NCBI RefSeq assembly: GCF_011045165.1
Contig: NZ_JAAKZI010000023.1
Location: 1-64,000, forward strand
Direction of reading: 5' to 3'
DNA from: Arthrobacter silviterrae
GTDB lineage: Bacteria; Actinomycetota; Actinomycetes; Actinomycetales; Micrococcaceae
Length of the DNA stretch: 64,000 bases
Both the position numbers and the translations under genes were made by a program. Each line of letters opens with the position of its first letter. Position 1 is the stretch's first letter. Positions 1 to 64,000 of the stretch are shown piece by piece. Below the pieces are notes generated by a model. The model saw only the letters and a list, made by a program, of their open reading frames with translations, had not been told where the DNA came from and made no database searches.

Positions 1-1
1 C

Positions 2-907
2 AGCTTCATGGTGGTCTTTTTGGGGCTGCCCCTGGTGATCTACCTGGTCTTCGTGATCTCGCCTTTCGTCCAGGCGATGTACTACTCGCTGACCAACTGG
101 AGCGGCTTCAGCGACAAAATGCCGTTCGTCGGGTTCGACAACTATGTCAAGCTCTTCCACGACGACATCTTCATGCTTTCGGTGCGCAACAGCATCATCC
201 TGGCCATCTTCCTGCCCATCATCACCGTGATCCTGTCCCTGGTGCTGGCCACGCTCGTCACCATTGGCGGCAGCAGCCGGGGGCAGATCAAGGGCCTGAA
301 GGGATCCGGCTTCTACCGGATTGTCTCCTTCTTCCCCTACGTGATCCCCGCCGTCGTCATTGGCATTATCTGGGCGCAGATTTATGATCCAAGTTCCGGC
401 CTCCTCAATGGCATCCTGACCGGCCTCGGTTTTGACGGACTGAAGTCGTATCCCTGGCTGGGAGACCCCCGCACGGCCATGATCGCCTCCATGGTGGTCA
501 TTGTCTGGGGCTTTGTGGGTTTTTACATGATTCTGTTCATCGCCGCCATCAAGGGAATTCCGGCCGAAACGTTCGAGGCTGCACGCATTGACGGTGCAGG
601 CCGCTTCCGCACGGCCACCACCATCACCATTCCCCTGATCCGCGACAACATCCAGACGGCCTACGTCTACATGGGCATCCTGGCGCTGGACGCCTTCGTG
701 TACATGTCGGTGCTGAACTCCACCGGCGGGCCGGCGAACTCCACCCTGGTCATGTCTCAAAAGCTGTTCACCACGGCGTTCTCTAAGGGCCAGTTTGGCC
801 TGGCCTGTGCCATGGGCGTGGTGCTGGCCGCAATTACCCTGCTCTTCTCGGCGCTGGTCTTTCTGGTGAACCGGATCACCGGCGGCAAACAGGATGTGTC
901 TGAATAA
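2..907 (+). CDS. Sugar ABC transporter permease (MalF-like), 5' partial
   Basis: Inner-membrane permease of a carbohydrate ABC importer. The reading frame is open from the first bases of the window, and the first visible Met (base 8) falls inside the usual first membrane helix, so the true start probably lies upstream. About six hydrophobic segments are visible. The EAA loop that contacts the ATPase is present at about residues 190-210 (EAARIDGAGRF, then TITIPLI). The stop codon overlaps the ATG of the next permease by one base (TAATG), so the two are translationally coupled. The binding protein and ATPase are not in the window. The sugar cannot be assigned from sequence; chitobiose-type and alpha-glucoside-type systems both have permeases like this. 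Confidence 0.9.
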   Translation, partial: SFMVVFLGLPLVIYLVFVISPFVQAMYYSLTNWSGFSDKMPFVGFDNYVKLFHDDIFMLSVRNSIILAIFLPIITVILSLVLATLVTIGGSSRGQIKGLKGSGFYRIVSFFPYVIPAVVIGIIWAQIYDPSSGLLNGILTGLGFDGLKSYPWLGDPRTAMIASMVVIVWGFVGFYMILFIAAIKGIPAETFEAARIDGAGRFRTATTITIPLIRDNIQTAYVYMGILALDAFVYMSVLNSTGGPANSTLVMSQKLFTTAFSKGQFGLACAMGVVLAAITLLFSALVFLVNRITGGKQDVSE

Positions 908-1803
908 TGTCACTCAAACTTTCCAAGAAGTCTCCGGCCGTCACAGGCCATGTGGAACGGAAGTCCCAGGAAACCAAGGGCGACAAGGTCGTGGCGGGCG
1001 TCTCGCACACCATGCTCGGCCTGTGGTCCCTGATGGTCCTGATTCCCCTGCTGTGGACCTTGATGTCGTCCTTCAAGACGACCAGCGAAATCTTCGCCTC
1101 GCCGTTCTCCCTGCCCAAGGTCTGGCAATTCAAGAACTACGTCAGTGCCTGGAACACGGCGGGAATCGGCCTCTACTTCTTCAATACTGTGATCGTGGTT
1201 GGCTTTGCGCTGGTCATTGTGATGGTGCTGGGATCCATGTGCGCCTACGTCTTGGCCCGCTATGTCTTCCCAGGCCACCGGATCATCTACTACCTGATGC
1301 TTGCCGGCCTCACGTTCCCGATCTTCCTGGCCATCGTGCCCCTGTTCTTCATCCTGAAAAACATGGGACTGCTGAACACGCTGCCTGGCCTGATCATTGT
1401 CTACGTGGCGTTTGCGCTTCCCTTCACCGTGTTTTTCCTGTTCTCCTTCTTCAAGGCCCTCCCGGGTGAAATTGCCGAAGCTGCCCAGATTGACGGTGCC
1501 GGTGAATGGCGCACCTTCTTCCAGGTGATGCTGCCCATGGCGAAGCCCGGCCTGGCGTCGGTGGCCATCTTCAACTTCCTGGGACTCTGGAACCAGTACC
1601 TGATCCCGGTGGCCATTAACACCGACCCCCAAAAGAAGGTGTTGTCCCAGGGCATCGCGGCGTTTGCCGGCCAGCAGGGCTACGCGGTGGACTTCGGTTC
1701 GCTCTTTGCCGCCTCCGTGATCGTGGTGGTGCCGGTGCTGATCGCCTACATCATCTTCCAACGCCAGCTGCAGGGCTCGGTGTCCGCGGGCACCATGAAG
1801 TAG
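907..1803 (+). CDS. Sugar ABC transporter permease (MalG-like)
   Basis: Second permease of the same importer, 298 aa, the usual length for the MalG class. It has a cytoplasmic N-terminus, about six membrane segments, and an EAA loop at about residues 190-210 (EAAQIDGAGEWRTFF, then MLPMAKPG). Its ATG overlaps the stop of the upstream permease by one base, so the two subunits are made together. It ends the operon: a C-rich stretch and a long palindrome follow. Substrate unknown. Confidence 0.93.
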   Translation: MSLKLSKKSPAVTGHVERKSQETKGDKVVAGVSHTMLGLWSLMVLIPLLWTLMSSFKTTSEIFASPFSLPKVWQFKNYVSAWNTAGIGLYFFNTVIVVGFALVIVMVLGSMCAYVLARYVFPGHRIIYYLMLAGLTFPIFLAIVPLFFILKNMGLLNTLPGLIIVYVAFALPFTVFFLFSFFKALPGEIAEAAQIDGAGEWRTFFQVMLPMAKPGLASVAIFNFLGLWNQYLIPVAINTDPQKKVLSQGIAAFAGQQGYAVDFGSLFAASVIVVVPVLIAYIIFQRQLQGSVSAGTMK

Positions 1804-1813
1804 GCAACCTTCC

Positions 1814-1862
1814 GCACCACCCCACCCCGACCGCACCACCCCTCCCGACCACCCCACCCCTC
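1814..1862. repeat. Cytosine-rich low-complexity tract with imperfect direct repeats
   Basis: Between the permease stop and the long palindrome the plus strand is almost entirely C and A, built from repeated blocks such as CACCACCCCACCCC and CACCCCTCCCGACC. It is non-coding. C-rich, G-poor RNA is the kind of sequence Rho prefers, so a role in Rho-dependent termination of the ABC operon is possible; this is inference. Confidence 0.55.
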
Positions 1863-1923
1863 CCCGAACGGGCACTTAACGTGGATGTTTTCGAAAAACA
1901 TCCACGTTAAGTGCCCGTTCGGG
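1863..1923. repeat. Long palindrome between convergent genes (REP-like; also a likely bidirectional terminator)
   Basis: A near-perfect inverted repeat with arms of about 29 bases around a three-base centre. The left arm starts CCCGAACGGGCACTTAACG and the right arm ends CGTTAAGTGCCCGTTCGGG. It lies exactly between the ends of the convergent permease and CGNR genes, where it would form a strong hairpin in either transcript. A diverged copy with the same core (GGCACTTAACG ... CGTTAAGTGCCCGTTCGGG) is at 30498-30558, so this looks like a dispersed repeat family rather than a one-off terminator. Confidence 0.8.
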
Positions 1924-2511
1924 CTAGGTTTGGGCGGATTTTCTACGCCGGTACGCGGCCACGTGGGCGCGGTTGCCGCAATTGCCCGTGTCGCAATACC
2001 GCCGCGACCGGTTCTTGGACAGGTCGATCAGCACGGCCCGGCAGTCACCGGCGGCGCACACCTTCAGGCGCCCCAGTTCCTTGCTGCGGATCACGTCCAC
2101 CAGGGCCATGGCCGCCTCCACACCCATGCGCTGCGCCAGCGGTGCTGCCGGCGCCGTCGCATGCAGGTGCCAGTCCCACTGGTCGTGCCTGACCAGCTGG
2201 GGGAGGGCGCGTGCACCGGCCAGCAGCGCGTTGACCCGTTCGACGGCGGTGTCCTCGCCGGCGGTCCAGATGGTGCGCAGTTCCGCGCGCATATCCCGCA
2301 CGGCCGCCAGCTCGGCGGCGGAGTGTTCGCGCGAGCCGGAGAACTGCTCCGCCGCCACGAAGGCATCCAGTTCGGCCAGGGTGGCCAGCCTGTCCGCACC
2401 GGACACGCTCCCGTCCGGCAGTAGGTCGATGGGCGCCGAGTTGATCAGGTTCACGGCGGACTGCAGCGCCACTTCCGTGTCATTGCTAAAGACCATGTTG
2501 ACTCCTGACAT
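1924..2511 (-). CDS. CGNR zinc-finger protein (ABATE-domain type)
   Basis: 195 aa. The C-terminal 45 residues carry the CGNR zinc finger: Cys152, Cys157, Cys173 and Cys178, the last within the CGNR signature, followed by a basic stretch (AAYRRRKSAQT) suited to nucleic-acid binding. The N-terminal 140 residues fit the stress-related ABATE domain seen in this family. Proteins of this architecture are generally taken to be transcription regulators. The gene is divergent from the EamA exporter, with 58 bases between starts, so it may regulate that exporter; this is inference from position. A Met at residue 6 is an alternative start. Confidence 0.85.
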   Translation of the reverse strand: MSGVNMVFSNDTEVALQSAVNLINSAPIDLLPDGSVSGADRLATLAELDAFVAAEQFSGSREHSAAELAAVRDMRAELRTIWTAGEDTAVERVNALLAGARALPQLVRHDQWDWHLHATAPAAPLAQRMGVEAAMALVDVIRSKELGRLKVCAAGDCRAVLIDLSKNRSRRYCDTGNCGNRAHVAAYRRRKSAQT

Positions 2512-2569
2512 TCGACGGGCGTAATGTCATGAGTCTAACTCCTTTGACTGCTGACATACGGACACGCCC

Positions 2570-3601
2570 ATGACTATTTCACGAAATGCCGCCACGGCAC
2601 CGCCCGGGACCGGTCCTGCCCGGATCGCCTCGCCCGCACTGCTCTTTGCCTTTGCCTCGGCGGCCACTTTCGCCCTGTCCGGCCCGTTCGCGAAGTCCTT
2701 GTTCGAGGCCGGCTGGTCGCCCGGGGCTGCCGTGGCCGCCCGCATAGGCGGCGCCGCCGCGGTGCTCCTGATACCGGCGGCCATCGCCCTGGTCCGGCAG
2801 TGGGCCCAGGTCAAGGGGTCCCTGCTGCGCATCGCCGTGTATGGGATTGTGCCGATCGCACTGTGCCAGCTGTTTTACTTCAACGCCGTGTCGCACCTCT
2901 CCGTGGGCGTGGCGCTGCTGCTGGAATACCTTTCCCCCGTGCTGCTGGTGGGTTGGGCCTGGCTGAGCACCCGGACCAGCCCGCGGTTGCTGACCATCCT
3001 CGGCGCCGTCTGCGCCATGTCCGGCCTGGTGCTGGTGCTGGATTTGGCCGGCAGCACCAAGGTCAGCGTCACCGGCATCCTGTGGGGCCTGGCCGCCGCG
3101 GTGTGCTCGGCGGTGTTCTTCATCATGTCCTCCCGCAGCAATGACAACGTCCCGCCCATCCTCATGGCCGGCGGCGGCATGGCCGTGGGTGCCGTGCTGA
3201 TTTTCGCGCTGGGCCTGGCCGGGCTCATGCCCCTGGCATTCACCACCGCAGATGTCGGCTTTGCCGGGCACCAGGTGTCGTGGCTGGTGCCCGTGCTGGG
3301 ACTGGTCCTGGTCACCACCGTCTTCGCCTACGTGGCAGGGATCATCGCCACGCGCGGGCTCGGCTCCAAGGTGGCATCCTTCGTGGCCCTGTTCGAGGTG
3401 CTGTTTGCCGTGCTGTGGGCCTGGATCCTGCTGGGGGAAATGCCCCGGTTCATCCAGCTGGTGGGCGGGCTGTGCATCATGGCCGGCGTGGTGATGGTCC
3501 GGCTCGACGAGCTGCGCGGCCCCCGTCAGCGCGGCGCGTCCTATGCCGTGGACCTGGACGCCGTGCCGGCGGGTGCCCCGGCGCGAGGGGAACCCAACTA
3601 A
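2570..3601 (+). CDS. EamA/DMT-superfamily exporter
   Basis: 343 aa membrane protein with about ten hydrophobic segments in two homologous halves (residues 25-160 and 170-310), the layout of the EamA (RhtA-like) drug/metabolite family. These proteins usually export amino acids or other small metabolites. No substrate can be read from the sequence. Divergent from the CGNR regulator and convergent with the short-chain dehydrogenase, whose stop is four bases away. Confidence 0.9.
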   Translation: MTISRNAATAPPGTGPARIASPALLFAFASAATFALSGPFAKSLFEAGWSPGAAVAARIGGAAAVLLIPAAIALVRQWAQVKGSLLRIAVYGIVPIALCQLFYFNAVSHLSVGVALLLEYLSPVLLVGWAWLSTRTSPRLLTILGAVCAMSGLVLVLDLAGSTKVSVTGILWGLAAAVCSAVFFIMSSRSNDNVPPILMAGGGMAVGAVLIFALGLAGLMPLAFTTADVGFAGHQVSWLVPVLGLVLVTTVFAYVAGIIATRGLGSKVASFVALFEVLFAVLWAWILLGEMPRFIQLVGGLCIMAGVVMVRLDELRGPRQRGASYAVDLDAVPAGAPARGEPN

Positions 3602-3605
3602 GGGG

Positions 3606-4298
3606 CTACCAGGGGAGCGGCCCCGACCGGTCCGTGTACGTTCCCGTAGGCCCGTCGGGTCCGGCCAGGGCAGCCTTGACGATGACCTCGGCACCCTCCT
3701 CAACGGTTTGGGTGCCACGGTTGCCGTTGAATTCCGTTTTCGTGTAGCCCCGATCCACGGCATTGATCCGCAGCTCCGGGAACGCCTTCGCGTACTGGGT
3801 GGTCAGCATGTTTACCGCAGACTTCGACGACGAATACACCACCGAGTGCAGCGCCGATTCGCCTCGGGCGGGGTCGGAGGTGATGGTGATCGAGCCCATG
3901 CCCGAGCTGACATTGACGATTGTCCCGGCCGATTCCCGCAGCAGCGGCAGGAAGGCATGAATCATCCGCACCGTGCCGAGGACATTCACGTCGTAGACCT
4001 GCAGCATTGACTCTGCCGTGACATCGGCGGGGTCCGTGAACCCGCCGGAGATGCCTGCATTGTTCACCAGGACGTCCAGCCGGCCGGCCTCTCCGCGGAT
4101 CCGCTGCGCAGCAGCTGCCACGGAAGCGTCCGAGGTGACGTCAAGCTCAATGAATTGCCCGCCGGCGGATTTCGCGGCGGCCAGGCCGCGCCCGGAATCA
4201 CGGCAGCCAAGATATACGGTGTGACCGGCTGCCGCGAGCTGCCGGGCAGTTTCAAATCCGAGGCCCTTGTTGGCCCCGGTAATCAGGGTGGTTGTCAT
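3606..4298 (-). CDS. Short-chain dehydrogenase/reductase
   Basis: 230 aa, classical SDR. The nucleotide-binding TGANKGLG lies at residues 7-14, NNAG at 79-82, a serine pair at 131-132, and the catalytic Tyr155 and Lys159 (YSSSK). Length is normal for a soluble NAD(P)(H)-dependent oxidoreductase. The substrate is not predictable. The start has only 4 bases between its stop and the EamA gene on the other strand, so transcription is convergent. Confidence 0.92.
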   Translation of the reverse strand: MTTTLITGANKGLGFETARQLAAAGHTVYLGCRDSGRGLAAAKSAGGQFIELDVTSDASVAAAAQRIRGEAGRLDVLVNNAGISGGFTDPADVTAESMLQVYDVNVLGTVRMIHAFLPLLRESAGTIVNVSSGMGSITITSDPARGESALHSVVYSSSKSAVNMLTTQYAKAFPELRINAVDRGYTKTEFNGNRGTQTVEEGAEVIVKAALAGPDGPTGTYTDRSGPLPW

Positions 4299-4338
4299 GA
4301 TTCCAGTGTGCGCCTGTGGCGGGCCGTCACATAGGGAA

Positions 4339-4366
4339 GCCCGCCCCCAAAATCTTGGAGGCGGGC
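4339..4366 (-). terminator. Stem-loop downstream of copA
   Basis: Stem GCCCGCC/GGCGGGC with a further inner CCAA/TTGG pairing around an AATC loop, starting 17 bases after the copA stop on the minus strand. No long T tract follows, so termination efficiency is uncertain, but it separates copA from the SDR gene. Confidence 0.5.
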
Positions 4367-4382
4367 CGTGGAGAGGGGTCCG

Positions 4383-6758
4383 TTAGCGCCCGAAGCGGCG
4401 CAGCCGCAGGGAGTTGGCCACCACCAGCACTGAGCTGGCGGCCATCGCGGCCCCGGCGATCATCGGGTTCAGCAGCCCCAGTGCGGCCACCGGAATGCCG
4501 ATCGCGTTGTAGAAGAACGCCCAGAACAGGTTCACCTTGATGGTGCCCAGCGTCCGGCGGGACAGTGCAATGGCCGTGGCCACCTGGCCCAAATCGCTGC
4601 CCATGACGGTCAGGTCCGCGGCAGCAATGGCCACATCCGTGCCCGAACCCATGGCGATGCCGAGGTCCGCCTGCGCCAGGGCCGCGGCGTCGTTCACGCC
4701 GTCGCCGGCCATGGCCACCGTGGCGCCGTCGGCCTGCAACCCCTTGACCGCCTCAACCTTGCCCTCGGGCAGGACCTCTGCGTAGACATCCTCCCGTGCA
4801 ATTCCGACGGCGGCCGCCACCTGTGCTGCCACGGCGGCGTTGTCGCCGGTCAGCAGGATGGGGCGCAGGCCCAGGTCCTTCAACTTGGCGATGGCATCCT
4901 TCGAGCCGGCCTTGATGGTGTCCTTGAGGGCGATGAGCCCCGCAGCCTCGCCGTCCACCGCAACCCAGATGGCCGTGGTGCCGCGCTGCTGCTGCTCCGC
5001 CAATGACGCCCGGGCCCCCGAGGAAAGCACGACGCCGTTTTCCTCCAGCCAGCCCGCCCGGCCGGCCAGCACGGCGCGTCCTTCGATGACGGCGCGGACG
5101 CCGCCGCCCGGTGCGGACGTGAAGTCGTTCAGCTCGGGGAGTGTGCCTGCTTCGCGGGCATGGGCTGTGATGGCGTGCGCGATGGGGTGCTCGCTGTGGG
5201 ACTCGACGGCACCGGCAAGGCGCAGGATTTCGGCGGCGGGCACCTGGGTGAGGGGGACGACGTCGACCACTGAGAGGCGGCCTTCGGTGACGGTGCCGGT
5301 CTTGTCCAGCAGGATGGTGTCCACCGTGCGGGTGTCCTCCAGGACCTGCGGGCCCTTGATCAGGATGCCCAGCTGGGCCGCGCGGCCGGTGCCTGTCAGC
5401 AGGCCCACGGGCGTGGCCAGGCCCAGGGCGCAGGGGCAGGCAATGATCAGCACGGCCACGGCGGCCGTGAAGGCGCGCTGGATTTCGGCAGGCTCAATCA
5501 CCGGGCCGCTCAGCAGCAGCCACAGCGCGAAAGTCAGGACGGCGATGACCAGCACGACCGGCACGAACACGGAGCTGATCCGGTCCGCCAGCCGGGCGAT
5601 GGGGGCCTTGGCGGCCTGCGCGGCGCTGACCAGCATGCCCATCTGGGCCAGGGTGGTTTCGCTGCCCACGCGGGTGGCCTTAACCAGCAGGCGCCCGGAG
5701 GTGTTGATGGTGGCGCCGGTGACGGTGTCGCCGGCCGTGACGTCGACGGGCAGGGATTCGCCCGTGATGAGGGAGGTGTCCACGGCGGAGGTGCCGTCGG
5801 TGACGATGCCATCCGTGGCGATCTTCTCGCCGGGGCGGACCACGAAGACCTCGTCCACGGCCAGCTCAGCAGCCGGGATCTTGACCTCCACGCCGTTGCG
5901 CAGCACGGTGGCTTCCTTCGCGCCCAGGTTCAGCAGTGCCTTGAGGGCGTCGCCGGCCTTGGACTTGGCGCGGGCTTCCAGGTAGCGGCCCAACAGCAGG
6001 AAGGTTACCACCACGGAAGAGACCTCAAAATACAGCGGGGCATGCCCCTCCATGGCCGAACCGTGGGCGGTCATCGACGGGTCCAGGGCCAGTTCGACGG
6101 CGGAAAACACGAACGCCGCCGTGACGCCGATGGAGACCAGGGTGTCCATGGTGGAGGCGAAATGGCGGGCGTTGATGGCCGCCGCACGATGGAACGGCCA
6201 AGCCGACCAGGTGACCACGGGCAGCGCCAGGATGCCGGCCACCCAGCCCCATTGCGGGAACTGCAGGGCCGGGAACATGGAGACCAGGAAGACCGGGACA
6301 GTCAGGATGGCCGCCAGGATGAGGCGCGGGCGCAGCGTGGCGGCGGTGCCGCCGTGGGCCATATGGTCTTCATGTGAATCATGGCCGCCGTGCGCGGCAC
6401 CCTCCTGCGCGGCACCCTCCTGCGCGGCACCCTCCTGCGCGGCACCCGGGTGGGAGTCGTGCGAGAGGTGGGTAACGGCGTCGTGCTTCATGGCGGGCGG
6501 CGCGGGGGGATTTTTCAGCGTGGCCGTGTAGCCGGTGGCCTTGACGGTGTCGATGATTTGCTGGTCGGTAATGCCGGCGGGGACCGTGACCTGGGCTGTT
6601 TCCAGCGGGAGGTTCACGGAGGCGCTGACGCCTTCGAGCTTGCCCAGCTTGCGTTCCACCCGGCTGACGCACGATGCACAGGTCATGCCCTGGATGTCGA
6701 TTTCGACGGTGCGGGGTCCGGGGGAGGCGGTCTGGGACAAGATTTCTGCGGCGCTCAT
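4383..6758 (-). CDS. copA: Copper-translocating P1B-type ATPase
   Basis: 791 aa, pumps Cu(I) out across the membrane at the cost of ATP. An N-terminal heavy-metal domain has GMTCASC (Cys27, Cys30). A His-rich linker at about residues 108-135 contains tandem GAAQE repeats and HGGHDSHEDHMAHGG. The intramembrane CPC motif (IACPCALG) is at about 440, the phosphorylated DKTGT at about 484 and GDGVND at about 683. CPC plus the companion CsoR and CopZ point to copper rather than Zn/Cd. It is the last gene of csoR-copZ-copA, 18 bases after copZ with an AAGGAG ribosome site. Confidence 0.96.
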   Translation of the reverse strand: MSAAEILSQTASPGPRTVEIDIQGMTCASCVSRVERKLGKLEGVSASVNLPLETAQVTVPAGITDQQIIDTVKATGYTATLKNPPAPPAMKHDAVTHLSHDSHPGAAQEGAAQEGAAQEGAAHGGHDSHEDHMAHGGTAATLRPRLILAAILTVPVFLVSMFPALQFPQWGWVAGILALPVVTWSAWPFHRAAAINARHFASTMDTLVSIGVTAAFVFSAVELALDPSMTAHGSAMEGHAPLYFEVSSVVVTFLLLGRYLEARAKSKAGDALKALLNLGAKEATVLRNGVEVKIPAAELAVDEVFVVRPGEKIATDGIVTDGTSAVDTSLITGESLPVDVTAGDTVTGATINTSGRLLVKATRVGSETTLAQMGMLVSAAQAAKAPIARLADRISSVFVPVVLVIAVLTFALWLLLSGPVIEPAEIQRAFTAAVAVLIIACPCALGLATPVGLLTGTGRAAQLGILIKGPQVLEDTRTVDTILLDKTGTVTEGRLSVVDVVPLTQVPAAEILRLAGAVESHSEHPIAHAITAHAREAGTLPELNDFTSAPGGGVRAVIEGRAVLAGRAGWLEENGVVLSSGARASLAEQQQRGTTAIWVAVDGEAAGLIALKDTIKAGSKDAIAKLKDLGLRPILLTGDNAAVAAQVAAAVGIAREDVYAEVLPEGKVEAVKGLQADGATVAMAGDGVNDAAALAQADLGIAMGSGTDVAIAAADLTVMGSDLGQVATAIALSRRTLGTIKVNLFWAFFYNAIGIPVAALGLLNPMIAGAAMAASSVLVVANSLRLRRFGR
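6391..6450. repeat. 15-base tandem repeat inside copA
   Basis: Unit TGCGCGGCACCCTCC (plus strand), three exact copies and a fourth that diverges at its end. It encodes GAAQE repeats in the linker between the metal-binding domain and the first membrane helix of CopA. The 15-base unit keeps frame, so copy-number change would only lengthen the linker. Confidence 0.85.
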
Positions 6759-6776
6759 GGCGCTCCTTAGTGTTGT

Positions 6777-7004
6777 TTAAGCGTTGTTGGCGACAACCAG
6801 GTAGCCGGCTTCCGCCACGGCCTCGCTGATTTCTGCCGGATCCAGGGTGAGGGTGGAGGTGATGGTGACCTCGGAGATGCCGCCGGCGTTAAGGTCGACG
6901 GCGACGTTTTCCACGCCCTTCAAATCGGAGAGTTCCTCGGTGACGGAGCTGACACAGTGTCCGCAGGTCATGCCGGAAACGTTGATGGTGGTGGTGTGGC
7001 TCAT
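6777..7004 (-). CDS. copZ: Copper chaperone (heavy-metal-associated domain)
   Basis: 75 aa, a single HMA domain with GMTCGHC (Cys14, Cys17), the Cu(I)-binding motif. Family role: carries Cu(I) to CopA and the CsoR repressor. The ATG at 7004 is chosen because an AGGAG site lies just upstream and the protein then begins MSHTTTINVSG, the normal family start; longer reading through csoR would be spurious. It begins four bases after the csoR stop. Confidence 0.93.
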   Translation of the reverse strand: MSHTTTINVSGMTCGHCVSSVTEELSDLKGVENVAVDLNAGGISEVTITSTLTLDPAEISEAVAEAGYLVVANNA

Positions 7005-7008
7005 GGCT

Positions 7009-7332
7009 TTAGCTCCTGAGTAGGCGGGATATTGCGGCGGTGGCTTCGGATACTTTTCCGGAAACGATTTCCGGGTTGCCGGATGACTGGGATTCATGGG
7101 CGGCATTGACCACGCAGTGCGCGATGTGGTCTTCGAGCAGGCCGATGCTGACGGCGTGCAGGGCCTTGTTGACGGCGGCCATCTGGGTGAGGATGTCGAT
7201 GCAGTACTTGTCTTCCTCCACCATCCGGGCGATGCCGCGGACCTGGCCCTCGGCACGCTTCAGCCGGCGCAGGTAGGCCTGCTTCTGCTCGGAGTAGCCA
7301 TAGGGGCCGGCGGGTTCCTCTTCATTGCTCAT
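7009..7332 (-). CDS. csoR: Copper-sensing transcriptional repressor, CsoR family
   Basis: 107 aa from the ATG at 7332. All-helical DUF156 protein with Cys44, His69 and Cys73, the spacing (25 and 4) of the Cu(I) ligands in mycobacterial CsoR. Family role: binds operator DNA when copper is low and releases it on Cu(I) binding. The upstream in-frame ATG at 7353 is rejected because it lies inside the operator palindrome. First gene of the csoR-copZ-copA operon. Confidence 0.94.
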   Translation of the reverse strand: MSNEEEPAGPYGYSEQKQAYLRRLKRAEGQVRGIARMVEEDKYCIDILTQMAAVNKALHAVSIGLLEDHIAHCVVNAAHESQSSGNPEIVSGKVSEATAAISRLLRS

Positions 7333-7343
7333 GGTCTCAAGGT

Positions 7344-7384
7344 ATACCCCCATGGGGTATGTGTCAAATACCCTGTGGGGGTAT
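7344..7384. promoter_or_regulatory. Two CsoR-type operators between divergent transcripts
   Basis: Two related G/C palindromes with AT edges, ATACCCCCATGGGGTAT (7344-7360) and ATACCCTGTGGGGGTAT (7368-7384), 24 bases apart start to start. This is the form of CsoR operators (runs of C and G flanked by TA). They lie immediately upstream of csoR and also upstream of the plus-strand BNR gene, so both transcripts may respond to copper. Confidence 0.8.
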
Positions 7385-7450
7385 CTTGGAAACGATGCGG
7401 GCCCCGGAACGAAAGTTACCTGCCGGAAAGTCTTGCCGCCGGGGGCCTAC

Positions 7451-8581
7451 ATGACAAGACTTGACCCCATGGCTACCAACGGAGATACGTCAAAGACAAC
7501 CTACCTGCTGGCCGTGGGCACCAAAAAGGGCCTGTGGCTCGGCACCAGCACGGACCGTTCGAACTACTCTTTTACCGGTCCGCACTTCCTGATGAATGAG
7601 ATTCCAAGCATCGGCATCGATACCCGCAACGGCGCCACGCGCATATTGGTGGGCGTGCGCAGCGAGCACTGGGGACCCACCGTGGCGCACTCGGACGACC
7701 TCGGGGCAACGTGGAGCGAACCGGAAAACGGCGCCATCACCTTCCCTGCCGACACGGAGGCCGCACTGGAACGCGTGTGGCAGCTGCAGCCGGACACGGC
7801 GGAGCGGCCCGGCGTGGTGTGGGCCGGCTGCGAGCCCATCTCGGTCTGGAAATCCACCGACGGCGGCGAGCACTTTGAGCTCAACCGCGGGCTGTGGGAC
7901 CATCCCCACCGGACGGAATGGGGTGCCGGCTTTGGCGGCGCCGCCGCCCACACCGTGCTGCCCAGCCCTTCGGACCCCAACACCATCCATATCGCCATGA
8001 GCACCGGCGGCGTCTACCGCAGCACCGACGGCGGGGAGTCCTGGGAGCCGCGGAACAGGGGGATTGGCGCCGACTTCATGCCGGACGAGACACCCGAATT
8101 TGGCCAGTGCGTGCACAAGGTGGCCCGGGACGCGGTCAAGCCGGAGGTGCTTTACGCCCAGAACCACGGCGGGGTGTACCGCACGGATGACAACGGCGAC
8201 ACCTGGACGTCCATCGCGGAGGGCCTGCCGGCGGACTTCGGCTTCACCATGATGGCGCACCCGCGCCGCTCCGGGACCGCCTGGGTGGTGCCGATCACTG
8301 CCGACAGCGAGCGGATTCCGCCGGGCGGCCAGCTGGCCGTGCACCGCACGGACGACGGCGGCGCCTCGTGGACGCGCCTGGCCGAAGGCGTGGTGGAGCC
8401 GGACTACAATGTGGTGCTCAGGGACGCGGCATCCGTGGACACGGCCGAGCCCGTGGGCGTGTACTTCGGCACCCGCGGCGGCACGGTTTACGCCAGCGCC
8501 GACGAGGGCAACACCTTCACGCCCGTCCTCAAGCAGCTGCCGGACGTATTGTGCGTCCGCGCGGCCGCCGTCGAACTCTAA
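7451..8581 (+). CDS. BNR/WD40-like beta-propeller protein (exo-alpha-sialidase-like fold)
   Basis: About 376 aa. It contains repeated Asp-box-like blocks (STDGGEHF, STDGGESWEPR, TDDNGDTWTSI, TDDGGASWTRL, SADEGNTF), one per propeller blade, as in sialidase-like and photosystem-assembly-like propellers. It begins TYLLAVGTKKGLWLGTS. No signal peptide, so cytoplasmic. Activity is unknown; sialidase catalytic residues were not identified. Start: ATG 7451 follows a GGGGG stretch, and ATG 7469 is an alternative; longer frames overlap csoR. The stop is ten bases before the MoaD-like gene, so the two are co-transcribed, possibly under CsoR-type operators. Confidence 0.8.
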   Translation: MTRLDPMATNGDTSKTTYLLAVGTKKGLWLGTSTDRSNYSFTGPHFLMNEIPSIGIDTRNGATRILVGVRSEHWGPTVAHSDDLGATWSEPENGAITFPADTEAALERVWQLQPDTAERPGVVWAGCEPISVWKSTDGGEHFELNRGLWDHPHRTEWGAGFGGAAAHTVLPSPSDPNTIHIAMSTGGVYRSTDGGESWEPRNRGIGADFMPDETPEFGQCVHKVARDAVKPEVLYAQNHGGVYRTDDNGDTWTSIAEGLPADFGFTMMAHPRRSGTAWVVPITADSERIPPGGQLAVHRTDDGGASWTRLAEGVVEPDYNVVLRDAASVDTAEPVGVYFGTRGGTVYASADEGNTFTPVLKQLPDVLCVRAAAVEL

Positions 8582-8591
8582 GGGAGGGCAC

Positions 8592-8879
8592 ATGCCGGAG
8601 GTGACGGTGCTCATCCCCAGCCTGCTGCGCCCGCTCACCGGCGGGCAGGAGCAGCTGCGCCTGGACGTGGGCGGCGGCGCCACGGTGGCGGAACTGCTGG
8701 ACGCCATCGGCGGAGGCTTCCCCACCTTTGGCCGGCGGGTCCGCGACGAAACCGGGGCGCTGCGCCGCTTTGTGAACATTTACCTTGACGGCGACGACGT
8801 CCGGCGCATGGCCGGGCTGGCCACGCCCGTGGCCGCCGGCCAGGAACTGATGATCATCCAGTCCGTGGCCGGCGGCTGA
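8592..8879 (+). CDS. MoaD/ThiS-family small sulfur-carrier-like protein
   Basis: 95 aa with the beta-grasp pattern of MoaD/ThiS (TVAELLDAIGGGFPTF, then RFVNIYLDGDDVRRM and GQELMIIQSVAGG). It ends in Gly-Gly, the terminus that MoaD and ThiS use for adenylation and thiocarboxylate formation. An AGGGAGG ribosome site overlaps the end of the BNR gene. No MoeB/ThiF-type activating enzyme or molybdopterin gene is nearby, so its partner is likely elsewhere or it serves the propeller protein. Confidence 0.82.
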   Translation: MPEVTVLIPSLLRPLTGGQEQLRLDVGGGATVAELLDAIGGGFPTFGRRVRDETGALRRFVNIYLDGDDVRRMAGLATPVAAGQELMIIQSVAGG

Positions 8880-8917
8880 CGCGCGGCCGGCGCTTGCGTG
8901 CCGGCAGGTGGAAGGGC

Positions 8918-9196
8918 CTAGACGGCGTCCAGGTCCGTTTCCAGCATGGCCGCGAGCTTGTCGAGCGCCGCATCGGCGCCGTCGCCCTCGGCACGCAGCA
9001 CCACCACGCTGCCGTGCTCGGCGCCCAGGGTCATGAGCGAGAGGATGCTGCTGGCGTCCATGGCGTCCTCGGCCGGCGCCCCGTCCATGGCGATGGTGAC
9101 TTCCACGCCCACTTCGCCGGCGGCTGCGGCGAACAGTGAGGCGGGGCGGGCGTGCAGCCCGGAGCTGCTGGCTACGGTTGCTTTGCGTTCGGACAT
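8918..9196 (-). CDS. ptsH: Phosphocarrier protein HPr
   Basis: 92 aa. His15 sits in GLHARPAS, the site phosphorylated by Enzyme I. The regulatory-site equivalent Ser50 is in DASSILSLM, though actinobacteria often lack the HPr kinase. It passes phosphate to PTS sugar permeases such as the mannitol IICBA encoded at 11.9 kb. It lies 63 bases downstream of ptsI on the same strand. Confidence 0.95.
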   Translation of the reverse strand: MSERKATVASSSGLHARPASLFAAAAGEVGVEVTIAMDGAPAEDAMDASSILSLMTLGAEHGSVVVLRAEGDGADAALDKLAAMLETDLDAV

Positions 9197-9259
9197 GGTT
9201 CCTCCTGTGGGACGGGGTGGATCAGGCGGGTCCGGAAAGGCCCCGCCAGGTGTGTCTGC

Positions 9260-10945
9260 TCATAGCCCAAGCTTGGCAAGGATGGGCAGCTTCTCCCGCG
9301 CCCAGTCCTTTGCCTGCGCGGGACTGTTTGCCGAGAGTGCCAGTGTAGCGATTTCCTGCGCCTCTTTCAGCGTCACTGTGGCCAGGACCGCGCCGACGGC
9401 AGCCAGCGAGCGGGCCGTCATGGACAGGGTGGACACGCCCAGCCCCACCAGCACGACGGCGAGGGCCGGGTCCGCGGCAGCCTCGCCGCAGACGCCCACC
9501 GGCTTCCCACTGCCCTCGGCCAGGGCCCCGGCCACCGTGAGGCGCACCAGCTGGAGCACGGCGGGCTGCCACGGGTTGTTCAGGGCGGCCAGGGGGCCCA
9601 GCTGGCGGTCCGCGGCCATGGTGTACTGCGTGAGATCGTTGGTGCCCAGGCTGGCAAAGGCCACCTCCCGCAGGATGGACTCGCTGGTCACGGCGGCAGA
9701 GGGGACTTCCACCATGACGCCGGGAACCTTCAGGCCGGCCGCCGTGCACATGGCGGCAAAATCGGCGGCCTCCGCCGGGGTGGAGATCATGGGCGCCATG
9801 ACCCACACGTCCGCCTCGGAGCCGCCGGCGGCTTCGGCGACGGCGGCAAGCTGGCGTTCCAGCACGCCCGGTGAGGAGGTGTCCGTGCGGTAGCCGCGCA
9901 CACCCAGGGCGGGGTTTGGCTCCGTGGCGTCGGTGAGGAAGGGCAGGGGCTTGTCTGCGCCGGCGTCGAGCGTGCGGAGCACCACTTTCTTGCCGGGGAA
10001 GGCGTCAAAAACCCCGCGGTAGGCAGCCACCTGTTCCTCGCGGCTGGGCTCGGTGTCGCGTTCAAGGAAGCAGAATTCGGTGCGCAGCAGCCCCACGCCC
10101 TGGGCGCCGGCCGCGGCGGCCTTGACGGCGTCCGCAGCCCCGCCCACATTGGCGAGCAAGGGCACCAGGTGGCCGTCCGCCGTGGTGCCGTTGCCGTCAA
10201 AGACCGACAAAAGGGAGGAGTTCGCGGCCCAGGCGGCGGCAGCGGCGCGCTCTGCCTCGCCGGGTTGGGTGGTGATGGTGCCGGCCGCGCCGTCCACGTA
10301 CACCTCGGTGCCGTCGGGCAGCTGGTCAATGCCGACGGCGGCCACCACTGCGGGCAGGCCCAGGGACCGGGCGATGATGGCGGTGTGGGATTGCGGGCCG
10401 CCTCCTGCCGTGAGGAGCGCCGTGACCTTTTCCGGATCCAGCGTGGCGGTGTCGGCCGGGGCCAGGTCCTCGGCAACGAGGATGAACGGCTGGTCCGAGG
10501 AGGGGATGCCAGGTGCCGGGACGCCGCGCAGGGACGCGACAATGCGTGCGCGCACATCCAGCACGTCGGTGGCACGCTCGGCCATGTAGCCTCCCAGGTT
10601 CACCAGCATGGCGGCGACAGCTTCGGCAGCCTCCCAGACGGCGCGTTCGGCGGAGGTCCCGGCGTTGACCAGCTTGACGGCGGACTTGATGAGCATGGGG
10701 TCCACGGCCATCAGGGCGGTGGCTTCCAGCACTGCCTTGGCGTCGGCCCGGGCCGTGGCGGCCCGCGCCTGCAGCTCCGCCTGGACGGCCTTGGATGCCG
10801 TCTGGAGTGCTGCCGTGGCGGTGGCAGCATCGGTTCCCGCTGCCAGTTTCTCCCCGGCGGGAGGCTCCGCCAGCGGCCGCGGCATCTGCTTGATGGTCCC
10901 CGTGATGCGTCCGGGGCTGACGCCAACTCCTGGGAAACTCTGCAT
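9260..10945 (-). CDS. ptsI: PTS Enzyme I (phosphoenolpyruvate-protein phosphotransferase)
   Basis: 561 aa. It takes phosphate from PEP and gives it to HPr. The active-site His187 is in GGGPQSHTAIIAR. The C-terminal PEP-binding barrel has LLRTEF, the PEP-utilizer stretch ASLGTNDLTQYTMAADR, and the catalytic Cys in GVCGEAAADP. It is divergent from the TetR gene across 148 bases that contain a perfect palindrome. Confidence 0.96.
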   Translation of the reverse strand: MQSFPGVGVSPGRITGTIKQMPRPLAEPPAGEKLAAGTDAATATAALQTASKAVQAELQARAATARADAKAVLEATALMAVDPMLIKSAVKLVNAGTSAERAVWEAAEAVAAMLVNLGGYMAERATDVLDVRARIVASLRGVPAPGIPSSDQPFILVAEDLAPADTATLDPEKVTALLTAGGGPQSHTAIIARSLGLPAVVAAVGIDQLPDGTEVYVDGAAGTITTQPGEAERAAAAAWAANSSLLSVFDGNGTTADGHLVPLLANVGGAADAVKAAAAGAQGVGLLRTEFCFLERDTEPSREEQVAAYRGVFDAFPGKKVVLRTLDAGADKPLPFLTDATEPNPALGVRGYRTDTSSPGVLERQLAAVAEAAGGSEADVWVMAPMISTPAEAADFAAMCTAAGLKVPGVMVEVPSAAVTSESILREVAFASLGTNDLTQYTMAADRQLGPLAALNNPWQPAVLQLVRLTVAGALAEGSGKPVGVCGEAAADPALAVVLVGLGVSTLSMTARSLAAVGAVLATVTLKEAQEIATLALSANSPAQAKDWAREKLPILAKLGL

Positions 10946-11060
10946 TGAAATTCCTCAATTCCTGTGTCTGGCCTTGGCGCCGGCCGGCGGGCCGCTGTGC
11001 CTGCCGTGGGACGCCCCGCGGGTGGGGGTTTCCTTTAAAGATAACTTGTGATTCACTTCA

Positions 11061-11075
11061 TATAGCAATGCTATA
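11061..11075. promoter_or_regulatory. Perfect palindrome, probable TetR operator
   Basis: TATAGCAATGCTATA, a perfect 15-base inverted repeat ending 18 bases before the tetR-family ATG and between it and divergent ptsI. TetR-family repressors usually bind such sites beside their own gene, so it could control both tetR and ptsI. Confidence 0.65.
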
Positions 11076-11093
11076 GATGCTAGGGTAGCAGTC

Positions 11094-11816
11094 ATGAACT
11101 TCAACGGCCAGCTTCCGCCCAAGACCCGGTTGCTGAACGCGGCGGCACAACTGCTCGCCGACTCAGATGGCGCCCCTGTCTCCACTCGGCAGATCACCGA
11201 GATGGCCGGGGTGACTGCACCAACGCTGTACCACCACTTTGGTGACAAGGAGGGGCTGTTCAACGCAGTCCTTGATGCGGGCTTTGAGGAGTATGTGGCA
11301 GGAGAGCGCAATTTTGCGCCGACCGGCCAACCGCTTCAGGATGTCCGCCGGATGTGGGACAACCACATCCAGTTCGGCCTGGACAGGCCGCAGCTTTATG
11401 CGGTGATGTTTGGCAACATTCGTCCCGGCAGCCGCTCGTCACGGGTTGCCGAAGCCGAGGCGTACATGGAGGAGATGCTGGACAAGGCGGCTTCGGCCGG
11501 CCAGCTCAGCGTCCCGCCCCGCGAGGCCGCCCGCAGCATTTTGGCGGCCAATGTGGGGGTGACGCTGATGCTCATCGCCGAGCCGGTGGCGGACCGCAAC
11601 TTCGAGTTGTCAACCATGACTCGGGAGGCTGTGATTTCCGCCGTTTCATCGGATGCCGAGCTGGCATCGGCACCCACCCCCGTGGCGGCGCCGTCGGTGG
11701 TGGTGGCAGCCATCGCCTTGAACGCAGCCCTTGAATCCTCCCACCCCGAGCAGCTATCCAGCACGGAGCTGAAGATGTTCCTGGAGTGGCTGGACCGCAT
11801 CGCCAAAACTTCATAG
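11094..11816 (+). CDS. TetR/AcrR-family transcriptional regulator
   Basis: 240 aa. The N-terminal helix-turn-helix is typical (TRLLNAAAQLLADSDGAPVSTRQITEMAGV, then TLYHHFGDKEGLFNAV). The remaining ~180 residues are a helical ligand/dimer domain. It lies between ptsI-ptsH (divergent) and mtlA-mtlD (same strand, 63 bases on), which suggests it controls PTS or mannitol genes. Mannitol operons are more often controlled by MtlR-type activators, so this assignment is inference. Confidence 0.88.
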   Translation: MNFNGQLPPKTRLLNAAAQLLADSDGAPVSTRQITEMAGVTAPTLYHHFGDKEGLFNAVLDAGFEEYVAGERNFAPTGQPLQDVRRMWDNHIQFGLDRPQLYAVMFGNIRPGSRSSRVAEAEAYMEEMLDKAASAGQLSVPPREAARSILAANVGVTLMLIAEPVADRNFELSTMTREAVISAVSSDAELASAPTPVAAPSVVVAAIALNAALESSHPEQLSSTELKMFLEWLDRIAKTS

Positions 11817-11842
11817 TTCCACCACCACGCAATACCAACATT

Positions 11843-11858
11843 CCTGCATTGGTGCAGG
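11843..11858. promoter_or_regulatory. Inverted repeat upstream of mtlA
   Basis: CCTGCATTGGTGCAGG, 6-base arms with a 4-base centre, about 22 bases before the mtlA ATG and downstream of the tetR stop. Candidate operator or short hairpin in the mtlA leader. Confidence 0.4.
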
Positions 11859-11879
11859 CTTTACGGTTAGGAAACTCTC

Positions 11880-13805
11880 ATGGCAACACCATCAGTGACC
11901 GCCACAAAGGGCGGCGCCAGGGTCAAGGTGCAGAGGTTCGGCACTTTCCTCTCTGGCATGATCATGCCCAACATTGGGGCATTCATTGCCTGGGGCATAG
12001 TCACCGCCTTCTTCATCCCCACGGGCTTCACCCCCAACGGGACGCTGAACGAGATGGTGGGCCCCATGATCACCTACCTGCTGCCCCTGCTGATCGCGTA
12101 CACGGGCGGAAAGATGGTCCATGGCGTCCGCGGCGGCGTGGTCGGCGCCGCAGCAACCATGGGTGTCATTGTCGGTACCGACATCCCCATGTTCATTGGT
12201 GCCATGCTCATGGGTCCGCTGACGGCATGGCTCATGATGAAGCTCGACAAGATCTGGGAAGGCCGCATCAAGCCCGGCTTTGAGATGCTAATCGACAACT
12301 TCTCCGCCGGCATCCTGGCCGCCATCATGGCGATCATCGGCAAGCTGGTGGTGGGGCCGGTGGTGATCGCCTTCAGCAACGGTGCCGGCAACGTGGTCCA
12401 GTTCCTGGTCCATCACGGCCTGCTGCCGTTTACCAGTATCTTCATTGAACCCGCCAAGGTCCTGTTCCTGAACAACGCCGTCAACCACGGCATCCTGACC
12501 CCGCTGGGCACCGAACAGGCACTGCAGCAGGGCAAGTCCATCCTGTTCCTGCTGGAAGCCAACCCCGGCCCCGGCCTGGGCCTGCTGCTGGCCTACGCGA
12601 TCTTCGGCAAGGGCCTGGCGAAGGCCTCCGCCCCCGGCGCCGCGCTGATCCAGTTCCTGGGCGGCATCCACGAAATCTACTTCCCGTACGTGCTGATGAA
12701 GCCCGTCATGATCCTGGCCACCATTGGCGGCGGCATGACAGGCATCTTCATGCTGGTCATCACCGGTTCCGGGCTGCGCGCCCCAGCCGCCCCTGGCAGC
12801 ATCTTCGCCGTATACGCCATGACGGCCAGTGACAGCTATGTGGGCGTGACCTTGTCCGTGGTGCTGGCCGCCACAGTCTCCTTCCTGATCGGCTCCTTCA
12901 TCCTCAGGATCAGCCCCGTTCCGGCGGAATCCGACAACCTGGGCGAGGCCACGGCCAAGATGGAGGCCATGAAGGGCAAGAAGAGCTCCGTTGCCTCGAT
13001 GCTCGCCGGTGCCGCCACCAAGGGCCCCATCTCCACCGTTGTCTTCGCCTGCGACGCCGGCATGGGCTCGAGTGCCATGGGCGCCTCGGTGCTGCGGAAC
13101 ATGATCAAGAAGGCCGGCTTCCCGGAGGTCAAGGTGACCAATTCGGCCATCGCGAACCTGACGGACAGCTACGACGTGGTGGTCACCCACCAGGACCTGG
13201 CCGAACGCGCGGCGCCGTACACCACCAGCGCGGCCCACTTCTCCGTGGACAACTTCATGAACAGCCCGCGCTATGCGGAAATCGTGGAGCTGGTCAAGGC
13301 CAGCAACGGCGCGGGCGCGGCACCTGCAACGGCAGCCGCCGTCGTGCCTGGGGATGATGAGGCACTCGCCGCAGGTTCCATCCTGGCCCGCGAAAGCGTG
13401 GTCCTGAACGGGACCGCCGGCACCCGGGATGCGGCCATTGACGAGGCCGGCGCGCTGCTGCTGGCCCGCGGGGCAGTGAATGCCGCGTACGTGGCAGCCA
13501 TGCATGAGCGCGAGGAATCGGTGTCCACCTACATGGGCAACTTCCTGGCCATCCCGCACGGGACCAATGAGGCCAAGGGGAACATCTCCAGCTCTGCCGT
13601 CTCCATCATCCGGTACCCGGAAGGCATCGACTGGAACGGCAAGCCCGTGAAGTTTGTGGTGGGCGTGGCCGGAGTGAACAACGAGCACCTGGCCATCCTG
13701 TCCTCCATCGCCCGGGTCTTCACCGACAAGGACCAGGTGGCCCGCCTGGAGGCCGCCTCCTCGGTGGATGAAGTCCTGGACATCTTCCGGAAGGTCAACG
13801 CATAG
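11880..13805 (+). CDS. mtlA: PTS mannitol transporter, fused IICBA
   Basis: 641 aa, imports mannitol and phosphorylates it to mannitol 1-phosphate. Residues 1-345 are the membrane IIC domain (start [34 protein letters not shown]). The IIB domain at about 380-470 has the phosphorylated Cys in [15 protein letters not shown] (about residue 391). The IIA domain at about 495-640 has the active His in [11 protein letters not shown] (about 559). The full-length three-domain form is intact. The stop overlaps the mtlD start by one base. Confidence 0.96.
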
Positions 13806-14950
13806 TGAAAACAGTTCATTTTGGGGCCGGGAACATTGGCCGCGGATTTGTTGGCCTGCTGCTGCACAACGCCGGCTACGAGATTGTCTTTGCCGACGTG
13901 GCCGCTGCGCTCATCGACCAGCTGGCCGCGGCGGACAGCTATCAGGTGCACGAGGTGGGCGAGAACCCGGCCGTGCACACGGTGGACAACTTCAGGGCAC
14001 TGAATTCGGCTGCCGCACCGGACGCCGTGGTCGCGGAAATTGCGACGGCGGACATGGTCACCACCGCGGTGGGCCCGAACATCCTCAAGTTCGTGGCGCC
14101 GTTGATTGCCCGCGGCATTGCGGCCCGGGATGCCGGGCTGGCGCCCTTGCAGGTCATGGCCTGCGAGAACGCCATCAATGCCACGGACATCCTGGAGGCG
14201 GCAGTCCGCGCCGACGGGGCAGCGGGGCAGGCCGCCGTGGATTCGGCGGCCGTGTTTGCCAACACGGCAGTGGACCGGATTGTGCCCAACCAGGCACCGG
14301 GCCAGGGGCTGGACGTCACGGTGGAGACGTTCTTTGAATGGGTCATCGACAAGACCCCGTTCCGCGGGGCTGAACCGGCCATTCCGGGCGTCACGTTTGT
14401 GGACAGCCTTGGCCCGTACATTGAACGCAAGCTGTTCACTGTGAACACGGGACACGCGTCCACGGCCTACTTTGGCCGGGCCGCCGGGCTGGAGAAAATT
14501 TCCGACGCCATGGCTGACCCGTCCGTCCAGGCCAGGGTCCGCGCCGTGCTGGAAGAAACGAAGCAGCTGCTGGTGGCGAAGCACGGTTTTGCCGAGGCGG
14601 AACAGGAAGCCTATGTGCAAAAGATCCTGGTCCGGTTCGCCAACGAACACCTGCCTGACACCGTGGTGCGGGTGGGCCGGGCGCCCCTGCGCAAGCTCAG
14701 CCGCCATGAGCGCTTCATTGGCCCTGCGGCCGAGCTCGCGGAAAACGGCGTGAAACCTGCGGCCCTGCTGGAGGCCATCGGCGCGGCACTGCGGTTTGAC
14801 GATCCAGGTGACGCCGAGGCCGTGGAATTGGCGTCCATCCTGGCTGACAACCCCGCGGCGGCCGCCACGGAACGCATCACGGGGCTGGCCCCGGCGCACC
14901 CGCTGTTCGCCGCCGTCAACGCCGTGGTGGAAGCGGCGCAGGCGCGGTAA
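13805..14950 (+). CDS. mtlD: Mannitol-1-phosphate 5-dehydrogenase
   Basis: 381 aa, oxidises mannitol 1-phosphate to fructose 6-phosphate with NAD+. The N-terminal Rossmann motif is [12 protein letters not shown], and the long-chain mannitol dehydrogenase domain follows ([30 protein letters not shown]). Starts with GTG overlapping the mtlA stop, so translation is coupled. A strong hairpin follows. Confidence 0.96.
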
Positions 14951-14986
14951 CTGCTCATTGCGGATCCAGCCGCGTTTGTGGAACGT

Positions 14987-15019
14987 GAAGGGCCCGGCAC
15001 CGGGGGTGCCGGGCCCTTC
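14987..15019 (+). terminator. Hairpin after mtlD
   Basis: Perfect 14-base arms (GAAGGGCCCGGCAC / GTGCCGGGCCCTTC) with a 5-base loop, 37 bases past the mtlD stop. No T tract, but a very stable stem that probably ends the mtl transcript. Confidence 0.75.
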
Positions 15020-15143
15020 CGTCTGTGGGTCAGGCCCTGACGGCGGCAGAAAACAGGCCACCATGCCATGCTCCGGGCACATCCCTGCGGTAGGTTGGCG
15101 GTAACAGTTCGTGCGGATCAGCTTCCGGTTGAAGGATGTGCCC

Positions 15144-16892
15144 ATGGCCAAGGAACTTGCCACCCAACTCATTGAACAGTTGCAGTTTGCCGGAGTGCGG
15201 CGCATCTACGGGATTGTGGGCGACAGCCTTAACCCGCTGGTGGACGCCGTGCGGAAAACCGGGGGTGCCAGCAACGGAGGAATCGACTGGATCCACGTCC
15301 GGCACGAGGAAGCGGCCGCTTTCGCCGCCGGCGCCGAAGCGCAGCTCACGGGGGAACTGGCCGTGTGCGCGGGTTCCTGCGGCCCCGGGAACCTGCACCT
15401 GATGAACGGGCTGTACGACGCCAACCGCACCGGTGCGCCCGTGCTGGCCATCGCCTCCCACATCCCCAGCAAGCAGATCGGCAGCGGGTTTTTCCAGGAA
15501 ACCCACCCCGACAGGATCTTTGACGAATGCTCCGTGTATTCGGAGCTGGTCAGCACCGCGGAGCAGGCACCCAGGGTCATGCGCAGCGCCATTTCCCATG
15601 CCATCGGCCTGAGGGGTGTCGCCGTCGTGACCTTGCCGGGCGACATCGCAAGCCTTCCTGCCAGCGCACCCACGCCACACCGGCGCCCCTACACCCGCGC
15701 GTCACTGGTGCCCGCCCAGGAAAGCGTGAAGGAGCTGGCCGACGCCATTAACAGGGCGCAAAAGGTGGCCATCTTTGCCGGTGCCGGTGTGGAGGGCGCC
15801 CACGACGAAGTCATTGCGCTCGCGGAACTGGTCAAGGCGCCCATCGGGCACAGCCTGCGGGGCAAGGACTTCATCCAGTACGGCAACCCCTTCGACATCG
15901 GCATGACGGGGCTGCTGGGCTACGGTGCAGCCGCCGAGGGCATTGCCGACGCCGAGCTGCTGATCCTGCTCGGCACCGACTTCCCGTACGACCAATTCCT
16001 GCCCGGCACCCGCACCGCACAGGTGGACCGGGCCCCGGAACACCTGGGCCGGCGCACCGACGTCGAAATTGCCGTGCACGGCGACGTGCTGCCCACCCTG
16101 CAGGCCCTGATCCCACTGGTGGAGCCGAAGAACAATTCACGTTTCCTGGACCAGATGCTGAAGAAACATGACCGGCTCATGAACAAGGCGGTGGGTGCCT
16201 ACACGCGCAACGCGGACAGGCTGGTGCCCATCCACCCCGAATACGCGGCCTCCCTGCTGGATGAAATTGCGGCCAAGGATGCCATCTTCACGGCGGACAC
16301 GGGCATGTGCAATGTGTGGACGGCACGCTACATCAACCCCCTGGGGACGCGCCGGCTGATCGGCTCCTACCTGCACGGATCCATGGCGAATGCGCTGCCG
16401 CAGGCCATCGGAGTCCAGTCCGCCTACCCGGACCGGCAGGTCATCTCGGTGTCCGGCGACGGCGGCCTGTCGATGCTCCTCGGCGAGCTCATCACGGCGG
16501 CCGCGCACAAGCTCCCCATCAACGTGGTGGTGTTCAACAACTCCACGCTGGGCATGGTCAAGCTGGAAATGCTGGTGGACGGCCTGGCCGACTTCGGCGT
16601 TGACGTTCCGGACACGAACTACGCCGCCATTGCCGCTGCCATGGGTTTCCATGCCGTCCGTGTAACGGACCCAGCGGGCATTGCGGACGCCTACCGGGCG
16701 GCGTTTGCGTACGATGGCCCGTCTCTGGTGGAACTGGTCACGGACCCGAACGCGCTGTCAATCCCGCCGAAGATCAAGGGCGGGCAGGTGCTGGGGTTTG
16801 CCACGGCCATGTCCAAGATTGTGCTGAACAAGGGTGCGGGGGAGGCTGTCAGCATGGCCCGGAGCAACTTGCGCAACATCCCGCGCGGCTGA
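15144..16892 (+). CDS. poxB: TPP-dependent pyruvate oxidase/dehydrogenase (PoxB-like)
   Basis: 582 aa from the ATG at 15144, preceded by GAAGGA; the upstream in-frame ATG at 15111 would add an atypical extension. It begins MAKELATQLIEQLQFAGVRR, has the TPP-activating Glu in HVRHEEAAAFAAGAEA (about 53), a central FAD-type domain, and the TPP motif GDGGLSMLLGELI ... NNS near 435-465. Family role: oxidative decarboxylation of pyruvate to acetate and CO2 with electrons to quinone. Other TPP oxidases are possible. Monocistronic; convergent with the MFS gene. Confidence 0.88.
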   Translation: MAKELATQLIEQLQFAGVRRIYGIVGDSLNPLVDAVRKTGGASNGGIDWIHVRHEEAAAFAAGAEAQLTGELAVCAGSCGPGNLHLMNGLYDANRTGAPVLAIASHIPSKQIGSGFFQETHPDRIFDECSVYSELVSTAEQAPRVMRSAISHAIGLRGVAVVTLPGDIASLPASAPTPHRRPYTRASLVPAQESVKELADAINRAQKVAIFAGAGVEGAHDEVIALAELVKAPIGHSLRGKDFIQYGNPFDIGMTGLLGYGAAAEGIADAELLILLGTDFPYDQFLPGTRTAQVDRAPEHLGRRTDVEIAVHGDVLPTLQALIPLVEPKNNSRFLDQMLKKHDRLMNKAVGAYTRNADRLVPIHPEYAASLLDEIAAKDAIFTADTGMCNVWTARYINPLGTRRLIGSYLHGSMANALPQAIGVQSAYPDRQVISVSGDGGLSMLLGELITAAAHKLPINVVVFNNSTLGMVKLEMLVDGLADFGVDVPDTNYAAIAAAMGFHAVRVTDPAGIADAYRAAFAYDGPSLVELVTDPNALSIPPKIKGGQVLGFATAMSKIVLNKGAGEAVSMARSNLRNIPRG

Positions 16893-16924
16893 CCCCGGTC
16901 CGGGGCCGGCCCCGCGGGAGGTGT

Positions 16925-18292
16925 TTATGCGGCGACGGAGTCGTCGTGGACCACGGCGCGTGCGGGGATGGGTTCCAGTTTCCCCATGAGGAGGATGTAG
17001 GAGAGGAGGCCGCCGACCAGGGCGACGCCGCCGATGATGAAGGCGAAGGCGAAGCTGCCGGTGATGTCGACGACCATGCCGGTGACGATGGGTGCGGCGA
17101 CGCCGGCGAGCAGGTTGACGCAGTTGACGATGGCGGCCAGGGAGCCGGCGCTGCCTTCGGGGGCGATGAGCGCCGGGAGGGAGTTGCTGGTGACGTAGAC
17201 GAGGGCGATTCCGGCGCTGCCGGCGGCGATCCAGATGATGGCGGTGGTGGCGCTGTGGCTGAAGGCGGCACCGACGGTGAGCAGGGCGACTATCATGCCG
17301 GCGACGATGATGCCTTTGCGGACTTTGTCGGCGTTGGCGCCGCGGCCGATGACCCGGTCCACCCACCAGCCGCCGATGGTCAGTTCGGAGATGAACATGG
17401 CCAGGGCGGGGACGGCGGCGTAGATGCCGCTTTGCAGGATGCTCTGGTCCATGCTTTTTTGCATGTAGCCCGGCAGCCAGGTCAGCAGCATCCAGAGGAC
17501 GTAGCCGGCCCCGGCGAGTCCGAGGGAGAGGCCCCAGACCTTGCGCTGGCGCAGCAGGTAGCCGACGGTGGCCAGGTCGCTTTTGGGGCGGACTGATTCG
17601 GAGGAGGCGCCGCCGTCGACAATGTAGTTGTATTCCTCCTGGCTCATGCGCGCCTTCTTCAGGCGGGCTGCGGGTCCGCTGTACTTCCAGAGGAATGCGG
17701 CGAGGAAGACCAGTGACAGCCCGGCCTGGACCCAGAATGCTTCGCGCCAGCCCCAGGTGGCCACGGTGAAGGCGATCAGGGGCAGGCCCAGGACGTTGGC
17801 CAGGCGGGTGCCGCTGTCGAAGATGGCGGTGCACAGTCCGCGTTCGTGGCGGGGGAACCACAGGCCGGTGGCCTTCATGGCGCCGGGGAAGGCGGGGGCT
17901 TCGGCCACGCCGAGGAGAACGCGGGCCACGATGATGATCCACGCGCCGGAGGCAACTGCGGTCAGCACGGAGGCGATGAACCACAGCACGGCGCTGGCGC
18001 CCCAGATCTTTTTCACCCCGAAGCGGTCCAGGAGCATGCCGGAGGGGATCTGCATGATCGCGTAGGACCACAGGAACGCGGAGGAGAGCACACCGAATTC
18101 GGTGGCCGTGAGGCCGAATTCGTGCGAAAGCGGTGTCTGCGTGACGGAGATCGAAAGCCGGTCAATGTAGTTGATCAGGATGCCGAAGCCCATGAGCAGG
18201 GCAATGTTCCACCGCGCCTTGCCCCGGGGTTTCGCGGGGGCGCTGTGGGTGGTGGACTGGATTTTTTGGTGGTTTTCAACTGTCTTGGACAT
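16925..18292 (-). CDS. MFS transporter, anion:cation symporter type
   Basis: 455 aa with 12 predicted membrane segments. The N-terminal signature INYIDRLSISVTQTPLSHEF and the motif DRFGVKK belong to the ACS group (hexuronate, glucarate, galactonate and similar organic anions). A charged loop splits the halves at about 225-250. The substrate is unknown. An operator-like site at 18807-18825 resembles those of the glyoxylate operons at 53.8 and 59.2 kb, hinting at a carboxylate linked to that pathway; this is inference. Confidence 0.9.
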   Translation of the reverse strand: MSKTVENHQKIQSTTHSAPAKPRGKARWNIALLMGFGILINYIDRLSISVTQTPLSHEFGLTATEFGVLSSAFLWSYAIMQIPSGMLLDRFGVKKIWGASAVLWFIASVLTAVASGAWIIIVARVLLGVAEAPAFPGAMKATGLWFPRHERGLCTAIFDSGTRLANVLGLPLIAFTVATWGWREAFWVQAGLSLVFLAAFLWKYSGPAARLKKARMSQEEYNYIVDGGASSESVRPKSDLATVGYLLRQRKVWGLSLGLAGAGYVLWMLLTWLPGYMQKSMDQSILQSGIYAAVPALAMFISELTIGGWWVDRVIGRGANADKVRKGIIVAGMIVALLTVGAAFSHSATTAIIWIAAGSAGIALVYVTSNSLPALIAPEGSAGSLAAIVNCVNLLAGVAAPIVTGMVVDITGSFAFAFIIGGVALVGGLLSYILLMGKLEPIPARAVVHDDSVAA

Positions 18293-18432
18293 GGAGAATC
18301 CTCAGGACGGAAAGTTTTGGGCGGTACCCTGCCTGTGCGGCTTCATTGCCGGGACAGGGCGCGGACCCCGGTCGTAGGGTGTGGACGCGTGCTGCTTGGG
18401 CACCGCGGCGCGCACCGGGAATGGCTGCATGG

Positions 18433-18702
18433 CTAGCGGCGGGCGTGGTTGGCCAATGCCAGGACAGGCGTTCGGTGGGTGGCGGATCTCGCCGCGAGGG
18501 CCAGGGCGGTCAGTGTTGCTGCCGCCAGGACGGATTCCATGCCCCACATGAGTGGCGAATGACCGGCGTTCAGCCACAAATGGCCAAATATTGTCAATGC
18601 CACCGTGGCGAACAGAATCTGGCAGAAGGCCAGGCTGCGGGGCCTGGCCTTCTGCGGGTGCATCGAACTCGCCTTCAATGCACCGTTTTCAGAATTTTTC
18701 AT
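18433..18702 (-). CDS. Small hypothetical membrane protein
   Basis: 89 aa (or 76 from Met14). Two hydrophobic segments at about residues 26-46 and 51-70, with charged ends. I do not recognise a family. It lies 140 bases upstream of the MFS gene on the same strand and could be its operon partner. It may also be a non-genic open frame. Confidence 0.4.
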   Translation of the reverse strand: MKNSENGALKASSMHPQKARPRSLAFCQILFATVALTIFGHLWLNAGHSPLMWGMESVLAAATLTALALAARSATHRTPVLALANHARR

Positions 18703-18806
18703 CGGACTTCAACCAATCAAGTAACGGATTGTCGATGTTGCGCACCTCACATTTTGAGGATGTATCGACTCTAAAACTTTCCAGCATCTTCCACAAGAGG
18801 AAATAT

Positions 18807-18825
18807 GATTTTCACATAGTGGAAG
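18807..18825. promoter_or_regulatory. IclR-type operator-like site (copy 1)
   Basis: GATTTTCACATAGTGGAAG, a near-palindrome (TTTCACATAGTGGAA) in an AT-rich stretch unlike the surrounding coding DNA. It matches the site upstream of hyi (53843-53861) at 15 of 19 positions. It lies upstream of the small membrane protein and MFS genes (minus strand) and of the DUF1304 gene (plus strand). Confidence 0.5.
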
Positions 18826-18954
18826 TATGGAATCGTGTTAAATCGGTGCTCGAGGAGTTCTGCCGCCCGGCGGACATGACCCCGTATCCTTGAGTTCCCG
18901 GACGGGCCGGGACCGGGGGCGCGGCCCCCGGAATCTGCGAGGGACAGGTTCCAG

Positions 18955-19347
18955 ATGCTCACAACTGCAATTGTCTTTGCTGTTTTGGCAGCGGCACTCC
19001 ACGTCTACATATTTGCGTTGGAATCATTTCGCTGGACTGCGGTGTCGACGCGAAAAACATTCGGCACCACGGCCGAGGAAGCGAACGCAACGAAGGAATT
19101 GGCCTTCAACCAGGGCTTCTACAATCTCTTTCTTGCCATTGTGACGCTTGCCGGCGTCATCGCTGCCGCATCCGGCCATCATTCCGTCGGTGCGGCGCTG
19201 GTCCTGGCCGGGGCTGGTTCCATGCTCGCCGCGGGACTGGTGCTGCTGATTTCCTCGCCGTCCAAGGCGAAGGCGGCCTTGGTGCAGCTCACCCTGCCGC
19301 TGGTCGCCGTCGTGCTTGTCCTGGTGTGGCTGCCGACAAACGTTTAA
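18955..19347 (+). CDS. DUF1304 membrane protein
   Basis: 130 aa with four predicted membrane helices. The family pattern is present: N-terminal ALHVYIFALESFRW and central ATKELAFNQGFYNLFLA. DUF1304 proteins are small integral membrane proteins of unknown function. Single gene preceded by a GC-rich hairpin at 18913-18931. ATG 18955 follows GAGGGACAGG. Confidence 0.9.
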   Translation: MLTTAIVFAVLAAALHVYIFALESFRWTAVSTRKTFGTTAEEANATKELAFNQGFYNLFLAIVTLAGVIAAASGHHSVGAALVLAGAGSMLAAGLVLLISSPSKAKAALVQLTLPLVAVVLVLVWLPTNV

Positions 19348-19398
19348 GCATTGAAAGGCGCCCGGAACGGGCATAGCGTTTAAGGACATCCTAAGGGG

Positions 19399-19599
19399 GT
19401 GCCCGAAGTGGAAATTCATCTGTGGTGGCTTGAAATGGACCTGGCGGCCAAGGAGTGGCTGCGCGAAAACCTGGAAGCGGAGACGGTTCCCGAGCACGTG
19501 CTGGCTGCTGTCAGGGCGGCCGGTGGCGAGGTGGTGGGCGGCACGCTCACGCGGCGCGAGTGGGCGTTCATTGAGACGCAATCGGAGTTTGTCGACTGA
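19399..19599 (+). CDS. Small hypothetical acidic protein
   Basis: 66 aa from GTG 19399; a GTG at 19408 fits the AAGGGGG ribosome site better and would give 63 aa. It is rich in Glu, Leu and Ala with no membrane segment or known motif, and reads as a compact helical protein (MDLAAKEWLRENLEAETVPEHVLAAVRAAGG). Codon use is typical of the genome. Function unknown. Confidence 0.55.
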   Translation: MPEVEIHLWWLEMDLAAKEWLRENLEAETVPEHVLAAVRAAGGEVVGGTLTRREWAFIETQSEFVD

Positions 19600-19626
19600 C
19601 GCCGTTCCTGTTCCATCCCGTTCCTT

Positions 19627-19701
19627 CGCCGAGATAGCGGAAGAGCGCCGAATCCGGCAAGAATTTTCCGCACGTCTCGGCGCGGTACCGCTATCTCGGC
19701 G
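19627..19701. repeat. Imperfect long inverted repeat
   Basis: Outer arms CGCCGAGATAGCGG (19627-19640) and CCGCTATCTCGGCG (19688-19701) match perfectly over 14 bases. Inner segments (GAGCGCCGA vs CTCGGCGCG) continue the pairing with mismatches. It sits between the small protein gene and rlmN. It resembles a REP-like intergenic element, unrelated in sequence to the 1863 and 30498 palindromes. Confidence 0.65.
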
Positions 19702-19768
19702 GGGTGCGGGGCGGGCGGAATGTGATCTTCGCGGCCCGGGCGGGACATGCGGGGCGTTGTAGTGGACA

Positions 19769-21034
19769 ATGGAAAGGATGACTTCCCCCAAAAACGCCCC
19801 CAGCCCTGTTGCCGCGCCCGCCGTGACTGCCACCTCCACGCGCCCCACCCGCCGTCCGGCACAGGTCAAGCCTGCCACCGAGGGCTGGAAGCAGGCCACG
19901 GGACCCGAGGGACGCCCGCTGCTGCAGTTCAAGTCCCCGCGTGTTTCGCAGCCGCCAACCCACCTGGCGGACCTGACGCTGCCCGAACGCGAGGCGAAGT
20001 TCAAGGAGCTGGGCCTGCCGGCATTCCGCGCCAAGCAGCTCTCCGTGCACTACTTCCAGCACTTCACCACCGATCCCGAGCGCATGAGCGACCTCCCCAA
20101 GGAACGCCGCGCCGAAATTGTGGACACCATGTTCCCGAAGCTGCTGACCGAGGTCAAGCGCCTCACCACGGACAACGGCGACACCATCAAGTTCCTGTGG
20201 CGCCTTTTTGACGGCTCGCTGGTGGAGTCGGTGCTGATGCGCTACCCCGGCCGCGTCACCCTCTGCGTGTCCAGCCAGTGCGGCTGCGGCATGAACTGCC
20301 CGTTCTGCGCCACCGGACAGGCCGGGCTGACCCGCAACATGTCCACGGCGGAGATCCTGGACCAGATTGTCCAAGCCAACCGGGTTATCGCCGAGGGCGG
20401 GCTGGGCAACCTCCGCCGCGACGGCGGGCACGACGCCGAGCGCGTCACCAACATTGTCTTCATGGGCATGGGCGAGCCCCTCGCCAACTACAAGCGCGTC
20501 ATGAATGCCGTGCACCGCATGGTCGCCGAGGCGCCCGAGGGCCTGGGCATGTCCGCCCGCGGCATCACGGTCTCCACCGTGGGCCTGGTCCCGGCCATCA
20601 ACAAGCTGGCCCAGGAAGGCGTGGCCGTCACCTTTGCGCTGTCCCTGCACGCGCCCGACGACGAACTCCGCGACGACCTGATCCCCGTCAATGACAAGTG
20701 GAAGGTGGACGACGCCCTTGACGCCGCCTACAACTACTACAAAGTCACCGGGCGCCGCGTCTCCATTGAATACGCGTTGATCAAGGACATGAACGACCAC
20801 CCCTGGCGCGCCGAGCTCCTTGCGAAGAAGCTGAACCAGCGCGGCCGCGGCTGGGTCCACGTGAACCCGATCCCGCTGAACCCGACCCCCGGCTCCATCT
20901 GGACCTCCTCCGAGCCGCACGTCATGCAGGAGTTCATCGACACGCTGATCGAGCACGGCATCCCCACCACGCTGCGCGACACGCGCGGCAAGGAGATCGA
21001 CGGCGCCTGCGGCCAGCTCGCCGCTGCCGAGTAG
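19769..21034 (+). CDS. rlmN: 23S rRNA (adenine2503-C2)-methyltransferase RlmN
   Basis: 421 aa radical-SAM enzyme that methylates C2 of A2503 in 23S rRNA and A37 of some tRNAs. The 4Fe-4S Cys173, Cys177 and Cys180 are in CGMNCPFCATGQ. MGMGEPLANY and the C-terminal catalytic Cys414 (GACGQL) are also present. The first ~60 residues are a basic, Pro/Ala-rich extension. The ATG at 19778 is an alternative start. It ends in a perfect palindromic terminator. Confidence 0.97.
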   Translation: MERMTSPKNAPSPVAAPAVTATSTRPTRRPAQVKPATEGWKQATGPEGRPLLQFKSPRVSQPPTHLADLTLPEREAKFKELGLPAFRAKQLSVHYFQHFTTDPERMSDLPKERRAEIVDTMFPKLLTEVKRLTTDNGDTIKFLWRLFDGSLVESVLMRYPGRVTLCVSSQCGCGMNCPFCATGQAGLTRNMSTAEILDQIVQANRVIAEGGLGNLRRDGGHDAERVTNIVFMGMGEPLANYKRVMNAVHRMVAEAPEGLGMSARGITVSTVGLVPAINKLAQEGVAVTFALSLHAPDDELRDDLIPVNDKWKVDDALDAAYNYYKVTGRRVSIEYALIKDMNDHPWRAELLAKKLNQRGRGWVHVNPIPLNPTPGSIWTSSEPHVMQEFIDTLIEHGIPTTLRDTRGKEIDGACGQLAAAE

Positions 21035-21057
21035 CGCCCCCGCTGTCCCCACGTTTC

Positions 21058-21099
21058 CAAGGAACGACGCCGGAACCCGGGTTCCGGCGTCGTTCCTTG
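21058..21099. terminator. Perfect 42-base palindrome after rlmN
   Basis: Arms of 21 bases (CAAGGAACGACGCCGGAACCC and its complement) with no spacer, starting 23 bases after the rlmN stop. A long cruciform/hairpin that should terminate rlmN. The conserved DUF2695 leader begins 15 bases later. Confidence 0.85.
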
Positions 21100-21113
21100 C
21101 TTGAGGCGTGGGT

Positions 21114-21212
21114 CCTCCACAGGCGTGGCCGGCCGCCCCGTCGTCCACATTTCGGTACGGGGCCATGGTGTGGGTCGCCTCCCGGCGCAATGCTTGAATT
21201 TCAGGCAAGGAG
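21114..21212 (+). promoter_or_regulatory. Twin TCCACA leader, copy A (upstream of DUF2695-A)
   Basis: First box TCCACA at 21116, core GGCGTGGCC, second box TCCACATTT at 21144. Box starts are exactly 28 bases apart, as in the copies at 27949, 28961 and 32042. An AAGGAG ribosome site follows at 21207, with the ATG 74 bases after the second box. The second box with its preceding bases (TCGTCCACA) is one change from the actinobacterial DnaA-box consensus TTGTCCACA. Confidence 0.7.
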
Positions 21213-21217
21213 TCGGC

Positions 21218-21643
21218 ATGAACACAGCGCAGCACATGGACGGGGCCCTTCCCGCAGCCGCCAGGCCCGCGGATCCCGTGCCCGGGGAATGCTTGGCTTG
21301 CTATATCCGCCGGCGGCTGCATGGCGGGTGCCACGGCCACGAACTGTTGGTGCGCTTCACCCTCCGGCGCCCGGGCCTGTCCCTGCCGGCGAACGTGCGC
21401 GGCTCCCCGTGCGACTGTGAAATTGTCCGCAAGATCTACGAACCATTCGTTTTCCAGATCAGGGCGGACGATGGCCGAGGCATTCCTCCCCGCCCGCTCG
21501 CCGAAGTTCGGGCCTGCCCGGGCGTGCCTTCACACTCAGCGGGTCCGTGCGGCCTGTGGGCCCCGACAATGGTCCACGCCGGGCCGCCCTGGAGCTGGTC
21601 GGTCCAATCCGAATGCCACTGCCGGGCTTGTCGCGGACCCTAG
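21218..21643 (+). CDS. DUF2695-family cysteine-rich protein A
   Basis: 141 aa from ATG 21218, which follows AAGGAG. The DUF2695 pattern is recognisable: GECLACYIRRRL (Cys25, Cys28), SPCDCEIV (Cys65, Cys67), then CPGV...GPCGLW (Cys100, Cys111). It has an unusual extra tail with CHCRAC (Cys133, 135, 138). The segment between the first two Cys pairs is shorter than in copies B and C. The paired cysteines suggest zinc binding; no function is known. The last four bases overlap the convergent Pth2-like gene. Confidence 0.72.
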   Translation: MNTAQHMDGALPAAARPADPVPGECLACYIRRRLHGGCHGHELLVRFTLRRPGLSLPANVRGSPCDCEIVRKIYEPFVFQIRADDGRGIPPRPLAEVRACPGVPSHSAGPCGLWAPTMVHAGPPWSWSVQSECHCRACRGP

Positions 21644-22299
21644 TGCCGGCCGAACTCCGTGACCACATAGGCGGTGGTGGAGCCTGGTTCGATTTCGGTG
21701 CGCCCGGCGTCCTGGATGACAGGCCCGGCCGCGCGGCGCGCGCCCTTGCGGAATTCCCGGGCGCCCGCATGAACAATGCCGACCGGGAACCCGGCATCCG
21801 CCCACGCAGCCACGGCGGGCTGTCCGGCGTCGAGCAGCCAGGCAAACAGGGCATGGGCGGCCTGCGCGGCGGCCTTCCCGGTGGACATGTCCAGCGAGCC
21901 GTTGAGCACGATGGTTAGCGGCTGGGGCGGGAGGGGTTCGCCGTCGGGCAGCCGGGTGCCGGAAACCTGGAGCTTGGCCAGCAGCTTTGGCATCGTATCG
22001 GCCGGCATGGGGGGCAGGCCTGCGGCGCGGGCGGCGCCCACCTCGGCCAGGGCGTGGTCGGGGAAGGCCGCCAGCACCTTGGCGAACATTTTCGCGTCCG
22101 CCCGGCGCACGGACTTCGCGAAGGCGCCTTCCGCCCAGGCGCGCCAATCGGGGTTGTCAGGCCCCAGCAGGTACGCCCGGACCGACGCCAGGGCGGCCGC
22201 GGCAATGCCGGCATCCTGGCCCGCCGGGTCCACCCGGTCCACGAGCAAAATGATGGGCTGGACCAGCTCGCGGGGCCTGCGTTCGGTAAATTCAGTCAC
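21640..22299 (-). CDS. Peptidyl-tRNA hydrolase-like protein (Pth2 fold)
   Basis: 219 aa. Residues ~127-219 carry the Pth2 pattern: a conserved strand (LTIVLNGSLDMSTGKAAAQA), AHALFAWL, and the C-terminal IQDAGRTEIEPGSTTAYVV (Pth2 has IRDAGRTEIAPGS). Residues 1-120 are an additional Ala-rich helical domain. Pth2 enzymes release peptides from peptidyl-tRNA and are mainly archaeal/eukaryotic; bacteria normally use unrelated Pth. Whether this one is active cannot be read here. Divergent from the LacI gene. Confidence 0.75.
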   Translation of the reverse strand: MTEFTERRPRELVQPIILLVDRVDPAGQDAGIAAAALASVRAYLLGPDNPDWRAWAEGAFAKSVRRADAKMFAKVLAAFPDHALAEVGAARAAGLPPMPADTMPKLLAKLQVSGTRLPDGEPLPPQPLTIVLNGSLDMSTGKAAAQAAHALFAWLLDAGQPAVAAWADAGFPVGIVHAGAREFRKGARRAAGPVIQDAGRTEIEPGSTTAYVVTEFGRH

Positions 22300-22375
22300 C
22301 CGTCAAGACTATGCCGTGGGCGCGACAGGGGTTGCGCCGGAATTCGCCGCCGGATCGTATTGACGGCGGAAAATA

Positions 22376-22385
22376 TAAGCGCTTA
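22376..22385. promoter_or_regulatory. LacI-type operator
   Basis: TAAGCGCTTA, a perfect palindrome with the central CG typical of LacI-family operators, 22 bases before the regulator's ATG. It probably mediates autoregulation and control of the downstream GH65 genes. Confidence 0.7.
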
Positions 22386-22407
22386 CAGTGGTCCTTGACG
22401 GTGCGGC

Positions 22408-23481
22408 ATGTCCACCGGAAAACACTTTTCGGAAAGGTCTGGTCCGCATCAATTGGTGATATCCCAGCGCGCCACCATCCAGGACGTCGCCCTGCTGTCG
22501 GGGCTGTCCATTTGCACTGTTTCACGGGCCCTGAGAAATCTGCCCAACGTCTCCGAAAAATCCCAGCAGCTGGTGGCGCAGGCGGCGGAGAAACTGGGCT
22601 ACAAGGCATCCTCCGCCGCGGCACGGCTGGCCGGCGGGAGCACCGGCTCCGTGGCCATTGTTGCCCCGACGGCCACCTCCTGGTTCTTCGCACAGGCCGT
22701 GGAGGCCGCCGAAGAAGTGTTTGCCGACAGCGGGTGGGACCCCCTGCTAATCAGCCTGCGCAACAAGCCAAGCGTCCGCAAGCAGCTCTTTGGCGACTTG
22801 ACCGCCCTGTCCCAGCGGGTGGACGGCGTGCTGCTGCTGAACGTGGACCTCGACGCCGATGAAATTGCCGCCCTCCATGCCTCCCCGCTGGCTGTGGTCA
22901 GCGTTGGCATGAGCCACGTGCCGTGGGACAACGTGGGGATCGATGACGAGCAGGCTGCCTGGACAGCCACCGGCCACCTGTTGGACCTGGGGCACTGGGA
23001 CCTGGCCGTGCTCACGGGCCACGAAATGTCCGGGACGTCAGTGTGTTCCTCCCGGGACCGGCTGGCCGGATTCCACCGCGCCCTGGACTCCCATGACCTC
23101 ACTGTCCACCCCGACCTGGTGGTGGCGGCCGGCTCCACCATTGAAGGCGGGCGCCGTGCCATGACGGAAATCCTGGCCAACCGTTCGCTGCCCACGGCGG
23201 TGTTCGCGGCCTGCGATGAGGCCGCGTTTGGCGCGCTCATGGCGCTGCGGGAGCACGGAAAGTCTGCGCCCCGGGACGTATCCGTGGTGGGCCTGGACGA
23301 CCACCCCATGAGCTGGTTCATGGGGCTGAGCACTGTGGCCCAGCCCGTGGCAGACCAGGGCGCCTTCGCCGCCAACCTGATGTGTGAAAGGCTTCAGGAT
23401 CCCCTCGTCCCGACTGAAGGGTCCCGGCATATGCTGGGAGTGAAGCTCATTGAACGCAAGACCACCCGCCGCAAGCGCTGA
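22408..23481 (+). CDS. LacI-family transcriptional regulator
   Basis: 357 aa. The N-terminal HTH is at about residues 16-62 (ATIQDVALLSGLSICTVSRALRN, then KLGYKAS). A periplasmic-binding-protein-like sugar domain follows (residues 70-350). The first gene of a run with a beta-phosphoglucomutase-like HAD protein and a GH65 phosphorylase, so its ligand is probably an alpha-glucoside or its phosphorylated product. The initial ~15 residues before the HTH are unusual; a later start at VISQRATI is possible. Confidence 0.92.
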   Translation: MSTGKHFSERSGPHQLVISQRATIQDVALLSGLSICTVSRALRNLPNVSEKSQQLVAQAAEKLGYKASSAAARLAGGSTGSVAIVAPTATSWFFAQAVEAAEEVFADSGWDPLLISLRNKPSVRKQLFGDLTALSQRVDGVLLLNVDLDADEIAALHASPLAVVSVGMSHVPWDNVGIDDEQAAWTATGHLLDLGHWDLAVLTGHEMSGTSVCSSRDRLAGFHRALDSHDLTVHPDLVVAAGSTIEGGRRAMTEILANRSLPTAVFAACDEAAFGALMALREHGKSAPRDVSVVGLDDHPMSWFMGLSTVAQPVADQGAFAANLMCERLQDPLVPTEGSRHMLGVKLIERKTTRRKR

Positions 23482-23494
23482 AGGAGCCGGAACC

Positions 23495-24229
23495 ATGACT
23501 GAAAACACCAAACGCGACTGGACCACCGCCACTGCCCTTCTCTTTGACCTCGACGGCGTGCTGACCCCCACCGCCCTGGTCCACGAACTGGCGTGGCAGC
23601 AGCTCTTTGACGGCTATCTGGCACAGACGGGGCACCGCGGCTACAGCGGCAACGACTACTTCGACTTCATCGACGGCAAACCGCGCTTTGACGGCGTCCG
23701 GGACTTCCTAGCCTCGCGCGGGATCACCCTGCCGGAGGGGCCCCTGGACGACGACCCGGCCCACGACACCGTCCACGGGCTGGGCAACCGCAAGAACCTT
23801 GTGTTCAACTCCATCATCGCCTCCGACGGCGTGGCGCCCTACCCGGGGTCGGTGAGGTTCGTGGAAGCCGCACTGGCCCGCGGACTCAAGCTCGCCGTCG
23901 TCTCTTCCTCGCGGAACGCGCCCGCCGTGCTGAAGGCCGCCGGGCTCGACGGCGACTTCCCCGTGGTGGTGGACGGGCAGGTCGCGGCCAGGCACGGGCT
24001 GCCAGGCAAGCCGGACCACGCCACGTTCACGTACGCGGCGGAACTGCTGGGCGTGCCCACGCGCGACTGCATCGTGGTGGAGGACGCCGTCTCCGGCGTG
24101 CAGGCCGGCAGCTCGGGTGACTTCCGCGCCGTGATCGGCGTGGACCGCGGCGCCGGCCACCAGACACTGCTCGACGCCGGCGCCACCTTCGTGGTGGACG
24201 ACCTCTCCGAGCTCCTCCCGACACCCTGA
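23495..24229 (+). CDS. HAD phosphatase, beta-phosphoglucomutase-like
   Basis: 244 aa from ATG 23495, with AAGGAG just after the lacI stop. The HAD nucleophile motif is FDLDGVLTPTALVHELAW (DxD), motif II VVSSSRNA, and motifs III/IV KPDHATF and VVEDAVSGVQAG. The short helical cap and the partner gene indicate beta-phosphoglucomutase, converting beta-glucose 1-phosphate to glucose 6-phosphate. Without the GH65 neighbour a general sugar phosphatase would be equally likely. Confidence 0.85.
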   Translation: MTENTKRDWTTATALLFDLDGVLTPTALVHELAWQQLFDGYLAQTGHRGYSGNDYFDFIDGKPRFDGVRDFLASRGITLPEGPLDDDPAHDTVHGLGNRKNLVFNSIIASDGVAPYPGSVRFVEAALARGLKLAVVSSSRNAPAVLKAAGLDGDFPVVVDGQVAARHGLPGKPDHATFTYAAELLGVPTRDCIVVEDAVSGVQAGSSGDFRAVIGVDRGAGHQTLLDAGATFVVDDLSELLPTP

Positions 24230-24258
24230 CCGCAGCTTTTTCGAAGGAAAACCATCCC

Positions 24259-26625
24259 ATGGCATTGATCAGCTCAGACCGCCGCCGCTTCCCCTGCGAT
24301 CCGTGGAAGCTGGTGGAGGCGTCCCACAACCCCGACGACGACGGCACCATGGAAACGCTTATGGCGCTCGGCAACGGCCACCTGGGCATCCGCGGCTCGT
24401 ACACCCTGGGCGGAAGCGGCGTGCTCCCCGGCACCTTCATCAACGGCTTTTATGAAACGTGGGACATCAAGCACGCCGAGAACGCCTACGGCTTTGCCCG
24501 CACGGGGCAGCGGATTGTCTACGTCCCCGACGCCAGCAACTTCACCGTCAGCATTGACGGCGAGCAGCTGTCGCTGGCGGAATCCGCGGTGCTGGAATAC
24601 CGGCGCAGCATTGACTTTGCCTCGGGCATTTACGAATGCGCCGTCACCTGGGCGGCCCGCTCCGGGGCAACGGTGAAGACCAGGGTGCGCCGCGCCGTCG
24701 GCTTTGAGGCGCGCGGGCTGCTCGGCATTGAACTGGAGATTTCCGCGGACCGGGAGGTGTACGCGGACGTGGTGTCCGCCGTCGTCGACCGCCAGGACCA
24801 GCCGGCCAGCGACCAGGCACTCAGCGACCCGCGCCGCCCCGGCCGGCACGCCGACAGGATCCTGCAGCCGCTGCACCTGGAAGGCACGGACGGGACCTTG
24901 CACCTGGCATGGGAGACGGCGGCCTCGCACCAGCGCGTGGCCGTGGCCGTGGAACACCAGATCAACTCCGACGTCCAGCCCTTTGAAACCGTGGTGGCGC
25001 CGGACGAATCCACCGTCCGCTACGTCCTGGCCATTGAGCAGGGCGAAACGTTCCGGCTGGCAAAAAGCGTCAGCTACGCCGTTGCCGGGGAGAGTGCTGC
25101 CGAGGACCGCGGCGAGGAACTGGCGGCAACCGCAGCCGCGGCGCTCATCAGCGTTGACGACATCTTCGCCGACAGCACGGCCCACTACCGGCAGTATTGG
25201 GACACTGCCGACATTGTCATTGGCGGCGAGCCCGAACTGCAGCAGGCTGTCCGCTGGAACCTGTTCCAACTGGCGCAGGCCACCTCGCGGGCTGGCGTCT
25301 CCGGCATCCCCGCCAAGGGCGTCACCGGTTCCGGCTATGAGGGGCACTACTTCTGGGACCAGGAAATCTACCTCCTGCCGTACCTGACTTACACCAATCC
25401 GCAGGCTGCGCGCCAGGTGCTTGAATCCCGCCACCAGATGCTGCCCACCGCCCGGCGGCGCGCCGCCGAGCTCAGCGTGGACGGCGCCCTTTTTGCGTGG
25501 CGGACCATCAACGGGCTGGAGGCCAGCGCCTACTATGCGGCCGGCACCGCACAGTTCCACATTGCCTCCGCCATTGCCTTTGCCGCGAACCGCTACGAAT
25601 GGGCCACCGAGGACCCCACCTTCCAGCAGGAGATTGGCGACGACCTGCTCATTGAGACGGCGCGCATGTGGGTGTCGCTGGGCTTCTTCGGCAAGGACGG
25701 CATGTTCCACATCCATGGCGTGACCGGCCCGGATGAATACACGGCCGTGGTCAATGACAACCTCTACACGAACGTCATGGCCCGCTTCAACCTGCGCAAG
25801 GCGGCCGCCGTCAAGGGCCGCCCGGACGTCACGGAGCGCGAGCAGCAGGTGTGGGCGCAGGCCGCCGCGCGCATGGCCCTGCCGTACGATTCCCACCTGG
25901 GCGTTTTCAGCCAGGACGCCGACTTCATGACCCTGGAGCCGTGGGACTGGGCCACGCCGCGGGAGAAGTACCCGCTGCTGCTGCACTTCCACCCGCTGGT
26001 CATCTACCGCCACCAGGTCCTCAAGCAGGCGGACACCGTGCTGGCCATGTTCCTGCAGTGGCAGGACTTCACGGCAGAGGAAAAGCAGCGCGCCTTTGAC
26101 TTCTACGACCCCATCACCACGGGCGACTCCACCCTGTCCGCGTGTGTGCAGGGCATCATGGCAGCCGAGGTGGGCTACGGCCACACCGCGCTGAAGCACT
26201 TCACCGACGCCGTGTTCATCGACCTGGACAACACCCATGCCAACACGATTGACGGGGTGCACATCGCCTCCGCAGGGGGGATCTGGAGTTCGCTGGTGTG
26301 CGGCTTCGCCGGCATGCGCGACCAGGCCGACATGCTCCACTTCGACCCCCGCCTGCCTGCCGGCTGGGACAGCCTGTCCTTCAAGCTGACGGTCCGCGGC
26401 GTGCTGCTCTCCGTGGTGCTGGTCCAGGACTCCATCACCTTCAGCCTTGCCGGAGGGCACGACGCCGGCCCGCTCACCGTCGCCGTGCGCGGCACCACCG
26501 TCGAACTCATCCCGGGCGACGACGCCAAGGTGGCCCTTGAACCGGCACCTGTGGCCTCGCCGTCGATCTTCCCCAGCGCCTTCCCGACGACAGGAATCCC
26601 GATTATCGGCAAGGGGCTCTCCTAA
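24259..26625 (+). CDS. Glycoside hydrolase family 65 alpha-glucoside phosphorylase
   Basis: 788 aa, full family length. An N-terminal beta-sandwich (about 1-270) is followed by an (alpha/alpha)6 barrel and a C-terminal sheet. The catalytic acid is Glu493 in HIHGVTGPDEYTAVVNDN. Other conserved blocks are GYEGHYFWDQEIYLLP and the substrate loop STLSACVQGIMAAEVG. GH65 enzymes split maltose, trehalose, kojibiose or similar with phosphate to give beta-glucose 1-phosphate; pairing with the HAD gene supports this. The disaccharide cannot be assigned. Confidence 0.93.
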   Translation: MALISSDRRRFPCDPWKLVEASHNPDDDGTMETLMALGNGHLGIRGSYTLGGSGVLPGTFINGFYETWDIKHAENAYGFARTGQRIVYVPDASNFTVSIDGEQLSLAESAVLEYRRSIDFASGIYECAVTWAARSGATVKTRVRRAVGFEARGLLGIELEISADREVYADVVSAVVDRQDQPASDQALSDPRRPGRHADRILQPLHLEGTDGTLHLAWETAASHQRVAVAVEHQINSDVQPFETVVAPDESTVRYVLAIEQGETFRLAKSVSYAVAGESAAEDRGEELAATAAAALISVDDIFADSTAHYRQYWDTADIVIGGEPELQQAVRWNLFQLAQATSRAGVSGIPAKGVTGSGYEGHYFWDQEIYLLPYLTYTNPQAARQVLESRHQMLPTARRRAAELSVDGALFAWRTINGLEASAYYAAGTAQFHIASAIAFAANRYEWATEDPTFQQEIGDDLLIETARMWVSLGFFGKDGMFHIHGVTGPDEYTAVVNDNLYTNVMARFNLRKAAAVKGRPDVTEREQQVWAQAAARMALPYDSHLGVFSQDADFMTLEPWDWATPREKYPLLLHFHPLVIYRHQVLKQADTVLAMFLQWQDFTAEEKQRAFDFYDPITTGDSTLSACVQGIMAAEVGYGHTALKHFTDAVFIDLDNTHANTIDGVHIASAGGIWSSLVCGFAGMRDQADMLHFDPRLPAGWDSLSFKLTVRGVLLSVVLVQDSITFSLAGGHDAGPLTVAVRGTTVELIPGDDAKVALEPAPVASPSIFPSAFPTTGIPIIGKGLS

Positions 26626-26717
26626 GGAGCGCCGTGGCGTCCATGTGGCACGCTTGAGGGGGCGGCATCGCTTTCGTTTGGCCGCCGCATGCCGCCGTCG
26701 AACGCCAGGAGCCTGCC

Positions 26718-27929
26718 ATGAACCGTCCGCTGACCGTTGCCGCACGGGCCAAGGTCCCGCCGTTCCAGGTCATGGACATCCTGTCCCGCGTGGCCGAGCT
26801 CCGGGCCGCGGGCAGGGACGTCATCTCACTGTGCGCGGGGGAACCAGGCGGGGGAGCGCCGTCGGACGTCTCTGCGGCGGCCGCGGCGGTTCATGCCGCG
26901 GGCACACCCTTGACGTATACGCCCGCCCTCGGCATCGCGGAGCTCCGGGACGCCATCGCCGGGCACTATCGGCGCTGGTACGGCCTGGACATCCCGGCCC
27001 GCAACGTGGCCGTGACCACGGGATCCTCCGGCGCGTTCCTGCTGACATTCCTCTCTGCCTTCAACGCCGGCGACCGCGTGGCACTGGCCCGCCCCGGCTA
27101 CCCCGCCTACAAGAACATCCTTAGGGCCCTGGGCATCGAGGTCATTGAGCTGGACTGCGGCCCTGAATCCAGGTTCCAGCCCACCCCGGAATTGCTCGAC
27201 GCCGCGGCCAGGGCACACGGTCCGCTCGCCGGGCTCATGCTCGCCTCACCCGCCAACCCCACCGGCACCATGGTCTCGCGGCCCGAGCTGTCGAAACTGG
27301 CCGCCTGGTGCGCGGACCACTCTGCCCGGCTCATCAGCGACGAAATCTACCACGGCATCACCTACCCGGAACCGGGTGCACCCGACCCCCGCGGCGTCTG
27401 CGCCTGGGAGCTGGACCGGACATCCGTGGTGATCTCCAGCTTTTCTAAGTACTGGGGAATGACGGGGTGGCGGCTTGGTTGGGCCATCGTCCCGGACGAC
27501 CTCAAAGACGTAGTTGATGCGCTCGCCGGCAATGTGGCGCTGTGCCCGCCGGCTCCTGCCCAGCTGGCGGCCGTCCAGGCTTTCACCGGGCAGTCTTATG
27601 CCGAGGCGGAGCGGGCCGTTGCGGAGTTTGCACGCACCCGGGATTACCTGCTGGCGAACATGGGGCGGCTGGGCTGGGTCGACGTGGCGCCCGCCGACGG
27701 CGCGTTCTACCTTTACGCCGGCCTCGGTTCCGCGATGGACGGCTTCGCCAGTTCCCTCGACTATTGTTCGGCCGTCCTGGAGTCCGCCGGGGTTGCCGTG
27801 GTGCCGGGCCCGGACTTTGATTCCGTGGGCGGGCGGGGGGCTGTGCGGCTGAGTTTTGCCGCCGGGTACGACGCCGTCCGCGAGGGTTTTGAGCGGATCG
27901 TTGCGTTCCAGGAGGCGCGGGTCAGGTGA
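26718..27929 (+). CDS. Class I/II pyridoxal-phosphate aminotransferase
   Basis: 403 aa, fold-type I aminotransferase. PLP Lys244 is in SSFSKYWGMTGWRLGW. Other motifs are LASPANPTGTM and DEIYHGITY. It resembles aspartate/aromatic aminotransferases, but its specificity is not readable. It stands alone, ending just before the second DUF2695 leader. Confidence 0.92.
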   Translation: MNRPLTVAARAKVPPFQVMDILSRVAELRAAGRDVISLCAGEPGGGAPSDVSAAAAAVHAAGTPLTYTPALGIAELRDAIAGHYRRWYGLDIPARNVAVTTGSSGAFLLTFLSAFNAGDRVALARPGYPAYKNILRALGIEVIELDCGPESRFQPTPELLDAAARAHGPLAGLMLASPANPTGTMVSRPELSKLAAWCADHSARLISDEIYHGITYPEPGAPDPRGVCAWELDRTSVVISSFSKYWGMTGWRLGWAIVPDDLKDVVDALAGNVALCPPAPAQLAAVQAFTGQSYAEAERAVAEFARTRDYLLANMGRLGWVDVAPADGAFYLYAGLGSAMDGFASSLDYCSAVLESAGVAVVPGPDFDSVGGRGAVRLSFAAGYDAVREGFERIVAFQEARVR

Positions 27930-27946
27930 CGTGTGGGCCCCTCGGC

Positions 27947-28044
27947 CCTGCACAGGCGGGGCCAGGGGAGCCCTTGTCCACAATTTCCCTGGGGTGCCTG
28001 TTGGAGGGCCATGGTGCGGGCAATTATTGGTCCATGGAAAGGAA
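27947..28044 (+). promoter_or_regulatory. Twin TCCACA leader, copy B (upstream of DUF2695-B)
   Basis: First box TGCACA at 27949, core GGCGGGGCC, second box TTGTCCACAATTT with TCCACA at 27977; spacing 28. TTGTCCACA is the exact actinobacterial DnaA-box consensus. An AAAGGA ribosome site and ATG follow 73 bases after the second box. Confidence 0.75.
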
Positions 28045-28049
28045 TACCC

Positions 28050-28466
28050 ATGGAATCTGAATTGCCGATCGAAGTGCAGCGTGAACTTGCCGAGCTTGGC
28101 GTCGACCTGACGCGCATCCTCGAGAATGAATGCTTATTTTGTTATGTGTATCGAATGGTGGAACTCCACGGCTGCTTCAGCTTCCAGTGGGCCCAGCAAT
28201 ATTTGGACATCCGGGCGCCCCGGTCGCGGGGGACACTGCGAAAGCTGGAAGCCTGCGGAGGATTTTGTGACTGCGAAATCATCATGAATGTTGTCAGCGC
28301 CAACGAGCCCCTCTGGAACGTTCAGGACTATGGGGACGACTTCGACGGCTTTGGGATGTCGGAGCCGGAGGACAAGCCACCGTGCCACGGAGTCGGCACA
28401 GGCTCCGTCAGCCCCTGTGCACTGTGGGACGGCAGGGGGGCCTTCCGGAGGGGAAGTTACCACTAA
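28050..28466 (+). CDS. DUF2695-family cysteine-rich protein B
   Basis: 138 aa from ATG 28050, after AAAGGA. This is the most canonical of the three copies: NECLFCYVYRMVELHGC (Cys28, Cys31), IRAPRSRGTLRKLEACGGFCDCEI (Cys73, Cys75), CHGVGTGSVSPCALW (Cys112, Cys123). Acidic N-terminus, no signal peptide, no membrane helix. DUF2695 is an uncharacterised family; the Cys pairs look like a zinc site. Confidence 0.85.
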   Translation: MESELPIEVQRELAELGVDLTRILENECLFCYVYRMVELHGCFSFQWAQQYLDIRAPRSRGTLRKLEACGGFCDCEIIMNVVSANEPLWNVQDYGDDFDGFGMSEPEDKPPCHGVGTGSVSPCALWDGRGAFRRGSYH

Positions 28467-28480
28467 CCGGCCGGGCGGCT

Positions 28481-28915
28481 TCAGTCTTGGGGATGGAACT
28501 GCTCCAGGTGCTTGGTGGGCACCCTGTCACGATCGTACGTGATGGTGTCATAGCCGTGCGGGGCGGGCTTGCCATCCGCCCCGAGGTTCACGAAGACGAT
28601 CTTTTCGATGGTCAGGATGGACTCGCGGGTAAACATGTTGCGCACTTCGGCGCGCATGGTCAGTGAGGTCCGGCCAAAATGGGTGGCCGTGAGGCCCATC
28701 TCGATGAGGTCGCCCTGCACGGCAGAGGAGACAAAGTTGATCTCCGACATGTACTTCGTCACGGCCAGGCCGTTGCCCAGCTGGACGATCGCATAGATTG
28801 CCGCTTCCTCGTCAATCCAGCGGAGCAGGCTCCCGCCAAAAAGGGTGCCATTGGCGTTGAGGTCCTCGGGACGGACCCATTTGCGGGTGTGAAACGTAAT
28901 ATCGCCGTTGCTCAT
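28481..28915 (-). CDS. Acyl-CoA thioesterase (hotdog fold)
   Basis: 144 aa YciA/ACOT-type thioesterase. The hotdog helix motif is NANGTLFGGSLLRWIDEEAA, then MSEINFVSSAVQGDLIEM and GRTSLTMRAEV. It hydrolyses acyl-CoA esters; the chain length is unknown. Single gene on the minus strand between two plus-strand DUF2695 genes. Confidence 0.88.
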   Translation of the reverse strand: MSNGDITFHTRKWVRPEDLNANGTLFGGSLLRWIDEEAAIYAIVQLGNGLAVTKYMSEINFVSSAVQGDLIEMGLTATHFGRTSLTMRAEVRNMFTRESILTIEKIVFVNLGADGKPAPHGYDTITYDRDRVPTKHLEQFHPQD

Positions 28916-28957
28916 GAGCTGAATTTACCGTTGAAACCGGTGAAGACAGGCATTGAG

Positions 28958-29057
28958 TCCTCCACTGGCGGGGCTGGCTGGCACCTTTCCCACAATTTTG
29001 GATGGGTCCCTTTTGCCATGCTCCCCGGGTTGGGAGGGTGGAATTGTCGAAAGGAAA
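28958..29057 (+). promoter_or_regulatory. Twin TCCACA leader, copy C (upstream of DUF2695-C)
   Basis: First box TCCACT at 28961, core GGCGGGGCT, second box CCCACAATTT at 28989; spacing 28. An AAAGGA site follows at 29050, with the ATG 74 bases after the second box. This is the most degenerate copy in the boxes but the core is intact. Confidence 0.7.
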
Positions 29058-29062
29058 AGTCC

Positions 29063-29512
29063 ATGGAAGACAACTACGGGCCGGGCGCTGTTGGGCCAGG
29101 TGGAACAGATAATGAAGTGGCGCAGGTGTTCAGGGAATTGACCGGCACCTTCATGGTTCCCCACCCCAACGAGTGCCTGATCTGCTTTCTCATGCGGGGC
29201 ATGTCCTTGTTGAAGCAGTCCGGCTTTGAAATGACAGCCATCTATCAGAAGTTCAACGCACCGAGGGCCACGCAACTACACCGGCGGCTCCTGGGGATGG
29301 GGGTGTACGGTGACTGCCACCTTCTTCAGCGCGGCGTGACGTTCAATGCGGCCGTCTGGGAACCGGACTGCTGCCCGGATTGCGGCCTACCCTATGCTGC
29401 GCCGAACTGCTTGGAAGTCCGGCACGGTTCCACCCAGCCGTGCAAATTGTGGCGGTGGCGCCGGGACGTGGAGCGCGAGAGGTTCAATGCCCTGTGGGAC
29501 GGCCGGTATTGA
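29063..29512 (+). CDS. DUF2695-family cysteine-rich protein C
   Basis: 149 aa from ATG 29063. It has NECLICFLMRGM (Cys38, Cys41), NAPRATQLHRRLLGMGVYGDCHL (Cys85) and CLEVRHGSTQPCKLW (Cys116, Cys127). It departs from copies A and B in having GDCH where they have CDCE, and in an added CCPDC cluster (Cys103, 104, 107). So one ligand of the usual site is lost and others gained. Function unknown. Confidence 0.82.
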   Translation: MEDNYGPGAVGPGGTDNEVAQVFRELTGTFMVPHPNECLICFLMRGMSLLKQSGFEMTAIYQKFNAPRATQLHRRLLGMGVYGDCHLLQRGVTFNAAVWEPDCCPDCGLPYAAPNCLEVRHGSTQPCKLWRWRRDVERERFNALWDGRY

Positions 29513-29625
29513 CGCAACGGGAGGCGCTGGCCGTCCCGCTCCGGGTGCCGTAGGGTCATGGAACCAGGCGGACCAAGCCATGACACTGCAGTCGGGCATT
29601 TTTCCCGCCGGGCAGGGGAAATCAA

Positions 29626-30462
29626 TTGGCACCCAGCGTCGAAGGCGAATCAGGCAGCGGCCGGCCAGGGCCAGGAGACCTGCGGGACAGGATGCCCGCA
29701 CAGTCAGTCATCGCCGAACTGTTGGATGGGCAGTCGCTTGTTCCGCCCCGCGGTTTCATGCGGCGCCTTTTTGGGGTCGACCCGCTGTCCCGGGAAACGA
29801 AATCCTGGTACCGTGGCGCCCTGGGCGAGCTCGAAGTGGCGCGCGTCCTGGCCGGATTGGGTCCGGAATACACGGTGCTGCATGCTGTTCCGGTGGGCGC
29901 GGGAACGTCGGACATCGACCACATAGTTATTGGCCCGACCGGTGTCTTCACGGTGAACACAAAGAACCACTCCGGGAAAAAGGTTTGGGTTGCGGGCCGG
30001 ACACTCATGGTCAGCGGCGCCAGGCAGCCCCACATCCGCGATTCCGTGTTTGAGGCAAAGCGGGCAGCCAAGCTCCTCAGCCAGGCAATCGGACAGCCCG
30101 TGGCAGTGACGCCTCTCATAGTGGTGGTTGACCCAGCCGAGCTAAATGTGAAGGAAAAACCTGATGGGGTGGAAGTGCTCTCCAGCCGCAGCTTGCTGCG
30201 ATGGTTCAGCCGGGGGCCCCGGCTCCTTTCAGCCGGGGAGGCACAAGGGATTGCGGCGGCGGCTTGCCGTCCCGGCCTTTGGCACCGTGATTCTCCGGAT
30301 GACGGCGACCCAGTGGCGTTGATGGCCCGCTTCGAAACGCTGCGCCGTGCCGTCCGGAGCGCCTACCGGCGACGGATCGGGTGGGCGTTTGCGATGCTGG
30401 CCGGCCTCTTTGTTTCCATACTGGCCGCGTACCAGGTGTATCTTGGCCTGCTGGTCCGTTAG
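29626..30462 (+). CDS. NERD-domain protein with C-terminal membrane helix
   Basis: 278 aa from TTG 29626 (GGGGAA seven bases upstream); ATG 29692 is an alternative giving 256 aa. The NERD (nuclease-related) domain spans about 62-175: YRGALGELEVARVLAGL, then the (D/E)xK-like core SDIDHIVIGPTGVFTVNTKNH. A hydrophobic helix at about 252-272 close to the C-terminus suggests membrane anchoring. NERD domains are thought to act on DNA, but most are uncharacterised. It follows DUF2695-C by 113 bases. Confidence 0.82.
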   Translation: MAPSVEGESGSGRPGPGDLRDRMPAQSVIAELLDGQSLVPPRGFMRRLFGVDPLSRETKSWYRGALGELEVARVLAGLGPEYTVLHAVPVGAGTSDIDHIVIGPTGVFTVNTKNHSGKKVWVAGRTLMVSGARQPHIRDSVFEAKRAAKLLSQAIGQPVAVTPLIVVVDPAELNVKEKPDGVEVLSSRSLLRWFSRGPRLLSAGEAQGIAAAACRPGLWHRDSPDDGDPVALMARFETLRRAVRSAYRRRIGWAFAMLAGLFVSILAAYQVYLGLLVR

Positions 30463-30497
30463 CGCTCGCAGCAGCCTAAATTATTGAATCCACGTTT

Positions 30498-30558
30498 CCC
30501 GAACCGGCACTTAACGGGGATGTTGGGCCGCAACACACCCGTTAAGTGCCCGTTCGGG
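30498..30558. repeat. Long palindrome, second copy of the 1863 family
   Basis: Inverted repeat with arms of about 28 bases: CCCGAACCGGCACTTAACGG and CCGTTAAGTGCCCGTTCGGG, one mismatch in the outer stem and a variable centre. It lies between the convergent ends of the NERD gene and purB, the same kind of position as the copy at 1863-1923, and shares its core sequence. Confidence 0.78.
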
Positions 30559-30568
30559 GAGGGAGTGG

Positions 30569-32011
30569 CTACTTCGCCAGGTGGTCCACCAGAGATTCGG
30601 CAATGCCGATGTACTTGCCCGGCGTGAGTGCCAGCAGGCGTTCCTGGGCGCCGTCGGACAGGCCCAGGCCGGAAACGAACTCCTGCATGCGGGCGGCGTC
30701 CACGCGGTGGCCGCGGGTGAGGTCCTTGAGTCGCTCATAAGGGTCCTCCATGCCGGGGACCCCGGCGATGGCCTCCGCGCGCATCACCATCTGGACGGCC
30801 TCGGCGAGCACCTCCCAATTGTGGTCAAGGTCGTTGGCCAGCACGGCTTCCGCAGTGTCGAGCCGGCCCAAGCCGCCAAGGACGTTGCTGATGGCAAGCA
30901 GCGAGTGGCCGAAGGCGACGCCGATGTTGCGCTGGCTCGAGGAGTCGGTGAGGTCCCGCTGCCAGCGGCTGGTGACGAGCGTGGCGCCCAAGGTGTCGAG
31001 CAGGGCGTTGGAGATCTCCAGGTTCGCCTCGGCATTTTCAAAGCGGATCGGGTTCACCTTGTGCGGCATGGTGGAGGAGCCGGTGGCGCCGGGCACCGGG
31101 ATCTGCGCGAAGTAGCCGATGGAGATGTAGCTCCACACATCCGTGCACAGGTTGTGCAGGATCCGGTTGAAGCGCGCCACATCGGCGTAGAGCTCGGCCT
31201 GCCAGTCGTGGGACTCGATCTGGGTGGTCAGGGGGTTCCAGGTCAGGCCCAGGCCCTCGACGAAGTTCCGGGCCACGTCCTGCCAGTTGGCTTCCGGCAC
31301 GGACGCATAATGCGCGGCGTAGGTGCCGGTGGCCCCGTTGATCTTGCCCAGGTATTCAGTTTTGGCGATGCGGTCCAGCTGGCGGGTCAGGCGGTGTGCC
31401 GTGACTGCCAGTTCCTTGCCCAGCGTGGTGGGCGTGGCGGGCTGGCCGTGCGTGCGGGACAACATCGGGACGGCGCGGTTTTCCTCGGCCATCTCCGCGA
31501 TCTTGGCGACCAAGGTACGGGCTGCGGGCAGCCAGACGTCCTCCACGGCACCCTTGACGCCCACGGCGTAGGAGAGGTTGTTGATGTCTTCGCTGGTGCA
31601 GCCGAAGTGGACCAGCGGCTTCAGGCGCTCCAGGCCGAGGGCGGCCAGGCGCTTGCCAATGAAGTACTCCACGGCCTTGACGTCATGGACAGTGACTTTT
31701 TCAAGGTCTGCCAGTTCCTTCACCGATGAGGTGTCAAACTCGGTGACAATTTTGCGCAGCCCGGCCTGTTGCTCCGCCGTCAACGGTCCCGTGCCGGGCA
31801 ACACGGCATTGTCGCTGAGGTGAATGAACCACTCAACTTCCACGCCCACGCGGTCGCGGTTGAGCGCCGCTTCGGAAAGGTAGTCGACCAGCGGCGCCAC
31901 GGCGCCCGAGTATCGGCCGTCAAGGGGCCCCAAGGCAACGTGCTCGGAGGAAGCGGCCAGGGACAGGCGGCCGGAAGGGATGCGGGTGGTGGCAGGTGCG
32001 GTCTCAGACAT
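30569..32011 (-). CDS. purB: Adenylosuccinate lyase
   Basis: 480 aa. Fumarate-releasing step of purine synthesis (SAICAR to AICAR, adenylosuccinate to AMP). The fumarase/ASL signature GSSTMPHKVNPIRFENAEANL is at about 305-325. The general-acid region MLSRTHGQPATPTTLG is also present. The length fits the longer E. coli-type enzyme. Single gene. Confidence 0.96.
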   Translation of the reverse strand: MSETAPATTRIPSGRLSLAASSEHVALGPLDGRYSGAVAPLVDYLSEAALNRDRVGVEVEWFIHLSDNAVLPGTGPLTAEQQAGLRKIVTEFDTSSVKELADLEKVTVHDVKAVEYFIGKRLAALGLERLKPLVHFGCTSEDINNLSYAVGVKGAVEDVWLPAARTLVAKIAEMAEENRAVPMLSRTHGQPATPTTLGKELAVTAHRLTRQLDRIAKTEYLGKINGATGTYAAHYASVPEANWQDVARNFVEGLGLTWNPLTTQIESHDWQAELYADVARFNRILHNLCTDVWSYISIGYFAQIPVPGATGSSTMPHKVNPIRFENAEANLEISNALLDTLGATLVTSRWQRDLTDSSSQRNIGVAFGHSLLAISNVLGGLGRLDTAEAVLANDLDHNWEVLAEAVQMVMRAEAIAGVPGMEDPYERLKDLTRGHRVDAARMQEFVSGLGLSDGAQERLLALTPGKYIGIAESLVDHLAK

Positions 32012-32038
32012 GTCCCGATTCTTTCATGAACCGCCGTT

Positions 32039-32133
32039 TCCTCCACAGCGGGGGTGGCGCCCGGACTTGTTCACATTTGGACAAGAAGCCCTGGCGGGGA
32101 GGTTTGCTGGTCCTTAGGGTCGAAATGTAAAGG
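32039..32133 (+). promoter_or_regulatory. Twin TCCACA leader, copy D (upstream of the WXG100 pair)
   Basis: First box TCCACA at 32042, core GCGGGGGTGG, second box TTGTTCACATTT with TTCACA at 32070; spacing 28. It matches the leaders of the three DUF2695 genes although the downstream gene is unrelated. TAGGGT at 32115 is a plausible -10, 45 bases after the second box; comparable AT-rich hexamers lie 48-53 bases after it in copies A-C. Confidence 0.7.
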
Positions 32134-32466
32134 ATGGTGGGGGCGGTGAACACAGGACAGAACGGGCCGGCACAGTGCACCGGGCCCGCGGCGAATTGGC
32201 TTGTCGGCTCGTCACTGGCGGACGTCCAGTCGTTGGCTGGCAGGCTGGCGCTGCTTGCGGAGGAAGTTGACGGCGCAAGTTCAAGGTTGCAGGGAGCGGC
32301 CTCGCTTGAATGGCAGTCCATGGCCGCCGAGGCCTTCAGATCGGAATGCCAGTCGAAAATGGGTGAGCTCAGCACGGTGTCCGCACAAGTCAGGGAGGCC
32401 TCGGCAGCCGTGGCCGCCTACGCGAGGATGCTGGGAACAATGGCCGCAGCGGGGATGGGTGGTTGA
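32134..32466 (+). CDS. WXG100-family (ESAT-6-like) small protein
   Basis: 110 aa from ATG 32134; GTG at 32137 or 32146 are possible starts and the last has the better-placed GGTGGGGG site. Two helices with a central W-x-[GS] turn (LEWQSMAAEAF, about residues 62-72), the hairpin layout of WXG100 proteins secreted by type VII systems. It is followed seven bases later by a large hydrolase, typical of WXG100/effector pairs. No type VII ATPase or membrane gene is in the window. Confidence 0.72.
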   Translation: MVGAVNTGQNGPAQCTGPAANWLVGSSLADVQSLAGRLALLAEEVDGASSRLQGAASLEWQSMAAEAFRSECQSKMGELSTVSAQVREASAAVAAYARMLGTMAAAGMGG

Positions 32467-32472
32467 GGCGGC

Positions 32473-34065
32473 ATGGGCGACAACAATGGGCCGGACACCA
32501 CGTTCACCATCACCGGCGGCCCCGGGCGAATTCAGTACACGGTCTCCGCGATTGAAGCAACAAGCCGCGGAATTTCCCTGGTGGGCCAGGAACTTCACGA
32601 GATTGCCCTGACGCTGGAGGCGGAGTCCCGCTGGCTTGCCAGCGTATCGGAAAGCCTGGTGGCAACCTCGCCCGCGGGCAGGTATGCGTCACCCTTTCAC
32701 GCAACCCCTGCCCTGGACGCCATCACCTCCGCCAGGCGTTCGGCCGGAAATGCCGGGGAAAGTGTGGAAGAACTTGCACGCCACGCGGCTGCGGCAGCGG
32801 AGCGCTACGTGGCCACCGAGGGATCCGTGGCGTCCATGGAAACGGCCAAGCGGATGCAGGCACTCAGGGACGGAAGCCAGGCCTGGGCGTGGGGCCCGCT
32901 GGCCCCGGTAGTGGCGGGCGGCCAGGCGTGGAAAACGTTGCATGACGGAAGCAGGGACGGCATGCGGGACAAGGTCGAGGACATGCTCAACGACGGGCCG
33001 GCCTACCTTGCCGGATTGTTGGGGCCGGGAGTGGCGGTGCCCTACCTGCTGGGCCATTGGAACGCCAAGGGCAGGGAAGGCAACGGCGTGGTACCGGCAA
33101 TCATCGCCAGGAAGCTTTTCGACTGGGCAGGGGCCGACAGGCCCGGCCACCTGGTGATGCACCAGGTTCCTTCGGGGGAGTGGGGTGATGAGCCAGAGTC
33201 CTGGGGGCCGCCGGGCCGCGCCATGCCCGACGCGTACGACGGCGTCGCCGGTGAGGTGGCCGCCACCTTCGAGTCGATGCTCGCCGGGAGCAGGGGCGCC
33301 TACTCCTATCCGCCCGGGTCCATAGTGGTACTTCAGCTTGACCGCCCGGACGGGACCCGCGCCTGGATCGTGCACCTGCCCGGGACGGAGGACTGGTCCA
33401 CGCCGGACAGCAGCAACCCTTGGGACCTAGAAGGCGACCTGGAAGCCATGACCGCCGAACAGAGGAACCTTTTTGTCCAGAAAAAGATCCTGATTCAGGA
33501 ACTCATCGAAGGGGCGCTGGCAGACGCCGGCGCCTTGCCCACCGACGAGGTGATGATGACCGGGCACAGCGGTGGCGGCATCCACGCGGCCTCGGCGGCC
33601 TCGGATCCGGCGTTCCTGGCCAAGGTCAACGTCACCATGGTTGTCATGGCCGGTTCCCCCGGCGCGAACCACCGGGTGGCCCCGGGAATTGATGTCCTGG
33701 ACATCGAAAACGACGGCGATGTGGTGACAGCCGCAGACTACGGTCCACCGCCCGACACCCCGAACTGGGTCACCGTGACCACCCACCGGCCCGGTCCCCA
33801 AGGCGGGGTGGGCGGGGCGCACAGCGTTGACAAGTACGTCGACGACGCCGGGGAACTGGACCGCAGCGCGGACCCGGGGATCGGACGGCTGCGGGACAAG
33901 CTCAACCTGTTCCTGATGCCCGGGTTGCCCGGAGGGCCCGTGAAAGTGAGGAAGCTGGTGTACCAAGGCACTGATGTGGACGATCCAAGGCCCAAACCGC
34001 CGCCCCCACCGCCGGGACCGCCGCCACCGCCAGCGAAGGAGGGGCGCGGTGCCGGAGGGAGGTGA
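32473..34065 (+). CDS. Alpha/beta-hydrolase with N-terminal helical domain and polyproline tail
   Basis: 530 aa. Residues 1-130 are helical and WXG100/LXG-like. Residues ~260-470 form an alpha/beta-hydrolase with nucleophile Ser366 in MMTGHSGGGIHAA; a likely acid is in DIENDGDVV and His in GGAHSVDKYV. The last 30 residues are polyproline (PPPPPPGPPPPP). No signal peptide. The pairing with WXG100 suggests a type VII-exported lipase or esterase; the substrate is unknown. Four bases from the convergent YvlD-like gene. Confidence 0.75.
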   Translation: MGDNNGPDTTFTITGGPGRIQYTVSAIEATSRGISLVGQELHEIALTLEAESRWLASVSESLVATSPAGRYASPFHATPALDAITSARRSAGNAGESVEELARHAAAAAERYVATEGSVASMETAKRMQALRDGSQAWAWGPLAPVVAGGQAWKTLHDGSRDGMRDKVEDMLNDGPAYLAGLLGPGVAVPYLLGHWNAKGREGNGVVPAIIARKLFDWAGADRPGHLVMHQVPSGEWGDEPESWGPPGRAMPDAYDGVAGEVAATFESMLAGSRGAYSYPPGSIVVLQLDRPDGTRAWIVHLPGTEDWSTPDSSNPWDLEGDLEAMTAEQRNLFVQKKILIQELIEGALADAGALPTDEVMMTGHSGGGIHAASAASDPAFLAKVNVTMVVMAGSPGANHRVAPGIDVLDIENDGDVVTAADYGPPPDTPNWVTVTTHRPGPQGGVGGAHSVDKYVDDAGELDRSADPGIGRLRDKLNLFLMPGLPGGPVKVRKLVYQGTDVDDPRPKPPPPPPGPPPPPAKEGRGAGGR

Positions 34066-34069
34066 GTGG

Positions 34070-34483
34070 CTACCGGCGGTTGTCCGACTTGGTCAGCCCG
34101 CTCATCAGCATCGAGACGATGCTGATGACCACAGCGGCAAGAATTGCCGTCCAGAAGAAGCTGTCAATGGTGAAGTGGACGGGGGTGTATGAGCTCAGCC
34201 ATGCCGTCAGCCACAGCATGGCGGCGTTGATGACTATGGTGAACAAGCCGAGGGTCAGGATGGTGACGGGGAGCGAAAACACTTTCACAATCGGCTTCAC
34301 CAGTGCGTTGACCACGCCAAAGACCAGGCCGATGAACAGGTAGGCAAGGGCAGTGTTGAGCGTGGCATTAGACGTTTCAAGCCCGCCGTTCCCCGTGGTG
34401 GTGACGGAAATTCCGGGCAGGATCCAGCCGGCAATCCACAGGGCCACCGCATTGACAAGGACTCGAACCACTATTTTCCTCAT
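34070..34483 (-). CDS. Phage holin family 4 / YvlD-like membrane protein
   Basis: 137 aa with four hydrophobic helices (FIGLVFGVVNALVKPIVKVF, then LPVTILTLGLFTIVINAAML), the signature of the YvlD/holin-4 superfamily. These are common chromosomal membrane proteins, not evidence of prophage. Divergent from the HisC-like gene. Confidence 0.88.
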   Translation of the reverse strand: MRKIVVRVLVNAVALWIAGWILPGISVTTTGNGGLETSNATLNTALAYLFIGLVFGVVNALVKPIVKVFSLPVTILTLGLFTIVINAAMLWLTAWLSSYTPVHFTIDSFFWTAILAAVVISIVSMLMSGLTKSDNRR

Positions 34484-34547
34484 GGGGACATGCTTTCACA
34501 GTCCCCTTGCGGCACGCTGGCAGCATCCCTGTCTTAAGCTTGGGACT

Positions 34548-35669
34548 ATGACTTCCATTTCCGCATCCCAGCAGTCCGGCGCGCACCCGCGCCCCGTCGT
34601 GGGCCGGTTGCCCAAGTACGCGGCGGGCAAGCCGCCCGTGGCCATTCCGGGGCTGGATAGCTTCAAGCTGTCCTCCAACGAGAACCCACTGGGCCCGGTC
34701 CCGGCAGTCCTGGAACTTTTGCACGGAACGTTGGAGGTGCACCGGTACCCCGACACGAGCTGCACGGCCCTGCGCAACGCCTTGGCTGAATTCCTGGAAG
34801 TGCCCGCCGACGACGTTGTCACGGGTGCCGGCTCACTCGGCGCCTTGAACCAGATTCTGGCCGCGTTTGCAGGACAGAACGACGACGGCTCCCAGGACGA
34901 GGTTGTCTACGCCTGGCGCTCCTTTGAGGCCTACCCCATTTGCGTGGGCCTGGCCGGGGCAAAGAGCATCCAGGTTCCCGTCACGGCGGACGGACGCCAC
35001 GACCTTGCCGCGATGGCTGCCGCGGTCACCGACCGGACCAAGGTGGTGCTGCTCTGCACGCCCAACAATCCCACCGGCCCGGCCCTTGGCGCGTCGGAAA
35101 CTGAAGACTTCATCCGCGCTGTACCTTCCGACGTGGTGGTTGTCATCGACGAGGCCTACCAGGAGTTTGTCCGCCAGGACGGCGTGGTGGACGGCATCGC
35201 CACGTACCGCAAGTACCCCAACGTGGTGGTGCTGCGGACGTTCTCCAAGGCGCACGGCCTGGCCGGCTTGAGGGTGGGCTATTCCGTCTCCCACCCGGAA
35301 CTCACCCAATACCTCCGCCTGGCGGCCACCCCGTTTGCCGTCTCCGGGATCGCGGAGCAGGCGGCCGTGGCATCACTTGAAAACTACGCCCAGGTTGTGG
35401 AAAGGGTACAAAGCCTGGTGGATGAACGAGACCGGGTCACCGCGGGTCTCAAGGAGCTGGGATGGGATGTTCCGGAGGCCCAGGGGAACTTTGTGTGGCT
35501 GGCGCTGGGTGCCAATACGCCAGACTTTGCCGCCGTCGCCGCCAGCCACGGCCTGTCTGTGCGGGCCTTCGGCGAAGAGGGAGTGCGCGTGAGCATCGGA
35601 GAGGTTGAGGCCAATACCCGTTTTCTCCAGATCTGTGCGGCCTATACAAAAGCGCCACGTCGTTCCTAG
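34548..35669 (+). CDS. hisC: Histidinol-phosphate/aromatic aminotransferase
   Basis: 373 aa from ATG 34548. HisC-type fold I aminotransferase: KLSSNENPLGPVP, CTPNNPTGPALG, DEAYQEFVRQDG and PLP Lys in RTFSKAHGLAGLRVGY. No his genes are near, so it may be the phenylalanine/aromatic aminotransferase paralogue (pat) common in actinobacteria rather than the biosynthetic HisC. Confidence 0.85.
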   Translation: MTSISASQQSGAHPRPVVGRLPKYAAGKPPVAIPGLDSFKLSSNENPLGPVPAVLELLHGTLEVHRYPDTSCTALRNALAEFLEVPADDVVTGAGSLGALNQILAAFAGQNDDGSQDEVVYAWRSFEAYPICVGLAGAKSIQVPVTADGRHDLAAMAAAVTDRTKVVLLCTPNNPTGPALGASETEDFIRAVPSDVVVVIDEAYQEFVRQDGVVDGIATYRKYPNVVVLRTFSKAHGLAGLRVGYSVSHPELTQYLRLAATPFAVSGIAEQAAVASLENYAQVVERVQSLVDERDRVTAGLKELGWDVPEAQGNFVWLALGANTPDFAAVAASHGLSVRAFGEEGVRVSIGEVEANTRFLQICAAYTKAPRRS

Positions 35670-35728
35670 CGATTAACAAACCGCGCAAATCGGCACCGTG
35701 CGGATACAGTGGTAAATCGAAAATGGAA

Positions 35729-35770
35729 ATATATGCACTTCGCGGAATAGATTCCCGTAGCGGCATATAT
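35729..35770. promoter_or_regulatory. Inverted repeat upstream of the 2-oxoacid dehydrogenase operon
   Basis: ATATATGC (35729-35736) and GCATATAT (35763-35770) are perfect inverted 8-mers 26 bases apart in an AT-rich patch 66-107 bases before the E1alpha ATG. Candidate regulator site, perhaps of Lrp/AsnC type. Confidence 0.4.
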
Positions 35771-35835
35771 TGACACCAACGAGTTGGCGCAGCGGGCCGT
35801 GTGGCACGCCGTGGGTCAGCAAACGAGGAGACCGT

Positions 35836-37059
35836 ATGGGCGCTGCCCAGCAATCTGCCACCGGCATCGGATCTGAGAACGGAACCCGGGTGGGCCCCGC
35901 GGGCGCATCTGCGGGTGTCCTGCAACCCCACACCGTGGGGGAGCGGGACATGGTCCAGCTCCTGGACGCCGCCGGTAACCGCCGGCATGAGGACACCTTC
36001 GGCCCCTACGTGGATGAGCTGGACGCGGAGACCCTGCGCGGTTTCTACCGCGACATGGCGGTGGTGCGGCGCTTCGACGCAGAGGCGACGGCACTGCAGC
36101 GCCAAGGTGAACTGGCCCTGTGGGTGCCCGTGGTGGGCCAGGAAGCCGCCCAAATCGGTTCCGGCCGAGCCATGCGCCCGGCCGACTACGCGTTTCCCAC
36201 CTACCGTGAGCATGGCGTGGCCCTGACCCGCGGCCTGGACCTGGCGGATCTGCTGAAGCTGTTCCGCGGCATTTCCAACGGCGGCTGGGACCCCCGGGAG
36301 AACAACTTCCACCTTTACACGCTGGTGCTTGCCGCCCAGACCCTGCACGCCGTGGGGTACGCCATGGGCATCCAGCGCGACGCGGCTGCGGACAGCGCAA
36401 GCGAGCCGGCCGCCGTCGTCGCCTATTTTGGGGACGGGGCCAGCAGCGAAGGCGATGTCCACGAATCCATGGTGTTTGCCGCCTCCTTCAACGCCCCCGT
36501 GGTGTTCTTCTGCCAAAACAACAACTGGGCCATTTCCGTGCCGTTTGAGGTGCAGTCGAAGGTGCCGCTGGTGAACCGGGCCGGCGGCTACGGCTTCCCC
36601 GGCATCCGGGTGGACGGCAATGACGTCCTGGCTGTCTACGCCGTGACCCAGTGGGCGCTTGACCATGCCCGCAGCGGCAAGGGCCCCGTGCTGATCGAGG
36701 CCTCCACCTACCGCGTGGGCGCCCACACCACGGCCGACGACCCCACCAAATACCGCGCCAGCGCTGAGGAGGAGGCGTGGAGGGCAAAGGATCCGCTGCA
36801 GCGGCTGGAGACCTATCTGCGCGCCGAAGGCCTGGCCGATGACGACTTTTTCGCCCAGGTGAAGAACGACGGCGACGAGCTGGCTTCCCATGTCCGCCGC
36901 GCCACGCTGGCCTTGGGTGGCGCCAACATCCGGCAAAAATTTGCCACCGTCTACGCCGAGGCGCATCCGCTGGTTGCCGAGGAACTGGCCTGGTTCGAGA
37001 ACTATGAGGCGGGCTTTGCCGCCGCCGACACACAGACTTCCCAGGGCGGTGCCGCATGA
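35836..37059 (+). CDS. 2-oxoacid dehydrogenase E1 alpha subunit
   Basis: 407 aa from ATG 35836 with GAGGAG upstream. TPP motif GDGASSEGDVHESM ... NNNWAIS, preceded by FPTYREHGVALTRGLD. Forms the heterotetrameric E1 with the next gene and decarboxylates pyruvate or branched-chain 2-oxoacids. Actinobacteria mostly use a homodimeric AceE for pyruvate, so a branched-chain (Bkd) role is more likely. An N-terminal extension of ~40 residues is poorly conserved. Confidence 0.92.
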   Translation: MGAAQQSATGIGSENGTRVGPAGASAGVLQPHTVGERDMVQLLDAAGNRRHEDTFGPYVDELDAETLRGFYRDMAVVRRFDAEATALQRQGELALWVPVVGQEAAQIGSGRAMRPADYAFPTYREHGVALTRGLDLADLLKLFRGISNGGWDPRENNFHLYTLVLAAQTLHAVGYAMGIQRDAAADSASEPAAVVAYFGDGASSEGDVHESMVFAASFNAPVVFFCQNNNWAISVPFEVQSKVPLVNRAGGYGFPGIRVDGNDVLAVYAVTQWALDHARSGKGPVLIEASTYRVGAHTTADDPTKYRASAEEEAWRAKDPLQRLETYLRAEGLADDDFFAQVKNDGDELASHVRRATLALGGANIRQKFATVYAEAHPLVAEELAWFENYEAGFAAADTQTSQGGAA

Positions 37060-38030
37060 AGACAATGACCATTGCCAAGGCGATCAATGAAGGCCTGCGC
37101 GCCACGCTGGCCAACGATGCCAAAAGCTTCCTCATGGGTGAGGACATCGGCTCCCTGGGCGGGGTCTACCGGGTCACCGAGGGCCTCAAGGCGGAATTTG
37201 GCGCCCACCGCGTCATGGACACGCCGCTGGCCGAGTCCGGGATCATCGGCACCGCGATCGGCATGGCCCTGCGCGGACACCGCCCCATCTGCGAGATCCA
37301 GTTTGACGGCTTTGTCTTCCCCGGTTTCAACCAGATCACCACGCAGCTGGCCAAGATCCATACCCGTTCCGACGGCCAGCTCAGCGCCCCCGTGGTGATC
37401 CGCATCCCCTACGGCGGCGGCATCGGCTCCATTGAGCACCACTCCGAATCCCCGGAAGCCCTGTTTGCCCACACGGCCGGGCTGCGCATCATCACCCCCT
37501 CCAACGCCAACGACGCCTACTGGATGATCCAGCAGGCCGTTTCGTGCAAGGACCCCGTGATCGTGTTTGAACCCAAGCGCCGCTACTGGCTCAAGGGCGA
37601 GGTCGACACGGAAAACAACCCCGGTGACCCGTTCACCGCCCACGTGGTCCGCGAGGGCAGCGACGCCACCATTGTCGCGTACGGTCCGCTGGTCCCCGTG
37701 GCCCTGGCGGCCGCCAATGCCGCGGCCGACGACGGGCACAGTGTGGAAGTCATTGACCTGCGCTCCATCTCGCCCATCGACTTCGACACCGTGGAAGCGT
37801 CGGTCAACAAGACCGGCCGGCTCATCGTTGCCCATGAAGCCCCCACCTTTGGCGGCATTGGCGGCGAAATTGCCGCACGCATCAGCGAACGCTGCTTTTA
37901 CTCCCTGGAAGCCCCGGCCATCCGCGTGGGCGGCTTCCACATGCCCTACCCGGTGGCACGCGTGGAGGAACACTACCTGCCGGACATTGACCGCATGCTG
38001 GAGGCGCTGGACCGCGCCTTCGCATACTAG
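37056..38030 (+). CDS. 2-oxoacid dehydrogenase E1 beta subunit
   Basis: 324 aa. Overlaps E1 alpha by four bases (ATGA). Conserved [34 protein letters not shown] and the C-terminal transketolase domain ([31 protein letters not shown]). Required partner of E1 alpha; together with the following E2 it forms one operon. E3 (lipoamide dehydrogenase) is not in the window. Confidence 0.95.
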
Positions 38031-38041
38031 GAAGGCCACGC

Positions 38042-39355
38042 ATGTCGACCTCGAATATTTTCAAGCTGCCGGACGTCGGCGAAGGCCTGGTGGAGGCCGA
38101 AATCGTTGCCTGGCAGGTCAAGGCCGGGGACATTGTGGCGGTCAACGACGTGCTGGTGGAGATTGAAACGGCCAAGTCCATTGTGGAGCTGCCCTCCCCC
38201 TATGCGGGTGTGGTGGCGGAACTGTTGGTGGCCGACGGCGACACCGTGGAGGTGGGAACCCCCATCATCCGCATCGGCGGCTCCGCCGCGGCTCCGGAGG
38301 AATCCGCCTCCCCGGCGACGCCCGCCGACGTGCCAGCCGAGGCCCCTGCCATGAAGCCGCTGGTTGGTTCAGGCCCCAAGGCCGACGCCGTTCGCCGCCG
38401 CCCGCGGGCAGGCTCCCCGGCCGCTGTGGAGGCAGCCCCTGCCGCCCCGGCAGCCCCGGCCCCCGCAAACCGCGTGCTGGCCAAGCCGCCCGTGCGCAAG
38501 GCCGCCAAGGACCTGGGCATCAACCTGGCGGACGTGGCCCCCACGGGCCTGCGCGGGGAGGTCACGAAAAAGGACCTGCTCAGCCACCGGGACCAGCAGG
38601 CCGCAGGGCCAGCAGCGGCGGGAGACTTCTGGGCGCACGCCCCCGGCCCGGCAGTGGCGGAGGACCCCCGTATCGAGCGCATCAAGGTCAAGGGCGTGCG
38701 CAAGGCCACGGCCAAGGCCATGGTGGACAGCGCGTTTTCCGCCCCGCACGTGAGCATTTTTGTTGACGTGGATGCCTCCCGCACCATGGAGTTCGTCAAG
38801 CGGCTGAAGGTCTCCAGGGACTTTGAGGGCATCAAGGTCTCCCCCCTGCTGATCCTGGCGAAGGCAGTGATCTGGGCGGCCGCGCGCAACCCCTCCGTCA
38901 ATGCCACGTGGACGGGGGATGAGATCATCATCAAGCACTTCATGAACCTGGGCATTGCCGCCGCCACCCCGCGGGGGCTCATGGTGCCAAACATCAAGGA
39001 CGCGCAGGAGCTGTCACTGAAGGAACTTGCCATTGCGCTGAACGCGCTGGCCACCACGGCGCGGGCGGGCAAGACGCAGCCTGCCGACATGGCCGGCGGC
39101 TCGCTGACTGTCACCAACATCGGAGCCCTGGGCATTGACACGGGCACGCCCATCATCAATCCGGGCGAGGTGGCGATAGTGGCGTTCGGCACCATCAAAC
39201 AGAAGCCGTGGGTGGTCGAAGGGGAAGTGGTGCCACGCTGGGTCACCACTCTCGGCGGTTCCTTCGACCACCGCGTGGTGGACGGGGACCTCTCAGCCCG
39301 CTTCATGGCAGACGTCGCAGCCATCATGGAGGAGCCGGCGTTGCTCCTGGACTGA
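38042..39355 (+). CDS. 2-oxoacid dehydrogenase E2 (dihydrolipoamide acyltransferase)
   Basis: 437 aa. One lipoyl domain with Lys45 ([15 protein letters not shown]). An Ala/Pro linker follows, then the E3-binding domain ([19 protein letters not shown] ... [12 protein letters not shown]). The catalytic domain ends in [17 protein letters not shown] (His and Asp of the active site). Last gene of the E1alpha-E1beta-E2 operon. Confidence 0.95.
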
Positions 39356-39440
39356 CCCGGGCCCGGGCAGCACAGGCTTTCACAGCCAACCTCCAGCAGT
39401 CGTTGTGGTCCCCTGCGGTCAGGGTGGCTACGCTTAACGC

Positions 39441-40220
39441 ATGACAATCCGCCGATACCACCGAGCCGGCAGGCTTGCCAGATGGCAAGGCGGGGCCGTC
39501 CTGGCCCTCACCGTGCTGGTGCTGGTGGTGGTGGCCATTGCCGCAGCGTCGGCCTCGGGGGTCCCCACGGTTGATCCGGTCAAGGCCGTCCAAGTTGACA
39601 TCATTGGGGATTCCCTGAGCACCGGGTTCAAGACTCCGGGCGACACCTGGCCGGCCCAGGCCCAGGCGCTGGTCGAATCGATGGGCCTGAAGGCGAACAT
39701 CACCAACGCGTCGGAAAACGGCGCGGGCTACGTCCAGCAGGGCGAGGGAGCCGATGTTTACCTGGACCTGGTCAACCGCATAGTGAACTCCCAGTCCCAG
39801 GTGGTCATGCTGTTTGGCTCGGACAACGACACTGGCGCCTCAGGCGTGGATGGGGCCATGCAGCAGACCCTGGCCCGGGTCAAGGTGCTGGCCCCAGATG
39901 CCAAGGTCATAGTGGTGGGGCCGACGTCGGAGTCCAATGACACCGCCGGCCAGCTCACCGGGATTCGCCAGTCACTGGCCAAGCAGGCATCCGCCATAGG
40001 TGCACGGTTCATTGACCCGGTGGCACTGGGCTGGTTCCAGGGCGAAGGTGCGAAAAACCTTGCGGATGACCTGGAGCATCCCAACAGTGCCGGGGAGAAG
40101 TTCCTGGCCCAGGCCATGACAGCGATCCTGGCGCCTGACATCAAGTCCGCCATGCGCCAGGACCAGCTGAAAAAGGCCATCTCCGGGAAGGTGCTGCTGG
40201 GCACCCCGCAGAAGGGCTAG
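39441..40220 (+). CDS. SGNH/GDSL-type hydrolase, secreted or membrane-anchored
   Basis: 259 aa. An N-terminal basic stretch and hydrophobic helix (residues 18-38) act as signal or anchor. GDSLSTGF gives the nucleophile Ser58, block III is LFGSDNDTGASG, and the C-terminal LEHPNSAGEKF supplies the His. Esterase/lipase of unknown substrate, outside the cytoplasm. The stop overlaps the convergent aminotransferase by four bases. Confidence 0.87.
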   Translation: MTIRRYHRAGRLARWQGGAVLALTVLVLVVVAIAAASASGVPTVDPVKAVQVDIIGDSLSTGFKTPGDTWPAQAQALVESMGLKANITNASENGAGYVQQGEGADVYLDLVNRIVNSQSQVVMLFGSDNDTGASGVDGAMQQTLARVKVLAPDAKVIVVGPTSESNDTAGQLTGIRQSLAKQASAIGARFIDPVALGWFQGEGAKNLADDLEHPNSAGEKFLAQAMTAILAPDIKSAMRQDQLKKAISGKVLLGTPQKG

Positions 40221-41545
40221 TTTGCGGCGATGGCCTCCGCGAGGACCGGGGCCAGCCGGCGCACGCCTTCGCGCAGCGATTCGGGCGGCACGGCACTGAA
40301 GGCCAGGCGCAGCTTGTTGCTGGGGCCCTCGGCTGCCGAGAAGGCCGCGCCGGGCACAAACACCACCCCGGCGTCGATGCCCTTGTAGAGCAGCGGGTAG
40401 GTGTCGATCCCTTCCGGCAGTGTAAGCCAGACAAAGAAGCCGCCTTCGGGGCGCGTCCAGGTGACGCCGTCCGGCATGAACTCATCCAGCGCGGCAAGCA
40501 GGGCCGTGCAGCGTTCCTCGTACAGCTTGCGGTACGTGCTGATTTGGCCCATCCAGTCGTAGTTGCGCAGGTAGTCGCTGACCAGCATTTGGTTGAAGGT
40601 GGGCGGGCACAGGGTGACTGCCTCGCTGGCCAGGTAGTACCGCTGCTTCAAGTGGGCCGGCACCAGCGCCCACCCTATGCGCAGGCCGGGGGCGAAAATC
40701 TTGGAGAAGGAGCCCAGGTAGAGCACGTCCTCAGGGTTCGCCGCGCGCAGCGGTGCCGGCAGGACGCCGTCGAACTTCAGCAGGCCGTAGGGGTTGTCCT
40801 CCACGACAAGGATATTCGCCTCGCGGCATATATCCACGATTTCCTGGCGGCGCTCCGGGGCCAGCATCACCCCGGAGGGGTTGTTGAAATTGGGGATGGT
40901 GTAGAGCAGCTTGATGCGCTTGCCAGCGGCTTGTAGCGCGGCAATGCGTTCGCGCAGCAGGGACGGGATGATGCCGTGGCCATCGCCTGCCACAGGCTGG
41001 ACATCAACCTCGTAGGCCTCGAAGGTGTTCAGCGCGCCCACATAGGTGGGGTCCTCGAGCAGGATGACGTCGCCGGGGTTGCAGAACACCTTGGCGGCCA
41101 CATCCTGGGCGGACTGTGACCCGGCCGTGATGACCACATTCTCCGGGTCGGCGTCGGGAATGCCTTCGGCCGCCATGACTTCGCAGATCTGCGTCCGCAA
41201 TTCCAGGGTGCCCTGGCCGCCGCCGTACTGCAGGGCCTCCAGGCCGTGTTCGGCAATGATTGCCGCGGCAGTGGCGCCCAGACGTTCCAGGGGAAGCGAC
41301 TGAAGGTACGGGTTGCCGCCGGCCAGCGAGACGAGCCCGGGCTGCATGGAAATCTCAAATACGTCGCGCACGGCGGACTGCTTGATGTTTGCGGCACGCT
41401 CGGAAAGCAGGGCGTCGTGGCGGTGTGGGGGCGTGGCCGTGGCGGTGGCATGGGCCCGGCCCAGTGCGTCGACGGCTTCTTCGGACAGGGTTTCGGCGGC
41501 TGCATTGGCGCCGGCGGCTGGAGTGTTCACCGTGTCAGGATACAA
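40217..41545 (-). CDS. PLP aminotransferase (LysN/2-aminoadipate, MocR-like catalytic type)
   Basis: 442 aa. ITAGSQSAQDVAAKVF, DPTYVGALNTFEAYEVDV, and PLP Lys in LGSFSKIFAPGLRIGW match the 2-aminoadipate/valine-pyruvate aminotransferase group. No GntR domain is fused, so it is an enzyme, not a regulator. First codon TTG at 41545 or GTG at 41530; neither has a good ribosome site, and a leaderless start is possible. Confidence 0.88.
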   Translation of the reverse strand: MYPDTVNTPAAGANAAAETLSEEAVDALGRAHATATATPPHRHDALLSERAANIKQSAVRDVFEISMQPGLVSLAGGNPYLQSLPLERLGATAAAIIAEHGLEALQYGGGQGTLELRTQICEVMAAEGIPDADPENVVITAGSQSAQDVAAKVFCNPGDVILLEDPTYVGALNTFEAYEVDVQPVAGDGHGIIPSLLRERIAALQAAGKRIKLLYTIPNFNNPSGVMLAPERRQEIVDICREANILVVEDNPYGLLKFDGVLPAPLRAANPEDVLYLGSFSKIFAPGLRIGWALVPAHLKQRYYLASEAVTLCPPTFNQMLVSDYLRNYDWMGQISTYRKLYEERCTALLAALDEFMPDGVTWTRPEGGFFVWLTLPEGIDTYPLLYKGIDAGVVFVPGAAFSAAEGPSNKLRLAFSAVPPESLREGVRRLAPVLAEAIAAN

Positions 41546-41589
41546 CCATTGTTGCTAAATAGGCATCAAAAGTTTTTACAGGAATGCTT

Positions 41590-42231
41590 CTATTTCAAAC
41601 TCAGGGCATCTTTCAACGTTTTTCCGTTGATGGTGATGGCAACGGGTGTGCCGGCGGCCTGCTTTGCCGTCAGCAGGAGCTGCTGTTCCACCCTGGGGAT
41701 GTCGCATTCCCCGCCCATCGCCAGCGTTCCTGTCAGGTGGGCCGTGACGGCGGGGCCGCTGCGGTCCACGGATTCCACCGAGAGCTGCGACTGCCACAGG
41801 GCGTTGTCCAATCCGGACTGGCCCAGCTGCCGGGAATGGTCGGACAGCAGGGCCCGGAGTGCGCCCTCCACGGGGTCGGTGTAGCTGATCGACGCACTGG
41901 TCACGGCCACCGCGCTGTCGCCGCAGCCCACCAGCGGGCCGGAGGCGCCGCCGTCGCCTTGGGCGATGTAGAACAAGGTGACCGAGGCCGTGGTGGGAAG
42001 GACGGTGGGTTCGTCCGTTGCTGTCGGCGGGACGGGCGCCATCGCCGAAGTCCCTTGGGTGGCCGCCGCCGTGGACGACGCCGTTGCCTGGCTATGTCCT
42101 GTTCCCCCGCCCCCCGTCGGGGTGCCGCTGGCCGCCGGGCCGGCAGGCGTTCCCGTGCATCCGGCCAGGGCAATGGCAGAGCCGGCCAGCAGGGCCAGCC
42201 ATGGGTGCGGGGTGTGGCGTGTCCGGAACAT
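41590..42231 (-). CDS. GerMN-domain lipoprotein
   Basis: 213 aa from ATG 42231 (GAGGAGG upstream). The signal sequence ends in a lipobox (IALAGC), so it is lipid-anchored outside the membrane. A Thr/Pro/Ala-rich linker precedes a GerMN domain (VTLFYIAQGDGGASGPL ... DPVEGALRALLSD ... TVAITINGK-like end). GerMN domains occur in spore germination and cell-envelope proteins; here a cell-wall role is likely, but unproven. Confidence 0.88.
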   Translation of the reverse strand: MFRTRHTPHPWLALLAGSAIALAGCTGTPAGPAASGTPTGGGGTGHSQATASSTAAATQGTSAMAPVPPTATDEPTVLPTTASVTLFYIAQGDGGASGPLVGCGDSAVAVTSASISYTDPVEGALRALLSDHSRQLGQSGLDNALWQSQLSVESVDRSGPAVTAHLTGTLAMGGECDIPRVEQQLLLTAKQAAGTPVAITINGKTLKDALSLK

Positions 42232-42354
42232 GGGATCCTCCTCGGCGGGTCCCTTCACCTTGCGGACCCGGTCCCACGAGCCTACGGGCGCGGCAGGTGG
42301 AACCCTAGGGAGCCGGGGGAAAGGGGGCCGAAGAGCAACCTCATTGCGGCGCAG

Positions 42355-42975
42355 TCACGGAGTGGTGCGCCTGTATGTCAGATGGGTCACGAGGCGGGTG
42401 GCGCGGGCTCCAAGTTGCTCGAACTCCGTGAGGGGCAGTCCGGAAAAAAGCCGCTCTCCGGCCCCGAGCACCACGGGGGCGACATGGAGGCGCAGCTCGT
42501 CGATCAGGCCCGCAGCCAGGTATTGGTTGATGGTTGCGGCGCCTCCGCCAATGGCGACGTTGCGCTCCCCGGCGGCTCGGCGGGCCAATTCCATCGCTGC
42601 CTCCGGGCCGTCCGCAACGAAATGGAACGTGGTGCCGCCAGCCATTTCAATGGACTGGTGGGGGTGGTGGGTGAGCACAAAGACGGGAGCGTGGTACGGC
42701 GGGTCCTCGCCCCACCAGCCGCGCCACGGGCCGTTTGCCGCGCCGTCCCAGGACTCCCATGGGCCGCGCACGGGGCCGAACATGTTCCGGCCCATGATGA
42801 ACGCGCCCGCGTCGGTGATGGCCGCCAGCTCCGGCGCATTTGCGTCGGGATCGTCAAACATCCATGTGTGCAGGACAGTGCCGGCGCCGACGCCGAGGGG
42901 GTGCTCCAGGCTCTGGTCCGGGCCGGCCACATAGCCGTCCATCGAAATGCCCACATCACAGGAAACCAAGCTCAT
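42355..42975 (-). CDS. Dihydrofolate reductase-like (RibD C-terminal domain) protein
   Basis: 206 aa from ATG 42975. Starts SLVSCDVGISMDGYVAG and contains GAFIMGRNMFG, AIGGGAATINQYLAAGLIDEL and LHVAPVVLGAGERLF, all of the YyaP/RibD-C family. NADPH-dependent reductase with unknown substrate. The start overlaps the stop of the upstream alpha/beta hydrolase by four bases, so the two are coupled. Confidence 0.9.
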   Translation of the reverse strand: MSLVSCDVGISMDGYVAGPDQSLEHPLGVGAGTVLHTWMFDDPDANAPELAAITDAGAFIMGRNMFGPVRGPWESWDGAANGPWRGWWGEDPPYHAPVFVLTHHPHQSIEMAGGTTFHFVADGPEAAMELARRAAGERNVAIGGGAATINQYLAAGLIDELRLHVAPVVLGAGERLFSGLPLTEFEQLGARATRLVTHLTYRRTTP

Positions 42976-43763
42976 GCCAGGCTCCCCAGAAACGCCGCGA
43001 TCCTGGTGGCCATCACGTCCGGCTCCCAGCTGTGGTTCGCGGCAGGGATGACGCCGGTGCTTCCGTGGGGCACGTTGGCGGCGATGGAGTCGGCGGCCGG
43101 CGGCATGATGGGCAGCGTCTGTTCGCCGACAAGGGCCAGCGTGGGTGCCTGGATGGACGCCCACAATTCGGCGCGCGGGGCCGACTGGGTCCAGGCCAGC
43201 GACTCCGTGTCCGCTTCCAGTGACGGCCCCATGGAGGTCATGACCGGCCAGCCGGGACTGCTCCGGGCGCCCTCCAGCCATTCCGGCGGCATGTCCTTCA
43301 TGTAGTAGGCGATGACGTCATCGCCGTCCCCCGCCGCAAGTTTCTCGCGCAGGCCAGCCAGGTTGGCCGCGCTGTCGGTGCCCAGTTCCTCACCCAGCGG
43401 GGTCTCCCACAGCACCATGGCTGTGACGGGCAGTCCGGCTGCGGCGGCAGCCAGGCAGATTGAGCCGCCGGAGGAACTGCCGAACAGCGCCGACGGCGCC
43501 CCGGCCGCGTCGATGAGCGCACGGAGGTCCTCAATGGTGTCCGCCAGCGTAAACGAGGGCGCCTGGGCGCTTTCACCGCGTCCCCGGCGGTCGAAGTTGA
43601 TCACCGTGTACCCGCGGGCGGCCAGGAGCTTGGCCATGGCAACGGTGTTGGAGTCGAAGCCGCGGAACTGCATGGCGCCGCCCACCAGGATGACGGGCGG
43701 GCCCGATCCGTCGGCGTCGTAGGCGATCCTGGTGCCGTCGCTGGAAGTGGCGAAACTGCTCAT
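42972..43763 (-). CDS. Alpha/beta-hydrolase
   Basis: 263 aa. An N-terminal strand-turn (VILVGGAMQFRGFDS), nucleophile Ser in LFGSSSGGSICLA, and a C-terminal His in PAANHSWEPDVM. No signal peptide; cytoplasmic esterase-like enzyme. AAGGAG upstream of the ATG. Operon with the DHFR-like gene. Confidence 0.88.
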   Translation of the reverse strand: MSSFATSSDGTRIAYDADGSGPPVILVGGAMQFRGFDSNTVAMAKLLAARGYTVINFDRRGRGESAQAPSFTLADTIEDLRALIDAAGAPSALFGSSSGGSICLAAAAAGLPVTAMVLWETPLGEELGTDSAANLAGLREKLAAGDGDDVIAYYMKDMPPEWLEGARSSPGWPVMTSMGPSLEADTESLAWTQSAPRAELWASIQAPTLALVGEQTLPIMPPAADSIAANVPHGSTGVIPAANHSWEPDVMATRIAAFLGSLA

Positions 43764-43837
43764 GGCAAACGCTCCTTAAGGTTCTCTGGACGGCACGCTA
43801 CGCTGCTGCGCGCGTGCCGTCCAGCACTTTTTGCCCC

Positions 43838-44950
43838 CTAGACCAGCTGGCGCCAGTCGTCCGCCAGCGGCAGGCCGTGTGCGGTGGAAACAGAGTGGTG
43901 GGCCACCTGCCCGCCCGCCACGTTGAGGCCCGCAACCAGTGCCGGGTCTGCCTCCAGCGCGGCGGCGGCCCCCTTGTTGGCCAGCGCAAGCGCGTAGCGG
44001 AGAGTGACATTCGTCAGCGCGTAGGTGGAGGTGTTGGGCACGGCGCCGGGCATGTTCGCCACGCAGTAAAACACGGAGTTGTGGACCGTGAACGTGGGGT
44101 TTTCGTGCGTGGTGGGGTGTGTGTCCTCGAAGCAGCCGCCCTGGTCCACGGCAATGTCCACCAGCACGGAGCCGGGCTTCATCTTGGCCACGAGCTCATT
44201 GGTGACGAGCTTGGGCGCCTTGGCGCCGGGAATCAGCACCGAGCCTATGACCAGGTCCGCCTGCAGCAGGGCGCGCTCGATTTCCAGCGAATTGGAGGCC
44301 ACTGTCTTCAGCCGGCCCTGGTAGTGGTCGTCGAGCTGGTGCAGCCGGTCAATGTTGATGTCCAGGATGGTCACGTCCGCGCCGGCGCCGATGGCCATGG
44401 CCGCCGCATTGGTGCCGGACACGCCCGCGCCCAGGATCACCACATTGGCGGGCCGGACGCCGGGGACGCCGCCAAGCAGGATGCCCTTGCCGCCGGCGGG
44501 GGCCGTCAGGCATTGCGCGCCGACCTGCACCGAAAGCCGGCCCGCCACCTCGGACATGGGCGCCAGCAGCGGCAGGGCCCGGCCGATCTGCACCGTTTCG
44601 TAGGCGATGGCGGTGACGCCGCTGTCCATGAGGGCGCGGGTCAGCTCCGGCTCGGCCGCCAGGTGCAGGTAGGTGAACAGTACCAGGCCCTTGCGGAAGT
44701 ACGGGTATTCAATGCTGATGGGCTCCTTGACCTTGACCACCATGTCGGCACGGCCCCAGACCTCGGCCGCGTCGGTGACCAGTTCGGCGCCGGCGCCGGC
44801 ATATTCCTCATCCGTGATGCTTGAGCCGGTCCCGGCGCCGCGCTCCACCAGCACAGTGTGGCCCTGGCGGGTGAATTCGTGCACGCCGGAAGCCGTCATG
44901 GCCACGCGGAATTCGTTGTTCTTGATTTCCTTGGGAACGCCGATGATCAT
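43838..44950 (-). CDS. ald: Alanine dehydrogenase
   Basis: 370 aa. NAD-dependent reversible oxidative deamination of L-alanine to pyruvate and ammonia. Begins [19 protein letters not shown]. Rossmann motif [20 protein letters not shown], catalytic His/Lys region [15 protein letters not shown]. Divergent from the PucR/CdaR-type regulator, its probable controller. Confidence 0.96.
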
Positions 44951-45181
44951 TGTTTTTCCTTCTCAATGGGCCGATGCGGGCCGTCATTTCCGGTGCGGCT
45001 GGTGTCCGCCTTGATACAGCCCACACTATGTCCGGATTGTGGGTCAGCTCATGGCCGGCGGAGGTGCCCGGGCAGTGGAAACCGCGCCATTGCTGGACTC
45101 CTTGGATCCCCAGCCCGACATTTGTCGAATCCCGCAGGGCCAAGTGTCGCCCACTGTCTGTTCTGCCCGTACGCTGAAACC

Positions 45182-46408
45182 ATGCGAAACCAGGAGATCG
45201 AGGACCTTGTGGAACAGCTTGCGCTGGAACTGGGCCGCGGGCTCTCCCTGGAGGACCTTGACGGGCTGTTGCTGGCGTACAGCGCCAACCAGTCCCATGC
45301 CGACCGGGTGCGGGTGAACTTCCTGCTCAGCAAGCGCGTTCCCGCGGACGTCAGCAGCTGGCAGCTTTCCCATGGCATCGCCGCCGCCGTGCGGCCCGTG
45401 GTGGTCCCCGCCAATGCGGAACTGGGCATGCTGGGGCGGGTCTGTGTGCCGCTGCTGGTCCGCGGATTCCGCGTGGGGTACCTCTGGGTCCAGCAGGACG
45501 TCCAGGAGCAAAGCGCGACGGCGATCCTCGCCCAGCTGCCCCAAGTCCGGGATTCGCTGGACCTCCTGGCCACCCTGCTGCTGGATTCCAACACGGCCGA
45601 ATCCAGCCAGCGCCGCGCCCGCGAACAGCAGTTCCTGGCAGCCGCGGACGGCGACAGGCACGCCGTGGACATTGTCGGCGAATGGCCCGAGGTCCGGCAG
45701 CGCGGGCCGTGGCAGGCGGCCACCGTGTATGCCTCCCCGGGCATGCCTCTGGACCGGCCCAAACAACGTCCTGTGCGGGACCCGCTCGCCGCAGCCCTGG
45801 TGCACCGCAGCGCCGGGCTGCAGGCCACCGTCGGCATCGACACTGCCCTGTTTACGGCAGGCCTGGGCTCGCACACGGTGATGCTGCTGCGCTCCACGCA
45901 GGGCCGCACTGCCCATGCCGCGGTGCTGGGGCGCTACGCAAGTGAGCTGGCCAAGCGGACGGGGGAGCCGGCGTCGAACGTGGTGATGGGCATCAGCGAG
46001 CCGTTCGCCTCGCTGCGGGCCCTGGCCGCGGCGTACCGGGAATCGCGGATCGCGGCGCAGGCGGCGGTGGTGGACCCCGTCCTGGGGGAAATCCTGGATG
46101 TGCGCGGCGCCGGCGTGTATGAGGTGCTGGCCGGGGGTTCGGCGGATCCTGAAGACAGCGTCTACTACCGGCTGATCAGGGGGCGGCCGGATGCCGATGA
46201 GCTGTTTCCCGTGCTGGAGCTGCTGTATGACAACGACGGCGCCGTGGCCGGGATTGCCGAGCGCCTCCACCTGCACCGCTCCACCGTGTACAACAGGATT
46301 TCCCGGGTCCGCGGGATCATCGGCGCGGACCCGCTGGCCGGCCGGGTCAGGCTCGAATTGCACCTGGCCCTGAAGGCGGCCCGCTGGGCGGGCCGCCCCC
46401 GGATCTAG
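45182..46408 (+). CDS. PucR/CdaR-type transcriptional regulator
   Basis: 408 aa from ATG 45182; a longer frame is open upstream but lacks coding signal. The C-terminal HTH is the PucR type (AGIAERLHLHRSTVYNRISRVRGIIG, residues ~358-383), preceded by a GGDEF-like CdaR middle region. It sits divergent from ald with 231 bases between; such regulators commonly control alanine or purine catabolism genes. Confidence 0.87.
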   Translation: MRNQEIEDLVEQLALELGRGLSLEDLDGLLLAYSANQSHADRVRVNFLLSKRVPADVSSWQLSHGIAAAVRPVVVPANAELGMLGRVCVPLLVRGFRVGYLWVQQDVQEQSATAILAQLPQVRDSLDLLATLLLDSNTAESSQRRAREQQFLAAADGDRHAVDIVGEWPEVRQRGPWQAATVYASPGMPLDRPKQRPVRDPLAAALVHRSAGLQATVGIDTALFTAGLGSHTVMLLRSTQGRTAHAAVLGRYASELAKRTGEPASNVVMGISEPFASLRALAAAYRESRIAAQAAVVDPVLGEILDVRGAGVYEVLAGGSADPEDSVYYRLIRGRPDADELFPVLELLYDNDGAVAGIAERLHLHRSTVYNRISRVRGIIGADPLAGRVRLELHLALKAARWAGRPRI

Positions 46409-46411
46409 CGG

Positions 46412-47716
46412 CTACGCGTCGAACTCGGCAGCTTCCAGTCGCCGGGTCACGGCCTGCAGGAAGCGGCCCGCGTCTGCACCGTCCACCAGGCGGTGGTCGT
46501 ACGTCAGGCACAGGTACATCATGTGCCGGATGCCCAGCACGTCCGCCCCGTCCCGGTCCCTCACCACGCCGGGGCGCTTGACGATGGCGCCGACGCCGAG
46601 GATGCCCACCTGCGGCTGGTTGATGATCGGGGTGTCGAACAATGCCCCGACGCTGCCGATGTTCGTGATCGAGAACGTGCCGCCGGAGAGCTCATCGGCG
46701 GCGACCGATCCGGCGCGCGTGCGGGCGGCGACATCCGCGATGCCACGTGCCATGCCGGCCAGGTTCAGGGTGCCCGCGTCCCTGACCACGGGCACCAGCA
46801 GCCCCTTCGGCGTGTCCACGGCGAACGCGAGGTGCTCGGCGCCGTGGTATGTAATTGTGCCGGCAGCTTCGTCAAACTCTGCATTGAGCACGGGATGCTG
46901 CTTCAGCGCCCCGGCCACGGCCACTGCGATGAACGGCAGGAACGTCAGCTTCACGCCGTTCCGGTCCGCGAAGCCGGCCTTGGAGGCCTCGCGCAGGCGG
47001 ACCAGTGCCGTCACGTCAACCTCGTGCACCTGGGTCAGCTGCGTCGAGGCGTTCAGCGATTCGCGCATGCGCCGGGCAATGACCTGGCGGATCCGCGGCG
47101 CCTTCACGGTGGTGCCGCAAAGCGATGAGGGCACGACGGCGGCCGCCGGCCTGGGTGCCGGCGCGGCAGCTGCCGCCGGGGCCGTGGGGGCCGCCGATGC
47201 CGAGGAAGCGGCAGCGAGGATGTCCTGCTTGCGGATGCGCCCGCCCACGCCGGTTCCCGTGACAGCGGAAAGCTTCACGCCGTGCTGCCGGGCCAGTCTG
47301 CGCACCAGCGGCGTGACGTAGCTGGCCGGGGTTTCGACCTGCTCGACTACCGGCGGCGGAGGAGCCGGCATTTTTGTAGGCGACGTAAAGGAGGGCGGAA
47401 GGCCGCCCGCGGCCGACGCAGCCGGAAAGCCGGACGGAAAATGCCGGTCCGGAGCCCCGGTCTCGACCAACGGGGCAGGCGGGGCGCCGATGTGGGCCAG
47501 CACCTGGCCAATCTCCGCCGTCTGGTCTTCGCGGACCAGGATGGCTTCGAGGACGCCGGCAAAGGGGGAGGGTAGCTCGGTGTCGACCTTGTCGGTGGAG
47601 ACCTCCAGGAGCGGCTCGTCCAGCTCGACGGTGTCGCCCACCTCCTTCAGCCACCGGGTGACGGTGCCTTCGGTGACGCTTTCGCCCAGGGCGGGCAGCA
47701 GGACGGCCTCAGGCAC
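46412..47716 (-). CDS. Orphan E2 acyltransferase of a 2-oxoacid dehydrogenase
   Basis: 434 aa from GTG 47716 (GGGAG just upstream), so it overlaps the allB stop by eight bases. A lipoyl domain has Lys43 in [15 protein letters not shown]. The E3-binding domain ([16 protein letters not shown] ... [12 protein letters not shown]) and catalytic [15 protein letters not shown] are intact. No E1 or E3 gene adjoins it. It sits at the end of the glyoxylate/allantoin operon, an odd place for an E2. The succinyl or branched-chain type cannot be told. Confidence 0.88.
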
Positions 47717-49100
47717 GGGACTCCCTGGTCTCGACAGCCGGAACTGCCGGATTGCGCAGCAGCTTGCCCGTGGGGGTGACGCCGTCAATCTCGGCACCGG
47801 CCAGGAAGGTGCGCCGGACCACGCCGGTCAGGGATGCGCCGTCGTACGGGGTGATGGGGTTCTTGTGCTTGAGCCGGGTCACGTCCACCACCTGGGATTC
47901 GTCGGCGGCGAAGATGGAGAAGTCGGCGTCGGCGCCCACGGCCAGGCGGCCCTTGGCCTCGAGCCCCACCAGCTTGGCCGGTGCGGATGACATCCAGCCG
48001 ACCACTGTTTCCAGCGGGATGCCGCGCTTGCGGGCCTCGGTCCAGATGAGCGGCAGGCCCAGCTGGAGCGAGGACACGCCGCCCCAGGCCACGGCGAAGT
48101 CGCCGTTTTCCAGGTCCTTCAGGTCCAGGGTGCTGGGGGAGTGGTCGGAGACGATGCAGTCGATGGTGCCGTCTTCCAGACCCTGCCAGAGCTGTTCGCG
48201 GTTGCCGGCCTCGCGGATGGGCGGGCAGCACTTGTACGCGGTGGCGCCGTCCGGCACGTCCTCGGCCTGCAGGGTGAGGTAGTGCGGGCAGGTCTCCACG
48301 GTGATCCGGACGCCGTCGGCCTTCGCAGCCGCGATCAGCGGGAGCGCCTCGGCGGAGGAGAGGTGCAGGATGTGGGCGCGGGCGCCGGTGCGGCGGGCCG
48401 CGCCGATAACCTGGGCGATGGCAGTGTTCTCGGCGGAACGGGGGCGCGAGGCGAGGAAATCGGCGTAGTGCCGGCCGGGCACGGCCGGGGCCTCCTCGAT
48501 GGTCCGCGAGTCCTCGGCATGGACAATGAGCAGTGAACCGAAGGAGCCGATCTCCGCCAGGTCAGTCTCCATTTCCGCGGCTTCCAGGTGCGGGAACTCG
48601 TCCACGCCGGAGTGGATGAGGAAGCACTTGAAGCCGAATACACCCTCGTCGTGGAGGGGGTGGAGGTCCGCGGTGTTGCCCGGGATGGCCCCTCCCCAGA
48701 AGCCCACGTTGACAAACGTCTGCCCGTCGGCGGCCTGGCGCTTGAGCTCGAGGTGGGCCACCGTGGTCGTGGGCGGGATGCTGTTCAGCGGCATGTCCAC
48801 CACGGTGGTGACGCCGCCGGCAGCCGCGGCCCGGGTGGCGGAGGCGAAGCCCTCCCAGTCCGTGCGCCCGGGCTCGTTGATGTGGACATGGCTGTCCACC
48901 AGGCCCGGCAGCAGGGTTTCGTCCGCGGCCAGCTCAAGGGTTTCGCGGCCTGTCAGGCCCGCGCCGAGGGGCACGACGGCGGCAATCACGCCGGCGTTCA
49001 CGCCCACCTCAAATGCGCCGGTGCCTGTCGGGGTGAGGACGTTCGCGCCGCGGATGACGAGGTCAAAAGTTGTTGAGTCAGGCTGTGTTGTTTCAGACAA
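47709..49100 (-). CDS. allB: Allantoinase
   Basis: 463 aa. Opens allantoin to allantoate. The cyclic amidohydrolase metal motif is [20 protein letters not shown], the carboxylated-Lys region is [18 protein letters not shown], the later His and Asp ligands are in [10 protein letters not shown] and [11 protein letters not shown]. The start overlaps the glycerate kinase stop by eight bases. Fifth gene of hyi-glxR-gcl-glxK-allB. Confidence 0.95.
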
Positions 49101-50247
49101 GGGAGGTCTCCTCTTTCAGGGCCGCGGCCAGTTCCAATCCAATGGTGGCACCGATCCGCTCCAACAGCTCCCCCGCATGGCTCATGCAGCGGGAGGTGTC
49201 GGGCTCAAGGTCGGTCAGCGCGAACGTCCGGGCAAAGCCGGCGCCGCGCAGTGTTGATTCATTCAGCGTGGTGCGCCCGCAAACGGCCAGCGTCCGGACC
49301 CCGGCCAGCTGTGCCGCGGCGGCAACCCCCACAGGGGCCTTGCCGCGCAGGCTTTGGTGGTCCAGGCTGCCCTCGCCGGTAATGACGACGGCGGCACCCG
49401 GGATCCGCTGCGCCAGTGCAGTCAGCTCCATGACCACGTCAATTCCCGGGCGGCGGGAAGCATTCAGCACGGCCAGGGCCGCAAAGCCAACGCCGCCCGC
49501 GGCGCCGGAACCCGGGTGGTCGCTGGCGTCCACCGAGTGCATGCCCAGTTCATTGGACAGCACCCGGAAGTAGCGTTCCAGCGCGTTTTCCAGCTGGTCC
49601 ACCTGGGCCAGGGAGGCACCCTTCTGCGGGGCGAAGACGGCGGCTGTGCCGTCCGGCCCCAGGAGCGGGTTGTCCACGTCGCTGGCCAGGGTGAAGTGCG
49701 TGCCGGCCAGCCGGGGGTCCAGGGTTTCCAGCACGATCCGCGACACGGCGGCCAGTGCAGCCCCGCCCCGGGGGATGGGCCGCTCCCGCGCGTCCAGCAG
49801 CTTCGCGCCGAGGGCGGCCAGCATGCCGGCGCCGCCGTCGGTGCAGGCGCTGCCGCCCACGCCCAGGACAATTTCCGTGCAGCCGTGGTCCAGCGCCGCC
49901 GTCACTAGCTGGCCCGTGCCGAAACTGGACGCTGTCAGCGGGACCAGGGTGCCGCCGTCGAGCACGTTCAGGCCGGAGGCCGCTGCCATCTCGATGACGG
50001 CCGTGGCACCCTGGACGGCGTAGTCCGCTTCAACGGCGCCACCCGTGGGTCCCTCCACCGTGGCGGTGACCCGGGTGAACCCGGCTGCGATGGCGGCCTC
50101 AACCGTGCCTTCGCCGCCGTCGCCCAGCGGGACCAGCTCAATCTCCAGGCCCGGGTTCGCCGAGCGGAGGCCCGCAGCCAGGTGGTGGGCCACCTCAGGA
50201 GCGGACAGGGACCCCTTGAATTTGTCCGGGGCTAGGATGACGCGCAT
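49093..50247 (-). CDS. glxK: Glycerate kinase
   Basis: 384 aa, GarK/GlxK-type. Phosphorylates glycerate to 2-phosphoglycerate (family chemistry). Begins [20 protein letters not shown], with [20 protein letters not shown] and [20 protein letters not shown]. The last step of the glyoxylate-to-glycolysis route. Overlaps allB. Confidence 0.95.
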
Positions 50248-50256
50248 GGCACGGCC

Positions 50257-52041
<1,785 letters not shown>

Positions 52042-52090
52042 GGGGTGCTCCTTGAAAAGCAGGTGGGAAAGTCAGTGGGTGGGGGTGGTG

Positions 52091-52969
52091 CTACTTGCGC
52101 CCGGATGAGGCCAGGGCCTGCTTGAAGAGGCCTGAGTGGTCCAGGGCGCCGTCGCCCTGGGCCACCATGGAGGTGACCAGCTGGGCCACGGCCGAGCCAA
52201 GCGGTACGGTGACGCCTGCTTCGCGGGCGGCGGCGGTGACAATGCCCAGGTCCTTGTTGTGGAGGGCCAGGCGGAAGCCGGGGTCGAAGTTGCGGGCCAG
52301 CATCTTCGCACCCTTTTGGTCCAGGACCTTGGAGCCGGCAAGTCCGCCGCCGAGCACCTTGAGGGCGGCGTCGGTGTCAACGCCGTAGGCCTCGAGGAAG
52401 ACAATGGCTTCGGAGAGTGCCTGGATGTTGACGGCCACGATCAGCTGGTTTGCAGCTTTCACTGTCTGGCCGGAGCCGGAGGGGCCGACGTGGACGATCG
52501 TCTTGCCGACGGCGTTGAGCACGTCCTGGGCGTCCGCGAAATCCTTCGCGTCGCCGCCCACCATGATGGAGAGCACGCCGTCGATGGCGCCCTGCTCTCC
52601 CCCGGAAACGGGGGCGTCGAGGGGGCGGATGCCGGCCGCCACGGCGTCGTCGGAGAGGCGCTTGGCCACGTCCGGGCGGATGGAACTGGCGTCGATCCAC
52701 AGGGTGCCCTTGGCGGCGTTGGCGAAGACGCCGTCGGCACCGGAAACCACTGCCTCGACGTCGGGGGAGTCAGGGACCATGGTGATGACGACGTCGGCGT
52801 CCTTGACGGCGTCGGCAATGCTGGTGGCGCCGCGGCCTCCGGCGGCGGCAAGCTTGTCAATGGCACCTTGGCTGCGGTTGTAGCCGGTGACCGTGTGGCC
52901 TGCCTTGACGAGGTTGACTGCCATGGGAAGGCCCATGATTCCGAGACCGATAACTGCAACGTTGCTCAT
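52091..52969 (-). CDS. glxR: 2-hydroxy-3-oxopropionate (tartronate semialdehyde) reductase
   Basis: 292 aa beta-hydroxyacid dehydrogenase. Rossmann GLGIMGLPMAVNLVKAGH, substrate loop DAPVSGGEQGAIDG, catalytic Lys in GPSGSGQTVKAANQLI. Reduces tartronate semialdehyde to glycerate. Between hyi and gcl in the operon. Confidence 0.95.
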   Translation of the reverse strand: MSNVAVIGLGIMGLPMAVNLVKAGHTVTGYNRSQGAIDKLAAAGGRGATSIADAVKDADVVITMVPDSPDVEAVVSGADGVFANAAKGTLWIDASSIRPDVAKRLSDDAVAAGIRPLDAPVSGGEQGAIDGVLSIMVGGDAKDFADAQDVLNAVGKTIVHVGPSGSGQTVKAANQLIVAVNIQALSEAIVFLEAYGVDTDAALKVLGGGLAGSKVLDQKGAKMLARNFDPGFRLALHNKDLGIVTAAAREAGVTVPLGSAVAQLVTSMVAQGDGALDHSGLFKQALASSGRK

Positions 52970-52995
52970 TGTGTGTCCTTTGCGTGAAGTGCGGG

Positions 52996-53787
52996 TTAGT
53001 TGCTGGCGGCGGGCTGGCGGATGGCCCAGGTGAAGGCGTCCGCTGCGGCGGCCTTGTATTCAAGCCCGATGTGGCCGGTGTAGCCCAGTTCGCGGCTGCG
53101 GGTGATCCACTCGCCGAGGGGGAGGGTTCCCGTGCCGGGGGCGCCGCGGCCGGGGTTGTCAGCGATTTGGATGTGGCCGAAGTCCTTGGCGTGGTTTTCA
53201 ATGACGGCGGCAACGTCGTCGCCGTTGACGGCCAGGTGGTAGAAGTCGGCGAGCAGCTTGATGTTCTCCGCCCCGGCGTTGGCGATGACGTCCAGGGCGT
53301 CCTGGGCCGTTTTGATCGGGTAGGCGGGGGTGCCGGAGACCGGTTCCAGCAGCACGGTGCCGCCGATGGCGGCGACGCCCTTGGCGGCTGCCCGGAGGTT
53401 CTCCAGTGCTGTCTCGTCCTGCGCCTGCGCCGAGGTGCCGTCTTGGCGGTTGCCGTAGAGGGCGTTGAAGCCCTTGCAGCCCAGGCGGCCGCCGATGCCC
53501 GCGACAACGTCAATGTTGTCCAGGAACTCCTTCTCGCGGCCTGTCCAGGAAACCAGTCCGCGGTCACCGGCGGGCATGTCCCCGGCGTTGAAGTTCAGGC
53601 CCGTGAGCTGCACGCCGGCGTCGGTGATGGCGCGTTCAAAGGCGGTGACCTCGGCGTCAGCCGGGACGGAGGAGGCGAAGGGCCACCAGAATTCCACGGC
53701 GTCGAAACCGGCAGCCTTGGCGGCTGCGGGGCGTTCCAGCAGGGGCAGCTCCGTGAGGAGGATGGAGCAGTTCACTGTGTACGTCAT
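52996..53787 (-). CDS. hyi: Hydroxypyruvate isomerase
   Basis: 263 aa from ATG 53787 (GAAGGA upstream). TIM-barrel isomerase interconverting hydroxypyruvate and tartronate semialdehyde. YTVNCSILLTELPLLERPAAAKAAGFDAVEFWWPF, HIQIADNPGRGAPGTG near the C-terminus. First gene of the glyoxylate operon; an operator-like site lies 56-74 bases upstream of the start. Confidence 0.94.
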   Translation of the reverse strand: MTYTVNCSILLTELPLLERPAAAKAAGFDAVEFWWPFASSVPADAEVTAFERAITDAGVQLTGLNFNAGDMPAGDRGLVSWTGREKEFLDNIDVVAGIGGRLGCKGFNALYGNRQDGTSAQAQDETALENLRAAAKGVAAIGGTVLLEPVSGTPAYPIKTAQDALDVIANAGAENIKLLADFYHLAVNGDDVAAVIENHAKDFGHIQIADNPGRGAPGTGTLPLGEWITRSRELGYTGHIGLEYKAAAADAFTWAIRQPAASN

Positions 53788-53842
53788 CGTGGGGTCCTTC
53801 CCGTGGAACGTCGGCGTTCCGTTGTGGCTTGTCATTCCCTTT

Positions 53843-53861
53843 GATTTTCATCTAGTGGAAT
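53843..53861. promoter_or_regulatory. IclR-type operator-like site (copy 2), hyi promoter
   Basis: GATTTTCATCTAGTGGAAT, 56-74 bases upstream of hyi. A wider palindrome encloses it: TTTTCAT (53845-53851) pairs with ATGAAAA further upstream at about 53876. It matches the site at 18807-18825 in 15 of 19 positions and shares CTAGTGGAAT with the site at 59250. Confidence 0.65.
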
Positions 53862-53988
53862 TTAGATTCTGCTTTATGAAAAGTCTAGGCAAGGTGTGGC
53901 GCGTAGTCAAGGGGGCTGCGGGTGTTTGATGTGTCCCACTTCATCATCCGCAGGGAAACGCCTGTCCTGACCCTCCCAAACGCAAAAA

Positions 53989-54029
53989 TGCCGCCGCTCC
54001 CGCAAAATGCCACCGGTGGAGCGGCGGCA
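53989..54029 (-). terminator. Intrinsic terminator after allE
   Basis: 12-base stem (TGCCGCCGCTCC / GGAGCGGCGGCA on the plus strand) with a 17-base loop, followed on the minus strand by TTTTT. It lies 35 bases after the allE stop and separates that operon from hyi. Confidence 0.8.
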
Positions 54030-54063
54030 AAATACGGGAACGGCGGCAAAAGCCGCGGGAACG

Positions 54064-54876
54064 CTACGTCAGCTTGATCTGGCGGTTCATGTCCTTGTAC
54101 AGCAGGTAGCGGAATTCGCCCGGGCCGCCGGCGTAGCAGGCCTGGGGGCAGAAGGCGCGCAGCCACATGAAGTCGCCGGCCTCCACCTCAACCCAGTCGT
54201 TGTTGAGCAGGTACATGGCCTTGCCCTCCAGCACGTACAGGCCGTGCTCCATGACGTGGGTCTCCGGGAACGGGATCACGCCGCCGGGCTGGAACGTGAC
54301 AATGTTGACCTGCATGTCGTGGGCCAGATCGGAGGAGTCCGTGAAGCGGGTGGTCTTCCAGGCGCCGTTGGTGTCCGGCATCGCGGTGGGTTCCACCTCG
54401 GAATCGCTCGTGACGAAGGACTTTGCCTCGTAGCCCTCAAGGCGCTCATAGGCCTTGCGGATCCACTGGAAAGTGACCGGGCCGTCGGAGACGTTCTCCA
54501 GGCCCCAGCTGGAACCGGCGGCCAGGTACGCGTAGCCGCCCTCCTCGAGTGCGTGCAGTTCGCCCTCGAGGGTCAGGTTGACCTTGCCCTTGGTGACAAA
54601 GATGACGCCCTCCACACCGGGCTCAAACTCGGCGCGCGGCGCACCGCCGCCGGCTCCGATCTCCACAATCAGCTGCGAGAACGTGGTGGCGAAGCCGGAG
54701 ATCGGGCGTGCGATGATCCAGGCCCGGGTGTTGGTGAACCCGGGCAGGTTGCTCGTCACAATGTCCGTCATGACGCCCTTGGGGATGACGGTGTACGCCT
54801 CCGTGACAATGGCGCGCTCGGTGGTCAGGTGTGTCTGCGGCGGAAGCCCGCCTGCGGGGGAATAGTACTTGCCCAT
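54064..54876 (-). CDS. allE: (S)-ureidoglycine aminohydrolase
   Basis: 270 aa from ATG 54876, the second codon of a TTG-ATG pair. Bicupin: residues ~60-125 and ~190-255 each form a cupin (GVEGVIFVTKGKVNLTLEGE and EHGLYVLEGKAMYLLNNDWVEV). Releases ammonia from ureidoglycine to give ureidoglycolate in the allantoin route. Last of four genes: malic enzyme, aceB, DUF6986, allE. The allantoate amidohydrolase that feeds it is not in the window. Confidence 0.93.
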   Translation of the reverse strand: MGKYYSPAGGLPPQTHLTTERAIVTEAYTVIPKGVMTDIVTSNLPGFTNTRAWIIARPISGFATTFSQLIVEIGAGGGAPRAEFEPGVEGVIFVTKGKVNLTLEGELHALEEGGYAYLAAGSSWGLENVSDGPVTFQWIRKAYERLEGYEAKSFVTSDSEVEPTAMPDTNGAWKTTRFTDSSDLAHDMQVNIVTFQPGGVIPFPETHVMEHGLYVLEGKAMYLLNNDWVEVEAGDFMWLRAFCPQACYAGGPGEFRYLLYKDMNRQIKLT

Positions 54877-54887
54877 CAATGAGTCCT

Positions 54888-56156
54888 TTACTGGTGGACG
54901 GTGGCGAGCCGCGGGTGGGCCAGCGCCGTCAATTGTGATTGGTCAAGGCCTGCCTGGGCCTGCACTTCGTCGGCGCCGACGGCTCCGCACACCACGCCGC
55001 GCAGCACAAAGTTGGCCAGCGCGCGGGCCGTGGCGGGCTCGTCCATGACGGCGCCTTCGGTGCGGGAAACGTAGTTGGCCAGCCGGGCCGCCGCGGCCGG
55101 CAGGCCCTGGCGGTAGAAGGCATACGTGGCGGAAAAGCGGCTGGGCAGGTGTGCCGGGTGCATGTCCCAGCCCTGGTAGTAGCCGCGTTCCAGCGAACGG
55201 CGCACCAGGCGGCCGTGCAGGCGCCAGGCGTCCTCCGTGCCGTCCCCCATCGGGATGACGTTGGTGGAGCCGTCGGAGAGCCGGATGCCGGTCCCGGCCA
55301 CGGCCAGCTGCATGACTTCCTTGGCAAAGTCCGCCACGGGGTGCTCCATGGACTGGTACTGCGCACTGATTTCCAGCGATGCGCTGTAATCATAGGTGCC
55401 GTAGTGCAAGGCGGTGATCCGCCCCGGCACCTCGTGCGCCAGCCGGGCCACCGGCGAGGTGCCGTCCGCGCCTATGATCAGCTGCGGTGTTTCCACCTGC
55501 ACCTCAAAGCGGAGCCTGCCCGCCGGCAGCGAGTGCGCCGTCTCGAGACGCCCGACGGCGAACTCCATCGCCTTGACCTGGTCCACCGTGGTGACCTTGG
55601 GCAGTGTCAGGACAAGGCCTGCCGGCAGTTCGCCGGCGTCGGCCAGTGTGGAAACAAAGAGGTCAAGGGTGCGCAGCCCGCGGGCACGCGTGGCTTCCTC
55701 AAAGCACTTGAAGCGGATGCCGATGAACGGCGGGGCCGTCCCGGCGGCAACTGCTGCGGCCACGGCCTGGCCTGCCTTGACGGCGTCGGCGTCCTCCGCC
55801 TCGTCGCCGCGGTTGCCGTAGCCGTCCTCAAAGTCCAGGCGCAGGTCCTCGATGGGCTCGGCGGCCAGCTTGGCGGCAACGCGCGGTGCCACCTCGGCGG
55901 CCAGGGCGGCATCCTGGCCCAGCAGCGCGCCGAGGTGCTCCAGCCCGCCGTTGGCCTCGACCGTGGCCAGGGCCTGCCGGCCCCAGTCCGCGGCCAGGTC
56001 GGGGGTGAACCTGTCAGCCGGAACGTAGACGGTGTGCACGGGCTGACGGGATCCGTCGTCGCCCGGGTAGTTGCCCTCCAGCAGCCGGTCCGTGTCCTTC
56101 AGGGACGCGTCGATCTGGGCGAGGTCCGCCGCCGAAAGTGCCGGCGTCGGACTCAT
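54888..56156 (-). CDS. DUF6986 protein (HpcH/citrate-lyase-beta-like aldolase superfamily)
   Basis: 422 aa. [34 protein letters not shown] and [13 protein letters not shown] fit the metal-dependent PEP/pyruvate aldolase superfamily, to which malate synthase is also related. Function is uncharacterised. It is coupled by a four-base overlap to aceB and followed by allE, so it probably acts on a glyoxylate- or ureidoglycolate-derived compound. Confidence 0.82.
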
Positions 56157-57772
56157 GAGGCCGCCGCCAGTTCGTAGGCCGGGACGGTCAGGAAGTCTGC
56201 GTAGTCCTCGGAGAGGACGATGTCGGCGATGAGGTCGCTGGCCGGCTTGTAATACTTGGCGAAGGCGGCGTCTCCCACTTCACCGTGCAGCTTGGCAGTT
56301 TCCTCGGCCAGGATTTCCGTGACCAGTTCGCGGGTGACGGTCTTGCCGGAGTCCGCGAGGGTGGCGGCGTTGTGGATCTGCTGCCACACCTGGGACCGGG
56401 AGATTTCCGCGGTGGCGGCGTCCTCCATGAGGTTGTGGATGGCCACGGCGCCGCTGCCCGAGAGCCAGACGGCCGTGTAGGCGACGGCAACGTACAGGTT
56501 CAGGCGCAGTCCCGCCTCGGTGACGGTGCCCTTGGCGGAGGCGATGTCCAGCAGCTGGGCGGCGGTGACCTCCACCTCGGGGCGCTGCTTGTCCAGCTGG
56601 TTCGGGCGCGCGCCGAGAACGGCGTCGAACACTTCCTGGCAGACCGGCACCAGGTCCGGGTGGGCCACCCAGGAACCGTCAAAGCCGTCGTTTGCCTCGC
56701 GGGTCTTGTCCGCGCGGACCTTCTCGAACGCCGCGGCGGTGACCTCGGGCTCGCGCCTGTTGGGGATGACGGCGGCCATGCCGCCCATGGCGAAGGCGCC
56801 GCGCTTGTGGCAGGTCTTCACCAGCAGCTCGGTGTAGGCGCGCATGAACGGTGCCGTCATGGTGATCTGCCCGCGGTCCGGGAGCACAAAGGCGGCGCCG
56901 GCGTCGCGGAAGTACTTGATGATGCTGAAGAGGTAGTCCCAGCGGCCGGCATTCAGGCCGGAGGCGTGGTCGCGGAGCTCGTAAAGGATCTCGTCCATTT
57001 CGAAGGCGGCCGGGATGGTCTCGATGAGCACGGTGGCCCGGACGGTGCCCTGGGGGATGCCGAGGTAGTCCTGGGCAAACACAAAGACGTCGTTCCAGAG
57101 GCGGGCCTCAAGGTGGCTTTCCATCTTCGGCAGGTAGTAGTACGGGCCCTGGCCGTTGGCGAGCAGCAGCTTGGCCGTGTGGAAGAAGTGCAGGCCAAAG
57201 TCCACGAGGGCGCCCGAGGTGGGTGCGCCGTTGAGCAGGAGGTGGGTCTCCTCCAGGTGCCAGCCGCGGGGGCGGGCGACGACGACGGACAGGGGCGCGT
57301 CCGTGCGCAGCCGGTATTCCTTGCCCTCGGGCGAGGTGTACTCGAGGGTTCCGAGGGCGGCGTCGCGCAGGTTCAGCACGGCGTCCACCACATTGGCCCA
57401 CAGCGGCGTGCTGGCGTCCTCGAGGTCGGCCAGCCACACCTTGGCGCCGGAGTTCAGGGCGTTGATGGCCATCTTGGCCGGGGACGCGGGGCCCGTCATT
57501 TCCACGCGGCGGTCGGTCAGTGCCGCCGGGGCGGGGGCAACCTGCCACTCGCCGGCGCGGATCCCGGCCGTCTCCGGCAGGAAGTCCAGCCCGCCCGTGG
57601 CGGCCACGTGTTCACGCTTAGTGGTGCGCTCGGCCAGGCGCTCGATGCGGGCGGGGTTGAAGCGGCTGTTGAGCTCGGCGACGAAGTCAAGGGCCTCAGG
57701 CGTCAGGATTTCGCCGGCGCGGGGGATCGGGGTGGGATCGGTGACCGTGATGGTGAGGGCGGGGCTGGTCAT
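56153..57772 (-). CDS. aceB: Malate synthase A
   Basis: 539 aa, the short form. Condenses glyoxylate with acetyl-CoA to malate. [61 protein letters not shown], and the C-terminal catalytic Asp in [22 protein letters not shown]. Overlaps malic enzyme upstream and DUF6986 downstream by four bases each. Confidence 0.97.
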
Positions 57773-59172
57773 GATTGCGTCCTTTCGAGGGTTGATCCTG
57801 CCGCGTTGGCAACGGCGGAAGCGACGTCGGCGGCCACGTGCGGGTCGAAGACGCTGGGGATGATGAAACTGGCGTTGAGTTCAGAATCGTCCACGCGGTT
57901 GGCAATGGCAACAGCTGCCGCGACCAGCATATCGTCGGTGATGTCGGACATGCCGGCGTCGAGCAGCCCGCGGAAGAAGCCGGGGAAGGCCAGCACGTTG
58001 TTGATCTGGTTCGGGAAGTCGCTGCGGCCCGTGGCCACGACGGCGGCATGCCGTGAGGCGATGACCGGGTCCACCTCGGGCGTGGGGTTTGCCATCGCAA
58101 ACACAATGGCGTTTTCCGCCATGGCCGCAACCTGCTCCTCACCCAGGATGTTGGGGCCGCTGACTCCGATGAAGACGTCCGCACCGGGCATGGCGTCATG
58201 GAGGGAGCCGGTGAAGTTGTCCGGGTTGGTGTTGTTGGCCAGCCAGGTGCGGTGCTCATCCGTGTAGGTCTCGCTGCGGTTGATGGCACCGTTGCGGCCG
58301 CAGGCCACCACGTTTTTCGCGCCCTGGGCCAGAAGCAGCTGGATGATGGCGTTGCCCGCCGCGCCGACCCCGGCAACGACGATCTTGACGTCCTCGATCT
58401 TCTTTTCCACCACGCGCAGTGCGTTGGTGAGGGCCGCGAGCGTCACGATGGCCGTGCCGTGCTGGTCGTCGTGGAAGACGGGGATGTCCAGCTCTTCCTT
58501 CAGGCGGCGTTCGATCTCAAAGCAGCGGGGGGCCGCGATGTCCTCAAGGTTGATGCCGCCGTACACGGGGGCAATCGCCTTGACGATGCTGATGATTTCC
58601 TCGGTGTCCTTCGTGTCCAGGCAGACGGGCCAGGCGTCGACGTTGGCGAACTGCTTGAACAGCGCCGCCTTGCCCTCCATGACGGGCAGGGCCGCGGCCG
58701 GGCCGATGTCGCCCAGGCCCAGGACGGCCGTGCCGTCGGTGACGACGGCGATCGTGTTGCGCTTGATGGTCAGGTTGCGTGCGGCGGCCGGGTCCTCGGC
58801 GATGGCCATGCAGACGCGGGCGACGCCGGGGGTGTAGGCCCGGGAGAGGTCGTCGCGGTTGCGGATGGCCACCTTTGGGGTGACCTCGAGCTTGCCGCCG
58901 AGGTGCATGAGGAAGGTGCGGTCGGAAACATGCAGCACGTGCACGCCGTCGAGGGCCTCGAGGGCGTCCCGCACACGCTCGGCGTGGTCGTCGTCGGTGG
59001 TGTTCGCAGTGATGTCAACAACAATGCTGGTGTGCTGGGACTCAACAATGTCCAGTGCGGTGACGGCGGCGCCGGCCGAGGCGGCTGCCGCGGCAAGCTC
59101 ACTCGTGACGGTGAAGTTGGACGGCGCACTGACGCGCAGGGTGATGGAGTTGCCGGGGCTAGGGTTCGCCAT
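57769..59172 (-). CDS. NAD(P)-dependent malic enzyme with N-terminal ACT domain
   Basis: 467 aa. Residues 1-85 look like an ACT domain ([29 protein letters not shown]). The malic domain ([36 protein letters not shown]) and the NAD domain ([20 protein letters not shown]) follow. Converts malate to pyruvate and CO2, so with aceB it drains glyoxylate to pyruvate. First gene of the operon, divergent from IclR. Confidence 0.95.
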
Positions 59173-59240
59173 TGAATGTCCTTGAAGTTGTGGCCCGCGA
59201 GGGCTTCCCGAATGTTATTTGTTTTCGTATGATGGATATT

Positions 59241-59259
59241 ATTATCTATCTAGTGGAAT
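59241..59259. promoter_or_regulatory. IclR-type operator-like site (copy 3)
   Basis: Contains TATCTAGTGGAAT, identical over ATCTAGTGGAAT to the hyi site, in an AT-rich patch about 70-90 bases upstream of the malic enzyme start and between it and iclR. Confidence 0.6.
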
Positions 59260-59324
59260 AACAAGTCCTTGCCGCCAAATGGTCAAAGTGGTTGACATGG
59301 TGCGGTATCTTTGAGTTTGAAACA

Positions 59325-59343
59325 TCATTTTCACAATGTGGAT
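59325..59343. promoter_or_regulatory. IclR-type operator-like site (copy 4)
   Basis: TCATTTTCACAATGTGGAT, near-palindromic (TTTCACAATGTGGA), 66-85 bases before the iclR ATG. It resembles copy 1 (ATTTTCACATAGTGGAA) more than copy 3 and may mediate autoregulation. Confidence 0.5.
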
Positions 59344-59409
59344 AAATGGGCACTGTGGAACCCGCAACGGATGGACGGTGGACGTCCAGGAATCCAGGAG
59401 TAAAGCGAC

Positions 59410-60168
59410 ATGGCAGCAAAGACCGGCGGCGGCGTGCAGTCCGTGGAGCGCGTGTTTGAACTGCTGGAACTCATCACGGACGCTGGCGGCGATGTAACCC
59501 TCAGCGAGCTCTCCGGTTCCACGGACCTTCCCCTGCCCACCATCCACAGGCTGTTGCGCACGCTGGTCTCGCTGGGCTACATCCGCCAGCTGCCGAACCG
59601 CCGCTACGCCCTGGGTCCGCGGCTCATCCGACTGGGCGAAGGCGCCAACAAGCAGCTGGGCGCACTGGCCCGGCCGCAGCTGAAGACGCTGGTCGACAAG
59701 CTGGGTGAAACCGCCAACATGGCTGTGCTGGAATCCGACATGGTCATCTACATAGCCCAGGTCCCCTCGCCGCACTCCATGCGCATGTTCACCGAGGTGG
59801 GCCGGCGCGCCCACACCCACGACACCGGCGTGGGGAAGGCCTTGCTGGCCCAGCTGGACAATGACACCGTCCGCGGCATCATTGCCCGGCAGGGAATGCC
59901 CACGCCCACCAACAAGAGCATCGGCACCATTGACGCCCTGCTGGCGGACCTGGAGTTGATCCGCAACCGCGGCTATTCCATTGATGAGGAAGAGCAGGAG
60001 CTCGGCGTGCGCTGCTTCGCCATGTCCGTCCCTAACGCCCCCACCCCCACCGCCATTTCGGTCTCAGGTCCCGTAACCCGGGTTGACCAGGCGTTTGCGG
60101 ACCGTGCCGTGCCCATGCTGCAACAGGCCGCCGCCGTCATTTCCGCGGAACTCAACAGCGCAAACTAG
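59410..60168 (+). CDS. IclR-family transcriptional regulator
   Basis: 252 aa. N-terminal winged HTH (SVERVFELLELITDAGGDVTLSELSGSTDLPLPTIHRLLRTL) and C-terminal effector domain (DTGVGKALLAQLDNDTV; YSIDEEEQELGVRCFAMSV). Closely placed with glyoxylate and allantoin genes, so it is probably the AllR-like repressor that senses glyoxylate or allantoin. Its likely sites are listed at 18807, 53843, 59241 and 59325. Confidence 0.92.
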   Translation: MAAKTGGGVQSVERVFELLELITDAGGDVTLSELSGSTDLPLPTIHRLLRTLVSLGYIRQLPNRRYALGPRLIRLGEGANKQLGALARPQLKTLVDKLGETANMAVLESDMVIYIAQVPSPHSMRMFTEVGRRAHTHDTGVGKALLAQLDNDTVRGIIARQGMPTPTNKSIGTIDALLADLELIRNRGYSIDEEEQELGVRCFAMSVPNAPTPTAISVSGPVTRVDQAFADRAVPMLQQAAAVISAELNSAN

Positions 60169-60178
60169 CCAGCGCAAA

Positions 60179-61543
60179 CTAGCCGTTCACCAGGCGCCGC
60201 GCCGCGCTGCTGTGCTCCGCGATGAGCGCGCCCAGGTCCAGGCCGGGAATCCGGCCGTCCACCACGCGCCACTGCCCGCCCACCATGACCCTGTCCGCAC
60301 GGTCGGCACCGCACAGCAGCAGGGCGGCCACCGGGTCGTGCGAGCCTGAGAAGCGCAGCTCGTCCAGGGTAAACAGGGCCAGGTCAGCCTGGCGTCCGGG
60401 CGCTATCTCGCCCAGGCTCTCCCGCCCCAGCACCCGTGCCGACCCCCTTGTGGCCCAGCCCAGGGCGCGTTCCACGCTGACCCCTGCGCCGTACCGCAGC
60501 CGCTGCAGGTAGAGCGCCTGCCGCGCCTCCTGGATCATGTTGGAGGCGTCATTGGAGGCGGAGCCGTCCACGCCCAGTCCCACCGGGACGCCGGCCGCCT
60601 CAAGGTCCAGGATGCGGGCGGTGCCTGACGCCAGCCTCATGTTCGACGACGGGCAGTGGGCTATGCCGGTTCCGGCGGCTCCCAGCCGCGCGATTTCGGC
60701 GTCGTCGAAGTGGATGCCGTGGCCCAGCCAGGTCCGGTCCGTCAGCCAGCCCACGCTTTCGAGGTAGTCCACCGTGCGCAGGCCAAACTTTTCCCGGCAA
60801 AAGTCCTCCTCGTCGAGGGTTTCGGCCAGGTGCGTGTGCAGGCGGACGTCCAGTTTTTCGGCCAGGGCGGCGCTCTCCACCATGAGTTCGCGGGTGACCG
60901 AGAAGGGCGAGCACGGGGCCAGCGCAATCTGGATGACTGCGTCGTCGCCGCGCTCATGGTAGGCGGCAACCAGCCGTTCGCTGTCCGCCAAAATGACGTC
61001 GGGGTCCTGCACCGTGGACTGCGGCGGCAGCCCGCCGTCGTGCTCGCCCAATGACATGGAGCCCCGGGTGAGGGTGGCGCGCATGCCCAGCTCCCGCACG
61101 GCTTCCACCTGGATGTCGATGGCATCCTCAAGCCCGTGCGGGAACAGGTAGTGGTGGTCCGCGGCCGTGGTGCAGCCCGAGAGCAGCAGTTCGGCCAGTG
61201 CCGCCGTCGTGGCCAGCCGCAGGTCCTTCGGGGTCAGCCGGGCCCAGACGGGGTAGAGCGTTTTCAGCCAGGGGAACAGTTCGGCATTGGCCACGGGAGC
61301 CCAGGCCCGGGTGAGCGTCTGGTAAAAGTGGTGGTGGGTGTTGACCAGGCCGGGCGTGATGACGTGCCGGCCGGCGTCGAACACCTCCTCGCACGGTGTC
61401 GCGGGGGACTGGCCGGCGGCGAGAACCTCAGCGATCAGGCCGCCGGCAAGGACCACCCCGCCGCCGGCGTCGAGGTCATTGGCGGTAAAGGCGGCCAGCG
61501 GGTTCTTGAGCCAGAGCCGGCGGTCCGGGGTTGATTGCTTCAT
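60179..61543 (-). CDS. 8-oxoguanine deaminase-type amidohydrolase
   Basis: 454 aa from ATG 61543 (AAGGA upstream); the longer frame to 61720 would read through a terminator and is rejected. Metal site NTHHHFYQTLTRAWAP, then CTTAADHHYLFPHGLEDAI, LHTHLAETLDEE, and GHGIHFDDAEIARLG. This is the AtzB/8-oxoguanine deaminase pattern: deaminates 8-oxoguanine to urate, with guanine and others as possible substrates. Convergent with iclR; divergent from guaD. Confidence 0.87.
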   Translation of the reverse strand: MKQSTPDRRLWLKNPLAAFTANDLDAGGGVVLAGGLIAEVLAAGQSPATPCEEVFDAGRHVITPGLVNTHHHFYQTLTRAWAPVANAELFPWLKTLYPVWARLTPKDLRLATTAALAELLLSGCTTAADHHYLFPHGLEDAIDIQVEAVRELGMRATLTRGSMSLGEHDGGLPPQSTVQDPDVILADSERLVAAYHERGDDAVIQIALAPCSPFSVTRELMVESAALAEKLDVRLHTHLAETLDEEDFCREKFGLRTVDYLESVGWLTDRTWLGHGIHFDDAEIARLGAAGTGIAHCPSSNMRLASGTARILDLEAAGVPVGLGVDGSASNDASNMIQEARQALYLQRLRYGAGVSVERALGWATRGSARVLGRESLGEIAPGRQADLALFTLDELRFSGSHDPVAALLLCGADRADRVMVGGQWRVVDGRIPGLDLGALIAEHSSAARRLVNG

Positions 61544-61579
61544 GGGGATCCTTGCAGTGGACGGGGCGGGCCGGCCAAT

Positions 61580-61608
61580 AAAAAAGCCGGCACCGCACGG
61601 GTGCCAGC
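61580..61608 (-). terminator. Intrinsic terminator within the 5' leader of the 8-oxoguanine deaminase gene
   Basis: Nine-base stem GCTGGCACC/GGTGCCGGC (one G-U) with a five-base loop and a TTTTTT tract on the minus strand, ending 37 bases before the ATG. Because it precedes the gene it would stop transcription into it unless prevented, as in attenuators and riboswitches. Confidence 0.82.
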
Positions 61609-61677
61609 TCAGTTTTCCTCCTGTTGAAAGGCCCTGTCTGCTGATCCAGGCAGTCCCGCCGAAACGGTCCTGCGCCC

Positions 61678-61707
61678 AATGTAGGCGAGGGCGCGGGTGA
61701 AAGTCAA
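61678..61707 (-). promoter_or_regulatory. Sigma70-type promoter of the 8-oxoguanine deaminase gene
   Basis: On the minus strand TTGACT (61707-61702), an 18-base spacer, and TACATT (61683-61678). Transcription would start near 61670, leaving a leader of about 60 bases before the terminator hairpin and 127 bases before the ATG. Confidence 0.6.
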
Positions 61708-61935
61708 CGCTTCGCGACATTTCATGATGCGGTAACGAGTTTCCAAAAAACTGTTGCCCGGCTCACATTTCGGTGTTAGGGTCATCATCAAGTCTATGGC
61801 GGGCGCCCTACAAGGGCCGCTATCTACCGGGCGTATCTTGAATCTCAAACCAAGTGCACACCGGTACAGGAAATCCTTCCCAGGATTCCCGCATGATGCT
61901 GTTTTGCCGGGTGCTTCAGTGACAAGGAAGTCACC

Positions 61936-62421
61936 ATGAACATCAATGAATTTGGCCAGGAACACCTGGCCCGGGCGGTAGACCTGGCCACCACCAACGT
62001 CCTGGACCACGGCGGGCCATTTGGCGCCGTCGTGGTCACGGCGGACGGGCGGGCCTTCGAAGGAATCAACCGCGTCACCGCCAACAATGACCCCACGGCG
62101 CACGCCGAGGTCACGGCCATCCGGGCGGCCTGCACGGCCCTCGGCACCTTCGACCTCACCGGCGCCACCCTCTACACCAGCTGCGAGCCCTGCCCCATGT
62201 GCCTGGCATCGGCCCTGTGGGCCCGCGTGGACCGGGTGTACTTTGCCGCGGACAGGCACGACGCCGCCCGCGCCGGATTCGACGACGCCGTCTTCTACGA
62301 CTACTTCGACACCCCCGTGGAGCAGCGGTCCATGCCCGTGCGGCAACTGGCGCCGGGAGCCGCAGACCCGCTGGCCCCCTTCACCACCTGGAACGGGCTC
62401 GCCACCCGGATCGATTACTAG
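61936..62421 (+). CDS. guaD: Guanine deaminase (cytidine deaminase-like fold)
   Basis: 161 aa. Zinc site HAEVTAIRAA (His and catalytic Glu) and SCEPCPMCLASALW (two Cys). The C-terminal EQRSMPVRQLAPGAAD fits the guanine deaminase branch. Converts guanine to xanthine. AAGGAAG upstream of the ATG; 12 bases before the permease gene. Confidence 0.9.
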   Translation: MNINEFGQEHLARAVDLATTNVLDHGGPFGAVVVTADGRAFEGINRVTANNDPTAHAEVTAIRAACTALGTFDLTGATLYTSCEPCPMCLASALWARVDRVYFAADRHDAARAGFDDAVFYDYFDTPVEQRSMPVRQLAPGAADPLAPFTTWNGLATRIDY

Positions 62422-62433
62422 GGGGCGGCTGAC

Positions 62434-63936
62434 ATGGCTCTGTTGAACAAGACCGGAAAAGCAAAGGGGCCCTCCATGGCACCCGGACAGCCCGAAACCA
62501 AGCGTGGCATGGCACTGGCCATCGACCGCTACTTTGAAATCAGTGCCCGCGGCTCAAGCGTGGTGCGCGAATTCCGCGGCGGCCTGGCCACCTTCTTCGC
62601 CATGTGCTACATCGTGGTCCTGAACCCGCTGATCCTCAGTTCGCCCGACGGTTCCGGCCACGTGCTGGGCATACCCCAGGTGGCTGCAGTGACCGCCGTC
62701 GTGGCCGGCGTGACCACCATCGTCATGGGGGTGTGGGCGAAGTACCCCTTCGCGCTCGCCGCCGGGCTCGGCGTCAACGCCTTTGTCTCCGCCACGATTG
62801 CCACCACCAAGAACCTGACCTGGCCGGAGGTCATGGGCCTGGTGCTCATTGCCGGCATCGTCATGTTTCTGCTGGTTGTTTCCGGGCTCCGGGAGGCCGT
62901 CATGCGGGCGGTCCCGGCCGGGCTGAAGACGGCGATCGTGGTGGGAATTGGCCTGTTTATTGCCATCATCGGGCTGGTCAACGCCGGGTTTGTGCGCCGC
63001 ATCCCGGATTCGGCCCACACCACCGTGCCGCTGCAGCTGGGCCAGGATGGAAAGCTGCTGGGCTGGCCCACGCTGGTGTTTGTCTTCGGCCTGGTGCTGA
63101 CCATTGTGCTGCTGGTGCGCAAGGTCAAGGGCGGCCTGTTGATCGGCATTGTCGCCTCCACGCTGTTTGCCATGGGCCTGCAACTGGTCACCAACACCGC
63201 ATCCAGCCAGAAGGACCCGTCCGGCTGGTCGCTCATGGTCCCCGCCGTGCCGGCGAAGATTTTCTCCCTGCCGGACCTCTCCCTGGTGGGCAAGGTGGAC
63301 ATGTTTGGCGCCTTCGCCCATTTGGGGATCATGTCCGCCCTGCTGCTGACCTTCACCATTTTGCTCAGCGTGTTCTTTGACGCCATGGGCACCATGACCG
63401 GGCTGGCCAGCGAGGCAGGGCTGGTGGATGAGGACAACAACATGAAGAACGCCAACCGCGTGCTGCTGGTTGACGCGGTGGGCTCCGTGGCCGGCGGCTT
63501 CGGCTCCGTTTCCGCCAATGAAATCTTTGTGGAGTCGGCGGCGGGCATCGCCGAGGGTGCCCGGACCGGGTTGGCCAGCGTTGTCACCGGTGGGCTGTTC
63601 CTGCTGGCCGCGTTCTTCGCCCCGCTCGTGGCCATTGTGCCGTTTGAGGCGGTGGCCCCGGCCCTGGTCATTGTGGGCTTCATGATGGCCTCCCAGGTCC
63701 GCAAGGTGGAGTGGGACGACTTCGGAATCGCCATTCCGGCCTTCCTGACGTTCATCCTGATGCCGTTCACCTACTCGATCGCCAACGGCCTCGGCGCCGG
63801 GTTCATCGCCTACGTTGTCATCCGCGTGGTGCAGGGTAGGGCCCGTGAAGTGCACGTGCTGATGTGGGGCGTTGCCGCATCCTTTGTGGTGTACTTCGGG
63901 ATGGGACCCATCCAGCAGCTCCTCGGGATCGGCTAG
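62434..63936 (+). CDS. NCS2-family purine permease
   Basis: 500 aa, about 12-14 membrane segments. AzgA/PbuG branch: YFEISARGSSVVREFRGGLATFFAMCYIVVLNP, GLGVNAFVS and FGSVSANEIFVESAAGIAEGARTGLASVV. Proton-driven uptake of guanine, hypoxanthine or adenine. Operon with guaD. Confidence 0.93.
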   Translation: MALLNKTGKAKGPSMAPGQPETKRGMALAIDRYFEISARGSSVVREFRGGLATFFAMCYIVVLNPLILSSPDGSGHVLGIPQVAAVTAVVAGVTTIVMGVWAKYPFALAAGLGVNAFVSATIATTKNLTWPEVMGLVLIAGIVMFLLVVSGLREAVMRAVPAGLKTAIVVGIGLFIAIIGLVNAGFVRRIPDSAHTTVPLQLGQDGKLLGWPTLVFVFGLVLTIVLLVRKVKGGLLIGIVASTLFAMGLQLVTNTASSQKDPSGWSLMVPAVPAKIFSLPDLSLVGKVDMFGAFAHLGIMSALLLTFTILLSVFFDAMGTMTGLASEAGLVDEDNNMKNANRVLLVDAVGSVAGGFGSVSANEIFVESAAGIAEGARTGLASVVTGGLFLLAAFFAPLVAIVPFEAVAPALVIVGFMMASQVRKVEWDDFGIAIPAFLTFILMPFTYSIANGLGAGFIAYVVIRVVQGRAREVHVLMWGVAASFVVYFGMGPIQQLLGIG

Positions 63937-63941
63937 CAACC

Positions 63942-64000
63942 ATGGACATGAACACCATCGAGGCAGTGGTTCCCACGGCCGACCCCTCCGCCTGGCGCCC
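63942..64000 (+). CDS. Start of next gene in the purine operon, 3' truncated by the window
   Basis: Open frame from ATG 63942 (or ATG 63948) running off the window: MDMNTIEAVVPTADPSAWR. Only five bases after the permease stop, so co-transcribed. In this context the FAD-binding small subunit of xanthine dehydrogenase is likely, since its N-terminus is similar, but 19 residues do not prove it. Confidence 0.5.
   Translation, partial: MDMNTIEAVVPTADPSAWR

Follow-up and report, generated by a model that had tools for sequence, protein, structure and literature searches.

The competence elements of model bacteria are ComK boxes in Bacillus, the CIN box and ComX in Streptococcus, and the CRP-S site and Sxy in the gammaproteobacteria. 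In Micrococcus luteus, homologues of ComK are absent (PMC4322843), and mutations in the cpaB-type gene Mlut_14650 and the HTH_17 gene Mlut_14660 alter the activity of the comEA/EC promoter (PMC4322843, PMC6667448, PMC8467076, PMC12849477). The competence regulon of this organism was called "currently unknown" in a paper of January 2026 (PMC12849477), and the portions of these four papers that were available to us describe no cis-element of the kind presented below. In Vibrio cholerae, competence and type VI secretion are reported to be under the joint control of QstR and TfoX (PMC6237807). Here we describe a twin-box element from Arthrobacter silviterrae that is very probably the upstream control element of a natural-competence regulon in Arthrobacter-like bacteria and the wider Micrococcales.

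The window analyzed is a 64-kb stretch of DNA from A. silviterrae, and all of its features given here are on the forward strand. The four twin-box leaders announced by the sequence-only reading are real, with first boxes that start at 21116, 27949, 28961, and 32042, which is 2–3 nt 3' of the coordinates first quoted. Copy A is composed of box 1 (TCCACA, 21116–21121), box 2 (TCCACA, 21144–21149), and, at box 1 +73, the −10-like hexamer AATGCT (21189–21194), a position at which such hexamers are enriched in the aligned sites. The boxes of copy B are TGCACA (27949–27954) and TCCACA with TTG just before it (27977–27982), those of copy C are TCCACT (28961–28966) and CCCACA (28989–28994), and those of copy D are TCCACA (32042–32047) and TTCACA (32070–32075). 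The corresponding −10-like hexamers are AATTAT (28022–28027), the poor match GAGGGT (29034–29039), and TAGGGT (32115–32120), respectively. The distance between the starts of the two boxes is exactly 28 nt in all four copies (box 2 starts at 21144, 27977, 28989, and 32070), and the distances from box 2 to the start codon also agree with those claimed, at 74, 73, and 74 nt for copies A, B, and C and 64 (ATG) or 76 nt (GTG) for copy D. The GGCGGGG core described between the boxes is present but loose, reading GGCGTGG in copy A and GCGGGGG in copy D.

The boxes were located by pattern matching and with sequence models. Box 1 of copy A, a training site of model R1, was returned by R1 with an E-value of 4.5e-9. 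Model R3, constructed solely from 19 comEA promoters outside the home genome (five of them congeneric), recovered three of the four window copies, with E-values of 4.7e-6, 1.2e-4, and 1.3e-8 for box 1 of copies A, B, and D, respectively; box 1 of copy C was matched by the pattern and R1 and is below the reach of R3 at E 1e-3. The pattern TCCACAGGNGGGG-N15-TCCACANTTT, with three or fewer mismatches, was found at four sites in the 64 kb, exactly the window copies, and at no site in each of 100 dinucleotide-preserving shuffles of the window. A similar twin-box pattern gave 11 sites in the whole home genome versus 1 with the reversed control.

Copies A, B, and C precede genes that had been assigned to the DUF2695 family. 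Gene B (28050–28466, 138 aa) is above the Pfam cutoff (PF10905, E 2e-13), whereas genes A (21218–21643, 141 aa) and C (29063–29512, 149 aa) have no Pfam match of their own and were placed in the family because they resemble B (E 1e-8 and 4e-14, respectively, each from a single comparison). The predicted DUF2695 fold was poor (mean pLDDT of 48.6), and the model was not used. The WXG100/hydrolase pair reported behind copy D was sustained in part. The 110-aa protein (32134–32466) has no Pfam match to WXG100 and a sub-threshold match to T7SS_signal, but is WXG100-like because of its size and its position before the gene for a predicted 530-aa alpha/beta hydrolase (32473–34065; Abhydrolase_8, sub-threshold). 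A hydrolase homologue that is 40% identical is also found behind a twin box in the congeneric genome G024.

The window copies are not isolated, as 23 of the 30 home-genome loci listed were retained in alignment A3. Of those dropped, L033 and L038 have box 1 alone, L036 (dnaB) has its boxes separated by 35 nt, L042 has the two boxes at 27 nt with no convincing gene following, and L041, L043, and L044 carry a partial motif; four of the retained sites (L035, L037, L039, and L040) have R1 E-values of 0.07–0.27. When the home genome was scanned with R3, 14 matches were obtained at E ≤ 1e-3, all of which had previously been caught by R1. The retained sites precede comEA, where box 1 begins 85 nt 5' of the start codon and comEC lies downstream; the DNA-processing genes yraN-comM and comF; and three Tad/Flp pilus promoters, those of tadZ (TIGR03815), cpaB/RcpC, and a DUF4244 pilin. 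They also precede an M23 peptidase gene, a WXG100 gene, and seven DUF222/HNH-type genes. The genes recA and ssb are absent among the home twin-box matches, although both carry the element in relatives. PADLOC returned only weak AbiEi matches, for one of six proteins. Against a competence function, many of the members (DUF222, AbiEi-like, DUF2695, and DUF2461) are not known to take part in transformation, and part of the counts comes from multi-copy families.

The −10 and the start codon also lie at fixed offsets. The −10-like hexamer sits 45 nt past box 2 in most sites, and [TCA]ANNNT occurs at box 1 +73 in 14 of 23, 15 of 22, and 13 of 22 sites in three sets (mean per offset, 0.41–0.54). In the same three sets, ATG is at box 1 +85 in 9, 10, and 11 sites, respectively (mean per offset, 0.34–0.46). 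These offsets are seen even though neither the −10 nor the start codon was part of models R1 and R2, the latter built from the home sites. Start codons frequently fall precisely at box 1 +85, from which leaderless mRNAs are predicted, with transcription probably starting at or near that position. Little common sequence is found in the aligned sites outside of the boxes, the −10, and the start region.

Conservation was assessed in relatives, with 62 of the 80 named loci examined; the other 18 are from distant MAGs and Bacillota. In 23 congeneric genomes, with spacings of 18–38 nt allowed, 75 of the 98 exact matches had the boxes 28 nt apart and 14 had them 27 nt apart, and the reversed-pattern control gave no match in these genomes. 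Thirty-three of the 44 matches in two congeneric genomes precede homologues of the home genes that carry the element, and two further matches precede ssb-type genes (ssb in G024). A search of eight other genomes with R2 returned 20 matches spread over five of them and none in the remaining three; R3 was used in its place for the wide searches. With R3, 56 of the 68 matches scored in eight further genomes (68 of 87 listed; L288 and L296 were read outside of the scored set) precede regulon homologues, recA and ssb included. In other genera and families, R3 sites were found before recA (in two other genera), ssb, cpaB, yraN, WXG100 genes, and comEA; the genes in other families of the order were comEA, recA, yraN, cpaB, and those of the WXG100 type. 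Six of the 19 loci read in the order-wide search had no reference-set homologue behind the element. A radC-like gene, RecQ-like helicase genes, and a 3-methyladenine glycosylase gene also carry it in relatives.

Against the competence reading, box 1 cannot be discerned before comEA in many genomes. Among 87 distinct comEA promoters, CACA of box 2 is kept in 68 and is missing in 19, including that of the home comEA (TCAACA), and only 19 of the 68 also have CACA of box 1 exactly 28 nt upstream; these counts tilt toward the motif because the choice of comEA start favored CACA. The element was found before the uptake genes comEA-comEC, the uptake pilus genes, and, with the home genome and relatives combined, the processing genes yraN-comM, ssb, recA, and comF. 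The genes behind the matches are not a random set, and other genomes preserve the spacing of 28 nt, as the sequence-only reading had expected of a regulon under an activator; that proposal is supported, and the regulon can now be named as the gene set for DNA uptake.

It is conceivable that both boxes are bound by DnaA, which would link the competence genes with the state of replication. In E. coli, the DnaA box has the consensus TTWTNCACA, and the twin box shares the TNCACA core with the actinobacterial DnaA box. The match noted earlier for copy B stands (box 2 is TTGTCCACA), the comEA promoters of Paenarthrobacter and of some Rothia have TTATCCACA as box 2, the most variable base of box 2 is the second of the core, as it is in E. 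coli, and the home genome encodes a single Bac_DnaA_C protein above the family cutoff. We nonetheless consider DnaA-linked control unlikely. Box 1 is CCTNCACA, so that the full 9-mer is not found in both boxes; it is preceded almost throughout by CC (63 and 64 of 64 sites at positions −2/−1), where TT is expected, and T is found at the matching two places before box 2 in only 38 and 35 of the 64 sites. In the high-GC genus g15, box 2 lacks the final A at several sites and ends in G or C. The sites occupy one fixed promoter position, a strict geometry that replication boxes do not need. A second DnaA-type protein was considered as the regulator, and none was above the cutoff in the home genome.

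Less probable still is a DNA-damage regulon of the SOS or PafBC type. The recA, ssb, radC-like, RecQ-like helicase, and 3-methyladenine glycosylase genes of relatives would suit it, but recA, ssb, and radC also belong to the competence genes known from other bacteria, and the pilus genes, comEA/EC, comF, WXG100 genes, and the M23 peptidase gene are no usual damage set. The motif of the mycobacterial recA P1/PafBC promoter, given as tTGTCRgtg-8-TannnT in the part of the source available (PMC5656591), is held by 7 of 67 twin-box sites, with which it shares the −10, rather than by all members; within the 67 sites it is a separate element 3' of the twin box that is confined to DUF222 promoters. 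A mobile promoter or dispersed repeat would suit the three copies within 8 kb that each precede a DUF2695-family gene. This reading is not supported and we regard it as highly improbable, as the aligned sites have little in common in their flanks and the orthologous comEA, comF, yraN, cpaB, and M23 promoters carry the element in other genomes.

The architecture, the gene set, and the conservation of the element are observations. For the mechanism in the competence regulon, we propose that an activator, rather than a repressor, would bind the paired TNCACA sites, which are asymmetric and point the same way, near −85 and −57, and a single regulator may serve both boxes. The bound protein would bring in RNA polymerase carrying a sigma factor of the housekeeping type, at promoters whose −10 resembles TA(G)NNT and whose −35 is weak. 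In many members the start codon would coincide with the predicted +1, making them leaderless, whereas the DUF2695 genes of the window would have a leader of 16–17 nt. The genes that carry the element would be expected to be induced during competence, and the DUF2695 genes and the WXG100-like/hydrolase pair would be accessory members beside the core of uptake, pilus, and recombination genes. The only regulator-type gene behind the element, both at home and in G024, encodes a DUF3263 small protein with PDB matches named "Fis family transcriptional regulator"; it is a weak candidate for the regulator because it is missing among the matches of genome G096. In the paper listings for DUF2695, DUF222, DUF3263, structures of the Fis family, and WXG100 in connection with competence, nothing on the twin-box element appeared.

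More tentatively, and with somewhat less than even confidence, one master activator of the Micrococcales might run a joint program of uptake (Tad pilus, ComEA/EC), recombination (RecA, SSB, ComM), and attack on neighbors (type VII-like WXG100 proteins with the hydrolase, and the cell-wall peptidase), along with the DUF222-HNH and AbiEi-like proteins, with some DUF222 genes additionally under DNA-damage control and DUF2695 as a new competence-associated family. If so, these bacteria would lyse neighbors, take in their DNA, and process it. The element provides a handle on how Arthrobacter-like bacteria may turn on natural transformation, a candidate list of regulon members, an exact promoter geometry, and a bait for isolation of the regulator, and it may aid in the prediction of transformable actinobacteria. 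It would also connect competence with the orphan families DUF2695, DUF222-HNH, DUF4192, and AbiEi-like and with small proteins of a type VII-like kind.

In the ComK, CIN, and CRP-S systems, one short element likewise precedes comEA/EC, pilus, comM/dprA, ssb, and recA genes, and the ComK boxes of Bacillus are also paired 5' of the promoter. However, the twin TNCACA at 28 nt is an unrelated sequence, none of the ComK, CIN, or CRP-S consensus sequences is visible by eye in the consensus of 64 twin-box sites, and the promoters described here are predicted to be mostly leaderless. Joint control of uptake genes and putative secretion-type genes, as is reported for QstR/TfoX (PMC6237807), is also suggested here by the WXG100 and FHA/FtsK-like genes, although these are type VII-like and the element and the phylum are different. 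The machinery genes behind the twin box are of the same kinds as those described, in the parts of the papers available to us, for M. luteus, namely Tad/Flp pili and comEA/EC (PMC4322843, PMC6667448, PMC8467076, PMC12849477).

The sequence-only reading had placed two TCCACA-like boxes at a fixed 28-nt spacing in four leaders of the window, three ahead of DUF2695 genes and one ahead of a WXG100/hydrolase pair. The spacing was confirmed in all four, with the two TNCACA-like boxes in the same orientation and on the strand of the downstream gene. A loose pattern recovered these four twin-box sites in the 64 kb and none in 100 shuffles. The gene assignments stood in part. The middle DUF2695 gene passes Pfam, and the other two are placed in the family through their resemblance to it. 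The gene behind the fourth leader codes for a WXG100-like protein of 110 residues and is followed by that of a predicted alpha/beta hydrolase; neither protein has a Pfam match above threshold, only weaker ones. A counterpart of this hydrolase (40% identity over 505 residues) lies behind the element in the congeneric genome G024 (L218), with a small WXG100-like frame upstream. A NERD-domain gene without its own twin box (29626-30462) is found directly 3' of the third DUF2695-family gene, and strong intergenic inverted repeats at 21058-21099 and 30498-30558 are likely terminators.

Across the 4.29 Mb home genome, the pattern returned 11 sites versus one with the reversed control. Those beyond the window precede a CpaB-like gene, two DUF222-type genes, DUF3263, DUF2461, a TadZ-like gene followed by a TadA-like one, and a yraN-comM operon; dprA would be expected behind comM, given how these genes are arranged in related bacteria. 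R1, a model of the 11 sites built from sequence alone, gave 51 matches at E<=10, of which 20 had E<0.05, and 23 sites were kept (alignment A3), four with E between 0.07 and 0.27. R1 added comEA (comEC behind), comF, an M23 peptidase gene, a WXG100 gene, more DUF222-type genes, a DUF4244 pilin gene from the contig that carries tadZ, and an FHA/FtsK-like gene (L035), whose label comes from sub-threshold FHA-type matches and reading of the sequence. HMMs assigned UPF0102/YraN, Mg_chelatase/ComM, RcpC/CpaB, a CpaE homologue (TIGR03815), M23, WXG100, DUF4244, DUF2461, and DUF3263. The comF product is a phosphoribosyltransferase/ComF by HMM, with TIGR00201 under its strict cut-off; ComEA scores under the cut-off of TIGR01259, and the AbiEi-like gene has a sub-threshold match only. 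Three of the seven DUF222/HNH-type genes pass Pfam DUF222, and four were assigned by reading, one with a sub-threshold HNH match. Box 1 and its CC flank alone, possible half sites, precede an NlpC/P60 gene and a membrane-protein-like gene (L033, L038). Two TCCACA boxes 35 nt apart upstream of a dnaB-like gene (L036) are perhaps true DnaA boxes.

The 28-nt spacing is retained outside the home genome. With any spacing of 18-38 nt allowed, 23 congeneric genomes gave 98 exact matches, a number that includes repeats of one site among close relatives and a single home site; 75 were at 28 nt, 14 at 27 nt, and nine at other spacings, and the reversed control gave none. A 23-site model (R2) gave 22 matches each in G024 and a second congener, G096, at E<=0.05. 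These do not lie before random genes: 33 of the 44 precede homologues of home element genes (blastp E<=1e-4), a count that comes partly from multi-copy families (DUF222, AbiEi-like). Among the remaining 11 are two in front of ssb-type genes (L214 by Pfam, L252 by reading), five in front of genes AbiEi-like by reading (two of which match AbiEi_4, one above the cut-off, with sub-threshold endonuclease-type matches as well), one in front of a RecQ-like helicase gene, and one truncated by a contig end; L230 and L251 look like chance. Element-bearing AbiEi-like genes number up to six per genome (L216, L222, L223, L224, L227, and L228 in G024; L233, L245, and L246 in G096), and some of their products have sub-threshold endonuclease-like (MTES_1575) matches.

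A comEA match was present in all 120 family genomes examined. The upstream regions read were 50 from these genomes plus those of 62 out of 80 named loci; a scripted start choice found a leaderless-type start in 97 of the 112, and removal of 10 duplicates left 87 distinct promoters. This choice favoured CACA, which is found at the place of box 2 in 68 of the 87, 19 of these also having box 1 exactly 28 nt upstream. The 19 promoters without it include home comEA (TCAACA). Some of the others have a spacing of 27 nt or of 29 nt, and in genus g14 it is 38 nt (L083), about one helical turn beyond 28. In some clades, such as Paenarthrobacter and Rothia, box 2 is the only one that stands out clearly.

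A model of 19 comEA promoters from non-home genomes, five of them congeneric (R3), gave 14 home matches at E<=1e-3, all already in the R1 list, and recovered three of the four window leaders. In eight further genomes, from the small, high-GC genus g15 and from g26 and g28, plus Psychromicrobium silvestre, a Tersicoccus, and Arthrobacter mangrovi, 56 of 68 scored matches precede regulon-gene homologues (blastp E<=1e-3), with a reference set enlarged by eight proteins from the relatives' own matches, four self-matches (radC, tag, recA, DUF4192), and some comEA matches that are R3 training sites. Genes added were recA (two genera), ssb, a RadC-type gene, and those for a methyladenine glycosylase, DUF4192, and an exonuclease. 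Matches at E<=1e-3 were found in 23 of 59 genomes of the order under strict filters, which make absence weak evidence. At the 19 loci read, the element precedes comEA (four genomes from other families), recA (two genomes), and yraN, cpaB, DUF4192, AbiEi-like, and WXG100-type genes; six of these loci have no reference-set match behind the element, and box 1 is missing from some.

The -10 region provides an independent test because R1 and R2 end upstream of it. Relative to the first T of box 1, [TCA]ANNNT is most frequent at +73, with 14 of 23 sites at home, 15 of 22 in G024, and 13 of 22 in G096 (mean per offset 0.41-0.54), and ATG peaks at +85 in 9, 10, and 11 sites, respectively (mean 0.34-0.46). 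Thus, box 1, box 2, -10, and start codon tend toward fixed distances. An ATG 7 nt past the -10 would imply a leaderless mRNA; the window DUF2695 genes start 16-17 nt further on, after purine-rich stretches. Conservation of C49 and T50, and to a lesser degree of T52-T53, points to a weak -35. With the ATG as +1, the boxes would be at -85 and -57, a usual region for an activator, which would bind there upstream of RNA polymerase.

DnaA is a possible regulator, as the boxes and the DnaA box have the TNCACA core in common and the home genome encodes one DnaA-type protein over the cut-off; however, the CC that precedes box 1 and the loose 5' bases of box 2 speak against it. DUF3263 is a regulator-like candidate from its match to PDB 9n2n/9n2g, 'Fis family transcriptional regulator'. 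The element lies upstream of its gene (L018:1635-1946 and L211), making it a candidate for autoregulation.

The Tad/Flp pilus, ComEA/EC, ComF, ComM, RecA, and SSB genes are transformation genes in other bacteria. Because genes behind the element are among them, we read the twin box as a putative competence control site of the order; the DUF2695 and WXG100/hydrolase genes would be accessory members of the competence set. The competence regulon of Micrococcus luteus is called "currently unknown" (PMC12849477), and passages from four open-access M. luteus papers (PMC4322843, PMC6667448, PMC8467076, and PMC12849477) contain no description of such a cis-element.

Further control is possible at DUF222-type leaders. 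The box 2 region of L029, L034, and L039 contains GTACACATGTTC, which is similar to the LexA-type box GAACNNNNGTTC and is a possible third control layer. At 7 of 67 sites, each upstream of a DUF222-family gene (L017, L031, and L039 in the home genome; L239, L240, L243, and L250 in G096), TGTCRGTG-N8 separates box 2 from the -10, forming the motif TGTCRGTG-N8-TANNNT, which shares its -10 with the twin box. Genes with both motifs may respond to competence and DNA damage alike, the motif in these seven promoters being the same as that of the mycobacterial recA P1/PafBC damage promoter.
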